Source of the DNA: Streptomyces sp. LUP47B
GTDB taxonomy: Bacteria; Actinomycetota; Actinomycetes; Streptomycetales; Streptomycetaceae
NCBI RefSeq assembly: GCF_001746295.1
Contig: NZ_MJAH01000004.1
Location: 215,995-279,994 of the forward strand
DNA: 64,000 bases
Reading direction: 5' to 3'
The notes under the pieces were generated by a model. It worked only from the letters and a program-made list of their open reading frames with translations. It was not told the DNA's origin and made no database searches. Shown here in pieces: positions 1 through 64,000 of this stretch. The translations under genes and the position numbers were made by a program. The stretch's first letter is position 1. Each line of letters opens with the position of its first letter.

Positions 1-1
1 G

Positions 2-1159
2 TTGCTGGCGTGGCTGGGGGCGGATGTGGTGAAGGTGGAGGCGCCGGGCGGGGACATCACGCGCCGGCAGCTGCGGGATGTCCCGGACGCGGACTCGCTG
101 TATTTCACGATGCTCAACTGCAACAAGCGCAGTGTCACGCTGAACACCAAGACCGAGCGGGGGCAGGAGATCCTGACCGCGCTGATCCGGGGTGCGGATG
201 TGCTGGTGGAGAACTTCGCGCCGGGTGCGGTGGAGCGGATGGGGTTCACCTGGGAGCGGATCCGGGAGATCAACCCGCGGATCGTGTACGCGTCGATCAA
301 GGGTTTCGGGGACGGCCCGTACACGGATTTCAAGGCCTACGAGGTGGTCGCGCAGGCGATGGGCGGCTCGATGGCCACCACCGGGTTCGAGGACGGGCCG
401 CCGCTTGCCACCGGCGCGCAGATCGGTGACTCGGGCACCGGCGTGCATGCGGTGGCCGCCGTCCTGGCGGCGCTGCTGCAGCGGGAGAGGACCGGGCGCG
501 GGCAGCGGGTGAACGTGGCGATGCAGCACGCGGTCCTCAACCTGTGCCGGGTCAAACTCCGTGACCAGCAGCGCCTGGCCCACGGCCCGCTCCCCGAATA
601 CCCCAACGACACCTTCGGCGAGGAGGTGCCGCGTTCGGGCAATGCCTCCGGCGGGGGGCAGCCCGGCTGGGCGGTGCGGTGCGCGCCCGGCGGCCCCAAC
701 GACTACGTGTACGTCATCGTCCAACCGCAAGGCTGGACACCACTGGCCGCGCTGATCGGCCGGCCCGAACTGGCCGCCGACCCCGAGTGGGCGAGCCCCG
801 AGGCCCGGCTGCCGAAGCTGGCGAAGATGTTCCAGCTGATCGAGGAATGGACCTCGACCCTGCCCAAGTGGCAGGTCCTGCACCAGCTCAACAGCCACAA
901 CATCCCGTGCGGGCCGATCCTGTCCCCGAAAGAGATCATCGAGGACACCTCACTCGCCGACAACGACATGATCGTCGAAGTCGAGCACCCGCAGCGCGGC
1001 ACCTTCACCACCGTCGGCAACCCCCTCAAACTCTCCGACTCCCCCACCACCATCACCACCCCACCCCTCCTCGGCCAGCACAACGAAGACATCTACATCG
1101 GCGAACTCGGGTTCTCCCGCTCCGAGTTGCCGCGGCTCAAGGAGCAGGGCGTCATCTGA
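2..1159 (+). CDS. frc: Formyl-CoA:oxalate CoA-transferase (class III), 5'-truncated by window edge
   Basis: Moves CoA from formyl-CoA to oxalate, giving oxalyl-CoA and formate, in the cytosol. The 385 visible residues align throughout with the complete copy at 14997-16253. The first visible residue matches residue 26 of that copy, so about 25 N-terminal residues lie outside the window. The catalytic aspartate sits in IGDSGTGVH (about residue 143 as seen here), and the glycine-rich loop of the family is present as GGGQPGW. The C-terminal half keeps the family pattern CGPILS and GTFTTVGNP. It lies 34 bp before the carbonic anhydrase gene, so the two are likely co-transcribed. Two frc copies in one island is odd; this one may instead act on another acid. 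Class III family is certain, oxalate specificity is inferred from context. Confidence 0.85.
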   Translation: MLAWLGADVVKVEAPGGDITRRQLRDVPDADSLYFTMLNCNKRSVTLNTKTERGQEILTALIRGADVLVENFAPGAVERMGFTWERIREINPRIVYASIKGFGDGPYTDFKAYEVVAQAMGGSMATTGFEDGPPLATGAQIGDSGTGVHAVAAVLAALLQRERTGRGQRVNVAMQHAVLNLCRVKLRDQQRLAHGPLPEYPNDTFGEEVPRSGNASGGGQPGWAVRCAPGGPNDYVYVIVQPQGWTPLAALIGRPELAADPEWASPEARLPKLAKMFQLIEEWTSTLPKWQVLHQLNSHNIPCGPILSPKEIIEDTSLADNDMIVEVEHPQRGTFTTVGNPLKLSDSPTTITTPPLLGQHNEDIYIGELGFSRSELPRLKEQGVI

Positions 1160-1193
1160 CCGACCCGACCCGACCGGAGTGAGGTAGCCCCAC

Positions 1194-1715
1194 ATGTCGA
1201 CTTCAGCACCCCGAACCGCGACGGTCACCGACCGGCTCGTGGAAGCCAACCGCGCCTACGCCGCCCGATTCACCGACCCCGGCATGGGCGCCCGACCCGT
1301 TCTGCGCGTGGCCGTAGTGGCCTGCATGGACGCCCGCCTCGACCTGCACGCCGCGCTCGGCCTCGAGCTCGGCGACTGCCACACCATCCGCAACGCCGGC
1401 GGAGTCGTCACCGACGACACCATCCGCTCCCTGACGGTCAGTCAGCGTGCGCTCGGCACCCGCAGTGTGGCGCTCATCCACCACACCGGGTGCGGTCTCC
1501 AGACCCTGACCGAGGACTTCCGGCACGAACTGGAACTCGAGGTCGGCCAGCGCCCCGCATGGGCGGTGGAGGCCTTCCAGGACGTCGACCAGGACGTACG
1601 GCAGTCCATGCAGCGGGTGCGCACCTCGCCGTTCCTCCCGCACACCGGCGAGGTGCGGGGCTTCGTCTTCGACGTGACGACGGGACTGCTGCGGGAGATC
1701 GACCCGAACTCCTGA
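1194..1715 (+). CDS. Beta-carbonic anhydrase
   Basis: Interconverts CO2 and bicarbonate. The 173-residue protein shows the zinc-site pattern of beta-class enzymes: Cys44, Asp46 and Arg48 in CMDAR, then His97 and Cys100 in HHTGC. It is short, like the compact actinobacterial beta-CAs, and has no signal peptide. The ATG has a weak upstream GGAGTGAGG about 11 bp away. It directly follows frc, so its likely job is to hydrate the CO2 released by oxalyl-CoA decarboxylase and formate dehydrogenase elsewhere in the island. That coupling is inference; the enzyme class is clear from the motifs. Confidence 0.88.
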   Translation: MSTSAPRTATVTDRLVEANRAYAARFTDPGMGARPVLRVAVVACMDARLDLHAALGLELGDCHTIRNAGGVVTDDTIRSLTVSQRALGTRSVALIHHTGCGLQTLTEDFRHELELEVGQRPAWAVEAFQDVDQDVRQSMQRVRTSPFLPHTGEVRGFVFDVTTGLLREIDPNS

Positions 1716-1752
1716 GCCACCCTTGTTCGTTGACGGTGGTGGCCGACCGGGG

Positions 1753-2445
1753 TCAGTCGTCCCGGCCGGCCACCGCGGAGATCTGCTCGCAGTAGAAGTC
1801 CGTGGTGTTCCGGGTGTGTCGGCGCATGAGCTCCTCGGCGCGGTCGGCGGCACCCTCGCCGATGGCCTCGATGATCCTCGCGTGCTCGTTCCAGGCGTCC
1901 TTGCCACGGGGCCTGGCGATGGGCATGTAGTACCAGCGCACCCGCAGGTCGACCTGGGGGACGAGTTCGGCCAGGACCGCGTTGCGGGACAGCAGGGTGA
2001 TGTGGCCGTGGAGGGCGGCGTTCGCCTCCACGATGGCCCGGGCGTCGCCGGCCGCGAGGGCGGCCAGACCGGTCTGCTGGAGTTCCCACAGCCGGGCGAC
2101 GTCACGGGCAGTGGCGTGCCGGGCCGCGCCGCGCGCGGAGTGGGTCTCCAGGAGCGCCCGGACGCTGAGGAGTTGGGCGCACTCCTGCGTGGTGGGGCAG
2201 TGGACGAACGCCCCCTGTGAAGGGCGCAGGTCGACCCAGCCGGCGGTCTGGAGCCGCTGCAGCGCCTCGCGGATCGGCTGCCGGCTCACCCCGAGGCTCT
2301 CCGCCAACTCCGCCTCGACGAGGTGCTGGCCGGGCGTGAGCGAGCCGTTGATGATCAGTTCGGTGAGCGCCTCGTAGACGGCCTGGCGGAGCGGTGTGGG
2401 CCTGCTGATCGGGCCACGGGCTGTCACGGTGGGTGTATCGGGCAT
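1753..2445 (-). CDS. GntR-family (FadR/FCD subfamily) transcriptional regulator
   Basis: DNA-binding regulator, 230 residues from the ATG at 2445, chosen because GAGGGAGA precedes it and because the product then matches the length of its paralogue at 3426-4115. The N-terminal winged helix (about 10-80) contains GVSRQPIREALQRLQTAGWV; the C-terminal FCD-type helical domain (about 90-220) would bind the effector, perhaps oxalate, formate or an acyl-CoA. Its DNA-binding half is almost identical to the paralogue, so both should see the same operator. It is divergent from the acyl-CoA dehydrogenase-like gene, and an ATACTGTAT palindrome lies between them, suggesting autoregulation. Repressor or activator role cannot be read from sequence. 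Confidence 0.9.
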   Translation of the reverse strand: MPDTPTVTARGPISRPTPLRQAVYEALTELIINGSLTPGQHLVEAELAESLGVSRQPIREALQRLQTAGWVDLRPSQGAFVHCPTTQECAQLLSVRALLETHSARGAARHATARDVARLWELQQTGLAALAAGDARAIVEANAALHGHITLLSRNAVLAELVPQVDLRVRWYYMPIARPRGKDAWNEHARIIEAIGEGAADRAEELMRRHTRNTTDFYCEQISAVAGRDD

Positions 2446-2521
2446 GGGCCCTGTCTCCCTCGTTCGGCTGATGGGTCTCCCGGATATTGCCCGGCCGGTC
2501 CCCCTGGCGCGGCGGCCTTCC

Positions 2522-2542
2522 ATGCAGAATACTGTATGCAAT
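2522..2542. promoter_or_regulatory. Putative GntR operator between gntR and acyl-CoA dehydrogenase-like gene
   Basis: Imperfect palindrome with arms ATGCA and TATGCAAT around GAATACTG. Its core, AATACTGTATGCA, is the reverse complement of TGCATACAGTAT at 9522-9533 apart from the outermost base. It sits between divergent starts at 2445 and 2589, so it can control both. Confidence 0.55.
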
Positions 2543-2588
2543 CATCATTCGACAGTGGACCAGCAGCCACGCCCGAGGGGGTCGCCCC

Positions 2589-3407
2589 GTGTCGTACCGC
2601 ACCGCTCTCTCCGAAGTCCTGACCAGTGTCGTCGGACCCGTCGCCGAAGCAACCGCCGTGCAGGGCCGGTTCCCTCGCGGCACGGTGACGGCCCTCGGCC
2701 GCGCCGGACTGCTGGGACTCACCGTCTCCACCGAATTCGGCGGCGGGGGAGGGGGGTTGCCGGAGGCCGTCGACGTGGTCGCGCGGACCGGACGCGTCTG
2801 CGCGGCGACGGCGGCCGTCCTCCAGTCCCACTACACGGCGGTCGCCGTCATCGAGGCATACGGCGACCCCTGGACGCGGGGTGAGATCGCCGCCGGACGC
2901 CATCTAGCCAGTCTTGCGCTCGCCGAGTCGGAGTCGGAGTCGGTGGTGGAGGTGCAGGGGGAGGGCCATGGGCCGTCGGCGGAGACCCAGCTGCTCGTGC
3001 CGCGCTCCGCGGCCACCCGTTCCGGTGAGGTGGTGGCCCTGCGGGCCCGCAAGCAGCGAGTGGTCGCGGCGGGGGAGGCCGACCTCTACGTCTGGTCCTC
3101 CCGGCCCCTCGCTGCCCCCGACGGGCTGACGCTCTGGGCGGTCCCGGCGCACGCCCCGGACCTGTTCGTCCCGGCGCGGGCCGGCGCCGCGGGACCCCGC
3201 GGCAGCGCGACCTCCACGGTGTTCGCCGACCCGGTGCTGGTGCCCGCGGAGGCGATGCTCGGAGCGGACGGCGGCGGACTCGACATCGTGCTCCGCACGG
3301 TCCTGCCATGGCTGCTCGAACTGCGGGCCGCCGCCGGGACCCGCCGCCCACCGGCCCTCGACCTCGGGAGCGCTCGCCGCCCCGCCGGCTCCCTCGCCGC
3401 GTCCTGA
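2589..3407 (+). CDS. Short acyl-CoA dehydrogenase-like protein
   Basis: Flavoprotein-like, 272 residues from GTG 2589 (GAGGGG about 9 bp upstream). The N-terminal helical part (LGLTVSTEFGGGGGG, about 45-60) and the middle beta part resemble acyl-CoA dehydrogenases, but the protein ends after about 270 residues where the family usually runs to about 380. The C-terminal helical bundle, which completes the FAD and acyl-CoA site and makes the tetramer, is missing or replaced by a low-complexity tail. It could be a decayed gene or a small relative with a new role. It shares its promoter region and operator with the gntR gene at 1753, so it probably belongs to the oxalate/formate regulon. Substrate unknown. 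Confidence 0.6.
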   Translation: MSYRTALSEVLTSVVGPVAEATAVQGRFPRGTVTALGRAGLLGLTVSTEFGGGGGGLPEAVDVVARTGRVCAATAAVLQSHYTAVAVIEAYGDPWTRGEIAAGRHLASLALAESESESVVEVQGEGHGPSAETQLLVPRSAATRSGEVVALRARKQRVVAAGEADLYVWSSRPLAAPDGLTLWAVPAHAPDLFVPARAGAAGPRGSATSTVFADPVLVPAEAMLGADGGGLDIVLRTVLPWLLELRAAAGTRRPPALDLGSARRPAGSLAAS

Positions 3408-3425
3408 ACCGTGCCCGGCAAAACG

Positions 3426-4115
3426 TCAGTCCTGATTCGCCCCGTCCGCGATCTGCCTGCGGTAGAAGTCGGTCGTACGCTCGGTGTGCTTGCGCATGAC
3501 CTCGCCCGCCCGGTCCGCGTCGCCCTTGGCGATGGCCCTGATGAGCTGGGTGTGCTCGTTCCAGGCCTCCTTGCCGCGGGGTTTGGCGATGGGCGTGTAG
3601 TACCAGCGGACCTTCTGGCCGACCTGGGCGATCAGTTCGGCCAGCACGGCGTTGTCGGCGACCGCGGTGATGAAGTCGTGCAGTGCGGTGTTGGCCGCGA
3701 CCAGGCGCTCGACGTCGCCGTCGGCGAGAGCGGCGATCCCGTCCAGCTGGAGTTCGTCAAGGCGCGCGATGTCCTCGGGCTTGGCGTTCTTCGCGGCGAG
3801 CTGGGCCGAGTAGGTCTCCAGGACCGAACGGACGCCGAGGAGCTGGGCGGCCTCCTCCTCCGTGGGGGAGTGGACGAAGGCCCCCTGGGCGGGCCGCAGA
3901 TCGACCCAGCCGGCAGTCTGGAGCCGCTGGAGCGCCTCGCGGACCGGCTGGCGGCTGACGCCGAGGTGTTCGGCGAGCTCGGCCTCGACCAGATGCTGGC
4001 CCGGCTTCAGGGAGCCGTTGATGATCAGCTCGGTCAGGGCGTCGTACACAGCCTGACGCAGCGGCGCCGGGCGGGTGACGCGCCGGGACGCTGCGGCCGT
4101 GAGTGCCTCGCGCAT
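3426..4115 (-). CDS. GntR-family (FadR/FCD subfamily) transcriptional regulator, second copy
   Basis: 229 residues, a close paralogue of the regulator at 1753-2445. The winged-helix region is nearly the same (GVSRQPVREALQRLQTAGWV) and the FCD half keeps VRWYYTPIAKPRGKEAWNEH. Divergence is concentrated in the presumed effector-binding half, so the pair may read different ligands at the same operators. It is divergent from the formate dehydrogenase operon; two palindromes lie in the 255-bp gap. The pair looks like a duplication that also duplicated the operator sites. Confidence 0.9.
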   Translation of the reverse strand: MREALTAAASRRVTRPAPLRQAVYDALTELIINGSLKPGQHLVEAELAEHLGVSRQPVREALQRLQTAGWVDLRPAQGAFVHSPTEEEAAQLLGVRSVLETYSAQLAAKNAKPEDIARLDELQLDGIAALADGDVERLVAANTALHDFITAVADNAVLAELIAQVGQKVRWYYTPIAKPRGKEAWNEHTQLIRAIAKGDADRAGEVMRKHTERTTDFYRRQIADGANQD

Positions 4116-4199
4116 GGTTGTCCCGTTCTGCCGCCGCTGTCGCCGGGCGGCGGCTTTGCCAAGTGGGGGCCGTGCGGAGGGTCGCCGACGGCCGCGTCA

Positions 4200-4219
4200 G
4201 CATACAGGTTTTGGTATGC
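4200..4219. promoter_or_regulatory. Putative GntR operator upstream of gntR2
   Basis: Inverted repeat GCATAC-N8-GTATGC, exact in both arms, 85 bp from the gntR2 start and 151 bp before fdsG. The GCATACAG half is shared with the site before lysR. Confidence 0.5.
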
Positions 4220-4289
4220 AACATGGCGGCCGTCGACGCCGGGGACCGCGCTGGTTGACGCTCACGGTCCTCCCGTTGGCAGGGTTGTG

Positions 4290-4306
4290 TATACAGAAGT
4301 CTGTAT
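4290..4306. promoter_or_regulatory. Putative GntR operator of the fds operon
   Basis: Perfect inverted repeat ATACAG-AAGT-CTGTAT (4291-4306) preceded by T, 65 bp before the fdsG ATG. A TATGGAGTATTG run follows at once and may be the -10 region, so binding here would block the promoter. Confidence 0.55.
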
Positions 4307-4370
4307 GGAGTATTGTCTCAGTCTCCTGCATCCCTCGCCGGGGACCCGTGTGACGGAAGGCGAAGCGATC

Positions 4371-4846
4371 ATGACGACCAGCGGGAGTGATGTGACGGTC
4401 GAGGACGTGGTCCGAAGGGTGGTGGCCCGTCACCGGGGCGAGCGCGGCGCACTTCTGCCCGTACTGCACGCCGTTCAGGCCGAGTTGGGCCATGTGCCGC
4501 AGGAGGCCGTGCCGGTGCTGGCCGAGGAGCTCAACCTCTCCCGGGCGGACGTGCACGGAGTCGTGACCTTTTACCACGACTTCCGCCGCGAGCCCGCGGG
4601 CCGCACCACCGTGCGCATCTGCCGCGCGGAGGCCTGCCAGGCGCTGGGCGCCGACCAACTGGTGAGCTACGCACGCCAGTCCGGGCTGCCCCTGGGCGAG
4701 ACGACGCCGGACGGCTCGGTCACCGTCGAGCAGGTCTTCTGCCTCGGCAACTGCGCGCTCGGCCCGTCGGTGGAGGCCGACGGACGGCTGTACGGACGAG
4801 TTGGCCCGGCCAAGCTGGGCGCGATCCTCAACGGGACGGTCTCCTC

Positions 4847-4850
<4 letters not shown>
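4371..4850 (+). CDS. fdsG: NAD-dependent formate dehydrogenase, gamma subunit (NuoE-like)
   Basis: Thioredoxin-fold [2Fe-2S] subunit of a soluble NAD-linked formate dehydrogenase; it lies on the electron path between FdsA and the FMN subunit. The 159-residue protein has the four cluster cysteines at 84 and 89 (CRAEAC) and 124 and 128 (CLGNC), and the NuoE signature VVTFYHDF. ATG 4371 follows GGAAGG; an in-frame GTG at 4350 is possible. Its stop overlaps the fdsB ATG as ATGA. First gene of fdsGBAD, with two GntR-type palindromes upstream. Confidence 0.92.
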
Positions 4851-6456
<1,606 letters not shown>

Positions 6457-6460
<4 letters not shown>

Positions 6461-9273
6461 CACTCCTCAAGGAACCCGACTTCGGAACCCCCGAGAGGCC
6501 AGGACCGGCGACGGTGTCCGTCGAGGTGGACGGCCTGCCGGTGACCGTCCCCGAGGGCACCTCGGTGATGCGCGCGGCCGCGCAGGCCGGCGTCGACATA
6601 CCCAAACTCTGCGCCACCGACAGCCTGGAGGCGTTCGGCTCCTGCCGGCTGTGCGTGGTGGAGATCGACGGCCGACGCGGCACCCCGGCGTCCTGCACCA
6701 CCCCGTGCGCCGACGGCATGAAGGTGAGCACCCAGACACCCAAGGTGGAGAAGCTCCGCCAGGGCGTCATGGAGCTCTACATCTCCGACCACCCCCTGGA
6801 CTGCCTGACCTGCCCGGCCAACGGGGACTGCGAACTCCAGGACATGGCAGGGGTGGTGGGCCTCAGGCAGGTCCGCTACGGCTACGAGGGCGAGAACCAC
6901 CTCGACGCCGAGAAGGACACCTCCAACCCGTACTTCGACTTCGACCCGTCCAAGTGCATCGCCTGCTCGCGCTGCGTGCGCGCCTGCGGCGAGGTCCAGG
7001 GCACCTTCGCCCTCACCATCGAGGGCCGCGGCTTCGACTCCAAGGTCTCGCCGGGCGCCGGGGAGACCTTCATGGACTCCGAGTGCGTCTCCTGCGGGGC
7101 CTGCGTCCAGGCCTGCCCGACGTCCACACTCCAGGAACGCTCGGTCGTCGAACTGGGCATGCCCACCAGGTCGGTGGTGACCACCTGCGCGTACTGCGGG
7201 GTCGGCTGCTCCTTCAAGGCCGAGCTGCGCGGCGACGAACTCGTGCGCATGGTGCCGTACAAGGACGGTGGCGCCAACGAGGGCCACTCCTGCGTGAAGG
7301 GCCGCTTCGCCTTCGGCTACGCCACCCACCCCGACCGCCGGCTCAAGCCCATGGTCCGCGACCGGATCACCGACCCCTGGCGCGAGGTCGAGTGGGACGA
7401 GGCGATCGGCACGGTCGCCCGGCGGATGCGCGAGATCCAGAAACAGCACGGTTCCAGCGCGATCGGCGCGATCACCTCCTCACGGTGCACCAACGAAGAG
7501 GTCTACGTCGTACAGAAGATGGTCCGCGCCGCCTTCGGCAACAACAACGTCGACACCTGCGCCCGCGTCTGCCACTCCCCGACGGGATACGGCCTCAAGC
7601 AGACCTTCGGCGAGTCGGCCGGCACCCAGGACTTCCGCTCGGTCGCCGAGGCCGACGTCATCATGGTGATCGGCGCCAACCCCACTGACGGACACCCGGT
7701 GTTCGCCTCCCGGATGAAGCGAAGGCTGCGTGAGGGCGCCCAGTTGATCGTCGTGGACCCGCGCCGCATCGACCTCGTGCGCTCGCCGCACATCGAGGCG
7801 CGGCACCACCTCCAGCTGAGGCCCAGCACCAACGTGGCCGTGGTCAACGCGATGGCACACGTCGTGGTCACCGAAGGCCTGGTCGACCGGTCCTTCGTGG
7901 ACGCGCGGTGCGAAGGCTTCGACGACTGGGCCGAGTTCATCGCCCGACCGGAGAACAGCTCGGAGGCCGTCGAGGAGATCACCGGCGTACCGGCCGCCGA
8001 ACTCCGGGCCGCGGCACGGCTGTACGCCGAAGCGTCCAACGGGGCCATCTACTACGGCCTCGGCGTCACCGAGCACAGCCAGGGCTCGACCATGGTCATG
8101 GGAATGGCCAACCTCGCGATGGCGTGCGGGAACATCGGCCGCGACGGGGTCGGAGTGAACCCGCTGCGCGGCCAGAACAACGTGCAGGGCTCCTGCGACA
8201 TGGGCTCGTTCCCCCATGAACTCCCCGGCTACCGCCACGTCTCCGACGACGCCGTCCGCACGGTGTTCGAGAACCTCTGGGGCGGAACCCTCCTCGCCGA
8301 GCCGGGACTTCGCATCCCCAACATGTTCGACGCGGCCATCGACGGCACCTTCCGCGGCCTGTTCGTCCACGGCGAGGACATCGCCCAGTCCGACCCCAAC
8401 CTGGGGCACGTCACCGCGGCCCTCGAAGCGATGGAACTCGTCGTCGTCCAGGACCTGTTCCTCAACGAGACGGCCAAGTTCGCGCACGTCTTCCTGCCCG
8501 GCGCGTCCTTCCTGGAGAAGGACGGCACCTTCACCAACGCCGAACGCCGCATCAACCGGGTACGCGCGGTGATGAAGCCGAAGACGGGCAAACACGAGTG
8601 GCAGATCGTCAGCGAGATCGCCACCGCCATGGGCTACGAGATGTCCTACGACCATCCCGGCCGGATCATGGACGAGATCGCGTCGGTCACGCCGACGTTC
8701 ACCGGAGTCTCCTTCGACCTCCTCGACAAGCTCGGCAGCGTCCAGTGGCCGTGCAACGAGGAGGCGCCCGAGGGCACGCCCGTCATGCACGTGGACGAAT
8801 TCGTCCGCGGCAAGGGCAAGTTCGTGGTCACCTCCTACGTGCCGACCAGCGAACGCAGCACCCGGCGCTTCCCCCTGGTCCTCACCACGGGCCGTATCCT
8901 CAGTCAGTACAACGTCGGCGCGCAGACCCGCCGCACCGCCAATGTCGCCTGGCACCCCGAGGACGTACTCGAGCTGCATCCGCACGACGCCGAGGTCCGC
9001 GGCATCAACGACGGCGACATGGTCACCCTGGCCAGCCGCGTCGGGCAGACGACTCTGCGCGCCGAGCTCTCCGACCGCATGCCGACCGGGGTCGTGTACA
9101 CCACGTTCCACCACCCCGTCACCGGCGCCAACGTGGTGACCACGGAGAACTCCGACTGGGCGACCAACTGCCCGGAGTACAAGGTGACCGCCGTACAGGT
9201 GGCGCTCGCCCGCCCGGACCGGCAGAGCGACACCGAGGCCGCCGGGAACGACCTCGTGACGGTGGTGGACTGA
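6457..9273 (+). CDS. fdsA: NAD-dependent formate dehydrogenase, catalytic alpha subunit (Mo/W-bis-MGD)
   Basis: Oxidises formate to CO2 at a molybdenum or tungsten bis-MGD site. 938 residues. Order of domains: NuoG-like [2Fe-2S] domain (about 20-95), His-Cys3 cluster in DHPLDCLTCPANGDC (about 110-125), two ferredoxin [4Fe-4S] sets (CIACSRC and CVSCGAC, about 168-225), the proximal [4Fe-4S] motif CAYCGVGC (about 247), then the molybdopterin domains. The metal ligand is Cys372, followed by His373 (RVCHSP), so this is a cysteine, not selenocysteine, enzyme. The C-terminal MGD domain ends with NVVTTENSDW. No fdhD-type sulfurtransferase is visible in the window although this family needs one. Confidence 0.95.
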
Positions 9274-9274
9274 G

Positions 9275-9487
9275 ATGACAGCGACCGTGCCGTCGGAGTG
9301 CAGGATGGCCAACGACATCGCCAGGAACCTCGGACATCTGCCGGGGGAGGACGCGGCGGAGGCGATCGCGGGGCACATCGGCAGGTTCTGGGACCCGCGC
9401 ATGCGCACCCGGCTCAACGAGTTCGTCGATGCCGGCGTGGACGGCCTCGACCCCCTGGTGGTGGCCGCGGTGAAGCTTCTGCGCTGA
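9275..9487 (+). CDS. fdsD: NAD-dependent formate dehydrogenase, delta subunit
   Basis: 70-residue small subunit found with FdsGBA complexes. The pattern RMANDIARNLG followed by AAEAIAGHIGRFWDPRMR is typical of FdsD; no cofactor motif is present. The ATG begins 1 bp after the fdsA stop codon, so it closes the fds operon. Its role is assembly or stability of the alpha subunit, by family knowledge. Confidence 0.85.
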   Translation: MTATVPSECRMANDIARNLGHLPGEDAAEAIAGHIGRFWDPRMRTRLNEFVDAGVDGLDPLVVAAVKLLR

Positions 9488-9514
9488 CCGGTGCGGTCTC
9501 CTCCCTGTACATCA

Positions 9515-9538
9515 CTCCACACTGCATACAGTATGGAG
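9515..9538. promoter_or_regulatory. Putative operator upstream of lysR
   Basis: Palindrome of nested arms, CTCCA/TGGAG outside and ACTG/CAGT inside around CATA, centred 45 bp before the lysR ATG. The GCATACAGTATGGAG part matches the GntR-type sites near 4300 and 2530. It could also be bound by the LysR protein itself. Confidence 0.45.
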
Positions 9539-9570
9539 ACAGTGATCCCATGGGCAGGGAGGAGCCGCTC

Positions 9571-10503
9571 ATGCTGTTCCGGCAGCTCGAATACTTCGTG
9601 GCAGTGGCGAGGGAACGGCACTTCGCCCGGGCGGCGGATTCCTGCTACGTCTCCCAGCCCGCGCTCTCGGCGGCGATCGCCAAGCTGGAGCGGGAGCTGA
9701 ACGTCACGCTGATCAACCGCGGCCACAACTACCAGGGCCTCACCCCGGAGGGCGAGCGGCTCGTGGTGTGGGCCAAGCGGATCCTCGCCGAACAGGACGC
9801 CTTCAAGGCCGAGGTGGCCGCCGTGCAGTCCGGCATCACGGGGACCCTCCGCCTCGGCACCGACCCCACCGCGTCCACGACGCTCGCCCTTCCCGTGGCC
9901 GCCTTCTGCGCGGCGCATCCGCTGGCCAAGGTCCAGGTCCGCTCCCGGCTGTCGACGAAGGAACTCCACCGCCAGCTGCGCGACTACGAACTTGACGTGG
10001 CCATCGCCCACTTCGACCCGGACGACCAGGAGGGCCTCCAGGTCGTCCCCCTCTACCAGGAGCGGTACATGCTCCTGGTCTCCGACGACCATCTGGTGGC
10101 CCAGTCCGCCACCGTGTCCTGGGCGGACGCGGCCCAGCTGCCGCTCGCCCTGCTGACGCCGGACATGCGGATCCGCCAGATCGTCGACAGCGTGTTCGCG
10201 GAGAAGGGGTACGTGGTGACCCCGCAGGTCGAGACGGACTCGATCGCCTCCCTCTACGCCCACGTGGGCGGCGGAGGCTGGGCGAGCATCGTGCCCCACA
10301 CCTGGCTGCGCGCGATGCCGGTGGTGGGCCGGACGAGAGCCCTGCCGCTGGTCGACCCCGAGGCCGGAGCCCAGGTCTCCGTGGCGATCCACGCGGCGAC
10401 CCCCGGCTCGGTCGCCGCCCGCGCGTTCGTCAACGCGGCGACGGGCCTGTCCCTGGACGACTTCTTCGCCCGCCCCCTGCCCACCGAACACCGGGTGCGC
10501 TGA
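9571..10503 (+). CDS. LysR-family transcriptional regulator
   Basis: 310 residues from ATG 9571, preferred over ATG 9550 because GGGAGGA sits 8 bp before it and the product then begins directly with the helix-turn-helix (LFRQLEYFVAVARERHFARAA). HTH is about 1-60, linker helix to 90, and the periplasmic-binding-like effector domain about 90-290. It follows fdsD by 84 bp on the same strand. The target is probably the fds operon or oxalate genes, with formate or oxalate as candidate effector; this is inferred from position only. Confidence 0.9.
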   Translation: MLFRQLEYFVAVARERHFARAADSCYVSQPALSAAIAKLERELNVTLINRGHNYQGLTPEGERLVVWAKRILAEQDAFKAEVAAVQSGITGTLRLGTDPTASTTLALPVAAFCAAHPLAKVQVRSRLSTKELHRQLRDYELDVAIAHFDPDDQEGLQVVPLYQERYMLLVSDDHLVAQSATVSWADAAQLPLALLTPDMRIRQIVDSVFAEKGYVVTPQVETDSIASLYAHVGGGGWASIVPHTWLRAMPVVGRTRALPLVDPEAGAQVSVAIHAATPGSVAARAFVNAATGLSLDDFFARPLPTEHRVR

Positions 10504-10613
10504 GCTCCGCGAGGGCGCGCGTGTCGGCACGGCTTTCTCGGGTTCGGTTCTCGCACGGCGGCGTACGGCAGCACGGCGGCGGGCGGGCCTGCCCGGGCCG
10601 ATTCCGTCCCAGC

Positions 10614-11380
10614 CGCTCCTTGCCGGACACGGCGGACGCGGCCCCGGCTGCACCGCCGGGGCGCTGCCCCCGAGACTGTCTCGTCGGCGTGCTGCCAACG
10701 GCCGGCTGCTCGCACGGCGAAGCCTCCCGCGGCCCAGGACGGCGTGGCCGCCCTGCGCGGCGACGGCGTCAAGGTCATCTGCGAGGTCAGGCGCTCCAGC
10801 CCTCCAAGGGCGCGCCGGCCGCCATCGCCCACCCGGCGGGCCTGGCCGCGGACTACGAGGCGGGTTCACCGGGTGCGGCGGGCGTTGTCCCGGCTGCCTT
10901 GTCGGGTTGCTGCCTCAAGGCTGTCTCGTCGGGGTTGCTGTCTCCTGCAGGCCGCTCCCTGGGCGAGCACGACGGACGCTGCCCCGGCTGCTTGTCGGGT
11001 CGCTGCCCCAAGGCTGCCTCGTCGGGCCGCTGCCTCCGACAGGTCGCCTCTTGCCGGGCATGGTGGGAGCTGCCGTGACTACGCCGCCGGTGGCTGCCTC
11101 GAGGCTGTCTCGTCGGGGCGCTGCCTCCGACGGGTCGCTCCTTGCCGGGCATGGTGGGAGCTGCCGTGACTACGCCGCCGGTGGCTGCCTCGAGGCTGCC
11201 TCGTCGGTGCGCTGCCTCCGGCAGGCAGCTCCTTGCCGGGTGCGGCGGGCGTTGTCCCGGCTGTCCTGTCGGGGCGCTCCCCCCAAGGGTGCCTCGTCGG
11301 AGCGCTGCCACCCACAGGCTGCCCCCACCGGGAACGGCGAGCCCTGCCCCTCGTCGGGCCCCTGCCCCCATCCGCCCCTG
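10614..11380. repeat. Degenerate ~91-bp tandem repeat array in a gene-free stretch
   Basis: The gap 10504-11380 holds no convincing gene. From about 10864 to 11380 a unit of 91 bp recurs six times; the mark TTGCCGGGC/T is at 11051, 11142 and 11233, exactly 91 bp apart, with weaker copies near 10869, 10960 and 11324 and an isolated one at 10620. The copies at 11051 and 11142 share more than 55 nearly unbroken bases. Because 91 is not a multiple of three, the long open frames crossing it on both strands are not repeat proteins. It separates the convergent lysR and acyl-CoA ligase genes. 10504-10613 shows nothing. Confidence 0.8.
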
Positions 11381-12964
11381 TCAGGGCGCGTACCGCGACT
11401 GGACCGCCTTCCGGTCCAGTCCTCCCTTCGCGGTGTACGGCAGCGCGGCGACCAGTTCGAGCCGGTCCGGTACTTCGAACGCGGCCAGCCGGTCGCGGCA
11501 GTACCGCAGGATCTCCTCGCGCCCGATGCCGTCGGCCTCGCGCACCACCACGGCGGCGCCGACCCGCTGCCCGTACACCCCGTCGGGGACCGCGAACACG
11601 GCCGCCGCCGCGACCCCCGGACAGCCGGCCAGGATGTCCTCGACATGCTCGGGCGAGATCTTCTCCCCGCCCCGGTTGATGAGGTTCTTGATCCGCCCGG
11701 TCAGCGACAGGTACCCGTCCTCGTCCAGCGCGCCCAGATCACCCGTGCGCAGCCACCCGTCGACGAAGGTCCGCGCCGACTCGTCCCCGTCGGCGAGATA
11801 ACCCCGGGCGACCGTGGGCCCCTGCACCCACACCTCGCCCTCGACACCCACCGGACAGGCATGCCCGCCCCGGTCCACGACCCGCACCTCGACGCCGGTC
11901 GGCCGGCCCACCGAACCCTGCCTGAGCGCTCCCCGCTGCGGCAGTGGTTCGCTGGTCGCCTGGTGCGAGGACTCCGTCATGCCGTACGCGGACAGCAGCG
12001 GCGCACCGAACGTGCGCTCCAGCGCCCGCTGCGTCGCCGTGTTGAGGGGCGCGCTGCAACTGCGGACGAACTTGAGCGGCGGCGCCTGCGGACCCGGGTA
12101 CTCCCGCTCCGATCGGTCCAGAAGGATCTCGTGGATCGCCGGCACCGCCGTGAACCACGTGGCGCCCACGGCCCGCATGTCGTCCCAGAACGTGCCCGCC
12201 GAGAACCGCCCCCGCTCGGGCAGCAGCACACAGCCCCCGCTCGCCAGGGACGCCAGCAGCGCGGCGAACAGCCCGTGGCCGTGGAAGAACGGCATCACCG
12301 CGACCGTCGCGTCCCCGGGACCCAACTCATAGGTGGCGCAGATGTTTCGGACCGAGGCAGCCACATTGGCGTGCGTCAGCGGAACCATCTTCGCCCGGGC
12401 GGTGGTGCCGGCGGTGAACAGCACGAGGGCGTCCCGGTCCGACAACTCACCGGCCGCGCCCCCGCCTTGCGACACTTCGCAGACACCGGGTTCGAGAACC
12501 ACCGCAGCAGTCCCCGCCCGGGAGACGTCCACCCGCAGCGGCCAGGCCGGCACCGGAAGCGGGACGACACCGGACGTCGACGGATCGAGGAGAACCGCCC
12601 GCGCCCCCAACGCCATCAGCCGTGCGGACAGTTGGGACCCGGGCAGCGCTGGATCCAGCGGCGCGGCCACCAGCCCGGCCCGCGCCGCGCCGAGCAACCC
12701 GACGACGAACTCAGCCGTATTGGCACAGATCAGGCCGACCGCATCACCGGGACGCAGCCCCGCACCACCGAGCCGGGCCGCCACATCCTCGGCCAGGAAC
12801 GCCAGCCCCCGGTACGACAGGTGCACACGCTCGCCGGTCACCACGAGGGCCCGGGCGTCCGGGCGTTCACGTACCTGCCGGTCGAGGAGGTCGGCAAGGC
12901 CCGTGACCTCCGCAGGCCGGTACCGGTTCGCGTCACGCACGGATGCCGCGGCCGGAACGGCCAT
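11381..12964 (-). CDS. AMP-dependent acyl-CoA ligase, probable oxalyl-CoA synthetase
   Basis: Activates a carboxylic acid, here most likely oxalate, to its CoA thioester through an acyl-adenylate. 527 residues from ATG 12964 (GAGGGGG about 14 bp upstream). The P-loop is LFTAGTTARAK (182-192), the A5 region is YGMTESSHQ, the hinge region is GWLRTGDLG and the C-terminal domain has GRIKNLINRGGEKISP; the final lysine lies in AKGGLDRK near the end. It is divergent from oxc across a 254-bp gap with two palindromes. This gives the island two routes to oxalyl-CoA, ATP-dependent ligation and CoA transfer by Frc. Substrate is inferred from neighbours; a general fatty acid or aryl ligase is possible. 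Confidence 0.78.
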   Translation of the reverse strand: MAVPAAASVRDANRYRPAEVTGLADLLDRQVRERPDARALVVTGERVHLSYRGLAFLAEDVAARLGGAGLRPGDAVGLICANTAEFVVGLLGAARAGLVAAPLDPALPGSQLSARLMALGARAVLLDPSTSGVVPLPVPAWPLRVDVSRAGTAAVVLEPGVCEVSQGGGAAGELSDRDALVLFTAGTTARAKMVPLTHANVAASVRNICATYELGPGDATVAVMPFFHGHGLFAALLASLASGGCVLLPERGRFSAGTFWDDMRAVGATWFTAVPAIHEILLDRSEREYPGPQAPPLKFVRSCSAPLNTATQRALERTFGAPLLSAYGMTESSHQATSEPLPQRGALRQGSVGRPTGVEVRVVDRGGHACPVGVEGEVWVQGPTVARGYLADGDESARTFVDGWLRTGDLGALDEDGYLSLTGRIKNLINRGGEKISPEHVEDILAGCPGVAAAAVFAVPDGVYGQRVGAAVVVREADGIGREEILRYCRDRLAAFEVPDRLELVAALPYTAKGGLDRKAVQSRYAP

Positions 12965-13055
12965 GACCCCACCCCCTCGCACAGGTCCGACGAAACATCC
13001 ACTGCGAGCGTGCGGTGGCACCCGGTGCGCGTCCAATACCCGCTGGCGAACGGCC

Positions 13056-13072
13056 GATAGCAGCTGTCTATC
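13056..13072. promoter_or_regulatory. Putative operator 1 in the ligase/oxc divergent region
   Basis: Palindrome GATAG-N7-CTATC, 92 bp from the ligase start. It matches the second site 48 bp away at GATAG, GC, GT and TATC positions and is unlike the ATACAG sites elsewhere, so a different regulator is expected. Confidence 0.5.
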
Positions 13073-13103
13073 AAGGGCGTTGCCAGGCCCCTGACCAGCC
13101 CTC

Positions 13104-13120
13104 GATAGACGCCGTTTATC
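13104..13120. promoter_or_regulatory. Putative operator 2 in the ligase/oxc divergent region
   Basis: Palindrome GATAG-N7-TTATC, the same 17-bp layout as the site at 13056-13072, 99 bp before the oxc ATG. Two equal sites 48 bp apart suggest cooperative binding by a dimer pair. Confidence 0.5.
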
Positions 13121-13218
13121 GGCTGGTCGCCGATGGGTCTTGGACGCGGACGAGCGCGCTGCGGATGGTGAGAGGAGTAGCCGCTCCGGCAGGACCTGCC
13201 CAAGGAGGACCTCGGACC

Positions 13219-14967
13219 ATGACCGCCCCCTCGACACTGGAGACCGCGGCAGCCGCCGACGTTCCGACCGAGCTCACCGACGGGTACCACCTGGTCGTCG
13301 ACGCGCTCAGGATGAACGACGTCGACACCATCTACGGGGTGGTCGGCATCCCGATCACCGACCTGGCCCGTCTCGCCCAGGCGCAGGGCATCCGCTACAT
13401 CGGCTTCCGCCACGAGAGCAACGCCGGACACGCGGCGGCCATCGCCGGCTACCTCAACAAGAAACCCGGCGTGGCCCTCACGGTCTCGGCCCCGGGCTTC
13501 CTCAACGGCCTGGTCGCCCTGGCGAACGCGACCACCAACTGCTTCCCGATGGTCCAGATCTCCGGCTCCAGCGAGCGCCACCTCGTCGACCTCAAACAGG
13601 GCGACTACGAGGAGATGGACCAACTCGCCGCCGCGCAGCCCTTCGTGAAGGCCGCCTACCGGGTCAGCCGGGTGGAGGACATCGGCCGGGGCATCGCCCG
13701 CGCCCTGCGCACCGCGATCTCCGGGCGCCCGGGCGGCGTCTATCTCGACATCCCCGCCGCGGTGCTCGGCGCCATCATGCCCAAGGCGGAGGGCGACCGG
13801 ACGCTGAGCCGTCTCGTCGACCCCGCGCCGCGCCAGCTGCCGGCGCCGGAGGCCGTGGACCGCGCGATCGAGCTCCTCGCCTCCGCCGAGCGCCCGCTGG
13901 TGGTGCTGGGCAAGGGGGCCGCGTACGCCCAAGCCGACGCCAAGGTGCGGCAGTTCATCGAGTCGACCGGCATTCCGTACGTACCGATGTCGATGGCGAA
14001 GGGCCTGCTGCCCGACGACCACCCCCAGTCGGCGGCCACCGCCCGCTCCCTGGCGCTGAAGAAGGCCGACGTCGTGATGCTGATCGGCGCCCGCCTCAAC
14101 TGGCTCCTCGGCCACGGCCAGACGGGATGGAACCCCGACGCCAAGTTCGTCCAGATCGACATCGATCCCAAGGAGATGGACAGCAACCAGCCCATCTCCG
14201 CACCCCTCGTCGGTGACATCGAGTCGGTACTCGACGCGCTCGCCGAACGCACCAAGCCAGGCCAGATCACGGCCCCCTCCGCCTGGCGCGAGGAACTCGG
14301 GGCGCGCTCGACGCAGAACGTCGCCAAGATGGCCGCGCGCCTGGCGGCCGACCCGCACCCCATGCAGTTCATGGGCGCCCTGAAGGCCGTACGCGACGTC
14401 GTGCACGCGCACCCGGAGACGTACCTCGTCAACGAGGGTGCCAACGCCCTGGACATCGCGCGCAACGTCATCGACATGCATGTGCCGCGCCACCGCCTGG
14501 ACAGCGGCACCTGGGGCGTCATGGGCATCGGCATGGGCTACGCGATCGCCGCCGCCGTCGAGAGCGGCGCCCCGGTCGTGGCCGTCGAGGGGGACAGCGC
14601 GTTCGGGTTCAGCGGCATCGAGATCGAGACGATCTGCCGCTACAAGCTGCCCGTCATCACCGTGATCATGAACAACGGCGGTGTCTACCGCGGCGACGAC
14701 ACCAACCCCTACGACGACGCGCCCGCGCCCACGACCCTGATGTCGGCGGCCCGCCACGACCTGCTCATCGAGGCGTTCGGCGGCAAGGGCTACCGGGCCA
14801 CCACGCCCGCCGAGGTCACCGCCGCCCTCACCGAGGCCCTCGCCGCCGGTGGCCCGGCGCTCATCGACTGCGTGATCGACCCCTCGGCAGGTACCGAGAG
14901 CGGCCACATCTCGCACCTCAACCCCAAGGGCATCACCGTCGGCAACATCACGCCGGCCAAGAAGTGA
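13219..14967 (+). CDS. oxc: Oxalyl-CoA decarboxylase (ThDP-dependent)
   Basis: Splits oxalyl-CoA into formyl-CoA and CO2 with thiamine diphosphate. 582 residues from ATG 13219, with AAGGAGG 11 bp upstream. The ThDP-activating glutamate is Glu66 in FRHESNAGHAA; the ThDP/Mg motif starts at GDSAFGFSG (about 458) and continues to MNNGGVY. The C-terminal HISHLNPKG lid fits oxalyl-CoA decarboxylases rather than acetolactate synthases. frc follows after 29 bp, so oxc-frc form one operon ending at the hairpin 16273-16298. Confidence 0.95.
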   Translation: MTAPSTLETAAAADVPTELTDGYHLVVDALRMNDVDTIYGVVGIPITDLARLAQAQGIRYIGFRHESNAGHAAAIAGYLNKKPGVALTVSAPGFLNGLVALANATTNCFPMVQISGSSERHLVDLKQGDYEEMDQLAAAQPFVKAAYRVSRVEDIGRGIARALRTAISGRPGGVYLDIPAAVLGAIMPKAEGDRTLSRLVDPAPRQLPAPEAVDRAIELLASAERPLVVLGKGAAYAQADAKVRQFIESTGIPYVPMSMAKGLLPDDHPQSAATARSLALKKADVVMLIGARLNWLLGHGQTGWNPDAKFVQIDIDPKEMDSNQPISAPLVGDIESVLDALAERTKPGQITAPSAWREELGARSTQNVAKMAARLAADPHPMQFMGALKAVRDVVHAHPETYLVNEGANALDIARNVIDMHVPRHRLDSGTWGVMGIGMGYAIAAAVESGAPVVAVEGDSAFGFSGIEIETICRYKLPVITVIMNNGGVYRGDDTNPYDDAPAPTTLMSAARHDLLIEAFGGKGYRATTPAEVTAALTEALAAGGPALIDCVIDPSAGTESGHISHLNPKGITVGNITPAKK

Positions 14968-14996
14968 CCACGTAACTTCACGAAAAGGAAGCACAC

Positions 14997-16253
14997 ATGA
15001 GTGAAAAGCCGCTCGCCGGAATCAAGGTGATCGACTTCACCGGGGTCCAGGCCGGTCCCGCCTGCACGCAGATGCTCGCCTGGTTCGGCGCCGACGTCCT
15101 GAAGGTGGAGCGCCCCAACGGCGGCGACGTGACGCGCCGTCAGCTCAGGGACATCGAGGACCTGGACGCGCTCTACTTCACGATGCTCAACAGCAACAAG
15201 CGCTCCCTCGCCATCAACACCAAGACCGCCGAGGGCAAGGAGGTCCTGGAGAAGCTCATCAAGGACGCCGACGTCCTGGTGGAAAACTTCGCCCCGGGCG
15301 CCCTGGACCGCATGGGCTTCACCTGGGAGCGCATCCAGGAGCTCAACCCGCGGCTGATCTTCGGCTCGGTGAAGGGCTTCAACGACCAGTCGTCCTGGAA
15401 CGACCTCAAGGTCTACGAGAACGTCGCCCAGTGCGCGGGCGGCGCCGCCTCCACCACCGGCTTCTGGGACGGCCCTCCCACCATCTCCGGCGCCGCCATC
15501 GGCGACACCAACACCGGTATGCACCTGGCGATCGGCATCCTCACCGCGATCATCGACCGGGGCAGGACCGGGCGGGGCCAGAAGGTCTCCGTCTCCATGC
15601 AGGACGCCGTACTGAACCTCTGCCGCGTCAAGCTGCGCGACCAGCAGCGCCTGGAGCGGGTCGGCTACCTGGAGGAGTACCCGCAGTATCCGAACGGCGA
15701 GTTCACCGACGTCGTGCCGCGCGGCGGCAACGCGGGCGGCGGCGGCCAGCCCGGCTGGGTCCTCAAGTGCAAGGGCTGGGAGACCGACCCGAACGCGTAC
15801 ATCTACTTCACCGTCCAGGAGCAGAACTGGAAGCGCACCGCCGAGGTGATCGGCCGCCCCGAGTGGGCCGAGGACCCGGAGTACGCCACCGCGCGAGCCC
15901 GCCAGTCGCACATCTTCGAGATCTTCGAGGAGATCGAGAAGTGGCTCGCGGACAAGACCAAGTACGAGGCGGTGGACATCCTGCGGGAGTGGGAGGTGCC
16001 CTGCGCCCCGGTGATGAGCATGAAGGAGATCGCCTACGACGAGGACCTGCGCAACAGCGGCACGGTCGTCGAGGTCGAGCAGAAGGGCCGCGGCACCTAT
16101 CTGACCGTGGGCAGCCCGGTGAAGTTCTCCTCCTTCAAGCCGGAGGTCGTCGGCGCCCCGCTCCTGGGCGAGCACAGCTCCGAGGTCCTGGTGGAGCTGG
16201 GCTACGACGAGGAGACCATCGGCCGGCTGAAGGAGAGCGGCGTCATCGTCTGA
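14997..16253 (+). CDS. frc: Formyl-CoA:oxalate CoA-transferase
   Basis: Transfers CoA from formyl-CoA to oxalate and releases formate for the Fds dehydrogenase. 418 residues, standard for Frc. The nucleophile is Asp170 ([10 protein letters not shown]), one residue from the known position in the Oxalobacter enzyme; the flexible glycine loop is GGGGQPGW. A clear AAAGGAAG lies before the ATG. Complete copy, paired with oxc, so this is the main oxalate Frc; the copy at 2-1159 has many substitutions. Confidence 0.95.
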
Positions 16254-16272
16254 CGTGGAGCCGGCGTGGAAA

Positions 16273-16298
16273 CGGCCGTGACCCGAAGGTCACGGCCG
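16273..16298. terminator. Hairpin terminator after oxc-frc
   Basis: Perfect 11-bp stem CGGCCGTGACC with a CGAA loop, between the convergent frc and PAS genes. No U-run, as is common in Streptomyces; likely works in both directions. Confidence 0.75.
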
Positions 16299-16320
16299 CT
16301 TCCGCGCTGCCCGGCGGGGC

Positions 16321-16749
16321 TCAGACCGTCGTCGTCTCGGCCCGGCGCCGCATCAGCTCCCGCTCCCGCTCGCGTCGCGCGGTGACGTCCCGGATGACCG
16401 CGCCGCAGTAGCTGCTGCCGTCGGGGCCCGCCAGCAGCACCACGCTGAACTCGATGGACAGCTTGCGGCCGTCCGCGGCCAGCGCGGGGACGTTCAGCAG
16501 ATCCGCGTCCCCGTACTTGCTGTACCCCCGCTCCATGGCCGCCTCGAAGCCGTCCTGATGCCGCTTGCGGTGCCTCTCGGGAATGATGACGTCCAGGCTC
16601 CGGCCGGCCACGTCGGCCGCCGGAAACCCGAAGATGCGCTCCGCGCCCCGGTTCCAGTAGCGGATCAGCCCTTCGCTGTCGATGATCACTATGCCGTCGG
16701 GGGCCTGCTCTGCCATGCCGAGCACCACCGCGGAATCCAGATCTGCCAT
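16321..16749 (-). CDS. PAS-domain-only protein
   Basis: 142 residues from ATG 16749, preceded by GGAGG. One PAS domain spans about 8-128: AEQAPDGIVIIDSEGLIRYWNRGAERIFGF, split here by eye into a PAS core, then the PAC-like end GAVIRDVTARRERERE. There is no kinase, cyclase or DNA-binding output domain, so it must signal by binding a partner. PAS folds often hold flavin or haem; no ligand residue can be named. A perfect ACAGTAT-N5-ATACTGT palindrome lies 33 bp upstream, tying it to the GntR sites of the formate/oxalate genes. Confidence 0.8.
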   Translation of the reverse strand: MADLDSAVVLGMAEQAPDGIVIIDSEGLIRYWNRGAERIFGFPAADVAGRSLDVIIPERHRKRHQDGFEAAMERGYSKYGDADLLNVPALAADGRKLSIEFSVVLLAGPDGSSYCGAVIRDVTARRERERELMRRRAETTTV

Positions 16750-16781
16750 GTCGCCTCCGAGCAGGGGCCATTTGGTGGCCA

Positions 16782-16800
16782 ACAGTATACAGAATACTGT
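16782..16800. promoter_or_regulatory. Putative GntR operator upstream of PAS gene
   Basis: Perfect 7-bp inverted repeat ACAGTAT-ACAGA-ATACTGT, the best of the five ATACAG-type sites in the window. It is 33 bp before the PAS-protein start. Confidence 0.6.
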
Positions 16801-16932
16801 CGCCACATACTCTGGCGCGGCGCTCATGGGTTCTCGGGGAGGACGGAAATGCAGGTGAAGGGCACTCCGAAAGCTTGGTATTGTTGTCCATGTCGCCGCG
16901 CGGAACACCTCCGTCAAGGCGGCAGACACCTG

Positions 16933-17020
16933 GTCCGGGTGGCGGAATGGCAGACGCGCTAGCTTGAGGTGCTAGTGCCCTTTATCGGGCGTGGGGGTTC
17001 AAGTCCCCCCTCGGACACCA
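16933..17020 (+). tRNA. tRNA-Leu, anticodon GAG
   Basis: 88-nt class II tRNA with a long variable arm. The acceptor GTCCGGG (16933-16939) pairs with CTCGGAC (17010-17016) with one G-T wobble, followed by A and an encoded CCA. The anticodon loop TTGAGGT gives GAG at 16966-16968; the T arm is GGGGG-TTCAAGT-CCCCC. Reads CUC and CUU codons. tRNA genes are frequent integration sites, but I see no repeated 3' end downstream. Confidence 0.97.
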
Positions 17021-17027
17021 TAGGAAC

Positions 17028-17072
17028 ACGTGAATGGGTGCCGACCGGTTTCCGGTCGGCACCCATTCACGT
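17028..17072. terminator. Long hairpin terminator after tRNA-Leu
   Basis: A perfect 21-bp stem from 17028 to 17048 pairs with 17052-17072 around a TTT loop. It starts 8 bp after the tRNA CCA end and has no U-run. Confidence 0.8.
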
Positions 17073-17185
17073 TCGGGCCGCGTGGTCGGCACCGACCGGC
17101 GCGGCGCCGGGTCTACCCAAGCCCGTGCGGTCTCCCTACCTTGGCTTCTACGGGGGCTACAGAGCGCCGGTACAGGGGGGCGGCA

Positions 17186-17656
17186 GTGGAAGCTGAGCTT
17201 GCGGCACTGGCGACGTCCGGGGCGACGACGCTGATCGGGCTCATGGTGTCGGACACCTGGACGCAGGCACGGGACCGATTGGTGCGGATCTTCGCGCGTG
17301 CCGGTGACGAGGACGCGGCCGAGGAGGAACTGCGGGCGTCGCAGCGGGAGCTGATGGCGGCCCGGAACGCGGCGGACGACGCCGTGGTGGCCGACATCGA
17401 GGCCGGGTGGCGCATCAGGCTGCGCCGCGCGCTGGAGGCCGATCCGGATGCCGCCGAGGAGTTGAGGTCCATGCTGGCGGAGCTCTCCCCGGCCGCGGGG
17501 GAGGCGGTGTCGCAGACGGTGCGCAACAGCATCAGCGGGGGTGTGCAGCACGGGCCGGTCCTGCAAGGGCAGAGCTTCTCCGGGCTGACCTTCAACGGCT
17601 CGGGCAGCGACCAGGGTTATCGCACATCAGACCGACATGACGGTCACATGTCCTAA
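17186..17656 (+). CDS. Small helical protein with C-terminal amyloid-signalling-like motif
   Basis: 156 residues from GTG 17186 (AGGGGGGCGG just upstream). The N-terminus has a weakly hydrophobic, glycine/alanine-rich helix (about 3-24, ATSGATTLIGLMV), then charged helices (25-112), then a short motif at 114-137: [18 protein letters not shown], with HGP at 122-124 and Gln127. The STAND protein at 23006-25201 opens with a matching motif (LSGTVHGPTIQAGSVYGG). This layout, a membrane-prone helical domain plus C-terminal motif and an NLR-like protein with an N-terminal motif, is that of bacterial NLR-associated amyloid signalling pairs with Bell-type domains. Role as a cell-death effector is inference; otherwise a hypothetical protein. 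Confidence 0.65.
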   Translation: MEAELAALATSGATTLIGLMVSDTWTQARDRLVRIFARAGDEDAAEEELRASQRELMAARNAADDAVVADIEAGWRIRLRRALEADPDAAEELRSMLAELSPAAGEAVSQTVRNSISGGVQHGPVLQGQSFSGLTFNGSGSDQGYRTSDRHDGHMS

Positions 17657-17776
17657 TACCGCATGTGTTCGTATTCCGCAAACGCGTTCCTCGGCTCCGC
17701 GTGGATCTAGTACGTTCTCGCCCAGCCGGAGTGATCACCCGCGGCAGAACTGTCCCGTCGATCTTCGAGGAGCACG

Positions 17777-17869
17777 TTGAAATCCCGTTTGCTGCGGATC
17801 TGCACCGCCTCACTGCCAGTCCTGGGAGCGACCTACGTGACACTGGTGGTGTTCCGCTGGATGTGGTGA
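17777..17869 (+). CDS. Possible small hydrophobic peptide (30 aa)
   Basis: From TTG 17777, with GAGGAG 4 bp before it, a 30-codon frame encodes a basic start (KSRLLRIC) and a hydrophobic end (LGATYVTLVVFRWMW), shaped like a single-pass membrane peptide. A TAGTAC hexamer near 17708 could be its -10. The spacing to the start is short and coding use cannot be tested at this length. It is convergent with the SARP gene. The rest of 17657-17949 shows nothing else. Confidence 0.3.
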   Translation: MKSRLLRICTASLPVLGATYVTLVVFRWMW

Positions 17870-17949
17870 CACCGCCGAGGGCCGCGGCCGGCTGAACGGT
17901 CGGCCGACCTGGTCCGCGAGGCGGAGTCCGCCGGCTCCTGGGAGGGGGC

Positions 17950-20900
17950 TCAGGAGCCGGTCGACTCGTGCCTCGCGAGGAGTCGGAGCAGTGTCTCCGC
18001 CTCCCCGTCGGCGCCGAGGCGTCTGTACAGAGCGATCGCCCGCTCTCCGTACCGGTGGGCCTCCTGGTCGCCGCGGGGACACAGGAACGCGGTCCGTGCG
18101 AGTCCCGCGAGCGCCTGGGCCGAGCCCAGCGGGAACTCGACGGTTTCGGCCAGTTCGAGAGCCTCCTCGTACCCTGTGAGCGCGAGGTCGAGCCGACCCG
18201 ATTCCCGTTGGACGTCAGCCGCCCCGATCTTCGCGCGCAGTGTCTCGTACGGGTTGTCGATGCCGGTGGCGACCTGTTCCGCCATGGTGAAGTGCAGCAG
18301 TGCCTCGCCCCGGCGACCGGACTGGGCGTGGGCGACCCCCATGCTGATCAGCACATCTGCTTCGCCCAGCGCGTCGCCGATGCTCCGGTGGCTGGCGAGG
18401 GCTCTGCGGTAGCAGACGAGGGCGAGGTCGGTCCGGCCCGTCGCCTGGTGCACAGCACCCAGATTGGTGTCCAAGATCGCCAGTTCGGGTCGGCCGCCGT
18501 GATCCCGCATCAACACCAGAGACCGCTCATAGCAGTCGCGGGCCTCGTCGTGGCGTCCTTGAAGACAGTGCAGCTCGCCACGGTTGTTCAGGGCCTGGGC
18601 CAGCCCGTAGGGATCCGGCAGCTCCTCGTAGATGTCTTCCATCAGCTGGACCCGGTGCAGGGCTTCGTCGTACTCACCCGCGTAATACAGCGCGATTCCC
18701 TGGACGTTGAGGCAGTCGGCCTCGCCGGGCCGATTGCCGGCCTCGCCGTACAGTGCGAGTGACTCCGCCAGGTCGGACATGGCCTGGGCGCTGCGACCGG
18801 CCGCGAGGTGGGCGCGGCCCGACTGGAGGAGCGCGTCGGCGCGGCCGTTGACGTCGTGCAGCTCCTCGTAGATCGACAGGGCCTCCGTCGCGCACCGCAG
18901 GGCGTCAGCATGATCGCGTTGCGCCAGCAGATCCGCGCGGTCCGTCAGGGCATGGGCGAGTGCGTTCCGGTTTCCGCGGGCGCGGAGGGCGGGCAGCGCC
19001 ACGTCGAAAAGCTCGGCAGCGATGTCCCAGGTCCCCCACCGCTTGAGGGATCTCGCCAGAACGCTGGGGAACAGCGCCGCGTGCTCCGGGTGATCGAGTG
19101 CGGCCGCATGCGCGACCGCCAGCAGGTTGGCACGTTCCACCGAGAGCCAGACCGAGGCGTCGTCCGCGTCGCGGAACGTCCGTGGGGCGTGGGATTTCTG
19201 CTCCGGGCTGAGCGGGATCGGCCGACGGTGCGGATGCACCAGGCGGTCGGCCTGCCGGGCGCTGACGAGGTGGCTGCCGACGAGACGGCCGACTGATGCA
19301 CGACGGTCCGCTTCCGGATCCGTGCGGGTGCCGACCTGGAGGCCGAAGGCCCGAGTCAGATCATGCAGGCGATAGCGTCCGTGTACCGGTTCTTCGAGGA
19401 GACTGGAGTCCATCAGGTCCTCGACACGCCGCTGGAGCGGTCCGTCTTCGTCGTCGAAGTCCGGCCCGGCCAGCGCGGCTGCCGCGTGGAGGGTGATGTC
19501 CGGGCCGGGGTGCAGGGCGAGGCAGCGGAACAAGCGCTGTGCAGGAGCTTCGAGTTCGGCGTACGAGAACCGGAAGACCGCCTCTATCAGGGTGTCGAAC
19601 TCGTCCAGCGGATTGGCCGCGTGCGTCAGCCGGTCGAGCAGGTCCTGGAGTGCCCACGAGTCACGGTGGCGAAAACGGCTCGCCAAAAGGTGGATGGCCA
19701 GGGGGTGGCACGCGCAGGCCTCCACGACTTTCGCCAGCGCTTCGGGCTCGGCGGAGGCTCTCGTGGAGCCCACGACCCGACTGAAGAGAGCCGCCGCCTC
19801 GGCCCGGGACAGCGTGTCCACGAACAGGGACGAGGCACTGTCGAGTCCGGACAGTCGGCTGCGGGCGGTCACGATGACCCGACATGTGGGTGCGCCGGGC
19901 AGCAGGGAGGTGACCTGAGCGGCGTCCCTGGCGTTGTCGAGCACCACGAGCGCACGGCGCCGCGCGGTCCACTCCCGCCACCTCGCCGCCCTCTCGTCCG
20001 TCGTGGCGGGCAACTCGCCGGACCACCCGGCCGAGTGCAGCAGGATCGCGAGGGCCTCCGCCGGGGCGAGGGGCTGGCGGCTGCCGAAACCCCGCAGGTC
20101 CACGAAGAACAGACCGTCCGGGTAGGCAGCGCGCAGCCGGTGGGCTGCGTGTACGGCGAGTGTCGTCTTGCCGATTCCGGGCATACCGTGCACGACGGTG
20201 ACGGGCAGGGCGTCCGGTGTGCCGTTGTCCGCCGCGGAGGCGGCCAACAGGATGCGCAGTTCACCGACGCGGCCGGTGAAGTCGCGGGTGTCCCGGGGCA
20301 GGCAGTCGCGCGGTTCCTGCGCGGCGGCCGCAACAGGGGGCCCGGCCTCCGTGCCCAGGAGAGTGTGGTCCTGTTCGAGCATGCGGAGATGGAGTTCCTG
20401 GAGTTCCGAGCCAGGTTCGATGCCCTGGCTCTCGTGCAGCCTTTCACGAGTGTCGCGATAGACGGCGAGAGCCTCGTCGTGACGCCCGGAGCGGTACAGG
20501 ACCAGCATCAGGGAACCGACCACCTTCTGGGCGAAGGGGTTCTGTGACGCAAGCTCCTGGAGTTCGCCGACCAGGTCCGCGTGGCGCCCCAACTCCATCT
20601 CCAGACCGATGCGCTCCTCCCGGACCCGGCGATGGTCCTCGGTCAGCCGCGACCGCACGGACAGTGCCCAGGAGTTGTCATTGAACTCGGTCAACGGATC
20701 GCCGCGCCACAGGGCTTCAGCAGTGCGCAGCAGCCCGATCGCGAGCTCGCGTTCACCTCGTGCCCCGGCGGCCGCCGCATCCTTACGCAGGCGCTGGAAA
20801 CGCAGCAGGTCGATGTCCTCCGGATCGACCCGCAGTTGGTACAGCCGGGGGGAGGGCCGCTCGACCCGCGCCAGGTCGTCGCCCACCGCCCTGCGTAATC

Positions 20901-21120
20901 GACTTCGCAACCGCGAGAGATAACTGTGCAGGGTGTCCTGCGCGGTTGGTGGCGGATCCCCGTTCCAGACGCGGTCCATCAGCGCGTCCACGGAGACCGG
21001 CTCCCCCCGAGCGTGTACCAGGGTGGCCAGCACGCAGCGCTCTTTCAGCGATCCGAGTTCGTGCTGTTGCCGCCCGTGCCACAGCTCAAGAGGTCCTAGA
21101 GCAAGAAGTTCCACGATCAC
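17950..21120 (-). CDS. AfsR-like SARP regulator (BTAD, NB-ARC, TPR)
   Basis: Large pathway-type transcriptional activator, 1056 residues from GTG 21120; GTG 21114 is an alternative and the upstream frame has no good start. Winged helix about 1-90 (LLALGPLELWHG start), BTAD helices about 95-240 (DEALAVYRDTRERL), NB-ARC ATPase about 270-520 with Walker A GMPGIGKTT and Walker B ALVVLDNA, then TPR-like repeats to the end (YNNRGELHCLQGRHDEARDCY-type units). Codon 75 is TTA (20896-20898), so translation should depend on the bldA tRNA and occur late in growth. It is divergent from the GT-B-like gene at 21382, which also has a TTA codon. No antibiotic cluster is adjacent, so its target is unknown. 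Confidence 0.9.
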   Translation of the reverse strand: MIVELLALGPLELWHGRQQHELGSLKERCVLATLVHARGEPVSVDALMDRVWNGDPPPTAQDTLHSYLSRLRSRLRRAVGDDLARVERPSPRLYQLRVDPEDIDLLRFQRLRKDAAAAGARGERELAIGLLRTAEALWRGDPLTEFNDNSWALSVRSRLTEDHRRVREERIGLEMELGRHADLVGELQELASQNPFAQKVVGSLMLVLYRSGRHDEALAVYRDTRERLHESQGIEPGSELQELHLRMLEQDHTLLGTEAGPPVAAAAQEPRDCLPRDTRDFTGRVGELRILLAASAADNGTPDALPVTVVHGMPGIGKTTLAVHAAHRLRAAYPDGLFFVDLRGFGSRQPLAPAEALAILLHSAGWSGELPATTDERAARWREWTARRRALVVLDNARDAAQVTSLLPGAPTCRVIVTARSRLSGLDSASSLFVDTLSRAEAAALFSRVVGSTRASAEPEALAKVVEACACHPLAIHLLASRFRHRDSWALQDLLDRLTHAANPLDEFDTLIEAVFRFSYAELEAPAQRLFRCLALHPGPDITLHAAAALAGPDFDDEDGPLQRRVEDLMDSSLLEEPVHGRYRLHDLTRAFGLQVGTRTDPEADRRASVGRLVGSHLVSARQADRLVHPHRRPIPLSPEQKSHAPRTFRDADDASVWLSVERANLLAVAHAAALDHPEHAALFPSVLARSLKRWGTWDIAAELFDVALPALRARGNRNALAHALTDRADLLAQRDHADALRCATEALSIYEELHDVNGRADALLQSGRAHLAAGRSAQAMSDLAESLALYGEAGNRPGEADCLNVQGIALYYAGEYDEALHRVQLMEDIYEELPDPYGLAQALNNRGELHCLQGRHDEARDCYERSLVLMRDHGGRPELAILDTNLGAVHQATGRTDLALVCYRRALASHRSIGDALGEADVLISMGVAHAQSGRRGEALLHFTMAEQVATGIDNPYETLRAKIGAADVQRESGRLDLALTGYEEALELAETVEFPLGSAQALAGLARTAFLCPRGDQEAHRYGERAIALYRRLGADGEAETLLRLLARHESTGS

Positions 21121-21381
21121 CCCCGGTGGGTGTACCTCTTCCTGCAACTTCGGCAGTGCTCGCACATTTGTCCAGCACTTCGGGCAACTGTTCTGCTGAA
21201 TCCGGGGGTGAAGACAGAGGCGCACCGGAGCGTGAGGGGGCGCACATGGCCCGGATGCTCGGTTGTGCGGCTGTGCAGGATTTCTGCAAGCCCGCCATCC
21301 AGACGCCCGGGCACGCTTCTGTCATCGGCCGGCCGTTTCCGCGGCCGCGAAGGCACGAAGGAGAACCGGGGGAGTTCAACG

Positions 21382-22638
21382 ATGAGCGTGACAGTGCCGG
21401 AGTCGCACTGGCGTCATGTACCGGTGCGACTCGACGTCGAGCGCTGGGCCACCAGAAGGCCCCGCAGGAGAGTCCTGGTCGTGGTGCACACGGTGATCGC
21501 CGGGCAGCGGCTGCTCGACGCGATACGCCTGCTGGAAGGCGACGTACGGGTGCAGGTCGTCTTCACCCAGGCACCCGACGTGTTCAGCAACGGAGTGGCG
21601 GAGTTCCTGGAACGGCTGAGGGGCCTCGTGCTGCCGTGGAGTCAGGCGGTGCAGACGGAGTTCGACCTCGGTCTGGCCGCGAGCCACGGCAGCCTCCACG
21701 AACTCCAGACACCCGTGATCGTGCTTCCGCACGGGGCCGGACACAACAAGGTCACCTCGGCCGCCCGAGGCGGCCGCCCGGTCGCGCAGCGCGATGTCTA
21801 CGGTCTCAGCAGGCAGCGTCTGGTACGAGACGGCGCGGTGGTGCCCGAGGTGGTCGTACTGGCCCATCAGGAAGAGCTGACCAGGCTCGGCCGTGAATGC
21901 CCCGAAGCCCTGCCGGTGGCCGAAGTGGTGGGCGATCCGTGTTTCGACCGCATCGCCGTCAGCCTCCCTCTCCGGGCCCTGTACCGCGATGCTCTGGGGG
22001 TGAGGGCTGGGCAGCGGCTCGTCCTCGTCTGTTCCACCTGGGGACCCGACTCGGTCCTGGGGCAGGGCTGGGACATCCTGGAGCGGCTGGTCGGCGAACT
22101 CCCCCGGGACGAGTTCCGGATCGCCGCACTCCTGCATCCGCACGTCTGGAACGCCCACGGCGACTGGCAGGTCCGTGCCTGGCTCGCCGGGCTGGCCCGC
22201 GCAGGACTGACCCTGGTCAGCCCGCACGGCGACTGGACCGGGGCACTCGTGGCTGCCGACTACATCGTGGGCGATCACGGCTCGGTTTCTCTGTACGGTG
22301 CGATGACCGGCGTACCCATCCTTATGGCGGGTCGGTCCGACGCCGACGTGGATCCGGGCTCGCCGCTCGCCGAACTCATGTCCTTCGCGCCCCGACTGCA
22401 CGCGGACCGTCCGCTGCGGCCACAACTCAAGCGCAGCTCCACGTCCTGGCGTCCGCATCGATGTGAACGGGTGGCGGCCCGCATCTCCTCCGAGCCCGGC
22501 CGCTTCGAACGCAGGATGCGCGCGCTGCTCTACCGCAAACTACGATTACGGGCCCCCACCACCCGGGCCACGACACAGCCGGCGCGCCTCCCGCTCACGG
22601 TGCGCTACGACGAACCGGGCAGCGTGACGAGGCCATGA
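21382..22638 (+). CDS. GT-B-fold protein, possible glycosyl- or glycerophosphotransferase
   Basis: 418 residues from ATG 21382 (GGGGGAG upstream). I cannot name it. The N-terminal half has a Rossmann-like start (RRVLVVVHTVIAGQRLLDAIR) and PHGAGHNK; the C-terminal half has ALLHPHVWN and, about 40 residues on, ADYIVGDHGSVSLYGAMTGVP, which recalls the second domain of CDP-glycerol glycerophosphotransferases and other GT-B enzymes. The C-terminus is basic. Codon 389 is TTA (22546-22548), so it is bldA-dependent. Its stop overlaps the next start as ATGA, so the two are a unit. Divergent from the SARP gene, which may control it. Confidence 0.6.
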   Translation: MSVTVPESHWRHVPVRLDVERWATRRPRRRVLVVVHTVIAGQRLLDAIRLLEGDVRVQVVFTQAPDVFSNGVAEFLERLRGLVLPWSQAVQTEFDLGLAASHGSLHELQTPVIVLPHGAGHNKVTSAARGGRPVAQRDVYGLSRQRLVRDGAVVPEVVVLAHQEELTRLGRECPEALPVAEVVGDPCFDRIAVSLPLRALYRDALGVRAGQRLVLVCSTWGPDSVLGQGWDILERLVGELPRDEFRIAALLHPHVWNAHGDWQVRAWLAGLARAGLTLVSPHGDWTGALVAADYIVGDHGSVSLYGAMTGVPILMAGRSDADVDPGSPLAELMSFAPRLHADRPLRPQLKRSSTSWRPHRCERVAARISSEPGRFERRMRALLYRKLRLRAPTTRATTQPARLPLTVRYDEPGSVTRP

Positions 22639-23153
22639 CGGGGCTTGTCGCCGTCACGCTGTGCACCGCCGTGTCCCCGGGCACGAGCGCGTACGGTCCT
22701 GTGCACCGGGTCCGCACCGTGCTGCTGAACCCGGACACCGGGGCCCGGACCGTGGACGAGCACGTCCGGGTCCGGCTTCCCGCACCGAAGCGCTGGTCTC
22801 CGCTCGGTGACGTGCTGATCGGGCACGGCACCGGGCCGAGCGGGGTCACCGAGACGGCGGCCGCGCATCCGGGCGCTCTCGTGGTGGCAGCGCATCGGGG
22901 TTCCCGCTGCTGGCTGCGGTTCGGTCCGGACGGAACCGTGATCGAGTTCGAGTCCCGCGGGGCGGGGGAGCCCGCTGAGGAGTGGGCGGCCGTCGCCTCG
23001 CTGGCTCATTCCTGGCTGGTGGCCGGACTGTCCGTCGGGGGATTCGGTTCGTCGGCTCGGCTCTGGTGCTCGGACTCTCCGTCCCCCAACTGCCGCAGCC
23101 GCTGCCGCGAGGACTCTGCCTCGTCCGAACGTGACCGGCCCACAGAAGTGTAG
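22635..23153 (+). CDS. Hypothetical protein coupled to the GT-B-like gene
   Basis: 172 residues; ATG 22635 overlaps the previous stop. No family recognised. Residues 1-125 look folded (VRTVLLNPDTGARTVDEHV, GALVVAAHRGSRCWLRFG, then FESRGAGEPAEEWAAVASLAH), while the last 45 are serine- and cysteine-rich and read across the 3' end of the STAND gene. The frame overlaps that gene, on the other strand, by 148 bp (23006-23153), so either the tail is real and shaped by the overlap, or a stop was lost. Probably works with its upstream partner. Confidence 0.5.
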   Translation: MTGLVAVTLCTAVSPGTSAYGPVHRVRTVLLNPDTGARTVDEHVRVRLPAPKRWSPLGDVLIGHGTGPSGVTETAAAHPGALVVAAHRGSRCWLRFGPDGTVIEFESRGAGEPAEEWAAVASLAHSWLVAGLSVGGFGSSARLWCSDSPSPNCRSRCREDSASSERDRPTEV

Positions 23154-25201
23154 AGCTCCAGTGCTTGCCGGTAGTGCTCGCGGGCCACCTGCGCCTGCCC
23201 GCGACGTTCGGCGACCTCGGCCAGACCTGCCGTGGCGCGGGCCGTCTCGTAGTTCGCGGTCAGGCCGCGCAGCGTCGCCAGCGCGGCGACGAAGTTCTCC
23301 TGCGCCTGGTCGCACTGGTCCAGGGCGAGATGAGCACGGCCCAGCAGGGTGGCCGCGCGGGCCGCGTTGTAGGTGTCGCCCGCCTCCTGCAGCACGGTGC
23401 GGGCGGCACGAGCGTGGCGGGCCGCCTCCAGCGCAGGCCCGGTGGCGAGGGCGATGTCACCGAGGTTCATCCGGGCCAGAGCCGCGGCCCGCACGTCACC
23501 GCACGCCGGCAGCTCCGCCGCGGCGCGCCGGAAGAGGACGGCGGCTTCGTCGAGACGGCCGAGGCGCTGCAGGGCGAGCCCACGGTAGTTGAGTGTGCGA
23601 GCCCGGCCGAGCCGGTCACCAGCCTCCAGGAAGAGCTGGGCCGCGCGTTCGAACATCTCCAGGGCCCGGTTGTAATGCCCGGAACCGAGCTGCCCCACGC
23701 CACCCGAGGTGAGCATCCGGCACGCGGCCGCGATGTCCCCCAACTCCTCGGCCGCCGCGAGCCCTTCCTCGTGTGCGGCATGCCAGTCGTCGTAGAACTT
23801 GCGCCGCAGGAACAGTGGCCACAGGGCATCGGCGAGCTGCCAGCCGACGCTCGGGAAGCCGGCGGAGCGGGACCGACGGATCACGGCCATCAGGTTGGCC
23901 AACTCCCGCTCCAGCCAGTCGAGGGCGGCATCGGGATCGTCGTCGGTTTCCGTCGTGACCACGGGTCCGGGACCGTAGTCGCGGGCCATCGTGCGGTGTT
24001 GCGGATCGATGACCTCCTCGGCTCGGGTGGCGCTCGCCAGATAGTGGTCGGCGATACGGCGAAAGGCCATCGCGCGCTCATGTCCCGGCTCGTCCTCCCG
24101 CGCCCTCGCGGCGGCGTGCAGGCGGACGAGGTCGTGAAAGCGGTGACGATCCTCTCCGGCGTCCACGAGCAGGCTCGCATCGTGCAGAGTGTCCAGCAGC
24201 TCCGCCGCATCCTCACCGGCAAGCACCGCGGCCGCCACCGGGCTCGCGAACTCCGGACCGGGATGCAGTCCCAGCAGCCGGTAAAGGCGGGCGGCAGGAG
24301 GCGGCAGCGCCCGGTACGACAGATCGAGCGCCGCACGCACATTGTGGTCGCCGTCGATCGCCAGCACCTCCAGCCGGTCGCGCTCCGCGGCGAGTGCGCG
24401 GACCATCGTGGTGATACGCCGTTCCGGCCGTGCCGCGAGCCGGGCCCCGGCGACCCGCACGGCCAGCGGCAGGCCGGCGCACAACTCGACAAGAGTGCGC
24501 GCGTCCTCGGGTTGCGCGGCCACCCTGCCGTCGGACAGGGTGGCCGCCAGCAGTTCGACCGCCGCCTCGGGGCCCAGTGGTTCCACGTGGACGGAGCAGC
24601 CGCCATCCACGGTCAGGCCCGGCAGCCGGTTGCGGCTGGTCACCGCCGTCACGTTTCTGCCGGCAGGCAGCAACGGGCGGACCTGGGCCGCGGTCGAGGC
24701 GTCGTCGAGCAGTACGACGAGGCGCCGGTCGGCGGTCAGGGATCTGTACAGCGCCGCCCGCTCGGCGAGCGTCTCGGGCACCTGCTGCGCGGGAATTCCC
24801 AGGGCCCGGAGGAAGCGCCCGAGCACCTCTTCCGGGAGCGCCGGTCCGTCAGGGGCCTGCGCCCCAAGGTCGGCGTAGAGCTGCCCGGCCGGGAAATGGG
24901 GACGCAACGTGTGCAGCCACTTCAGGGCGAGCGTGGTCTTTCCGACCCCGCCCAGGCCGCTCACCGCGGCCAGTGCGGGACGCTCCTCCCGCACAGCTCG
25001 GGTCCGGTGCCGCTCAAGTGCCTCAAACTCCTGGGACCGGTCGACCACGTGCATGGACGGTGGGAGCTGCCAGGGCGCCTGACCCACGCCGCGTGGTTCG
25101 GAGCCGATGCGAATACCGCCGTACACCGAACCCGCCTGGATGGTCGGACCGTGCACCGTGCCGCTCAACTCGTTGTCCGACCTGAGCTCGTGGCTTCGCA
25201 C
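23006..25201 (-). CDS. STAND (NB-ARC-TPR) NLR-like protein with N-terminal amyloid-signalling-like motif
   Basis: 731 residues from GTG 25201, preceded by a GGGGGGG run; a longer TTG start at 25321 is less likely. Residues 12-30 are the motif LSGTVHGPTIQAGSVYGGI (HGP 17-19, Gln22), like the end of the 17186 protein. NB-ARC about 60-330: Walker A SGLGGVGKTT (81-90), Walker B RLVVLLDDA, sensor TSRNRLPGL, then a winged-helix-like part. TPR units fill about 430-700. This is the architecture of bacterial NLR-like sensors, which oligomerise when a ligand meets the TPR part; the N-terminal motif would then seed a partner effector. No DNA-binding domain, so not a SARP. The sensed signal is unknown. 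Confidence 0.85.
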   Translation of the reverse strand: MRSHELRSDNELSGTVHGPTIQAGSVYGGIRIGSEPRGVGQAPWQLPPSMHVVDRSQEFEALERHRTRAVREERPALAAVSGLGGVGKTTLALKWLHTLRPHFPAGQLYADLGAQAPDGPALPEEVLGRFLRALGIPAQQVPETLAERAALYRSLTADRRLVVLLDDASTAAQVRPLLPAGRNVTAVTSRNRLPGLTVDGGCSVHVEPLGPEAAVELLAATLSDGRVAAQPEDARTLVELCAGLPLAVRVAGARLAARPERRITTMVRALAAERDRLEVLAIDGDHNVRAALDLSYRALPPPAARLYRLLGLHPGPEFASPVAAAVLAGEDAAELLDTLHDASLLVDAGEDRHRFHDLVRLHAAARAREDEPGHERAMAFRRIADHYLASATRAEEVIDPQHRTMARDYGPGPVVTTETDDDPDAALDWLERELANLMAVIRRSRSAGFPSVGWQLADALWPLFLRRKFYDDWHAAHEEGLAAAEELGDIAAACRMLTSGGVGQLGSGHYNRALEMFERAAQLFLEAGDRLGRARTLNYRGLALQRLGRLDEAAVLFRRAAAELPACGDVRAAALARMNLGDIALATGPALEAARHARAARTVLQEAGDTYNAARAATLLGRAHLALDQCDQAQENFVAALATLRGLTANYETARATAGLAEVAERRGQAQVAREHYRQALELYTSVGRSRSDEAESSRQRLRQLGDGESEHQSRADEPNPPTDSPATSQE

Positions 25202-25329
25202 GTGTGCCCCCCCGCCGCGTGTAAGTACCGACTCCCAGAACAGATCCTTTCCGTACGTGTGATCGATATCCCTGGTCGGCGCGCAAATTCGGTTGACCGT
25301 GCCGAGTTCGGACGGGCCCAATACCTTTC

Positions 25330-26442
25330 ATGGCCGACATCCAGGGCACGTACGACGATCTGTTCTCCGCGGTCCCCAACAAGCTGGCAGAGCTGCTGGC
25401 GGAGGGCGATGTCGGAGGATCCGTGGCCGTCTTCGTGGACGGTGAACCGGTGGTGGACGTCTGGGCCGGCCACGCCGACGCCGCTCGGACGGCCCCGTGG
25501 GAGCGGGACACGATCACCAACGTCTTCTCCACGACCAAGACGATGACGGCGCTGTGTGGGCTGATCCTCGCCGACCGCGGCGATCTCGACCTGGACGCCC
25601 CGGTCGCCCGGTACTGGCCGGAGTTCGCCGCCGCAGGCAAGGAGAAGGTGCTGGTACGGCATCTGCTCTCGCACACCGCGGGACTGCCCCACTGGGAGGG
25701 CCCGGTCGAGGAGCTCTACGACTGGCCGGCCGCCACCGCCCGGCTCGCCGCCCAGCCGCTGCTCTGGGAGCCGGGCACCGCGGCCGGCTACCACTCGCTG
25801 ACTCAGGGGTTCCTGGTCGGCGAGGTCCTGCGCCGGATCACCGGCCGTACCGTCGGCGAGTTCCTGGCCCAGGAGGTGACCGGGCCGCTCGGAGCCGATT
25901 TCCACATCGGACTCTCCGCCGAACACGATCACCGCGTCGCCCTCACGGTCCCGCCGCCCGGACGGGACGAGGACTACACCGCGGGGGCCGCCACCCCCGG
26001 CCCCGACGCGACACCCTCCGCCGGGACCGCCCTGCGCGTCCGGGACGGCAACAGCGTGGCGTGGCGGCGCGCCCAGATCCCCGCCGCCAGTGGGTTCGGC
26101 AACGCCCGTTCCATCGCGCTCGTCCAGTCCGCGCTCGCCTGCGAAGGCACGGTCCGGGGCGTACGGCTGCTGTCGGCCGCAGGCGCCCGGCGGGCCCGGG
26201 AGGAGCAGTTCGCCGGCGAGGACCGTGTGATCGGCATGACCCAGCGGTACGGCCTGGGCTACGGCCTCTTCGGCAACACCTTCGGCTGGGGCGGCTGGGG
26301 CGGTTCCCTCGTCATGATCGACCCGGACGCCCGCATGGTGGTGGCGTACGCGACCAACCAGATGCGTGAACCCGCCGCGGACACCCGGGGGTTGGACCTC
26401 GTCATGTCCGCCTACGACGGCCTCCAGGGGCTGAGCCGCTGA
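25330..26442 (+). CDS. Serine hydrolase of the beta-lactamase/esterase (class C-like) family
   Basis: 370 residues, no signal peptide, so cytosolic; most such enzymes are esterases rather than beta-lactamases. Nucleophile Ser67 and Lys70 in STTK; Tyr of the second motif in AGYHSLTQG (about 154); HTAGLPHW supports the family. The C-terminus has GWGGWGGS in place of the KTG-type box. The ATG has no clear ribosome site and could be leaderless. Its start is 128 bp from the divergent STAND start. Substrate unknown. Confidence 0.85.
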   Translation: MADIQGTYDDLFSAVPNKLAELLAEGDVGGSVAVFVDGEPVVDVWAGHADAARTAPWERDTITNVFSTTKTMTALCGLILADRGDLDLDAPVARYWPEFAAAGKEKVLVRHLLSHTAGLPHWEGPVEELYDWPAATARLAAQPLLWEPGTAAGYHSLTQGFLVGEVLRRITGRTVGEFLAQEVTGPLGADFHIGLSAEHDHRVALTVPPPGRDEDYTAGAATPGPDATPSAGTALRVRDGNSVAWRRAQIPAASGFGNARSIALVQSALACEGTVRGVRLLSAAGARRAREEQFAGEDRVIGMTQRYGLGYGLFGNTFGWGGWGGSLVMIDPDARMVVAYATNQMREPAADTRGLDLVMSAYDGLQGLSR

Positions 26443-26523
26443 CCGCGGAAAACCCCGTGCGCCGACCCGGCCGGCTCCCTACACTCGCCATGACCGGGAA
26501 CGACGAGTGAGGGGAGTACGGCC

Positions 26524-26640
26524 ATGTGCGTGCGCACAGCTGTCGCCGTTCCCCGGACGTCGTACGACGTGATCCTCGTGTCCCCGACCCTCCGGTGCCC
26601 GCTGCGCGGCCGGCGCCGGATGCCCGTGACGACTGTCTGA
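26524..26640 (+). CDS. Possible small protein (38 aa)
   Basis: ATG 26524 follows GAGGGGAG at good spacing and a 38-codon frame runs to TGA 26640. The product is basic with two cysteines (MCVRTAVAVP start, RCPLRGRRRMPVTTV end). It could be a leader peptide for the EF-G paralogue 102 bp downstream. Only the ribosome site supports it; the rest of 26443-26742 shows nothing else. Confidence 0.35.
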   Translation: MCVRTAVAVPRTSYDVILVSPTLRCPLRGRRRMPVTTV

Positions 26641-26742
26641 ACGGTCGAGCACCGCCGTAGCACGCCCATGTGACGTGCCGTCATGTCGTCGTACGGGCCA
26701 TTGCGCAGCCCTGTCATCACCGCATCCGAAAGGCCATGGGCC

Positions 26743-28788
26743 GTGCGCACCAACAACCTCAACCCGCTCGCCGTCGTCCGCAACCTCGGCATCCTCGCCC
26801 ACGTCGACGCCGGCAAGACCACTGTCACCGAGCGGATCCTGTTCGCCACCGGAACCACGCACAAGCGCGGCGAGGTCCACGACGGCACCACCGTCACCGA
26901 CTTCGACCCCCAGGAGCGGGACCGCGGGATCACCATCTTCGCGGCGGCCGTCAGCTGCGCGTGGGACGGGCATCGCCTCAACCTGATCGACACCCCGGGA
27001 CACGTCGACTTCGCCGACGAGGTGGAGCGCTCGCTCCGGGTGCTGGACGGCGCGGTCGCGGTGTTCGACGCGGTCGCGGGCGTGGAGCCGCAGAGCGAGT
27101 CGGTGTGGCGTCAGGCGGACCGGCACGGTGTGCCCAGGATCGCGTTCGTCAACAAACTGGACCGCGCGGGCGCCGACCTGGACACGGCCGTCGAGTCGAT
27201 CCGGCAGCGGCTGCATCCGGCCCCGCTGGTCGTGCAGTTGCCCATCGGCAGCGAGGACGGCTTCACCGGAGTCGTCGATCTGCTGAGGATGCGGGCACTG
27301 ACCTGGGCGGACGACACCACCGCCCTCGACGAGGGGCCCGTGCCCGACGGTCTGCGTGAGGAGGCCCTACGGCGACGTCGGCTCCTGGAGGAAGCGGTCG
27401 CCGAACGCCACCCGGCTGCCCTGGAGGAGTTCTGCGACCGGGAGACCCTCTCCGCCGACACCCTCATCGCCGCCCTGCGGGACCTCACCCACAGCGGCGA
27501 CGGCGTGGTCGTCCTGTGCGGCTCGGCCTACCGCAACCGCGGCGTCGAACCGCTGCTGGACGCTGTCGTGGCGTATCTGCCGTCGCCGCTCGACGTGCCC
27601 GCCGTACGCGGCGAGAACGGCGACGAGCGGCCCTGCGACCCGGCGGAGCCCTTCGCGGCGCTGGTGTTCAAGGTGAACGCCACCCCGACGGGGCGGCTGA
27701 CGTACGTACGCGTGTACTCGGGAACGATCGAGAAGGGAGCCACCGTGTGGGACGCCGGCGCGCGGCGCACCGAGCGCATCGGACGGATCCTGCGCGTACA
27801 GGCCGACCGGCACGCCCAGTTGGAGAGGGCGGTCGCCGGCGACATCGTCGCCGTCGTCGGGCTGAAGTCGGCCCGCGCCGGCTCGACGCTGTGCGCGCCG
27901 GACGCCCCGCTCGTGCTCGAACCGCCCGGCGTGGCCGAACCGGTCGTGTCGGTGGCGGTCGAGGCGGAGCGGTCCGTCGACACCGACCGGTTGGCCTCGG
28001 CGCTCGCCCGACTCGCCGAGGAGGACCCGTCGCTCGGCGTCCGCACGGACGCCGAGACCGGTCAGACACTGCTCTCGGGCATGGGTGAACTGCATCTGGA
28101 GGTCGCTGTGGAGAAGGTCCGGCGCGAGCACGGCCTCACGCTCAACGTCGGCCGTCCGAGGGTGAGTTACCGCGAGACGGTCGGACGCGGGGTGTCCGGG
28201 CTGGTCTTCCGGCACGTCAAACAGGACGGCGGAGCAGGACAGTTCGCGCATGTCGTGCTCGACGTGGAGCCGTCGGCGGAGGGTTTCGAGTTCCGCTCGG
28301 CCGTCGTCGGCGGGCGGGTCCCGCAGGAGTACGTCCGTGCGGTCGAGGCCGGCTGCCGGGACGCCCTTGCCGAGGGCCCTCTCGGCGGGCACCCGGTGAC
28401 CGGGCTGCGCGTCACGCTCGCCGACGGTTCGACCCATGTGAAGGACTCCTCGGACACGGCCTTCCGCACGGCGGGCCGGTTCGGCCTCCGAGAGGCCCTG
28501 CGCGCCTGCGCGATGGTCCTCCTGGAACCGGTCGTCGAGGTCACGGTCACCGTGCCCGAAGACGCCGTCGGCGCGGTGCTCGGCGACCTCGCCGCCCGCC
28601 GCGGCCGGGTCTCGGGCTCGGTCACGCGCGGCGGCGCGGCGGTCGTCACGGCAACCGTGCCGCTGGCCGAACTCTTCGGCTACGCGACGAGGCTGCGCAG
28701 TCGAACCCAGGGCCGCGGCACCTTCACGGCCCGGCCGACGGGGTATGCGCCGGCTCCCTCCGAGGCGGTGGCGGTGGCCCGGCGGTGA
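26743..28788 (+). CDS. Elongation factor G-like translational GTPase (paralogue)
   Basis: 681 residues from GTG 26743 (GAAAGG upstream). G1 [10 protein letters not shown]2 around DRGITIF, G3 DTPGHVDF and G4 NKLDR are all present, followed by EF-G domains II to V; domain IV has the usual RVSYRETV start. It is a few percent shorter than canonical EF-G and its gene is not next to tuf or rpsL, so it is the second, non-essential type found in many actinobacteria. It may act in ribosome recycling or stress, or resist an EF-G inhibitor; none of these can be read from sequence. Confidence 0.9.
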
Positions 28789-28793
28789 CAAGC

Positions 28794-28825
28794 GTGTGGC
28801 CCTCCCGCGTAAGGGAGGGCCACAC
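28794..28825. terminator. Bidirectional hairpin terminator after EF-G paralogue
   Basis: Perfect 13-bp stem GTGTGGCCCTCCC with loop GCGTAA, 6 bp past the EF-G stop and 18 bp from the convergent gene's stop. Confidence 0.85.
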
Positions 28826-28842
28826 CCCCCGCCGGGGCCGGT

Positions 28843-29235
28843 TCAGCAGTCCCTGAACTCCGGCGACTGGTTCAGCACCTGTGACCGTACCGACGTGAAG
28901 CGCGCGTACGTCTCGCCCGTGAGCGACTCGGGGCGGAAGGCCGCCACCCGGTGGCAGTTCTGGAAGGCAAGGGCCACGCCGAAGTGGCGTTCCAGGCTGC
29001 CGCGGATGGCGTCGCTGGCGAGGGCGCGCAACAGCTGGCCTCGTTCCCGCTCGGACGGGGGAGGGGTCTGGTTGTCGGTGAACTCCACCGCGCCGTCGCG
29101 CAGTTCGGTGGCCAGGGAGGCGATCAGGTCGTAGGCGTAGGGGAGGGACGTGCGGACCGTGGCCACGAAGTCCTCCTCGCGGACAACGCCCTGTTCGGCT
29201 TCGGCGAGGAGCTTCGGGGAGACGTCGAGAGACAT
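28843..29235 (-). CDS. Conserved-looking hypothetical protein, partner of CooC-like ATPase
   Basis: 130 residues, no family recognised. Mostly helical and charged, with a motif DNQTPPPSERERGQLLRAL in the middle and Cys residues in FQNCHR and at the very C-terminus (EFRDC). AGGAAC precedes the ATG. It lies 43 bp after the CooC-like ATPase on the same strand, so it is likely the second gene of that operon, perhaps the client or adaptor of the ATPase. The two cysteines could bind metal; that is a guess. Confidence 0.6.
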   Translation of the reverse strand: MSLDVSPKLLAEAEQGVVREEDFVATVRTSLPYAYDLIASLATELRDGAVEFTDNQTPPPSERERGQLLRALASDAIRGSLERHFGVALAFQNCHRVAAFRPESLTGETYARFTSVRSQVLNQSPEFRDC

Positions 29236-29278
29236 GTGAGGGGTTCCTGTCCTGTTGTCGTGAACTGAAAGGAGCGGA

Positions 29279-30244
29279 TCAGGCGAGGGAGGCCGGGCCC
29301 GGTACGAAATCCGGGTCCACCTGGGCCGTCAGGTCGAGGCCGGTCGCCTCGTTCGCCCAGGAGCGGGCGTTGCGCAGGTGGAACTCGACCGCGTGGCGGT
29401 GGAGCGCCGACCAGTCGCGCGGGTGGGAGTCGACGGCCTCGCGCAGGATCGTCAGGGCGTGCCGGTTGTGCGGCTCCAGGCCACCAAGGCCACCCAAGTC
29501 GCCTTCGTCCCGGCCCTGTTCCGCGGCACGTACCCACGACGAGTGGACCAGGTGGGTCAACAGGTCCTCGCCGACGTGCTCCTTGAGGAAAAGCAGGTCG
29601 TCCTCGCCGGTCACCTTGTTGCCGATCACGGCGATACGGATCCCGAACTCCCGTGCGTGGTCCCGGTACTGGCGGTAGACCGAGACGCCCTTGCGGGTGG
29701 GCTCGGCCACCAGGAAGGTCACGTCGAAGCGGGTGAACAGGCCCGAGGCGAAGGCGTCCGCGCCGGCCGTCATGTCGACGACGACGTACTCGCCGGGACC
29801 GTCGACCAGGTGGTTCAGGTACAGCTCCACCCCGCCCAGCTTGGAGTGGTAGCAGGCAACGCCCAGGTCGCTCTCGTCGAACTCGCCCGTCACCATCAGC
29901 GGGACGTCACCCACCCGCCGGACATGTCTGGCGTGCAGTTCGTCATCGCCCAGCAGCCGAAGCAGACGTGAACCGCGGCCCGGCGGGGTCGTCTTGACCA
30001 TTGCCTCGCGGGAGGTGACGCGCGGGTTGCTGCCGCGCAGGTAGTCCTTGATGTCGGCCACGTGCGCGCCCAGCGGAGGAGCGTCGAGGTCGTCGCCGTC
30101 GTGGCCCAGCGCCTCGGCGAGATGCTGGTTGATGTCGCCGTCCACGGCCAGCACCGGTGCGCCCGAACGGGCCAGATGGCGGGAGAAGAGCGCCGACAGC
30201 GTGGTCTTGCCGCTGCCGCCCTTGCCGACGAAGGCGATGCGCAC
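29279..30244 (-). CDS. MinD/CooC-like deviant-Walker ATPase
   Basis: 321 residues from GTG 30244 (GAGGGGGCGG upstream). The P-loop is the deviant form KGGSGKTT at the N-terminus (GKGGSGKTTLSALFSRHLA region), with DGDIN as the next conserved acid and VVVDMTAGADA as the switch/Walker B region. This matches CooC-type ATPases that insert nickel into carbon monoxide dehydrogenase, but no CODH or other nickel enzyme gene is near. Signal peptide and membrane segments are absent. It may mature an unknown metalloenzyme, or it may be a MinD-like factor with the 130-residue partner. Confidence 0.8.
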   Translation of the reverse strand: MRIAFVGKGGSGKTTLSALFSRHLARSGAPVLAVDGDINQHLAEALGHDGDDLDAPPLGAHVADIKDYLRGSNPRVTSREAMVKTTPPGRGSRLLRLLGDDELHARHVRRVGDVPLMVTGEFDESDLGVACYHSKLGGVELYLNHLVDGPGEYVVVDMTAGADAFASGLFTRFDVTFLVAEPTRKGVSVYRQYRDHAREFGIRIAVIGNKVTGEDDLLFLKEHVGEDLLTHLVHSSWVRAAEQGRDEGDLGGLGGLEPHNRHALTILREAVDSHPRDWSALHRHAVEFHLRNARSWANEATGLDLTAQVDPDFVPGPASLA

Positions 30245-30353
30245 TACCGCCCCCTCTTTTTGAAAATGGATGTCATGTTGCTAGGTTTACGGCGTCCATT
30301 CGATCACTGTCAAATCGCCCCGCGATCAAGCCGGAAGACTTAATGCATATGAT

Positions 30354-30896
30354 GTGCAAGTGCGTGACTACGGCATCAGGGCCGCGAGCCCGGACGACCT
30401 CGACGGTGCGCGAGCCGTGATGCTCGACACCGTCTACCGCGACTTCAGGACCGGGTACGTGCCCCGCTGGCACGGCGACATCATCGACCCGGCCGCCGCC
30501 TATCTCGTCCCGGCCCGCCACACCCTCCTCGTCGCCCTCGGCCCGGAGGACGGGACCGTCGTGGCCACCGCCGCCCTCGACTCCCGCGGCCCCGCCCACC
30601 CGCCGAACCCGCGCGAGCTGGCCGAGCGCTACCCCTCCGGCGAGACCGCCCAGCTGCGCCGGATCTACGTCCGCCCCGAGCACCGAAGGCGCGGCCTCGC
30701 CCGCCGCCTGGTCGACCAACTGCTCGCCTTCGCGGCCGCCGACGGCGGCTACCGCTCGGTGTATCTGCACACCGACCCGGCGGTCCCGGGCGCCGAACCC
30801 TTCTGGCGGACGATCGGCAAGGTCGTGCACGACGAACGCGAGACCACGGGCGGCGCGAGCAGCGTCGTCCACTTCGAGATACCGATGGGGCGATAG
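30354..30896 (+). CDS. GNAT-family N-acetyltransferase
   Basis: 180 residues. The acetyl-CoA loop is seen in LRRIYVRPEHRRRGLARRLVDQLL (pattern R-x-x-G-x-A at about 115-120). No ribosome site precedes GTG 30354, but TAATGC at 30341 is placed for a leaderless start. It lies 7 bp before the lipoprotein gene, so it is the first gene of the importer-like operon. It may modify the transported compound. Substrate unknown. Confidence 0.8.
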   Translation: MQVRDYGIRAASPDDLDGARAVMLDTVYRDFRTGYVPRWHGDIIDPAAAYLVPARHTLLVALGPEDGTVVATAALDSRGPAHPPNPRELAERYPSGETAQLRRIYVRPEHRRRGLARRLVDQLLAFAAADGGYRSVYLHTDPAVPGAEPFWRTIGKVVHDERETTGGASSVVHFEIPMGR

Positions 30897-30903
30897 GCCA
30901 ACC

Positions 30904-32388
30904 ATGCGACACCGTCACCTGCTTGGCTCCCTGCTGCTCGCCCCCGTCCTCACCGCCTGCTTCGCCTCCCAAGGCTCCGAAGGCGGCGCCCAGGGAGGCG
31001 ACGGCTCCCGCCTCCGCGTCGCCCTCGCCTTCCCGCCCGCCGAGAACCTCTCGCCGTACGGTGCCGACGCCACCCTCCTCAGCCGCCTCGGCGTCACCGA
31101 GGGCCTGACCGCCCTCGACGCCAACGGCGCCGCCGCTCCCGCGCTCGCCGAGTCCTGGCGCCGCGAGAACGACCGCTCCTGGCTGTTCACCCTGCGCGAG
31201 GCCACCTTCCAGGACGGTTCCGAGGTCACCCCGGCCGCGGTCGCCGCCGCCCTCACCCACGCCACCGAGGCCAGGCCCGCCCCGGCCGCCCTGTCCGGCG
31301 TCACCCTCACGGCGAAGGCGGCGGGGGACGCCGTACGCATCACGACGAAGGCCTCCGACCCCGTCCTGCCGCTCAGGCTGTCCAGCCCCAGCCTCGCCGT
31401 GTTCGCCGCGAAGGCCTACGCAAAGGACGGCGGCGCCGACCCGGTCGGCACCGCGACCGGACCCTTCGAACTCACCCAGGTCAACGGCTCCACCTCCGCC
31501 TCCCTCGACCGCTTCGACGACTACTGGGGCGGCCGCGCCCAGGCCTCCGGCATCGACGCCCGCTTCATCGCCGACGGCACCGCCCGCGCCAACGCCGTGC
31601 GCACCGGCCAGGTCGACATCGCCGAGGCGATCCCCGTCGCCCAGGCCGCCACCCTCGACAGGGCCACCCTCGAGGAGACCGCGACCACCCGCACCACAAG
31701 CCTGCAGCTCAACACCCGGTCCGGCCCCTTCAAGGATCCGAAGCTGCGGGCCGCCGCCCGCGAGGCCGTCGACAGCTCCGCCGTCGTCAAGGGCGTCTTC
31801 GAGGGGTACGCCGATCCCGGCGCCGGCATCTACGGACCGGCCGTGAGCTGGGCCGAGGGCAAGCGCGTACAGCCCACCGGACGCGCGAGGGCTGCCAAGC
31901 CGAACGGCACCGCCGTCACCCTCGCCACCTACGACAACCGGCCCGAGCTCCCCGAGATCGCCCAGGTCCTCCAACAGCAGCTGCAGAAAGCCGGGTTCAA
32001 GGTCACCCTTGAGGTGCGCGAGTACTCACGGCTCGAAAGGGACGCGCTCGACGGGAAGTTCGACGCGTTCATCGGTGCCCGCAACAGCCTCGTCGACACC
32101 GGCGACCCCGTCGGCGTCCTCGCGAGCGACTACACCTGCGACGGCGGCTACAACCTCGCCCGCCTGTGCGACAAGAAGGCCGACCGGGCGGTCGCCGAGG
32201 CCGTCGCCGTGGCCGACACCGGCGGGCGGCAGGACGCGGCCATGCGCGCCGAAGCGGCGATCCTCGGCACCGACGCCGTGGTCCCGCTGGCCCACCAGGG
32301 GATCCTCGCCGGCGTCGCCACCGATGTGCGGGGCGTGCTCCTCGACCCGTACGAGCGGACCCTCGTCGGCACCGGAACGCGACGCTGA
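30904..32388 (+). CDS. ABC-importer substrate-binding lipoprotein (SBP family 5, peptide/nickel type)
   Basis: 494 residues. Signal peptide with lipobox LTAC (Cys19), then a family 5 binding fold: NLSPYGADATLLSRLGVTEGL at the start, ESWRRENDRSWLFTLRE, and FDDYWGG in the middle. Family 5 proteins bind peptides, nickel or metal chelates. It is followed by a fused permease and an MFS protein. The nickel reading is only suggested by the neighbouring CooC-like ATPase; metallophore or peptide uptake is equally possible. Confidence 0.85.
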   Translation: MRHRHLLGSLLLAPVLTACFASQGSEGGAQGGDGSRLRVALAFPPAENLSPYGADATLLSRLGVTEGLTALDANGAAAPALAESWRRENDRSWLFTLREATFQDGSEVTPAAVAAALTHATEARPAPAALSGVTLTAKAAGDAVRITTKASDPVLPLRLSSPSLAVFAAKAYAKDGGADPVGTATGPFELTQVNGSTSASLDRFDDYWGGRAQASGIDARFIADGTARANAVRTGQVDIAEAIPVAQAATLDRATLEETATTRTTSLQLNTRSGPFKDPKLRAAAREAVDSSAVVKGVFEGYADPGAGIYGPAVSWAEGKRVQPTGRARAAKPNGTAVTLATYDNRPELPEIAQVLQQQLQKAGFKVTLEVREYSRLERDALDGKFDAFIGARNSLVDTGDPVGVLASDYTCDGGYNLARLCDKKADRAVAEAVAVADTGGRQDAAMRAEAAILGTDAVVPLAHQGILAGVATDVRGVLLDPYERTLVGTGTRR

Positions 32389-32391
32389 TCC

Positions 32392-34134
32392 ATGCGGCAC
32401 CGCACGTCCACCCTGCTGTGGCGGGTCCTGCTCGCGGCGGCCCTGGTGTGCGGGATCGGCCTGCTGCCCTGGCTGTCCCGCACCGACCCGGCGCTCACCG
32501 TGCTCAAGGCCCGCTCGGCGGACCGCGACCCGACACCGCGGGTACTGGCTGACATCCGGACCCAACTCGCCCTGGATCAAGGCCCCTTGCACCTGCTCGG
32601 CCAATGGCTCGGCGGGCTGCCCCGCGGGGACGCGGGCCGGTCCTGGCTGAACGGCACACAGGTCACCCCGACCGTCGCGGAGGCACTCGGGGTGTCCCTG
32701 CTGCTGGTCACCGTGGCGCTCGCGGTCGCCGCCGCCACCGCTGCCCTGGTGTGCGCCCGCACGCTGTGGCTCGGCGCGCACCGACGCCTCGACGGACGAC
32801 GGGCCGGGGGCGGTGCCTCGGCGACGCTCGCCGCGCTGCCCGAGTTCCTCACCGCCTCCGTGCTGGCCACCGTCGTCGGCGTACAACTCGGCTGGCTGCC
32901 CGCCCTCGGCTGGTACGGCCCCCAGTGGACGATCCTGCCCGCCCTCGCCCTAGGCCTGCCCGCCGGGGCCGTGCTCGGGCGCCTCCTCGACGACCTGCTG
33001 CCCGGCGCCTTCGCCGAACCCTGGGCGTTGGCCGCGGAGGCCCGCGGACTGCCCGGCCGAACCATCGCCGCCAAGGCGGTCCGCCGCTGCGTCCCCGCCC
33101 TGCTGCCCAACCTCGGCCTGTTCGTCGTGGGCCTCACGGCCGGTTCCGTCGCGGTGGAGCAGATCTACGACATCCCCGGCCTCGGTCGCACCACTCTGCA
33201 GGCCGCCCTCGCACAGGACCTGCCCGTACTGCAGGCCGGCACCCTCGCCCTCCTGCTCCTCGCCGGCACCGCCACCGGCCTGGCGGCACTCGCCGTCCGC
33301 CGCCTGACCGGCCCCGCCCTGCGCGACGGCGCCCTGGGCTCCCTGCACCGGCCGCGACGGTCCGACCACAGCGCCCTGCCTCTCGTGTACGGCGGCCTCC
33401 TGATCGCCGTCAGCGCGCTCGGTCTGCTCCGCGACCCGCTCGCCCTGGACGCCGGCGCCCGCCTCCAATCCCCTTCCTGGGCACACCCGTTCGGCACCGA
33501 CGCGCTCGGCCGGGACCTGCTCGCCCGGGTTGGCCACGGTGCCCTCGACACCCTGCTGGTGGCCCTCGCCGTCAGCGTCAGCGCGCTGGTCGTCGGCGTT
33601 CTGCTCGGACTGCTGCCCCGGCTGTCCGGGCCGCTCGTCGACACCGTCAACGCCGTACCGCCGGTGCTCGCCGCGCTGCTCGTGACCGCCGTCGCCGGGA
33701 GCGGCCCCGCCACGCCCGTGATCGCCGTGGCCACCGTCTCCTGGGCGGCGCTCGCCGCGCACACGTCCTCGCTGCTCCGGCAGGAGCACGCCACCCTGCA
33801 TCTGACGGCCACCCGAGGTCTGGGCGCGAGCCGCTGGTACCTGCTGCGACACGAAGTGCTGCCCGCGATCCTGCCGCCCGTCACCCGGCACGCCCTGCTG
33901 CGCCTGCCCGGTGTCGCCCTGGCCCTGGCCTCCCTCGGCTTCCTCGGCCTGGGCACCCAGCCGCCCTCCCCGGAGTGGGGCCTGCTCCTCGCCGAGAACC
34001 AGCCCTACGCCGAACGCGCGCCCTGGGCCGTCCTCGCGCCCGCCGCGGCCCTCGCCCTGCTGGGCGCGCTGGCGGTGAGTTCGGCGGGCGGGGTGCGGTG
34101 GCCGCGACGGCACGCACGGGTGGAGGCCGGATGA
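32392..34134 (+). CDS. Fused two-domain ABC permease (DppB/NikB plus DppC/NikC type)
   Basis: 580 residues with about 11 membrane segments. The N-terminal half is a NikB-type permease (transmembrane segment near 10-25, then EQIYDIPGLGRTTLQAAL before the last helix); the second half is NikC-type with FGTDALGRDLLARVGHGALDTL and the EAA-like loop ATRGLGASRWYLLRHEVLP. The two subunits are normally separate genes; here they form one chain. The start is 3 bp after the lipoprotein stop, and the stop overlaps the MFS start as ATGA. No ATPase gene is in the operon. Confidence 0.85.
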   Translation: MRHRTSTLLWRVLLAAALVCGIGLLPWLSRTDPALTVLKARSADRDPTPRVLADIRTQLALDQGPLHLLGQWLGGLPRGDAGRSWLNGTQVTPTVAEALGVSLLLVTVALAVAAATAALVCARTLWLGAHRRLDGRRAGGGASATLAALPEFLTASVLATVVGVQLGWLPALGWYGPQWTILPALALGLPAGAVLGRLLDDLLPGAFAEPWALAAEARGLPGRTIAAKAVRRCVPALLPNLGLFVVGLTAGSVAVEQIYDIPGLGRTTLQAALAQDLPVLQAGTLALLLLAGTATGLAALAVRRLTGPALRDGALGSLHRPRRSDHSALPLVYGGLLIAVSALGLLRDPLALDAGARLQSPSWAHPFGTDALGRDLLARVGHGALDTLLVALAVSVSALVVGVLLGLLPRLSGPLVDTVNAVPPVLAALLVTAVAGSGPATPVIAVATVSWAALAAHTSSLLRQEHATLHLTATRGLGASRWYLLRHEVLPAILPPVTRHALLRLPGVALALASLGFLGLGTQPPSPEWGLLLAENQPYAERAPWAVLAPAAALALLGALAVSSAGGVRWPRRHARVEAG

Positions 34135-35342
34135 CGTCCACGCCAGTCGATCCGCGGAAGTCGGTCCGGCTCTCCCCGCTGCTACGACTGCTGATCCTCA
34201 CCCAACTCGCCTTCAACGTCGGTTTCTTCGCCGTGCTGCCGTTTCTGTCCGTGCACCTGGGACAGGCCGTCGGCATGGCGGGCTGGCTGGTCGGGTTCGT
34301 GCTGGGACTGCGGACCTTCAGTCAGCAGGGGCTGTTCGTGGTGGGCGGGGCGCTCGCCGACCGGTACGGGATCCGGCCGGTCGTGCTGGCCGGATGTGTG
34401 CTGCGGATCGCCGGGTTCGCCTGGCTGGGGTACGCCGAACGGACCGGGGCGGTCATCGGGGCCGTCCTGCTCATCGGGTTCGCGGCCGCCCTGTTCTCGC
34501 CTGCGGTGGAGTCCGAGGTCGCCCGCCAGGCCGTCGTCCACGAGGAAGCGGGCGGTCAACGCACCCGAGTGCTCGCGCTGTTCACCGTGGCCGGGCAGGC
34601 CGGGGCGTTCGTCGGGCCGTTGCTCGGCGCGCTGTTGCTGTCGGTGGACTTCCGGACGGTGTGTCTGGCGGGTGCCGGGGTCTTCGTGCTCGTCCTCGCC
34701 GGGCACGCGTGGATGTTGCCGCAGCGCATCCCGGGGCGACAACGGGTGCGGCTGGAAGGGGGGTTGGGGGCGCTGGTCCGCAACCGCCGCTTCCTGGCGC
34801 TGTGCTGCGCGTACGGTGCCTATCTGCTCGCGTACAACCAGCTGTACCTCGCCCTCCCCGACGAGGTGGAGCGCGCGACCGGTTCGCAGTCCGCGCTGGC
34901 CTGGCTGTTCGCGCTGTCCTCGCTGCTGGTGGTGGCCGCGCAGCTCCCCGTCACCCGCTGGGTCGGCTCCAGGCTGTCGTTGCGCCGCTCCATGGTGGCC
35001 GGACTGCTGCTGATCGGCGCGGGGTTCGCGGTCGTCGCCGCGTCCCGTCCCGCCGACTGGACCGGTCCGGCGGGCTTGTTGCCCTCCGCCGGGTTCGTCG
35101 TCCTGCTCACCTTCGGGCAGATGCTCGTCGCCCCCGTGGCCCGGGCGTGGGTCCCGGACCTCGCCGAGGAGGGCCGACTCGGCCTCTACACCGGAGCCCT
35201 GTCCTCGGTCTCCGGCCTGATCGTCCTGCTCGGCAGCTCGGTCACCGGCTCCCTACTGGACGGCGGACTGCCGACCGCGCTGCCGTGGCTGATGCTCGCG
35301 GCCGTACCGGTGGCGGCGATCGGGGTGCTGCCGCGGCGGTAG
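34131..35342 (+). CDS. MFS transporter, probable exporter
   Basis: 403 residues, 12 predicted membrane segments. The loop between segments 2 and 3 is GGALADRYGIRP, a drug-exporter-type MFS signature; ESEVARQAV and GPLLGALLL fit the DHA1-like class. Translationally coupled to the permease by ATGA overlap. In opine-metallophore loci an MFS exporter sits with a family 5 importer in this way, but no opine synthase is adjacent. The last 18 codons are the source of the degenerate array that follows. Confidence 0.85.
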   Translation: MTSTPVDPRKSVRLSPLLRLLILTQLAFNVGFFAVLPFLSVHLGQAVGMAGWLVGFVLGLRTFSQQGLFVVGGALADRYGIRPVVLAGCVLRIAGFAWLGYAERTGAVIGAVLLIGFAAALFSPAVESEVARQAVVHEEAGGQRTRVLALFTVAGQAGAFVGPLLGALLLSVDFRTVCLAGAGVFVLVLAGHAWMLPQRIPGRQRVRLEGGLGALVRNRRFLALCCAYGAYLLAYNQLYLALPDEVERATGSQSALAWLFALSSLLVVAAQLPVTRWVGSRLSLRRSMVAGLLLIGAGFAVVAASRPADWTGPAGLLPSAGFVVLLTFGQMLVAPVARAWVPDLAEEGRLGLYTGALSSVSGLIVLLGSSVTGSLLDGGLPTALPWLMLAAVPVAAIGVLPRR

Positions 35343-36070
35343 GGATCCTGCGGGAGGGGTGGGGCGGTCGGGTTCGTCACCGTGCCGTTCTCGCATCGGG
35401 CCGAGGGCCGCCCGGTCATGGTGCAGTGGCTGGTGCCGGCAGTGGTGCCGGTCGTGGCGATCGGAGGGCTGCCGCGGCGGCAGGAGTCTGCGGGAGGGGA
35501 GGGCGGTCCGTTTCCGGTTGGGCTCGCCGTTCTGGGAGTGCCGGGCCCGCCGCGGACGGAGGACTGGTCGGTCACTGTGGCGTGGCTGGTGCCGGTCGCG
35601 GGGTCGGGTTGTTGCCGTGGCGGTAGGGCCTGTACGGGTGGGCCGAGGCGGTTCGGCTCTGGTCGGGTCGGCCGTTGGGCGGGTGTCGGCCCCGCCACGG
35701 AGGGAGGACCGGCCTGGGCACGGTGCCGGTCGCGGGGACTGGGCTGTTGCCGCGGCGGTATCGCCCTGTGGCAGGGGTGGGGTGGTCCGGTGCCGGGCGG
35801 GCTCGCCGTTCTGGGAGTGCCGGGCCCGCCGCGGACGGAGGACTGGTCGGTCAGCGTGGCGTGGCTGGTGGCGGTCGCGGGGTCGGGTTGTTGCCGTGGC
35901 GGTAGGGCCTGTACGGGTGGGCCGAGGCGGTCTGGCTCTGGTCGGGTCGGCCGATGGGCGGGTGTCGGCGCCGACACGGAGGGAGGACCGGTCGCGGGGT
36001 CGGGTTGTTGCCGTGGCGGTAGGGCCCTGTCGCAGGGCCGGGGCCGTTCGGTGCCGGGTGGGCTCGCCGT
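35304..36070. repeat. Degenerate tandem array derived from the 3' end of the MFS gene
   Basis: The last codons of the MFS gene, ending GGGGTGCTGCCGCGGCGGTAG, recur downstream. The CCGYGGCGG mark is at 35331 (in the gene), 35472, 35615, 35750, 35894 and 36011, spacings 141, 143, 135, 144 and 117 bp. Three of the five copies keep the TAG stop. A higher-order unit of 279 bp (35521 and 35800) is almost identical over more than 150 bp. Long frames on both strands here are proline/arginine low-complexity artefacts. 35343-36301 holds no other gene. Confidence 0.8.
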
Positions 36071-36301
36071 TCCGTGGGTGCCGGTTCTGGTGTTGAGCGG
36101 CAGCGTCTGGTCGGCGGCGCGCGGCCGTCCCGGACCGGGGACCGTCGGGGCACAGTTCCCGGGTCTGGAAACCGTAGAAGGGGCAGGCAGGTCCACAGCG
36201 GACCGTTCACGTGCGCCCGGTCAGGAATCCGCCGGACGGCTCTGTCGCCGCGGTCGCTCGATCCGGCGTGACGCGGAGTTCTCGGCGATAGAGTCCGCTC
36301 C

Positions 36302-36751
36302 ATGGAGACTCAGGACATCCGGGTGGAGATCGCCCGGGAGGCGGATCAGGAGCTTGTCGACGCCTTCGGGCGGATGCTGCCGCAGCTGTCCTCGACGGCC
36401 GAGGCCCTCGACCTCGCGGCGCTCGACCGCATCCTGGCCTGTGACGCCAACACCATGCTGATCGCCAGGTCGTCGGCCGGGTCGGTGATCGGCACCCTCA
36501 CCCTGGTCATGTTCCCCGCGCCAGCCGGACTGCGGGCCCGTATCGAGGACGTGATCGTCGACCACGAGGCACGCGGTCAGGGCATCGCCGGACTGCTGAT
36601 CCGGGAGGCCATCCGGCTCGCCCGGGAGGCCGGCGCCCGTACCGTCGATCTGACCTCCCGCCCGGACCGGGCGGCGGCCAACCGGCTGTACGAGCGGCAG
36701 GGATTCCACCAGCGGGAGTCGACGGTGTACCGGGTGCCGCTCAGAGGGTGA
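36302..36751 (+). CDS. GNAT-family N-acetyltransferase
   Basis: 149 residues; acetyl-CoA loop in VDHEARGQGIAGLLIREAI (about 84-95) and the family end NRLYERQGFHQRE. No ribosome site before ATG 36302; TAGAGT at 36289 may be a -10 giving a leaderless mRNA. Convergent with the phosphatidyltransferase gene 19 bp away. Substrate unknown. Confidence 0.8.
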   Translation: METQDIRVEIAREADQELVDAFGRMLPQLSSTAEALDLAALDRILACDANTMLIARSSAGSVIGTLTLVMFPAPAGLRARIEDVIVDHEARGQGIAGLLIREAIRLAREAGARTVDLTSRPDRAAANRLYERQGFHQRESTVYRVPLRG

Positions 36752-36770
36752 CCCTCGAGCCGGCAGGACC

Positions 36771-37562
36771 TCAGGAGGCCACAGCCTCCGGCTCCCGCTC
36801 CACCGCCGCGAACTCCAGCTGCAGCAGCTCGCCCACCGCCGCCTGGTCCGCCCGGTGCGTGCGCCACAGCCACAGGACATCCCGGCCGAACGACCAGACC
36901 AGCGTCCCCAGCGCGACGGCCACGACCCCGAAGGTCGCGGTGTGCGGGAGGTATCCGGACGCCGCCACCAGCAGCAGGATTCCCTGCAGCGCGGCCACCG
37001 TCTTGCGGGCCATGCTCGACGGCAGGGGCGCGTTCAGCCAGTTCCAGACGCGGGCCGCGGCGACGAAGCCGTAGCGCATGCCGCCGATCAGCAGGACCCA
37101 CGGACCCTGCGACATCGAGACGTACACACTGAGCACCAGGATCAGGAACGCGTCCACCTCCATGTCGAACCGCGCGCCCAGCGGGGTCGAGGTGCCCGTC
37201 GCACGGGCGACCTTGCCGTCGACACCGTCGAGGATCAGCGCCACCGCGGTCAGACCCACGAACAGCGTCACCGGCGGGGAGTCCTGGAAGGAGTCCGCGA
37301 CCAGCGCGGTCACTCCGCCGACGAGGGTCGCCCGGCCGAGGGTCACCCGGTTGGCCGGTCCGAAGGAGCGAGGGCGGGTGCGGTGCAGTGCCCTGGAGAG
37401 CACGGCCCAGGTGGCGACGGCGAAGGCGAGGCCGGTCAGCCAGCCCGCGGGCCCCATGCCGATCGCCGTGCCGAGCAGGGCCAGCAACAGGATCTGCAGA
37501 CCCGCTCCCACAGCGGTCTCCTGCTGGACCAGCCTTGCTTCGTAAGTGTTGTTCAGGGCCAC
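36771..37562 (-). CDS. CDP-alcohol phosphatidyltransferase family membrane protein
   Basis: 263 residues from GTG 37562, chosen for GGAGGA 8 bp upstream. The family motif DG-x2-AR-x8-G-x3-D-x3-D is complete: LDGVDGKVAR followed by GARFDMEVD at about 120-145, with about six membrane segments around it. Such enzymes move a phospho-alcohol or diacylglycerol-phosphate from CDP to an alcohol, at the membrane. Divergent from the MDR dehydrogenase and next to a sugar transferase and a flippase-like protein, so it may make the lipid end of the cluster's product. The acceptor is unknown. Confidence 0.85.
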   Translation of the reverse strand: MALNNTYEARLVQQETAVGAGLQILLLALLGTAIGMGPAGWLTGLAFAVATWAVLSRALHRTRPRSFGPANRVTLGRATLVGGVTALVADSFQDSPPVTLFVGLTAVALILDGVDGKVARATGTSTPLGARFDMEVDAFLILVLSVYVSMSQGPWVLLIGGMRYGFVAAARVWNWLNAPLPSSMARKTVAALQGILLLVAASGYLPHTATFGVVAVALGTLVWSFGRDVLWLWRTHRADQAAVGELLQLEFAAVEREPEAVAS

Positions 37563-37682
37563 CGCACATTCCTCCGGCCAGATGACAGAGTCGATCAAGG
37601 CCGCGTACTGTGCGCGGCCTGTGCACATCTCGGTACGTGACGAGGTACGTGCCCGGGTTCCCGATCGTTCAGGAGGTTCTCG

Positions 37683-38663
37683 ATGAAGGGCGCCGCACGC
37701 GCCTTCTGGCTCCGCTCTCCGGGTGAGGGCGAGATACGGGAGGAACCGCTTCCGGCCCCGCGTGAGGACGAGGTGCTGGTCCGCTCGCTGTACTCAGGAG
37801 TCAGCAGGGGCACGGAGACACTCGTGTTCCGCGGCGGAGTGCCCGAGAGCCAGTACGCGGCCATGCGGGCACCGTTCCAGGAGGGCGACTTCCCGGGGCC
37901 GGTGAAGTACGGCTACCTCAGCGTCGGAGTGGTGGAGGAGGGGCCCGCCGCGGTGAAGGGCAGGACCGTCTTCTGTCTGTACCCGCATCAGACGCGGTAC
38001 GTAGTTCCCGCGAGCGCCGTGACGGTCGTACCGGACGACGTGCCCGCCGCACGAGCCGTCCTCGCCGGCACCGTCGAGACCGCAGTGAACGCCCTCTGGG
38101 ATGCGGCCCCCCTGGTCGGCGACCGGATCGCGGTGGTCGGCGGCGGCATGGTCGGCAGTTCGGTCGCCGCGCTGCTGGCCCGCTTTCCGGGCGTCCGGGT
38201 CCAGTTGGTGGACGCCGACCCCGCCCGCGCCAAGACCGCCGAGGCCCTCGGCGTCGGCTTCGCGACCCCCGCGGACGCCCTCGGCGGCTGCGACCTGGTC
38301 GTCCACGCCAGCGCCACCGAACAGGGCCTCGCCCGCTCCCTGGAACTTCTCCGCGCCGAGGGCACGGTCCTCGAACTGAGCTGGTACGGCGACCGCAAGG
38401 TCGCCCTCCCGCTCGGCGAGGCCTTCCACTCCCGGCGGCTCGTCATCCGCAGCAGCCAGGTCGGCACCGTGTCCCCGGCGCGCGGCAACCGCAGCTACGG
38501 CGACCGGCTCGCCCTCGCGCTGAAGCTGCTCGCCGATCCGGCGCTCGACGCCCTCATCACGGGGGAAAGCGCGTTCGAAGAACTCCCCGAGGTGATGCCG
38601 AAGCTGGCCAGTGGGGAAATTCCGGCCCTCTGTCACCTCGTGAGGTACGGCAAGAGCGCCTGA
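37683..38663 (+). CDS. Zinc-less MDR (alcohol dehydrogenase-like) oxidoreductase
   Basis: 326 residues, AGGAGG 7 bp before ATG. GroES-like N-terminal fold ([18 protein letters not shown]) and a Rossmann domain with [20 protein letters not shown] near 143. The structural and catalytic zinc cysteines are absent, so it is not a classic alcohol dehydrogenase. Members of this branch (bchC-like and others) oxidise or reduce side chains in cofactor and natural product pathways. First gene of the plus-strand cluster; 115 bp separate it from the PTPS-like gene. Confidence 0.82.
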
Positions 38664-38679
38664 CCTGAGAAAAGAGTGA

Positions 38680-40354
<1,675 letters not shown>

Positions 40355-40358
<4 letters not shown>

Positions 40359-41362
40359 GGAACACGGCGACCAAGCAGAACGGGAAGATCCCGGCACAGC
40401 CGGGGCCGCGGGAGGTGGCGTCCGTGAAGCCCGGAGTTCCTTCCGACGCGGAATCGGTCATCCCCGGTGCCGGTCCGAGCGCCCACCCCGGCGAGCGTCC
40501 CACCGTGCGGCTCAGGGACGCGGGTCCCGACGACGCTCCCCGCTACGCCCCCGAGTGGCTCGAGCTCCGGGAGGGGCCCGACGCGGCCGCGCGGGCGGGC
40601 GATCTGATCGACCCGCTGCGGATCCGGCTGGCGAACCTGCCGGGCAAGGCCGGCCTCGTCATCCACGACCTGGGCTGCGGCACCGGCTCGATGGGCCGCT
40701 GGCTGGCGCCCCGCCTGGACGGCCCCCAGCACTGGATCCTGCACGACCGGGACCCCTACCTCCTGCACTTCGCGGCGGTCGCCTCCCCGCGTTCCGCCGC
40801 CGACGGCAGCCGGGTCACCGTCGAGACCCGCCGCGGCGACGTCGGCCTGCTCACCCCGGACGCCCTCGCCGGCGCCTCCCTGGTCACGGCCTCCGCGCTC
40901 CTCGATGTCCTCACCCGCGAGGAGATCGGGACCCTCGCCACGGCCTGCACGGGCGCCGGCTGCCCGGCCCTGCTCACCCTGTCCGTGGCGGGCCGCGTCG
41001 AACTCACTCCGTCCGACCCGCTGGACGACGAGATCGCCGACGCGTTCAACGCCCATCAGCGGCGCGGCGGACTGCTCGGCCCGGACGCCGTCACCGTCGC
41101 CTGCGAGGCGTTCTCCGAACGGGGCGCGACGGTACGGCTGCATCCGAGCGCCTGGCGCCTCGGCCCCGCCGAGTCCGCGCTCACCGCCCAGTGGCTGCGC
41201 GGCTGGGTCGGCGCGGCCGTCGAGGAGCGGCCCGAGCTGAAGGAGCCCGCCGAGCGCTACCTCCGGGACCGTCTGGAGGCCTGCCGCGCGGGCGAGTTGA
41301 AGGTCGTCGTCCACCACAGCGACCTGCTGGCGCTGTCCCGGCCGACGGGCGGAGCGTCATGA
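40355..41362 (+). CDS. SAM-dependent methyltransferase
   Basis: 335 residues from ATG 40355 (ATGA overlap). Residues 1-65 are a disordered proline-rich leader; the class I fold starts with motif I VIHDLGCGTGSMGRW (about 107-120), then the acid at HWILHDRDPYLL. It ends overlapping the next start. Substrate presumably the same intermediate as the glycosyltransferase. The long disordered leader is unusual for a small-molecule methyltransferase. Confidence 0.85.
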
Positions 41363-42873
41363 GCGTGGAGACGGTGCGGCCGGACACCGAGCGGCATACG
41401 GAGCGCACCGGACGCCGGGAGGAGGACCACTCGACGCGCGGCGACGACGCCGGGGCGGGCGAGGGGCGCGGGCCCCTTGCGGTCCGTAGCGCCGACCAGA
41501 GCAAGGCGAGCCTCCCGGTCCGCAGCACCGGTCACGGCGCGGCGCGGCTGCCCGTCCGGCGATCCGCGGAGGCGTCCGAGCCGGGCGCCCTCTCGCGCCG
41601 GGCCCTCACGCTCCAGGCCGAGGTGGTCCAGACGCGGGACGAGGTGCTCACGGCGCGGGCCGATGCGCTCGTGGCCCGGGCCCGGATCCTGGAGGCAGCC
41701 GGAGAGTCCGTCGCGGACCTGACCGCCGCCGTCTCCCGGGACCGGATCGGCGTGATCGTGACCGAGGCACGGCCCCTGCCCGCTCAGGCCCCCCGCTGGC
41801 GTACCGCGCTGCGCGGAGTCCTCAGCTCCAGCGCCCTGCGCACCCACATCGGCACCGTCGCGGGCGTCACCATCCTCGCGGTCCTGTTGTGGCGCCTCGG
41901 CACCGGCGTCTTCCTCGACGGGCTGCGCCGGATCGACGGCCCGGCCCTGCTGGCGGCGCTCGCGATCGGCGTGCTGACCACCGTGTTCAGCGCCTGGCGT
42001 TGGCAGTTGGTGGCCCGCGGGCTGCGCATCCGGCTGCCGCTCGGCGAGGCCGTGGCCGACTACTACCGCGCCCTGTTCCTGAACGCGGCGTTGCCCGGCG
42101 GTGTCCTCGGCGATGTGCACCGCGCGGTGCGGCACGGGCAGAGCACCGGTGACATGGGCCGCGGCGTACGGGCGGTCGTCCTCGAACGGGTCGCCGGGCA
42201 GATCGCGTTGGCCGTCGTCGGCGGTGCCGTGTTGCTCACCATGGAGTCCCCGGTGCTGGCCGAGGCCCGCCACCTCGCCCCCGTCGTCGGCCTCGCCGCC
42301 CTCGGTGCGCTCGCCGTCGTCGTGGCCCTGCGGATGAACCGGACCCCTTCCTCGCGCCGGCGCCGCCTCCTGCGGGCGACCCTCGGCGAGGCCCGCGAGG
42401 GACTGCTGTCCCGCCGCAACTGGCCGGGCGTCGCGCTCTCCTCGGCCGTCGTCCTCGCCGGCCACCTCGGGATGTTCGTGCTCGCCGCCCGCATCGCGGG
42501 CTCCGACGCCACCGTCGCCGAACTGCTGCCCCTGGCCGTGCTCGCCCTGCTCGCCATGGGACTACCCCTGAACATCGGGGGGTTCGGGCCCCGGGAGGGC
42601 GTCACCGCCTGGGCGTTCGCCGCCATGGGCCTCGGCGCCGGCGCCGGCCTCGCGACCGCCATCGTGTACGGCGTCCTCAGCTTCGTGGCGAGCCTGCCGG
42701 GCGCGGTCGTCCTGGTCGTCCGCTGGTACCAGGGCCTGCGCCCGGCGAACCGCTACTCCCCGGTGAGCGCCGAGAAATACGCACCGAAGGACGCCGCGAG
42801 GCTCTCCAGCAAGGCTTTCCCCTTTTCCGCCGAGCCCAGTGAAGGGCGCCCGATGACACCGGAATCGGTGTAA
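41359..42873 (+). CDS. Lysylphosphatidylglycerol synthase TM-region/flippase-like membrane protein
   Basis: 504 residues. Residues 1-150 are charged and disordered or coiled; from about 155 on there are about eight membrane segments of the YbhN/UPF0104 type, with FSAWRWQLVARGL and NAALPGGVLGDVHRA and the later NIGGFGPREG. This fold is known from lipid flippase domains (MprF) and from hopanoid and glycolipid loci. In the cluster it could move a lipid-linked product across the membrane. Its 3' end overlaps the convergent creatininase-family gene by 121 bp. Confidence 0.82.
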   Translation: MSVETVRPDTERHTERTGRREEDHSTRGDDAGAGEGRGPLAVRSADQSKASLPVRSTGHGAARLPVRRSAEASEPGALSRRALTLQAEVVQTRDEVLTARADALVARARILEAAGESVADLTAAVSRDRIGVIVTEARPLPAQAPRWRTALRGVLSSSALRTHIGTVAGVTILAVLLWRLGTGVFLDGLRRIDGPALLAALAIGVLTTVFSAWRWQLVARGLRIRLPLGEAVADYYRALFLNAALPGGVLGDVHRAVRHGQSTGDMGRGVRAVVLERVAGQIALAVVGGAVLLTMESPVLAEARHLAPVVGLAALGALAVVVALRMNRTPSSRRRRLLRATLGEAREGLLSRRNWPGVALSSAVVLAGHLGMFVLAARIAGSDATVAELLPLAVLALLAMGLPLNIGGFGPREGVTAWAFAAMGLGAGAGLATAIVYGVLSFVASLPGAVVLVVRWYQGLRPANRYSPVSAEKYAPKDAARLSSKAFPFSAEPSEGRPMTPESV

Positions 42874-43505
42874 CCGGACATACCGAGGGTGAGGAGATGA
42901 CGACGGTCGTCCGCGACGAAATCGGAGGTCTCGTAACCGGATCGGACACATTCCGGATCGGTGTGCAGAAGAATGGAGGTCTCGATTTCACCCGCGTGCA
43001 TGTCGGTGAGCAGCGAGGTGACGACGCCGGCCTCCACACGGGCGGCCTCCCAGTCCTCCGCGGCCGGGAAGAGCGCCATCCGCTCCCCGCGGGCGGAGGC
43101 CTCCTGGACGACGTTGCCCAGCACGTAGTTGCCGCCGTGTCCGTTGACCACGACCAGCGCCTCGACGCCCGAGCGGCGCAGCGAGGCCGCTATGTCCCGT
43201 ACCACCGCATGAAGGGTGACGGAGGAGATGCTGACGGTCCCCGGCCAGGCCGCGTGCTCGTGCGAGCAGGAGATCGTCACCGGGGGGAGGAGGTGCACCG
43301 GGTACGCCGCGGCGATCTCCCGCGCGACGGCACAGGCGACGAGCGTGTCGGTCGCCAGGGGGAGGTACGGACCGTGTTGTTCGAAGCTTCCGACCGGAAG
43401 GACGGCGACCTGCGTTGAAACGCCCGCGCCCCGCGTCCGTACGTCTTCCGTAGTGTCCGTCGGCAACAGACCGTACGCCGCCGACCGTATTCCCGAACCG
43501 CTCAT
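42753..43505 (-). CDS. Creatininase-family metallo-amidohydrolase (ArfB/FAPy deformylase-like)
   Basis: 250 residues. Metal ligands of the family are in place: Glu42 and His44 (EQHGPYLP), Asp53, His123 (NGHGGN) and Glu173 (DMHAGEIETS). The family includes creatininase, mycofactocin MftE and archaeal ArfB, which removes the formyl group from the formamido-pyrimidine made by special GTP cyclohydrolases. Its divergent neighbour, 38 bp away, is just such a cyclohydrolase paralogue, so ArfB-like deformylation is the best guess. The 3' part overlaps the flippase-like gene on the other strand. Confidence 0.85.
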   Translation of the reverse strand: MSGSGIRSAAYGLLPTDTTEDVRTRGAGVSTQVAVLPVGSFEQHGPYLPLATDTLVACAVAREIAAAYPVHLLPPVTISCSHEHAAWPGTVSISSVTLHAVVRDIAASLRRSGVEALVVVNGHGGNYVLGNVVQEASARGERMALFPAAEDWEAARVEAGVVTSLLTDMHAGEIETSILLHTDPECVRSGYETSDFVADDRRHLLTLGMSGYTDSGVIGRPSLGSAEKGKALLESLAASFGAYFSALTGE

Positions 43506-43543
43506 CTTTTCACGGCCTTTCGTCTCTGCTTAGGAAACAGATC

Positions 43544-44203
43544 ATGACAGATAAAGTTGGCGTCCTCGGCAAGAAGGCACCACAGCGCACCGGCGTGGAA
43601 CGCGTGGTGAATGCCCCGCTGCCCACCGTGTACGGGAAATTCCAGGCGGTCGGCTATCTCGATCACGACCGCGGTGACGAACAGGTCGCCCTGGTCTACG
43701 GTGACATCGGCTCGGACGACGTCCTCGTCCGGTTGCATTCGGAGTGCCTGACCGGTGACGCGTTCGGCTCCCAGCACTGCGAGTGCGGCGACCAGCTGGA
43801 TGCCGCGCTGCGGGCCGTGGTCAAGGAGGGCAGCGGCATCGTCGTCTACCTGCGGGGCCACGAGGGCCGGGGCATAGGACTGCTCGCCAAGCTGCGCGCG
43901 ATGGCGCTCCAGGCGGAGGGTCTGGACACGGTGGAGGCCAACCTCGCGCTCGGGCTGCCCGTGGACTCCCGTGACTACGGCGTCGCCGCCGGGATCTTCC
44001 ACGACCTGGGCGTGAACTCGGTCCGCCTGATGTCCAACAATCCGCGCAAGCGTGAGGCGCTGCTGCGGCACGGCATCAAGGTCGCCGAGACGGTGCCGCT
44101 GCTGATCACGCCGTGCGAGAGCAACATCACCTATCTGCGCACCAAGCGGGAGCGGCTGGACCACGTCCTGCCCCATCTGGACGCGGTGGCCCACCTGTCC
44201 TGA
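43544..44203 (+). CDS. ribA: GTP cyclohydrolase II paralogue with Met120 (formamide-product type)
   Basis: 219 residues. Zinc ligands Cys69, Cys79, Cys81 (HSECLTG and HCECG) and the arginine region HEGRGIGLL are intact. The residue equal to E. coli RibA Tyr105, in KIRAYALQ, is Met120 (KLRAMALQ). From memory, the S. coelicolor paralogue SCO6655 with this Met opens the GTP ring but stops at the formylated product (FAPy) and does not release formate. A deformylase-like gene next to it completes that step. AGGAAA precedes ATG. So it most likely feeds a special pathway, not riboflavin. Confidence 0.9.
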   Translation: MTDKVGVLGKKAPQRTGVERVVNAPLPTVYGKFQAVGYLDHDRGDEQVALVYGDIGSDDVLVRLHSECLTGDAFGSQHCECGDQLDAALRAVVKEGSGIVVYLRGHEGRGIGLLAKLRAMALQAEGLDTVEANLALGLPVDSRDYGVAAGIFHDLGVNSVRLMSNNPRKREALLRHGIKVAETVPLLITPCESNITYLRTKRERLDHVLPHLDAVAHLS

Positions 44204-44247
44204 TCACGGACTGATTCCGGGACGGGAAATCCGGACAGGAAGAGGGA

Positions 44248-44355
44248 ATGACCGACGTCCTCTTCCTCTCCGGCCCGCTCAAGGCAGGGCTGCCGACCGA
44301 TCCCGCCGGCCTCGGCATCCAGGACGCGGCCGCGGCGACGGGGGCGCGCCGGTGA
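44248..44355 (+). CDS. Small protein (35 aa) coupled to the FAD oxidase
   Basis: ATG 44248 has a strong GGAAGAGGG just before it, and its TGA overlaps the next GTG (GTGA), which makes translation real in all likelihood. The product starts MTDVLFLSGPLKAG and ends with an alanine-rich tail. No family recognised. It may only serve to couple translation, or be a small subunit of the oxidase. Confidence 0.5.
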   Translation: MTDVLFLSGPLKAGLPTDPAGLGIQDAAAATGARR

Positions 44356-45500
44356 GCACGTACACGGCCGATGTCGTCGTGATCGGCGGCGGAGTCATGG
44401 GCACGAGCATCGCCCGCCACCTGGCGCGCGCCGGCGTACGGGACGTGGTGCTCGTCGAGCGCGACGAACTCGCCTCCGGCTCCACCTCGAAGGCCGCGGG
44501 CGGGGTGCGGGCCCAGTTCTCCGACGAGCTCAACATCCGGCTCGGGGCGCGCAGCCTCGAGGCGTTCGGCCGCTTCGAGGAGGAGACGGGGCAGGACATC
44601 GGACTGCACCGCGTCGGCTATCTGTTCCTCCTGTCGACCCCGCAAGAGGTCACCTCCTTCGAGGAGAGCGTGCGCCTCCAGAACTCCGTCGGCGTCCCGA
44701 GCCGCATGACCGACCCGGCCGAGGCGCGCCGGCTGTCCCCCCTCATCACCACCGACGGCCTGCTCGCCGTCGCCTTCTCGCCCGAGGACGGCCACTGCAC
44801 CCCCGAGTCCGTCGTGCACGGCTACGCCGCCGACGCCCGCCGCCACGGCGCGACGATCCTGCGGCACACGCAGGTCACCGGCATCGAACTGCGCGGCGAC
44901 GACATCAGGGCCGTCGTGACGAGCAGGGGCCGGATCGCCACCGGCACGGTGATCTGCGCGGCCGGCGCCTGGTCGCGGGCCGTCGGCGCGATGGTCGGCG
45001 TGGACCTGCCGGTCGAGCCGCTGCGCCGCCAGATCGCGGTCACCGAACCGGTCGAGGGGCTGCCGCCCGACCTCCCCATGACCATCGACTTCACCAGCAG
45101 CCTCTACTTCCACGGCGAGGGCCCCGGCCTCCTCCTCGGCATGTCCGACCCCGACGAGACACCCGGTTTCGACACCGCCACCCACGACCGCTGGATCCCC
45201 CGCCTCGCCGAGGCCATGAGCCTTCGCGCTCCCGCCCTGCTCGACCTGCGCCGCACCGGCGGCTGGGCCGGCCTGTACGAGCTCACCCCCGACCACAACG
45301 CCCTGATCGGCGAGGCCACTTCGGTGTCCCGTTTCCTGTACGCGACCGGCTTCTCCGGTCACGGCTTCCTCCAGGGGCCGGCCGTCGGCGAGGTCGTCCG
45401 CGACCTGTACCTCGGCCGCGTACCCTTCGTGGACATCAGCCCGCTCAGCGCCGGCCGGTTCGCGGCCGACGCCCCGCGCCCGGAGGCCAACCGCGTATGA
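44352..45500 (+). CDS. FAD-dependent amino-acid/imine oxidoreductase (DAO superfamily)
   Basis: 382 residues from GTG 44352. FAD Rossmann motif DVVVIGGGVMGTSIARHLA at 5-22 with the acid at VLVERDE; the second strand motif ends in SKAAGGVRAQFS. The C-terminal GFSGHGFLQGPAVGE is the flavin lid of the sarcosine oxidase/DadA class. Likely oxidises an N-substituted or D-amino acid, or a cyclic imine such as pipecolate. Its partner genes are two saccharopine-dehydrogenase-like enzymes, coupled by ATGA overlap. Confidence 0.85.
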   Translation: MSTYTADVVVIGGGVMGTSIARHLARAGVRDVVLVERDELASGSTSKAAGGVRAQFSDELNIRLGARSLEAFGRFEEETGQDIGLHRVGYLFLLSTPQEVTSFEESVRLQNSVGVPSRMTDPAEARRLSPLITTDGLLAVAFSPEDGHCTPESVVHGYAADARRHGATILRHTQVTGIELRGDDIRAVVTSRGRIATGTVICAAGAWSRAVGAMVGVDLPVEPLRRQIAVTEPVEGLPPDLPMTIDFTSSLYFHGEGPGLLLGMSDPDETPGFDTATHDRWIPRLAEAMSLRAPALLDLRRTGGWAGLYELTPDHNALIGEATSVSRFLYATGFSGHGFLQGPAVGEVVRDLYLGRVPFVDISPLSAGRFAADAPRPEANRV

Positions 45501-46561
45501 CCGAGCTCCATCTGTGGCTGCGCCACGAGGTCCGTTCCACCGAGCGACGCACACCCGTCGTGCCGTCCGACGCCCGGCGGCTCGTCGACAGCGGGGTGAC
45601 GCTGACCGTCGAGGAGTCCCCGCAGCGGATCTTCCCGGTCGAGGAGTACGAGGCGGCCGGCTGCCGAGTCGCGCCCGCGGGTTCGTGGGCGTCCCGGGCG
45701 CCGCTGGACGCCGTGGTCGTAGGCCTGAAGGAACTCCCCGACGAGCCCGCCGCCCTGCCGCACCGGCACGTCTTCTTCGGGCACGCCTACAAGGGGCAGC
45801 CGGGCGCCCCGGAACTGCTGCGCCGGTTCGCCGCCGGGGGAGGGGCGCTCCTCGACCTGGAGTACCTGGTCGACGACCAGGGCCGCAGGCTCACCGCCTT
45901 CGGCTACTGGGCCGGTTACCTGGGTGCGGCCCTGGCCGTGCTCCAGCACCGGGGCAGGCTGTCCGCGCCCCTCACGCCCACCTCGCAGGAGGAGCTGGCG
46001 GAGGTGCTGCGGCCCGTCGCCGGGGACGAGGAGTTCAGGGCGCTGGTGATCGGGGCCCTGGGCCGCAGCGGCCGGGGCGCGCGCGTCGCGCTCCGGGCCG
46101 CCGGGGTCGAGCCGGTCTGCTGGGACCTCGAGGAGACCCGCGCCCTGGACCGCCCCGCCCTGCTCGCCCACGACCTGCTCGTGAACTGCGTCCTCGCCAC
46201 CACTCCCGTCCCGCCCTTCGTCCGCGAGGCGGACCTGGACGACCCGGCCCGCCGGTTGCGCACCCTCTCCGACGTCACCTGCGACGTCGGCTCGCCCCTG
46301 AACGTCCTGCCGGTCTACGACCGTGTCACCGAGTGGGCCGAGCCCGTCCGCCGGCTGCACAAGGAGCCCCCGCTCGACCTGATCGCCATCGACAACCTGC
46401 CGTCCCTGCTCCCGGAGGAGGCCAGCGTCGACTTCTCGGCGTCCCTGCTGCCCCTGCTGCCGGCGTTCGGGGTCGCCGGCCCCTGGGGGCGCTGTCTGGA
46501 CCGGTTCCATCAGGCGTGCCGTGAACTCGGCATCGACGAAGGGGAGTTCCGCCGTGCCTGA
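45497..46561 (+). CDS. Saccharopine dehydrogenase, lysine-forming (LYS1/AlaDH-PNT-like)
   Basis: 354 residues. The AlaDH/PNT N-terminal pattern LRHEVRSTERRTPVVPSDA and the later FGHAYKGQ, DLEYLVDDQGRRLTAFGYWAG match NAD-dependent saccharopine dehydrogenases that make lysine and 2-oxoglutarate, or the reverse. The NAD loop GALGRSGRGARVAL is at about 180. Overlaps the FAD oxidase stop and, by 8 bp, the next gene. Bacterial use of the pair suggests lysine breakdown or an opine-like condensation. Confidence 0.85.
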   Translation: MTELHLWLRHEVRSTERRTPVVPSDARRLVDSGVTLTVEESPQRIFPVEEYEAAGCRVAPAGSWASRAPLDAVVVGLKELPDEPAALPHRHVFFGHAYKGQPGAPELLRRFAAGGGALLDLEYLVDDQGRRLTAFGYWAGYLGAALAVLQHRGRLSAPLTPTSQEELAEVLRPVAGDEEFRALVIGALGRSGRGARVALRAAGVEPVCWDLEETRALDRPALLAHDLLVNCVLATTPVPPFVREADLDDPARRLRTLSDVTCDVGSPLNVLPVYDRVTEWAEPVRRLHKEPPLDLIAIDNLPSLLPEEASVDFSASLLPLLPAFGVAGPWGRCLDRFHQACRELGIDEGEFRRA

Positions 46562-47726
46562 CCTGGTTCCCGCGACCGGCACCGTCCACTGGATCGGCGC
46601 CGGGCTCTCCACCGGCAGCGGCCTTGCCGAGCTGTGCGACACCGCCGACCGGGTCCGCCTGTGGCACCGCACCGAGGAGCGTGCCGCCGAGGCCGTCGCG
46701 GCACTGGGGCTCACCGGACGGGCCGAGCCGGGCGCCTACTCGCTGTCCGCGCTCGCGGCCGCACTGGCGCCCGGGGACGTCGTCGTGTCGATGCTGCCCG
46801 CGCCCGAGCACGCCGGGATCCTCGCCGCCTGTGTGCGGGGAAAGGCCCACTTCGCCTGCTCCAGCTATGTGTCCGACGCCGTCCTCGAACAGGTGCCGGA
46901 GGCGGAGAAGGCCGGGATCGTCGTCCTCACCGAGGCGGGCCTCGACCCGGGCATCGACCACCTCTTCGCGCACAGCCTCGTCGCCCGGGCCCGCGGTGTG
47001 ATCGGCGACGCGACACCGGCGTCGTACAGCCTCACCTCCTACTGCGGTGGTGTCCCCGCCGTCCCGAACGACTTCAGGTACCGCTTCAGCTGGGCCCCCG
47101 CCGGCGTCCTGAACGCCCTGCGCTCACCCGCCCGTTACCTCGACAACGGCAACCCGACCACCGCCGACCGACCCTGGGAGGCGACCCGGCGCCATGTCGT
47201 GGACGGCGAGACCTTCGAGGTCTACCCCAACCGCGACAGCGTCCCCTTCATCGAGCAGTACGGACTGCCGGCCGCCTGGACACCGCGGACCTTCGTGCGC
47301 GGCACCCTCCGTCTTGACGGCTGGCTGCGCGCCTGGGAACCGGTCTTCGAGGAGCTGAGGACCGGCGACGACACCCGGATCGCCGCCCTGGCCCAGGATC
47401 TGGCGGCCAGATACCCGACGACGGACGCCGACCGCGACCGGGTCGTCCTCGCCGTCTCCCTCGACGTGCGCGCGAAGGACGGCCGCACCTGGTCCGGCGG
47501 CTACCTCCTCGACCTGGTGGGTGACGAGGAGGACAGCGCCATGGCCCGCTGTGTCTCCCGCACCCTCGCCCTCGGCACCGGTCACATCCTGGACGGCTCT
47601 GTTCCGGCAGGCCTGAACCGGGCGGCGGAGACGGCGGCCCGGTCCGAGCAGTGGCTGGGTGAACTCGCCCGCGACGGCGTCCACTTCACGCTCCGGGTCG
47701 ATCACCAGGCGACCCGGGGCGCCTAG
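46554..47726 (+). CDS. Saccharopine dehydrogenase-like protein (glutamate-forming, LYS9-like)
   Basis: 390 residues from GTG 46554 (GGGGAG upstream). NAD(P) fold starts at VHWIGAGLSTGSGLAELC; the family's TEAGLDPGIDH and YCGGVPA are present. Known members split saccharopine to glutamate and aminoadipate semialdehyde. With the LYS1-like gene, lysine could pass to the semialdehyde, then cyclise and be oxidised by the FAD enzyme. Convergent with the serine hydrolase; the stops overlap in CTAG. Confidence 0.85.
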   Translation: MPDLVPATGTVHWIGAGLSTGSGLAELCDTADRVRLWHRTEERAAEAVAALGLTGRAEPGAYSLSALAAALAPGDVVVSMLPAPEHAGILAACVRGKAHFACSSYVSDAVLEQVPEAEKAGIVVLTEAGLDPGIDHLFAHSLVARARGVIGDATPASYSLTSYCGGVPAVPNDFRYRFSWAPAGVLNALRSPARYLDNGNPTTADRPWEATRRHVVDGETFEVYPNRDSVPFIEQYGLPAAWTPRTFVRGTLRLDGWLRAWEPVFEELRTGDDTRIAALAQDLAARYPTTDADRDRVVLAVSLDVRAKDGRTWSGGYLLDLVGDEEDSAMARCVSRTLALGTGHILDGSVPAGLNRAAETAARSEQWLGELARDGVHFTLRVDHQATRGA

Positions 47727-48949
47727 TCCACGACCGCCTCGTGGACCAGCCGCTTGAGGTCGGGGAACAGCTTCAGCGTCTTCGGCCGCACCTGGGTGAA
47801 GAACTGCACGGTCAGATCGCGGCCCGGGTCGACCCAGAAGGTCGTGGACGCCGCCCCGCTCCACCCGTAGGAACCGAGGCCGGAAGGGGCCAGGGTACGG
47901 GCCGGGTCGGTCACCACGGAGACGCCGAGGCCGAAGCCGACGCCGTCGTTGCCGGACTCGTCGTGGGCGGGTTTGGCACCGAAGGAGCGCAGGTCGGCGC
48001 CGTCCGGGAGGTGGTTGGAGGTCATCAGGTCCACCGTCTCGGCGGACAGCAGACGGGTGCCGTCCAGTTCGCCGCGGCGGCGCAGCAGCTCCGCGAAGCG
48101 GTGGACGTCGTAGGCGGACGCCACCATGCCACCGCTGCCGGACAGCAGGCGGGGGCGGCCCCGCAGCGGCAGGCCGGGGACCGGCTCGATGGTGCCGTCG
48201 TCCTTCTCGCCGTACAACTCCGAGAGCCTGTCCGTCTGTTCGTCCGGCACCCAGAAGCCGGCGTCGGTCATCCCGAGCGGCCCGAGGACGCGCTCGGCGA
48301 AGAAGGCGTCGAGGGTCTGACCGGACGCGATCTCGATGACCCGGCCCAGGACGTTGGAGGCGACCGAGTAGTTCCACTGCGTACCCGGCTCGAACTGCAG
48401 CGGCAGGCTCGCGTACACCGCGACGGTCTCGGCGAGGTCCGAGCCCGGCAGCACGGACGACTCCAGGCCGGCCTCGCGGTAGAGGGCGTCGACCGGGTGG
48501 CAGTGGTAGAAGGCGAAAGTCAGACCCGCGGTGTGGGTCATCAGATGCCGGATCAGGATCGGACCGTCGGCCGGGCGGGTGGTGAGGCTCTCGCCGGAAC
48601 CGTCGACGTAGACCCGGGGCTCCGCGAACGCCGGCAGATAGTCGGCCACCGGGTCGTCCAGCGACAGCCGTCCCTCCTCCACCAGCAGGAGGGCGGCCAC
48701 CGAGGTGACCGGTTTGGTCATCGAGTAGATCCGCCACAGGGTGTCGGCCTCGACCGGCAGGCCGGCCGCGAGGTCACGGTGGCCGTGCGCCGTGAGGTGG
48801 GCGACGCGTCCGCCGCGGGCGACGGACACCAGGAAGCCGGGCATCCGGCCCTCGTCGACGTAGTGGGCGAAGTGCTGGTCGAGGCGGTCCAGCGCCTTGC
48901 CGTCCAGCCCCACCTCAGCGGGATCGACCTCTTGCCGAAGCTGTGCCAT
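47723..48949 (-). CDS. Serine hydrolase of the beta-lactamase family (esterase-like)
   Basis: 408 residues from ATG 48949 (GGAGGAG upstream). Ser-x-x-Lys in YSMTKPV near 75, Tyr in QWNYSVASNV, and the third box GYGLGVSV/GWSGAAST region near the end. No signal peptide, so an intracellular esterase or peptidase rather than a secreted beta-lactamase. Unrelated in sequence detail to the copy at 25330. Substrate unknown. Confidence 0.88.
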   Translation of the reverse strand: MAQLRQEVDPAEVGLDGKALDRLDQHFAHYVDEGRMPGFLVSVARGGRVAHLTAHGHRDLAAGLPVEADTLWRIYSMTKPVTSVAALLLVEEGRLSLDDPVADYLPAFAEPRVYVDGSGESLTTRPADGPILIRHLMTHTAGLTFAFYHCHPVDALYREAGLESSVLPGSDLAETVAVYASLPLQFEPGTQWNYSVASNVLGRVIEIASGQTLDAFFAERVLGPLGMTDAGFWVPDEQTDRLSELYGEKDDGTIEPVPGLPLRGRPRLLSGSGGMVASAYDVHRFAELLRRRGELDGTRLLSAETVDLMTSNHLPDGADLRSFGAKPAHDESGNDGVGFGLGVSVVTDPARTLAPSGLGSYGWSGAASTTFWVDPGRDLTVQFFTQVRPKTLKLFPDLKRLVHEAVVD

Positions 48950-49108
48950 CGCTCTCCTCCGTCGCCGTCCTACGAGGTGCGGACCGATATACCCGGCCCG
49001 GACCACCTCAGACATCATCGTCGCTCAGGAAACCGCCACGAGCCGCGGGTCGGCGGCGAATCGCCGGTCACGGGAATGCCGGGTGCGGCCGGGCCGGTTG
49101 ATCGTGGT

Positions 49109-49558
49109 ATGACTCAGGACGCGACGCAGGACGCACTGCTCCGGCTGCTCTCCCAGGGCCACGGCGGGGTGCTGGTCACCCTCAAACGCGACGGCCGGCC
49201 CCAGCTGTCGAACGTCAGCCACGCCTACTACCCCGACGAGCGGATCATCCGGGTCTCCCTCACCGACGACCGCGCCAAGACCCGCAACCTGCGCCGGGAC
49301 CCCCGCGCCTCGTACCACGTGACGACGCCGGACCGATGGGCGTACACGGTCGCCGAGGGCACGGCCGACCTCACCCCCGTCGCGGACGACCCGCACGACG
49401 ACACGGTCGAGGAACTCGTCCGTCTGTACCGGGACGTCCAGGGCGAACACCCCGACTGGGACGACTACCGCGCGGCGATGGTCCGGGACCGCAGGCTGGT
49501 GCTGCGGTTGCGGGTGGAACGGGCGTACGGGATTCCGGCCCGGACGGACCGCGGCTGA
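49109..49558 (+). CDS. PPOX-class F420-dependent oxidoreductase (FDOR-B-like)
   Basis: 149 residues. Split-barrel start GHGGVLVTLKRDGRPQLSNV and the KTRNLRRDPRASYHVT turn are typical of actinobacterial F420-dependent reductases of the pyridoxamine-oxidase fold. No good ribosome site at ATG 49109; possibly leaderless. Would reduce enones or quinones with F420H2 by family knowledge. Confidence 0.85.
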   Translation: MTQDATQDALLRLLSQGHGGVLVTLKRDGRPQLSNVSHAYYPDERIIRVSLTDDRAKTRNLRRDPRASYHVTTPDRWAYTVAEGTADLTPVADDPHDDTVEELVRLYRDVQGEHPDWDDYRAAMVRDRRLVLRLRVERAYGIPARTDRG

Positions 49559-49685
49559 CCGAGGGGACGCCCCGCGCACCCCGGCGGGAGAGGTCCTACG
49601 ACTCGGGAAGCAGGGCGCATGGCCGATGCGCCGGTGATCGGTGCCTGCCTACGCTGACCGCCACACCGAGGGGGAAGAGGTCACC

Positions 49686-50096
49686 ATGCCGGTCAACGGC
49701 CGCAGCCACATCCGCATCGCCCGCCCGTCCCGGGACCTGGCCGCCGCCGAGCGGTTCTGGGTGGAGGGGCTCGGTCTGGGAGTCGTGTGGCGCGCCGAGG
49801 GCGGCCCCGAACCCGGCGAGCACGACCTGCTGATGCTCGGGTGGCCGGACGCCGACTGGCACCTGGAACTCGTCCACGAGCAGGGCCACCCCGTCGAACC
49901 CCGCCCCACCGAGGAGGACCTGTTGGTGATCTACGTCGACGGGCCCGTACCGGAGGACCTCCTGGCCCGCCTCGAGGCCCACGGCGGCAAACGGGTGCCG
50001 TCGCCCAACCCCTACTGGAACGAGTGGGGCGTCACGGTGGAGGACCCGGACGGGTACCGGCTGGTGCTGTGCACGCGGGGCTGGTCCAACGCGTAG
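49686..50096 (+). CDS. VOC-superfamily (glyoxalase/bleomycin-resistance) protein
   Basis: 136 residues from ATG 49686 (GGGGGAAGAGG upstream). One VOC fold with HIRIARPSRDLAAAERFWVEG at the start, LELVHEQGHP in the middle and DPDGYRLVLC at the end; His, Glu metal ligands fit. Could be a lyase, dioxygenase-like or drug-binding protein. Unlinked in function to its neighbours as far as seen. Confidence 0.88.
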   Translation: MPVNGRSHIRIARPSRDLAAAERFWVEGLGLGVVWRAEGGPEPGEHDLLMLGWPDADWHLELVHEQGHPVEPRPTEEDLLVIYVDGPVPEDLLARLEAHGGKRVPSPNPYWNEWGVTVEDPDGYRLVLCTRGWSNA

Positions 50097-50117
50097 GCGC
50101 CCCGGACCGGACACGTC

Positions 50118-50154
50118 CGAGCCCCCGGTGCCGGCAGGGCACCCGGGGGGCTCG
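50118..50154. terminator. Bidirectional hairpin between VOC and MHS genes
   Basis: GC-rich inverted repeat CGAGCCCCC...GGGGGGCTCG with one bulge and inner arm GGTGCC/GGGCACC, between convergent stops. Confidence 0.75.
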
Positions 50155-50179
50155 ACGTGGGGGAGCGGAACGGGGAGGG

Positions 50180-51520
50180 TCAGGCCGTCACCTTCTCCGG
50201 GCGGGGCGCCTCCCGGGAGGTACGGGAGCCCAGGTCCTCCGTGGGGACCTTGTGGGTCTCGCGGGCCGTCAGGGCGGCGATCAGCGGGGGGACGCACAGG
50301 GCCGCGGTGAACAGGGCCACCGAGGACCAGTCGGTGCCGTCGGGGCCCGCGATCCGTGCCGCGAAGGTGACCGCGAAACCGGCCACCGCGAAACCGATCT
50401 GGGTGCCGATCGCCATGCCCGACAGCCGGACCCGGGTGGAGAACATCTCGCCGTAGAAGGACGGCCAGACCCCGTTCGCGGCGCTGTAGACGACGCCGAA
50501 GGCGACGATGCCGAGCAGCAGGGTCAGCGGGTAGTTGCCCGTGGAGATCGCCCAGAGGTAGAGGAACATCGTCACCGCGCTGCCCGCCGCGCCGATCAGG
50601 AAGACCGGACGTCGGCCGACGCGGTCCGACAGCGTGGCCCACAGGGGGATCGCGGCGAGCGCGACGAGGTTGGCCAGCGCGCCCACCCACAGCATCGAGG
50701 AACGGCTCATCCCGACCGCGTCGCTCGTCGCGTACGCCAGCGCCCACACCGTGAAGATCGTGGAGACCGAGGCGATCAGCGCGCCCCCGATCACCCGGAG
50801 CACATCCGCCCAGTGCTCCCGCAGCAGGACCACCAGCGGAAGCTTCGGGACGCCCTCGGAGGCGGCCTGCTGCTCGAACGCCGGTGTCTCGTCCAGCCTG
50901 CGGCGGATGACGAAGCCGACCACGGCGACCGCCACGCTCAGCCAGAACGGCACTCGCCAGCCCCAGGACAGCAACTGGTCCTCGGGCAGCGCGGCGACCG
51001 GCAGGAAGACCAGGGTGGCGAGCAGCTGTCCGCCCTGGGTGCCGCTGAGCGTGAAGCTGGTGAAGAAGCCCCGCCGGTGTGCCGGTGCGTGTTCCAGGCT
51101 CATGGAGTTGGCGCTGGCCTGCTCACCGGCCGCCGAGATGCCTTGCAGGACGCGGCACAGGACCAGCAGGACCGGGGCGAGGGTGCCGACCTGGTGGCGG
51201 GTCGGCAGACAGCCGATGAGGAAGGTCGACAGGCCCATCAGGATCAGCGTGAAGACCATGATCTTCTTACGGCCGACCCGGTCGCCGACATGCCCGAGGA
51301 AGAGCGCGCCGACCGGCCGGGCCGCGTAGGCGACACCGAACGTGGCCAGCGACAGCAGGGTCGCGGTGGCCGGGTCGGACTCGTCGAAGAACACCTTGGG
51401 GAAGATCAGGGCTGCGGCACTGCCGTAGATGAAGAAGTCGTAGTACTCGAGGGCGCTGCCGATCCAGGCGGCGGTCGCCGCCTTCTTCGGTTGCCCGACG
51501 GCTTCGGCGGGGACGGACAC
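50180..51520 (-). CDS. MFS metabolite:H+ symporter (MHS family), shikimate/dicarboxylate-type
   Basis: 446 residues from GTG 51520 (AAGGAG upstream). 12 membrane segments; the N-terminal SALEYYDFFIYGSAAALIF and loop GHVGDRVGRKKIM are marks of the MHS family (ShiA, KgtP, ProP). Shares its regulatory gap with the TetR gene and lies close to a shikimate-dehydrogenase-like gene, so shikimate or quinate uptake is likely. A CTATCCAGT palindrome 31 bp before its start is a candidate TetR operator. Confidence 0.88.
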   Translation of the reverse strand: MSVPAEAVGQPKKAATAAWIGSALEYYDFFIYGSAAALIFPKVFFDESDPATATLLSLATFGVAYAARPVGALFLGHVGDRVGRKKIMVFTLILMGLSTFLIGCLPTRHQVGTLAPVLLVLCRVLQGISAAGEQASANSMSLEHAPAHRRGFFTSFTLSGTQGGQLLATLVFLPVAALPEDQLLSWGWRVPFWLSVAVAVVGFVIRRRLDETPAFEQQAASEGVPKLPLVVLLREHWADVLRVIGGALIASVSTIFTVWALAYATSDAVGMSRSSMLWVGALANLVALAAIPLWATLSDRVGRRPVFLIGAAGSAVTMFLYLWAISTGNYPLTLLLGIVAFGVVYSAANGVWPSFYGEMFSTRVRLSGMAIGTQIGFAVAGFAVTFAARIAGPDGTDWSSVALFTAALCVPPLIAALTARETHKVPTEDLGSRTSREAPRPEKVTA

Positions 51521-51550
51521 GGGGGTGCTCCTTCGGGGGGACTCCGGGAG

Positions 51551-51578
51551 CTATCCAGTTAATTAACCCACTGGATAG
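51551..51578. promoter_or_regulatory. Putative TetR operator upstream of MHS transporter
   Basis: Perfect 9-bp inverted repeat CTATCCAGT-N10-ACTGGATAG, with a nested GTTAATTAAC palindrome at 51559-51568. AT-rich in a GC-rich genome. Located 31 bp before the transporter start. Confidence 0.6.
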
Positions 51579-51645
51579 TTAGTAGCGGTTGCCGAGGATG
51601 GTGCGCCCGCGCATCCCGGGTGTCAAGGGGTCCGGACGTGCCGGG

Positions 51646-52311
51646 TCAGTCCGCCGCGCGGTCCGCCGTCAGGTAGGCGATCACCATGTCCCCCAACATG
51701 GTCCGGTAGTGCTCCCGCTGCTCGGCGGCGACCAGATCGCGGCCGAAGAGGGCGCCGAAGGTGTGCCGGTTGGCGACCCGGAAGAAGCAGAACGAACTGA
51801 TCATCGCGTGCAGGTCGACCGCGTCCACGTCGGCGGTGAACAGGCCGGACTCCTGCCCCGAGGCCAGGATGCGGCGGATCACGTCGAGCGCGGGCGAGCC
51901 GATCTTCCCCAGCTTCTCGGAGGCGGCGATGTGCTCGGCCCCGTGGATGTTCTCGATGCTGACCAGGCGGATGAAGTCCGGGTGCTGCTCATGGTGGTCG
52001 AAGGTCACCTCGGCCAGCCGCCGGATCGCCGCGACCGGGTCCAGGTGCTCGACGTCCAGCTCCTGCTCGGCCTCGCGGATCACGCCGTACGCCCGCTCCA
52101 GGACGGCTGTGAACAGCTGCTCCTTGCCGCCGAAGTAGTAGTAGATCATCCGCTTGGTGGTGCGGGTGCGGGCGGCGATCTCGTCGACGCGGGCGCCGTC
52201 GTAGCCGGCCCGCGCGAACTCCTGGGTCGCCACGTCGAGGATCTCGGCCTGGGTGCGGGCGGCGTCGCGGATCCGCCCGTTCGGTCGTGCCGGTTCGTCG
52301 ACGCTGGTCAT
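51646..52311 (-). CDS. TetR-family transcriptional regulator
   Basis: 221 residues. HTH at about 22-68 (RVDEIAARTRTTKRMIYYYFGGKEQLF); the ligand domain is helical and has no known pocket motif, but AcrR-like regulators of this length with QHPDFIRLVSIENIHGA often control aromatic or shikimate use. It sits between the transporter and the dehydrogenase, with palindromes on both sides. Likely represses both until shikimate or quinate is present. Confidence 0.88.
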   Translation of the reverse strand: MTSVDEPARPNGRIRDAARTQAEILDVATQEFARAGYDGARVDEIAARTRTTKRMIYYYFGGKEQLFTAVLERAYGVIREAEQELDVEHLDPVAAIRRLAEVTFDHHEQHPDFIRLVSIENIHGAEHIAASEKLGKIGSPALDVIRRILASGQESGLFTADVDAVDLHAMISSFCFFRVANRHTFGALFGRDLVAAEQREHYRTMLGDMVIAYLTADRAAD

Positions 52312-52396
52312 CGGGTTCCTTCGGGAGTGCGGCCGGTGGCGCAGATTCTAGAAGGCGCGGTCGGAGTCTTCCCCGGCGGCAGCCCGGCTGATATAG

Positions 52397-52420
52397 CTAA
52401 CGTACTGGTTCGTACATTAG
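52397..52420. promoter_or_regulatory. Putative operator/promoter of shikimate dehydrogenase-like gene
   Basis: Near-perfect inverted repeat CTAACGTAC-N6-GTACATTAG (8 of 9 pairs), 22 bp before GTG 52442. Probably the TetR site; differs from the one at 51551. Confidence 0.5.
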
Positions 52421-52441
52421 AGCTCGCCTCGGGAGGTCCGC

Positions 52442-53317
52442 GTGGCCAAGGACTCGTTTCTCGTCGGACTCATCGGCGCCGGCATCGGCCCGTCGCTGAG
52501 CCCGGCGCTGCACGAGCGGGAGGCGGACCGGCAGGGCCTGCGCTGTCTGTACCGGCTCATCGACATCGACGTGCTCGGGGTGCGCCCCGAGGCGGTCGGG
52601 GATCTGGTGCGGGCCGCCCGTGACCTGGGCTTCGACGGGCTGAACATCACCCACCCGTGCAAGCAGCTGGTCATCGGGCACCTGGACGCGCTCGCCCCGC
52701 AGGCCGAGGCGCTCGGCGCGGTCAACACCGTGGTCTTCGAGAACGGCCGGGCGACCGGCCACAACACCGACGTCACCGGTTTCGCGGCGTCCTTCGCGCG
52801 CGGGCTGCCCGACGTGCCGCTCGAACGGGTGGTGCAGCTGGGGGCGGGCGGTGCGGGGGCGGCCGTCGCGCACGCCATGCTGACCCTGGGCGCCGGCCGG
52901 GTCACCGTCGTCGACGCGCTCGCCGACCGGGCCGTGGCTCTCGGGGCCTCGCTGAACCGTCACTTCGGCGAGGGCCGGGCGGCCGCGGCCATCCCCGGCC
53001 GACTGCCGCGGCTGCTCGCCGACGCCGACGGCATCGTGCACGCCACTCCCACCGGCATGGCCGCCCACCCCGGCCTGCCCTTCCGGGCCGACCTGCTCCG
53101 CCCCGGGCTGTGGGTCGCCGAGGTGGTCTACCGCCCGCTGGAGACGGAGCTGCTCCGGACCGCCCGAGCGCTCGGCTGCGCCACTCTGGACGGGGGAGGG
53201 ATGGCCGTCTTCCAGGCCGCGGACGCGTTCCGGCTGTTCACCGGGCGGGAGCCGGACGCGGCGCGGATGCTCGGCGACATCGCGGAACTGGCGGGCGTGG
53301 CAGGCGCCCCCAAGTAG
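52442..53317 (+). CDS. Shikimate/quinate dehydrogenase (AroE-like)
   Basis: 291 residues from GTG 52442 (GGGAGG upstream). Shikimate-binding SLSPALH, the catalytic lysine in NITHPCKQ and Asp in HNTDVTGF are present; the NAD(P) loop is LGAGGAGAAVAHAM. With transporter and TetR beside it and no other aro genes, this is the catabolic type that oxidises shikimate or quinate rather than the biosynthetic AroE. Confidence 0.9.
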   Translation: MAKDSFLVGLIGAGIGPSLSPALHEREADRQGLRCLYRLIDIDVLGVRPEAVGDLVRAARDLGFDGLNITHPCKQLVIGHLDALAPQAEALGAVNTVVFENGRATGHNTDVTGFAASFARGLPDVPLERVVQLGAGGAGAAVAHAMLTLGAGRVTVVDALADRAVALGASLNRHFGEGRAAAAIPGRLPRLLADADGIVHATPTGMAAHPGLPFRADLLRPGLWVAEVVYRPLETELLRTARALGCATLDGGGMAVFQAADAFRLFTGREPDAARMLGDIAELAGVAGAPK

Positions 53318-53324
53318 CCCGTGT

Positions 53325-54788
53325 TCACTGACGGTTGACGGTCCGCGTCACACCGGCGAAGACCGTCGTCGCCAGGATCCAGCCCGCGATGACCAGCGCG
53401 TACGACAGCGACTGGTACCACCCCCGCGGGGCGAAGGCGCCCTCCTGGCCGAAGGAGATCACTGGCAGCAGCAGGTCGAGGGTGTAGAACAGCGCGTTGA
53501 AGTGCGGGGCCTCGTCCGCCTTGAGCGGTGGCGGGTGATGGAGGCTGTAGGCGACCGTGCCGACGGCGAGCAGGGAGACCAGCCAGACGCAGGCCCGCAG
53601 CGGGTGGAAGCCGTAGCCGACGGTGGCGTCCTGGACGTGGCCCCACAGGCGCCCGTACCAGGCGAGGGTGGCGCGGTGGCGGCGCTGCTTGGCGAGCTGG
53701 ACCAGTCGTGCGGCGCGGTCGTCGCCGATGCGGCGGTAGGCGGCGGTCAACTGCTCGTAGGCGTGCGGGACATAGCCCTCACGGTCCCGCTCCAGCATCG
53801 GCAGGCGGCGGTCGGCGGGCTCCTGGGGGGTGAGCGAGGTGTAGACGAGCTTGTTGAACTGCACCTCTTCCGGCACCACCTCGGGTTCCAGGAACAGGTC
53901 GTCGATCTGGGCGCGGCGCAGGCTCAGGGTGCCCTCGATGCGCGGCCCCTTGCGCAGCCAGAGCTCCCCGATGGTGGAACTGTTCGCCCTGAGCGCCGCG
54001 TCGCCCGGGTTCGACAGGTGCGCGTACGAGAAGTCGAGCCGGCCCGCGATCCGTGCGCCGCGCAGACCGATCCAGCCGAAGGTGTGCACCCGGCGCAAGT
54101 GGACGTCGCCCTCCACGACGAGGGTCTGCGCGTCGAGGACGATGTCGCCGGGGTGGCTGAGCCGGGCGTCGATGAGGTTGACGGAACCGGCGACGGTGGC
54201 GCCGTTGAGGCGGACCTCGCCGTGGGTGCGCAGGCCCGGCGCCCACAGGTCGTCGCCGATGGTCATGTGGTTGAGCTGGAGCGCGGGTTCACCGGCGTCG
54301 ACCGCGGTGATCTCGGCGCGGTCCATGAACAGCGCTCCGGAGATCTGCGCACCGCCGAGCCGGACCGGGCCGTTCACCTTGCAGTCCGTCAGCCGCAGCA
54401 CGGCGTCCACGCGCATCGTGGCGGCGGTCAGTCCCGGCAGCACGGAGTTGCTGAGGTTCAGCTGGCGCAGCCGGCAGCCGTACAGCAGCGGTACGTCGTC
54501 GAAGTGGCAATGGCTGAGGCGTACGGCGTGGTCGACCGTCCCGTACTGGAGCCCGAGCACACCGGTGATCCGGGCGCCCGCGAGCTTGAGGGCGGGTATC
54601 TCACCGTCCTCCTGCGGCCCGTTGAGCATCAGCGCCCGCAACACGGTGGCCCGGACCGTGCGTTCGGCACCCCACTCGGCGCCCTCCGCCACGTCTTCGT
54701 CCTCCGCCGTACGGAAGTCCACGGCCTCGCCCTTCGGGAAGGCACGCCACACACGCCGTTCGGCCGGGGTCAAGTTGTCGATCTCCAT
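53325..54788 (-). CDS. Membrane protein with pentapeptide-like repeat domain and C-terminal membrane segments
   Basis: 487 residues from ATG 54788 (GGAGAG upstream). The N-terminal 330 residues are beta-helix-like short repeats (ALKLAGARITGVLGLQYGTV, then LRLSHCHF-type strands), akin to bactofilin or pentapeptide folds; about residue 390 on has three to four membrane segments (LRACVWLVSLLAVGTVAYSL). Many actinobacteria have such proteins with unknown role. Ends 7 bp from the convergent dehydrogenase stop. Confidence 0.75.
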   Translation of the reverse strand: MEIDNLTPAERRVWRAFPKGEAVDFRTAEDEDVAEGAEWGAERTVRATVLRALMLNGPQEDGEIPALKLAGARITGVLGLQYGTVDHAVRLSHCHFDDVPLLYGCRLRQLNLSNSVLPGLTAATMRVDAVLRLTDCKVNGPVRLGGAQISGALFMDRAEITAVDAGEPALQLNHMTIGDDLWAPGLRTHGEVRLNGATVAGSVNLIDARLSHPGDIVLDAQTLVVEGDVHLRRVHTFGWIGLRGARIAGRLDFSYAHLSNPGDAALRANSSTIGELWLRKGPRIEGTLSLRRAQIDDLFLEPEVVPEEVQFNKLVYTSLTPQEPADRRLPMLERDREGYVPHAYEQLTAAYRRIGDDRAARLVQLAKQRRHRATLAWYGRLWGHVQDATVGYGFHPLRACVWLVSLLAVGTVAYSLHHPPPLKADEAPHFNALFYTLDLLLPVISFGQEGAFAPRGWYQSLSYALVIAGWILATTVFAGVTRTVNRQ

Positions 54789-54841
54789 CAGCCGCGACTC
54801 TCCATCGCCCACGGCACGGTGTCAACAGGCCCTGCGGACGA

Positions 54842-54875
54842 GGACGGCCCGGGAGCCTGTGCTCCCGGGCCGTCC
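54842..54875. terminator. Hairpin terminator ending the pentose-phosphate operon
   Basis: Perfect 15-bp stem GGACGGCCCGGGAGC with CTGT loop, starting 13 bp past the phosphatase stop (minus strand). Strong Streptomyces-type hairpin without U-run. Confidence 0.85.
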
Positions 54876-54887
54876 ACAACTGCCGTG

Positions 54888-55475
54888 CTACGCCCTGGTG
54901 TTCCACTCCGCGACCACCGGACGGTCGTGTTCCGTCGACAGCCGGCTCACCGTCCCGGTCGCCAGCTGGAACAGCCGGCCCTCGGCCGGGGCGAGACCGA
55001 GCCTGCGGGCCGTCAGCACCCTCAGGAAGTGGGCGTGGGCCACCAGGACCACGTCACCTTCGGCGAGGGCGGCGTCCACCCGGGACAGCACCAGGTCGGC
55101 GCGCCGGCCCACTTCCTCGGGGGACTCGCCGGGGTGCCCCTGCGGGCCGGGCGGGACCCCGTCGGTCCACAGGTACCAGTCGGGGCGGGTGCGGTGGATC
55201 TCGACGGTGGTGACGCCCTCGTAGGCGCCGTAGTCCCACTCGTGGAGGTCGGGATCGGTCAGGGCCCCGGTGATGCCCGCCAGTTCGGCGGTGCGTATCG
55301 CGCGGCCCAGCGGACTGGTCAGGGCGAGCGAGAAGGTCCGGCCCGAGAGGAGCGGAGCGAGTGACTTGGCCTGTTCCTCGCCGTGCTGGGTGAGGGGCAG
55401 GTCGGTCCAGCTGGTGTGCTGTCCCGACACGCTCCACTCCGTCTCGCCGTGGCGGACCAGGAAAAGATCCCCCAC
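54888..55475 (-). CDS. Histidine phosphatase (phosphoglycerate mutase-like)
   Basis: 195 residues from GTG 55475. The phospho-histidine motif LVRHGETEWS is at the N-terminus and the second catalytic set HEWDYGAYEG and VLVAHAHFLRVL fit acid phosphatases of this superfamily. Its start is 7 bp after the gnd stop, so it is the last gene of the pentose phosphate operon. May dephosphorylate a sugar phosphate of the pathway; the exact substrate is unknown. Confidence 0.85.
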   Translation of the reverse strand: MGDLFLVRHGETEWSVSGQHTSWTDLPLTQHGEEQAKSLAPLLSGRTFSLALTSPLGRAIRTAELAGITGALTDPDLHEWDYGAYEGVTTVEIHRTRPDWYLWTDGVPPGPQGHPGESPEEVGRRADLVLSRVDAALAEGDVVLVAHAHFLRVLTARRLGLAPAEGRLFQLATGTVSRLSTEHDRPVVAEWNTRA

Positions 55476-55482
55476 CGCGCGC

Positions 55483-56370
55483 CTACTTCTTCGCTTCGAC
55501 GGCGTGGCCGCCGAACTGGTTGCGCAGCGCCGCGATCATCTTCATCTGCGGGGAGTCGTCCTGGCGGGACGCGAACCGTGCGAAGAGCGAGGCGGTGATC
55601 GTCGGCAGCGGCACCGCGTTGTCCACGGCCGCCTCCACGGTCCAGCGGCCCTCGCCGGAGTCCTGCGCGTACCCCTTGAGCTTGTCCAGGTGCTCGTCCT
55701 CGTCGAGGGCGTTGACCGCGAGATCGAGCAGCCAGGAGCGGATGACGGTCCCGTCCTGCCAGGAGCGGAACACCTCCCGGACGCTGTCCACCGACTCGAC
55801 CTTCTCCAGCAGCTCCCAGCCCTCGGCGTACGCCTGCATCATGGCGTACTCGATGCCGTTGTGGACCATCTTGGAGAAGTGCCCGGCGCCTACCTTGCCC
55901 GCGTGGACATAGCCGTACGGCCCCTCGGGCTTGAGCGCGTGGAAGATCGGCTGGAGCCGGTCCACGTGGTCCTTGTCGCCGCCGACCATCAGGGCGTAGC
56001 CGTTCTGGAGGCCCCACACACCGCCGGAGACACCGGCGTCGACGAAGCCGATGCCCTTGGCGCCCAGTTCCTCGGCGTGCTTCTCGTCGTCGCTCCAGCG
56101 GGAGTTGCCGCCGTCGACCACGATGTCACCGGGGGAGAGGAGCTCGCCGAGCTCGTCCACGACGGACTGGGTGGCGGCGCCGGCCGGGACCATCACCCAC
56201 ACCGTGCGTGGCGCTTCGAGCTTCTCGACCAGCTCGGACAGGCTCGCCACGTCGGAGACGTCGGGGTTGCGGTCGTAGCCGATGACGGTGTGGCCGGCGC
56301 GGCGGATGCGCTCGCGCATGTTGCCGCCCATCTTGCCGAGGCCGATGAGGCCGAGCTGCATCGCTGTCAT
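55483..56370 (-). CDS. gnd: 6-phosphogluconate dehydrogenase, decarboxylating (short GndA type)
   Basis: 295 residues, the short bacterial type. NAD(P) motif GLIGLGKMGGNM at the start, the substrate region DGGNSRWSDDE, GVSGGVWG, and the catalytic lysine in GHFSKMVHNGIEY. Short forms often use NAD+. AAGGAAG precedes ATG 56370; ATG 56361 is an alternative. Follows pgi with a 1-bp gap. Confidence 0.92.
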   Translation of the reverse strand: MTAMQLGLIGLGKMGGNMRERIRRAGHTVIGYDRNPDVSDVASLSELVEKLEAPRTVWVMVPAGAATQSVVDELGELLSPGDIVVDGGNSRWSDDEKHAEELGAKGIGFVDAGVSGGVWGLQNGYALMVGGDKDHVDRLQPIFHALKPEGPYGYVHAGKVGAGHFSKMVHNGIEYAMMQAYAEGWELLEKVESVDSVREVFRSWQDGTVIRSWLLDLAVNALDEDEHLDKLKGYAQDSGEGRWTVEAAVDNAVPLPTITASLFARFASRQDDSPQMKMIAALRNQFGGHAVEAKK

Positions 56371-56371
56371 G

Positions 56372-58248
56372 TCAGAGCACTTCCTTCAGTTCACGGTAGG
56401 CGGCCACGAGGGCGGTGGTGGAGGGGTCGAGGCCGGGGACGTCGGCGCCCTCGGTCAGGGCGGGTTCGACGCGCTTGGCGAGGACCTTGCCGAGCTCGAC
56501 GCCCCACTGGTCGAAGGAGTCGATGTTCCAGATCGCGCCCTGGACGAACACCTTGTGCTCGTAGAGGGCGACCAGCTGGCCCAGGACCGAGGGGGTGAGC
56601 TCCTTGGCCAGCATGGTGGTCGTGGGGTGGTTGCCCTGGAAGGTGCGGTGCGCCACCTGCTCCTCGGCCACGCCCTCCGCGCGGACCTCCTCGGCGGTCT
56701 TGCCGAAGGCGAGCGCCTGCCCCTGCGCGAACAGGTTGGCCATCAACAGGTCGTGCTGCGCCTTGAGTTCGTCGCTCAGCTCGTCGATCGGCCGGGCGAA
56801 GCCGATCAGGTCGGCCGGGATGAGCTTGGTGCCCTGGTGGATGAGCTGGTAGTAGGCGTGCTGCCCGTTGGTGCCGGGCGTGCCCCACACGACCGGGCCG
56901 GTCTGCCACTCCACGGGGTTGCCGTCACGGTCCACCGACTTGCCGTTGGACTCCATGTCCAGCTGCTGGAGATAGGCGGTGAACTTCGACAGGTAGTGGG
57001 AGTACGGCAGTACCGCGTGCGACTGGGCGTCGTGGAAGTTGCCGTACCAGATGCCCAACAGGCCGAGGATCAGGGGGGCGTTGGCCTCGGCGGGCGCGTT
57101 CTGGAAGTGCTCGTCGACGATCCGGAAGCCGTCGAGCATCTCGCGGAAGTGGTCCGGGCCGATGGCGATCATCAGCGACAGGCCGATCGCCGAGTCGAAG
57201 GAGTAGCGGCCGCCGACCCAGTCCCAGAACTCGAACATGTTGTCCGGGTCGATGCCGAAGTCCGTGACCTTCTCGGCGTTCGTCGACAGGGCGACGAAGT
57301 GCTTGGCGACGGCCTTGTCGTCGTGGAGTCCGGCCGGGCCTTCGAGCAGCCAGGTGCGGGCCGAGGTGGCGTTGGTGATCGTCTCGATCGTGGCATCAGC
57401 GACAGGCCGATCGCCGAGTCGAAGGAGTAGCGGCCGCCGACCCAGTCCCAGAACTCGAACATGTTGTCCGGGTCGATGCCGAAGTCCGTGACCTTCTCGG
57501 CGTTCGTCGACAGGGCGACGAAGTGCTTGGCGACGGCCTTGTCGTCGTGGAGTCCGGCCGGGCCTTCGAGCAGCCAGGTGCGGGCCGAGGTGGCGTTGGT
57601 GATCGTCTCGATCGTGGTGAAGGTCTTGGACGCGACGATGAAGAGGGTCTCCGCCGGGTCCAGGTCCCGCACCGCCTCGTGCAGGTCGGCGCCGTCCACG
57701 TTGGACACGAAACGGAAGGTCAACTCCCGTGCCGTGTAAGCCCGCAGGGCCTCGTACGCCATCGCGGGACCGAGGTCGGAGCCGCCGATGCCGATGTTGA
57801 CGACGTTCTTGATGCGCCTGCCGGTGTGACCGGTCCACTCGCCGGAGCGGACCCGGTTCGCGAAGTCGCTCATCCTGTCGAGCACGGCGTGCACGCGGGG
57901 GACGATGTTCTCCCCGTCCACCTCGACCACCGCGTTGGCGGGGGCGCGCAGCGCGGTGTGCAGCACGGCCCGGTTCTCGGTGACGTTGATCCGCTCGCCG
58001 CGGAACATGGCGTCCCGCAGCCCGAACACGTCGGTGGCGGTGGCCAGTTCCTGGAGCAGGGCCAGGGTCTCGTCGGTGATCAGGTGCTTGGAGTAGTCGA
58101 TGCGCAGATCGCCGACGCGCACGACGTACCGCTCCGCGCGCCCGGGGTCCGTCGCGAACAGCTCACGCAGACGGGGGGTGCCCTCGGCGCGGTGGTCCGC
58201 CAGCGCGGTCCACTCGGGGCGGTGCGTCAGCTTGGGGGAGTCAGACAT
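56372..58248 (-). pseudogene. pgi: Glucose-6-phosphate isomerase, frame broken by 224-bp tandem duplication
   Basis: Reading from ATG 58248, the protein follows Pgi ([12 protein letters not shown]-type core [19 protein letters not shown], then [13 protein letters not shown]) but an exact 224-bp duplication (57170-57393 = 57394-57617) shifts the frame, so it ends early at 57172 after a garbled tail; the true C-terminal half (to ELKEVL) is only readable in another frame from 57838. Removing one copy gives 1653 bp and 550 residues, the normal length. Overlaps opcA by 8 bp. Either a real knockout or an assembly error; the genome may hold a second pgi. Confidence 0.85.
57170..57617. repeat. Exact 224-bp tandem direct duplication inside pgi
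   Basis: 57170-57393 and 57394-57617 are identical base for base as far as I can compare. The bases flanking the unit differ (T and G on the left, C and T on the right), so the borders are sharp and show no microhomology. 224 is not a multiple of three, so the reading frame is broken. Confidence 0.9.
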
Positions 58249-59176
58249 GAGAGGGGGTCTCCTTGGTGGCCTCGCCCCGCAGAGCGACGGCGTACATCTC
58301 GTCCGCGTCGAGGCGCCGCAGCTCCTCGGCGATGAGTTCGGAGGTGGTGCGGACCTTCAGTGCGAGGGTCCGGGAGGGCTGGCCCGGCAGGGACAGCGTG
58401 GCCAGCGGGCCCTCGGGGCGGTCGATGACGACCTCGCCGTTCGCGGTGCCCAGGCGGACGGCCGTGACGACCGGACCGGCGGTGACCACGCGGTCGATCT
58501 TCACCTTCAGCCGCGCCTCCAGCCAGCGCGCGAGCAGCTCGGCGGCCGGGTTGTCGGCCTCGGCCTCCACGGCCCCGGAGATGATCTCCGCACGGGCCTG
58601 GTCCAGGGCCGCCGCGAGCATGGACCGCCAGGGGGTCAGCCGGGTCCAGGCGAGGTCGGTGTCGCCGGGCGCGTAGGAGCGGACCCGGGTCGCGAGCACG
58701 TCGAGGGGGTTCTCGACGGCGTACAGGTCGGTGATCCGGCGCTGGGCCAGCGCGCCCAGCGGGTCCTTCGCGGGGTTCTCCGGCGCTTCCACCGGCCACC
58801 ACACGACGACCGGGGCGTCCGGCAGCAGCAGCGGCAGCACGACGGAGTCGGCGTGTTCGGAGACCTCGCCGTAGGTCCGCAGGACGACCGTCTCGCCGGT
58901 GCCGGCGTCGGCGCCCACCCGGACCTCGGCGTCGAGGTGCGAGTTGGTGCGGTCGCGCGGGGTGCGGGCGTGCCGCTTGATGACGACCAGGGTGCGCGAG
59001 GGGTGCTCGTGCGAGGCCTCCTCGGCCGCCTTGATCGCGTCGTAGGCGTTCTCCTCGTCCGTGACGATCACCATCGTCAGGACCATGCCCACGGCCGGTG
59101 TGCCGATGGCGCGGCGACCCTGCACCAGCGCCTTGTTGATCTTGCTTGCCGTGGTGTCGGTCAGGTCGATCTTCAT
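58241..59176 (-). CDS. opcA: Glucose-6-phosphate dehydrogenase assembly protein OpcA
   Basis: 311 residues. The N-terminus [18 protein letters not shown] and the [16 protein letters not shown] and [16 protein letters not shown] regions are characteristic of OpcA, which activates and binds G6PDH (Zwf) in actinobacteria and cyanobacteria. Its start overlaps the zwf stop region as TCAT and its stop lies inside the pgi start, so all are coupled. Confidence 0.93.
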
Positions 59177-60708
59177 GGCCTGCGCCAGCTCCGTCCGTCT
59201 CGTGCGAGCATCTCGTCGGCTTCCTCGGGTCCCCAGGTACCCGACGCGTACTGCGCCGGACGGCCGTGGTTCGCCCAGTGCTCCTCGATCGGGTCGAGGA
59301 TCTTCCAGGACTCTTCCACTTCCTGGTGGCGGGGGAACAGGTTCGCGTCCCCGAGAAGAACATCCAGGATGAGCCGCTCGTAGGCCTCCGGGCTGGACTC
59401 GGTGAACGACTCGCCGTAGGCGAAGTCCATCGTCACGTCCCGGATCTCCATCGAGGTGCCCGGCACCTTCGACCCGAACCGGACGGTCATGCCCTCGTCC
59501 GGCTGCACCCGGACGACGATCGCGTTGGAGCCGAGCTCCTCGGTGGCCTGCGAGTCGAAGGGCGAGTGCGGGGCCGTCTGGAAGACGACCGCGATCTCGG
59601 TGACCCGGCGGCCGAGCCGCTTGCCGGTGCGCAGGTAGAAGGGGACGCCCGCCCAGCGGCGGTTGTCGACGTTCAGCCTGATGGCCGCATACGTGTCCGT
59701 GGTGGAGGCGGGGTCGATGCCCTCCTCCTCCAGATACCCGACCACCTTCTCGCCGCCCTGCCAGGCACCCGCGTACTGCCCGCGCACGGCGTGCGCCCCG
59801 ATGTCCTCCGGCAGCTTCACGGCCCTGAGGACCTTCAGCTTCTCGGTGAGCAGCGACTCGGCGTCGAAGGCGGCCGGCTCCTCCATGGCGGTCAGCGCCA
59901 TGAGCTGCAGCAGGTGGTTCTGGATGACGTCACGGGCGGCGCCGATGCCGTCGTAGTAGCCGGCCCGGCCGCCGATGCCGATGTCCTCGGCCATCGTGAT
60001 CTGGACGTGGTCGACGTACGACCGGTTCCAGATGGGCTCGTACATCTGGTTGGCGAAGCGGAGCGCCAGGATGTTCTGGACGGTCTCCTTGCCGAGGTAG
60101 TGGTCGATGCGGAAGACCTGGTCCGGTTCGAACACGTCGTGCACGAGGGCGTTGAGCTCGCGGGCGCTCTTCAGGTCGCGGCCGAACGGCTTCTCGATGA
60201 CCGCGCGCCGCCAGGAACCCTCCGGAGCGTCCGCCAGCCCGTGCTTCTTGAGCTGCTGGACGACCTTCGGGAAGAACTTCGGCGGTACGGAGAGGTAGAA
60301 GGCGTAGTTGCCGCTGGTGCCGCGGACCTTGTCCAGCTCGTCGACGGTCTGGCGCAACTGCTCGAACGCCGTGTCGTCGTCGAAGTCGCCCGGGATGAAC
60401 CGCATCCCCTCGGCGAGCTGCTGCCAGACCTCCTCACGGAACTCGGTCCGTGCGTGCTCGCGCACGGAGTCGTGCACGATCTGCGCGAAGTCCTCGTCCT
60501 CCCAGTCCCGGCGGGCGAACCCGACGAGCGAGAAGCCCGGCGGCAGCATGCCACGGTTGGCGAGGTCGTAGACGGCCGGCATCAGCTTCTTGCGGGACAG
60601 GTCGCCGGTGACCCCGAAGATGACGAGTCCGGACGGTCCGGCGATCCGGGGGAGGCGCCGGTCGCGCTCGTCGCGCAGCGGGTTCTCCCAGTCGGCGGTG
60701 ACGGTCAT
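59173..60708 (-). CDS. zwf: Glucose-6-phosphate 1-dehydrogenase
   Basis: 511 residues. NADP-binding start [19 protein letters not shown] (about 27) and the catalytic signature [13 protein letters not shown] (about 195-207), plus the late [12 protein letters not shown]. Oxidises glucose-6-phosphate to 6-phosphogluconolactone. Overlaps opcA and tal; no pgl (lactonase) gene is in the operon, so that step comes from another locus. Confidence 0.96.
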
Positions 60709-61850
60709 TCCGCGTCAACTCCCTTGCTGTTCAGCGACTTCGTGACGGCGTCCAGCAGGTCCTGCCAGGCCACCTCGAACTTGGCGACGCCCTCGTCCTC
60801 CAGCTGCTGCACGACCTCGTCGTACGAGATCCCCAGCGCCTCCACGGCGGCCAGGTCGGCGCGGGCCTGCGCGTAGCCGCCGGTCACCGTGTCGCCGGTG
60901 ATCCGCCCGTGGTCGGCGGTGGCGTCGAGCGTGGCCTCCGGCATGGTGTTGACCGTGCCGGGCGCGACCAGGTCGTCGACGTAGAGGGTGTCCTTGTACG
61001 CCGGGTCCTTCACGCCGGTCGAGGCCCACAGCGGGCGCTGCTTGTTGGCGCGGGCGCCGCCCAGGGAGTTCCAGCGCTCCCCGGTGAAGACATCCTCGTA
61101 CGCCTCGTAGGCGAGCCGCGCGTTGGCGAGGGCCGCCCTGCCCTTGAGAGCCAGGGCCCGGTCCGTGCCGAGGACGGTGAGCCGCTTGTCGATCTCGGAG
61201 TCGACGCGGGAGACGAAGAAGGAGGCGACGGAGTGGATCGTGGAGAGATCGAGGCCCTTCTTGGCGGCCTTCTCCAGACCGGCCAGGTAGGCGTCCATGA
61301 CCTCGCGGTAGCGCTCCAGCGAGAAGATCAGCGTGACGTTGACGCTGATCCCGAGGCCGATGACCTCGGTGATCGCCGGGAGGCCCGCCGTGGTCGCCGG
61401 GATCTTGATCATGACGTTCGGGCGGTCGACCAGCCAGGCGAGCTGCTTGGCCTCGGCGATCGTCGCCGCCGTGTTGTGGGCGAGGCGCGGGTCGACCTCG
61501 ATGGAGACCCGGCCGTCCCGGCCGCCGGTCGCGTCGTACACCGGGCGCAGCACGTCGGCGGCGGCGCGGACATCGGCCGTGGTCATCATCCGTACGGCCT
61601 CGTCGACCGTGACGCCCCGGGTGGCGAGGTCGGTCAGCTGCTCCTCGTAGCCCTCTCCCGAGCCGATGGCGGCCTGGAAGATCGACGGGTTGGTGGTGAC
61701 GCCGACGACGTGCTTCGTGGCGACGAGTCCGGCGAGGTTCCCCGACTCGATCCGCTTGCGCGACAGGTCGTCCAGCCAGATGGCAACGCCCTCGTCGGAG
61801 AGGCGCTTGAGTGCTCCCGCGGTCGCGGTCGCTTCGGTCACAGTGATCAT
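60705..61850 (-). CDS. tal: Transaldolase
   Basis: 381 residues from ATG 61850 (GAAAG upstream). The Schiff-base lysine lies in [12 protein letters not shown] (about 145) and the family's [10 protein letters not shown] near 52 and [15 protein letters not shown] are present; the long form of TalB/TAL-PGI-like actinobacterial type. Next to zwf in the coupled operon. Confidence 0.95.
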
Positions 61851-61869
61851 CTTCTTTCTGGCGGTCGGA

Positions 61870-63945
61870 TCAACCACGCGCGGCGGCCACGGATTCCCGG
61901 GCTGCTGCGGCGACGTTCTCGGCGGTGAAGCCGAACTCGGCGAACAGGGTCTTCGCGTCGGCGGAGGCACCGAAGTGTTCGAGGGAGACGATGCGTCCCG
62001 CGTCACCTACGAAGCGGTACCACGTCAGGCCGATACCGGCCTCGATCGCGACACGGGCTCGCACGGACGGCGGAAGGACGCTCTCCCGGTACTCCCGCGG
62101 CTGCTGCTCGAACCACTCCACGGACGGCATCGACACCACTCGGGTGCCGACCCCCTCCGCCTCCAGCTGCTCCCGCGCGGCGACGGCGAGCTGGACCTCG
62201 GAGCCGGTGGCGACGAGGACGACGTCCGGGGTCTCCTTGGACGATTCGAACAGGACGTACCCGCCCTTGGCCGCGTCCGGGTTCGGCGCGTACGTCGGCA
62301 CACCCTGCCGGGTCAGCGCGAGTCCGTGCGGGGCCGGGTCGCTGGCGTGCCGGCGGAGGATCTCGGCCCAGGCGGTCGCGGTCTCGTTGGCGTCGGCCGG
62401 GCGGACGATGTTCAGGCCCGGGATGGCGCGCAGCGACGCGAGGTGCTCGACCGGCTGGTGGGTGGGGCCGTCCTCGCCCAGGCCGATGGAGTCGTGCGTC
62501 CAGACGTAGGTGACGGGCAGCTGCATCAGCGCGGACAGCCGTACGGCGTTGCGCATGTAGTCGGAGAACACCAGGAAGGTGCCGCCGTAGATCCGCGTGT
62601 TGCCGTGCAGCGCGATGCCGTTCATCTCCGCGGCCATCGAGTGCTCGCGGATGCCGAAGTGGACGGTACGGCCGTAGGGGTCGGCCTCCGGCAGCGGGTT
62701 GCCCTTCGGCAGGAAGGAGCTCGACTTGTCGATGGTCGTGTTGTTCGAGCCGGCGAGGTCGGCGGAACCGCCCCACAGCTCGGGGAGCACCGCGCCGAGG
62801 GCCTGGAGCACCTTGCCCGAGGCGGCGCGGGTGGCGACGGACTTGCCCTCCTCGAAGACCGGGATCGCGGACTCCCAGCCCTCGGGGAGCTGGCCGGCGA
62901 CGATCCGGTCGAAGAGCCGGGCCCGCTCGGGCTGCTCACCGCGCCACCCGGAGATCTGCTTGTCCCAGGCGGCGTGCGCCTCGGCGCCCCGGTCCAGCGC
63001 CTGGCGGGTGTGGGCGAGCACTTCGTCGTCGACCTGGAAGCTCCGCTCGGGGTCGAAGCCGAGGACCCGCTTGGTGGCGGCGACCTCGTCGGCACCGAGC
63101 GCGGAACCGTGGGCGGCCTCGGTGTTCTGGGCGTTCGGGGCGGGCCAGGCGATGATGGTGCGCATCGCGATGATCGAGGGCCGCTCGGACTCGGCCTGCG
63201 CCGACCTCAGCGCCGCGTACAGGGCGGCTACGTCGATGTCGCCGTCGGCGCCGGGCTCGATGCGCTGGGTGTGCCAGCCGTAGGCCTCGTACCGCTTCAG
63301 CACGTCCTCGGAGAACGCGGTCGCCGTGTCGCCCTCGATGGAGATGTGGTTGTCGTCGTAGACGAAGACCAGGTTGCCGAGCTTCTGGTGGCCCGCGAGG
63401 GAGGAGGCCTCGGCGGAGATGCCCTCCTCCAGGTCGCCGTCGGAGACGATCGCCCAGATGGTGTGGTCGAAGGGCGACTCGCCCTCGGGGGCCTCCGGGT
63501 CGAAGAGACCGCGCTCGTAGCGGGCGGCCATCGCCATGCCGACGGCGTTGGCGACACCCTGGCCGAGCGGACCGGTGGTGGTCTCGACACCGGCGGTGTG
63601 CCCGTACTCCGGGTGACCGGGCGTCTTGGAGCCGTGGGTCCGGAAGGCCTTCAGGTCGTCGAGCTCCAGCTCGTACCCGGAGAGGTAGAGCTGGGTGTAG
63701 AGCGTCAGCGAGGTGTGACCGGGGGAGAGGACGAAGCGGTCACGTCCGGTCCACTCGGGGTCGGCCGGGTCATGACGCATCACCTTCTGAAAGATCGTGT
63801 ACGCCGCGGGGGCCAGGGCCATCGCGGTGCCCGGGTGTCCGTTCCCGACCTGCTGCACGGCATCCGCCGCCAAGAGGCGGGCGGTGTCGACGGCACGCCG
63901 GTCGAGTTCGGTCCATTCGAAGCGGTCCGGTGTCTGCGTGCTCAT
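61870..63945 (-). CDS. tkt: Transketolase
   Basis: 691 residues from ATG 63945; GAGGAC precedes it and a TTG two codons upstream is less likely. ThDP motif [19 protein letters not shown] (about 165-185), the N-terminal [13 protein letters not shown] and the pyrimidine-binding [13 protein letters not shown] with [18 protein letters not shown]. First gene of the operon; the promoter lies mostly past the window's right edge. Gap to tal is 19 bp. Confidence 0.96.
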
Positions 63946-64000
63946 CTTCAAGAAGTCCTCGATCGGAGCGAAGTAGCTGGTCTGACGCGTTCAAACTTAA

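Follow-up and report, generated by a model that had tools for sequence, protein, structure and literature searches.

Saccharopine, pipecolate and hydrazine routes in described systems

Conversion of pipecolate to lysine has been reported for Penicillium (a reference title in PMC9854754), where it relies on the same activities that we propose here: in P. chrysogenum a pipecolate oxidase is followed by a saccharopine reductase and then by a saccharopine dehydrogenase (excerpts of PMC9854754). That system is fungal and the excerpts describe no operon for it, whereas the Streptomyces locus is a bacterial three-gene operon. The D-lysine/pipecolate route of Pseudomonas putida (PMC6667623, in part) includes a piperideine-2-carboxylate reductase, to which the OCD enzyme discussed below would correspond, and an L-pipecolate oxidase, to which the DAO-family flavoenzyme (DAO) of our locus would correspond; however, P6C is there oxidised by L-piperidine-6-carboxylate dehydrogenase (P6CDH), in whose place a LYS9-LYS1 pair appears here. 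The LKR/SDH of animals and plants catalyses the same two half-reactions via saccharopine, but it is a fused, bifunctional enzyme of lysine breakdown acting together with AASADH (PMC7253579, in part), whereas the genes studied here are separate and of fungal type, and no P6CDH was found. The azaserine (AzsH/AzsI) and triacsin (Tri23/Tri24) clusters carry, like our locus, a LYS1-like gene next to a LYS9-like one, both of the same actinobacterial family as here (cluster table of PMC10445470). In those clusters an AzsM/Spb39-type oxidase yields the semialdehyde by cleaving a hydrazine, its release by Spb39 being stated in the portions available of PMC13274452 and PMC11705231, whereas the window, i.e. 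the whole stretch of 64,000 nucleotides of Streptomyces sp. LUP47B that was analysed, does not contain a cupin-MetRS protein.

Gene content and layout of the locus

As the original prediction had it, LYS1-like and LYS9-like genes are coupled with a DAO-type flavoenzyme gene, in the form of three intact and overlapping open reading frames that constitute one operon on the same strand, behind the remnant of another gene:

44248..44355, + strand: scar of a lost OCD/mu-crystallin-family gene; its ends match the OCD of S. canus (locus L059)
44352..45500, + strand: flavoenzyme of the DAO family, putative L-pipecolate oxidase with P6C as predicted product; 382 aa; DAO in Pfam at E 2.4e-75
45497..46561, + strand: LYS1-like saccharopine dehydrogenase, lysine-forming type; 354 aa; 3ugk E 4.1e-66
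46521..47726, + strand: LYS9-like saccharopine reductase, glutamate-forming type; 401 aa; 1e5l E 1.4e-39

The LYS1 start overlaps the DAO stop, and LYS9 starts 41 bases ahead of the LYS1 end. The dN/dS values of the three genes against six relatives (0.18-0.58) imply that they are maintained by selection. Scans for promoters and terminators revealed nothing beyond chance level, and Rfam gave no match within positions 40000-50000 of the window. The module had been thought to begin 44 bp past the cyclohydrolase gene, but the ATG found at that distance (44248) is the start of the OCD remnant, and DAO lies 148 bp past the cyclohydrolase gene (44203 to 44352). The remnant comprises 35 codons and a stop that overlaps the DAO start; in it the two ends of the encoded protein, N-terminal and C-terminal, are fused in frame. 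To judge from these matching ends, it marks a lost fourth gene, a predicted OCD-family imine reductase still present in relatives.

The LYS1-like protein aligns over its full length with yeast Lys1 (3ugk; residues 4-342) and is, by its scores (227 bits versus 49 bits to human LKR), far closer to the fungal biosynthetic enzyme than to LKR. Lys77, His96, Arg18, Glu122, Arg131 and Asp319 are invariant in the 117 rows of the LYS1 alignment, and Glu78 is kept in 116; we take Lys77 and His96 to be catalytic and the others to be binding residues, with roles as in yeast Lys1. Similarity and conserved residues identify a Lys1-type protein of predicted activity, in which Pfam detected AlaDh_PNT_N only. 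Before the LYS1 tree was built, duplicates among the proteins were removed, as were loci L178-L234 and roughly three quarters of the rows linked to the cyclohydrolase. The LYS9-like protein, in turn, carries the Pfam domains Sacchrp_dh_C and Sacchrp_dh_NADP and resembles saccharopine reductase in sequence (that of Magnaporthe, 1e5l), in fold (model pLDDT 92; Z 38.5, rmsd 2.3 over 363 residues to 1ff9; second-best match lysine dehydrogenase, Z 33.9) and in motifs (DPGxDH, CGG and NRDS in 97/97 LYS9 sequences). Although NCBIfam gave no match for either protein at E 0.001, saccharopine chemistry is a well-supported prediction for the pair.

DAO belongs by sequence to the DAO family (nearest PDB entry 1y56_B; structure model pLDDT 50). 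The curated L-pipecolate oxidase model NF050086 scores 50.8 bits on it, below the cut-off of 600, and this places it outside that family, though the same reaction may apply. A sister subfamily, only 57-63% identical to DAO, adjoins P6CDH in 32 of 40 Streptomyces loci. One relative (60%, locus L265) follows P6CDH; in another locus (L316) HglS stands between the sister-subfamily DAO and P6CDH, and the 14 kb read contain no LYS gene. The subfamily of the window is linked to LYS1-LYS9 instead of P6CDH, and a 69% relative (genome G006, contig C13) that fits neither subfamily cut lies outside both counts. Because its sister subfamily adjoins P6CDH, and its relatives would thus be P6C formers, DAO most likely produces P6C/aminoadipate semialdehyde as an L-pipecolate oxidase, acting upstream of P6C and not after it.

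Pipecolate salvage and competing explanations

We propose that the operon serves to salvage pipecolate by converting it to lysine, which we regard as the probable reading, though with considerable reserve; the substrate of DAO and the direction of flux are both inferred. DAO would oxidise L-pipecolate to P6C, in equilibrium with aminoadipate semialdehyde; LYS9 would combine the semialdehyde with glutamate reductively to form saccharopine, and LYS1 would split the latter oxidatively into L-lysine and 2-oxoglutarate, such that LYS9-LYS1 would serve as the P6C outlet in place of P6CDH. In relatives, the OCD enzyme, gone from this operon, probably acts first by reducing piperideine-2-carboxylate to L-pipecolate, so that lysine deamination products could enter the route. 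A point against the proposal is that Streptomyces are expected to make lysine anyway. If the proposal is correct, some members of this genus use the fungal end of lysine synthesis to salvage pipecolate and P6C, replacing P6CDH.

The distribution of P6CDH is consistent with such an alternative outlet. It was found above cut-off in none of 46 genomes with intact DAO, LYS1 and LYS9, compared with 5 of 12 that have DAO and no intact LYS pair (Fisher p 0.0002, kinship ignored). Within a set of 150 genomes that overlaps with the former, P6CDH or lysine aminotransferase accompanied 1/24 DAO-intact loci with LYS1 and 6/6 without it, and the contrast is absent when DAO is not intact (P6CDH 1/7 versus 7/30; p 1.0, again ignoring kinship). 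A kinship-corrected test on independent pairs had only three pairs and is underpowered, all of them being in the predicted direction (p 0.25). The counts of lysine 6-aminotransferase cover the 150-genome set and not 28 added genomes, and open reading frames outside the window are script-guessed picks. Two genomes that have lost or truncated the module DAO have a sister-subfamily DAO elsewhere and no P6CDH (G009, G493), which favours the proposal. Other genomes speak against it: two have DAO with neither LYS pair nor P6CDH match (G589, G660), one combines the whole module with lysine aminotransferase (G465), and one has LYS1-LYS9 together with P6CDH and a broken module DAO (G515). Two others (G013, G538), also without P6CDH, were counted as not intact because their LYS9 shows one apparent change of frame.

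The original prediction ran the pathway from lysine through saccharopine and the semialdehyde to an oxidised product. LYS1 would then form saccharopine and LYS9 P6C, with DAO adding an oxidation of P6C or pipecolate, or a proline-pathway reductase converting P6C to pipecolate. Both saccharopine enzymes are reversible (PMC9854754, in part), which counts for this reading and against the salvage proposal, and a saccharopine pathway of lysine breakdown has been reported in some bacteria (PMC7253579, in part). However, a P6C dehydrogenase is required if lysine is to be degraded via P6C, and the LUP47B genome gave no P6CDH match (NF050084, E 1e-95), nor one for lysine 6-aminotransferase (E 1e-100). 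It does hold many other aldehyde dehydrogenase candidates under the limit (58 at first look), and one of these could oxidise P6C. Together with the absence of P6CDH alongside the whole module, the fungal biosynthetic type of LYS1 and the association of DAO relatives, taken as P6C formers, with P6CDH, the missing matches for P6CDH and lysine 6-aminotransferase make breakdown unlikely, and the direction first assumed is probably backwards. Even less probable is that DAO oxidises saccharopine or another N-alkyl amino acid, duplicating or bypassing LYS9 instead of feeding it. The wider family does include sarcosine, dimethylglycine and fructosyl amino acid oxidases, a flavin saccharopine oxidase is known from a fungus (PMC9854754, in part), and among 67 cyclohydrolase loci DAO persists without LYS1-LYS9 in three and OCD-DAO in another count of three; against this, sister-subfamily members adjoin P6CDH, in L316 with no LYS gene nearby.

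We rejected the idea that the operon supplies the amino acid part of a cyclohydrolase/creatininase/PTPS-like cluster, which seems very improbable. The genes are adjacent on the same strand, and close linkage recurs in 31/67 cyclohydrolase loci, but all four module genes are absent from the stretch read downstream in 27/67 of these Streptomyces cyclohydrolase-paralogue loci, and LYS1-LYS9 pairs are also found where the cyclohydrolase is absent, in contexts that include hydrazine and cispentacin-type loci. The module can be separated from the cluster, and their neighbourhood is shared synteny for which a functional tie is not supported. These 67 loci were anchored on the cyclohydrolase to avoid the bias towards close relatives of a first neighbourhood survey restricted to the best 80 of 575 loci; some of the stretches end at a contig edge, shorter than 4.3 kb (L188, L210, L216, L222).

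The LYS9-LYS1 pair in hydrazine clusters

A hydrazine pathway in the LUP47B genome was likewise rejected: no cupin-MetRS hydrazine synthetase was found there, the MetRS part alone giving a match (27%), and DAO is remote from AzsM (29% identity over 76 residues only). AzsM rows also stand apart from the other DAO rows in the DAO tree, which was used solely for this distinction, as several long branches were flagged and one row (L314) is oddly placed.

LYS9-LYS1 might be a portable actinobacterial cassette that turns aminoadipate semialdehyde into lysine wherever an oxidase releases it, a pipecolate oxidase here and an AzsM/Tri27-type one in hydrazine clusters, where lysine would be a regenerated nitrogen carrier and glutamate the net nitrogen donor. 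We advance this extension more tentatively than the salvage route, as an idea with a little less than an even chance. Neither proposal appeared in the literature searched, read in part and with the original triacsin papers outside its scope. The azaserine study considers its saccharopine dehydrogenase pair apparently not crucial and takes it as a lysine supply (PMC10445470, in part); if the cassette exists, the azaserine and triacsin pairs acquire a testable role, lysine regeneration from the released semialdehyde. The LYS1-LYS9 pair was found in 12 hydrazine-type loci, 11 of them with an AzsM-type oxidase.

Gene layout and the scar of a fourth gene

The window DNA is GC-rich and belongs to a genome of 11 Mb assembled into 56 contigs, whose nearest named relatives (among the best 80 of 575 loci) are Streptomyces canus and other Streptomyces. 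The original prediction was right that LYS1-like and LYS9-like genes (hereafter LYS1 and LYS9) lie together with the gene of a DAO-family flavoenzyme (DAO), the three overlapping in the following arrangement:

42753–43505: creatininase-family gene near the cyclohydrolase, weakly matching FAPy deformylase
Near the cyclohydrolase: PTPS-like gene
43544–44203: GTP cyclohydrolase II paralogue, left of the module, with Met at position 120
44352–47726, + strand: DAO (start GTG), LYS1 (start ATG within the DAO 3' end) and LYS9 (start GTG, 41 bases ahead of the LYS1 end)
Next to the right: convergent beta-lactamase/esterase-family gene, overlapping the LYS9 end

DAO had been thought to begin 44 bp after the cyclohydrolase, but that ATG is part of a scar. 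The true gap, 148 bp, contains a 35-codon frame (44248–44355) whose two ends resemble both ends of an OCD/mu-crystallin-family protein (OCD) of S. canus (locus L059). The window operon has thus been stripped of a fourth gene, of the OCD family, through in-frame deletion. Elsewhere in the window, a GC-rich tandem array (35588–35991; 2.9 copies of a 134-bp period) lies in a stretch with an AT skew of -0.28.

Two gene pairs beside a cyclohydrolase

The same cyclohydrolase adjoins most loci of a LYS1-based survey (the best 80 of 575 loci plus 15 further stretches). We anchored a second survey on the cyclohydrolase, so that loci were not picked by LYS1, and read about 7 kb downstream (less at contig ends). 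At ≥70% identity, the cyclohydrolase occurs in 67 of 150 Streptomyces genomes. All four genes, OCD-DAO-LYS1-LYS9, follow it in 8 of these loci and DAO-LYS1-LYS9, as in the window, in 14; LYS1-LYS9, OCD-DAO and DAO stand alone in three loci each, and nine have mixed or partly decayed modules. None of the four genes was found in the stretch read at the remaining 27 loci, which argues against the suggested supply of an amino-acid part to the cyclohydrolase pathway. Full LYS1 is present in 31/67 loci, 29 of them with full or partial LYS9, and full or partial DAO adjoins every intact OCD (14/14). Since these partners are kept together, the module consists of two pairs, OCD-DAO and LYS1-LYS9, each frequently lost. 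In the LYS1 tree, the rows linked to the cyclohydrolase cluster as a single group with support 99. Two loci, L122 (1–11230) and L124, carry the whole module with an exporter-like gene apart from the cyclohydrolase, next to genes of amipurimycin/cispentacin type, AmcC and AmcH, which exceed their cut-offs in L122. As for the cyclohydrolase itself, Met at position 120 is present in 123/123 paralogues examined; with this Tyr-to-Met change, S. coelicolor SCO6655 yields FAPy, a formyl intermediate, rather than the precursor of riboflavin.

Enzyme functions and direction of flux

The predicted saccharopine chemistry is well supported. Yeast Lys1 aligns end to end with the window LYS1 (227 bits), human LKR only partially (49 bits), and Lys77, His96, Arg18, Glu122, Arg131 and Asp319 (yeast numbering), which we take to have catalytic or binding roles, are invariant in 117 LYS1 rows, the window's included. 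Fungal saccharopine reductase matches LYS9 (E 1.4e-39), whose AlphaFold model (pLDDT 92) superposes on 1ff9 (Z 38.5; 363 residues aligned at rmsd 2.3) ahead of lysine dehydrogenase (Z 33.9) and carboxyspermidine dehydrogenase (Z 32.7). Against six relatives, dN/dS is 0.18–0.58 for the three window genes, the top values being those of LYS1 versus its closest relatives, where counted changes are few.

The closest PDB entry to the window DAO is 1y56_B, named sarcosine oxidase, which we take to be the beta subunit of Pyrococcus proline dehydrogenase; DAO scores 51 bits against the curated model of characterised L-pipecolate oxidase, far under the cut-off of 600. In a sister subfamily (57–63% identity), L-piperidine-6-carboxylate (P6C) dehydrogenase (P6CDH) lies ≤5 kb away on the same strand in 32/40 Streptomyces loci, with a possible 33rd (G559) that a contig end may cut; DAO adjoins P6CDH in about one tenth of 295 Streptomyces genomes. 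At locus L265 a 60% DAO relative, split over two frames, is preceded by P6CDH (792 bits against a cut-off of 730) and an amino acid dehydrogenase; an upstream ORF resembles, by eye only, glutaryl-CoA dehydrogenase. The HglS (2-oxoadipate dioxygenase) step belongs to the Pseudomonas putida D-lysine/pipecolate route. Locus L316 has the order DAO, HglS, P6CDH, the latter two over cut-off, in agreement with that route (PMC6667623); L316 and the 31 other DAO-P6CDH loci are likely pipecolate breakdown operons. L316 (stretch 5569–10835) also has a divergent LysR-like gene. Because its relatives are linked to P6CDH and HglS in this way, the window DAO is read as most likely an L-pipecolate oxidase. 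OCD homologues adjoin DAO in 7 of 26 additional loci of the phylum, flanked in L268, L269 and L271–L273, by eye, by amino acid ABC transporter genes (two in L272 backed by NCBIfam). The top model is piperideine/pyrroline-2-carboxylate reductase for the L273 OCD (259 bits, cut-off 322) and archaeal alanine dehydrogenase for that of L122 (195 bits, cut-off 409), both below cut-off; among solved relatives of the latter, pyrroline-2-carboxylate reductase ranks first and alanine dehydrogenase next, lysine cyclodeaminase much lower.

Breakdown of lysine to P6C, the direction originally proposed, would need P6CDH next. This enzyme exceeds its cut-off in 21/150 Streptomyces genomes; profile searches of the window's own genome matched neither P6CDH (E limit 1e-95) nor lysine 6-aminotransferase (E limit 1e-100). 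In a sample of 30 DAO-intact cyclohydrolase loci and 28 further genomes, P6CDH passed the cut-off in 0/46 genomes with intact DAO, LYS1 and LYS9, versus 5/12 with intact DAO but no intact LYS pair (G498, G007, G014, G682 and G693, the last with broken LYS9), a contrast (Fisher p 0.0002) weakened by kinship among the genomes; three independent pairs all behaved as predicted (p 0.25). Where DAO was not intact, LYS1 and P6CDH showed no contrast (P6CDH 1/7 versus 7/30). These counts speak against the breakdown direction. In the simplest reading, LYS9-LYS1 would replace P6CDH as the outlet of P6C, with flux toward lysine, resembling the Penicillium chrysogenum route (PMC9854754). Overall, we consider the operon to be rather probably a pipecolate-to-lysine route. 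The rule has exceptions: G589 and G660 have DAO with neither LYS pair nor P6CDH, G465 combines the complete module with lysine aminotransferase, and G515 has the LYS pair alongside P6CDH and a broken DAO. G009 and G493, with module DAO lost or truncated, have a sister-subfamily DAO elsewhere, without P6CDH. Lysine 6-aminotransferase directly adjoins a related aldehyde dehydrogenase (~345 bits versus the P6CDH model) in G512, G001 and G456, which have DAO and no intact LYS pair, and likewise in G007 and G465; this is likely a separate lysine-to-aminoadipate operon.

LYS1-LYS9 in hydrazine antibiotic clusters

A lysine N6-hydroxylase or cupin-MetRS gene is present at 12 LYS1 loci that do not belong to the cyclohydrolase group, and 11 of these encode an AzsM-type oxidase as well; in the LYS1 tree, hydrazine rows do not cluster as a single group. 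Two (L114, L052) match, in gene families and order, the azaserine table in PMC10445470. The window was rejected as such a cluster, its genome having nothing closer to the cupin-MetRS hydrazine synthetase than a 27% match to the MetRS part. According to PMC13274452 and PMC11705231, Spb39 oxidase frees aminoadipate semialdehyde and hydrazinoacetic acid in hydrazine pathways, and the azaserine authors suggested saccharopine enzymes as lysine suppliers (PMC10445470). As an extension, we propose that LYS1-LYS9 may return the freed semialdehyde to lysine. Disruption of tri23/tri24 left triacsin unchanged (same source), which argues against an essential role of the pair, and a competing role is suggested by the pyrazomycin pathway, where PyrL, a saccharopine dehydrogenase relative, has been proposed to cleave the hydrazine itself (PMC8664883). 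In three Actinokineospora loci (L113, L115, L117), at which hydrazine genes were not found, LYS1-LYS9 adjoins a PEP mutase/isocitrate lyase-family gene resembling AzsC, and L117 also has an EamA-type transporter-like gene.
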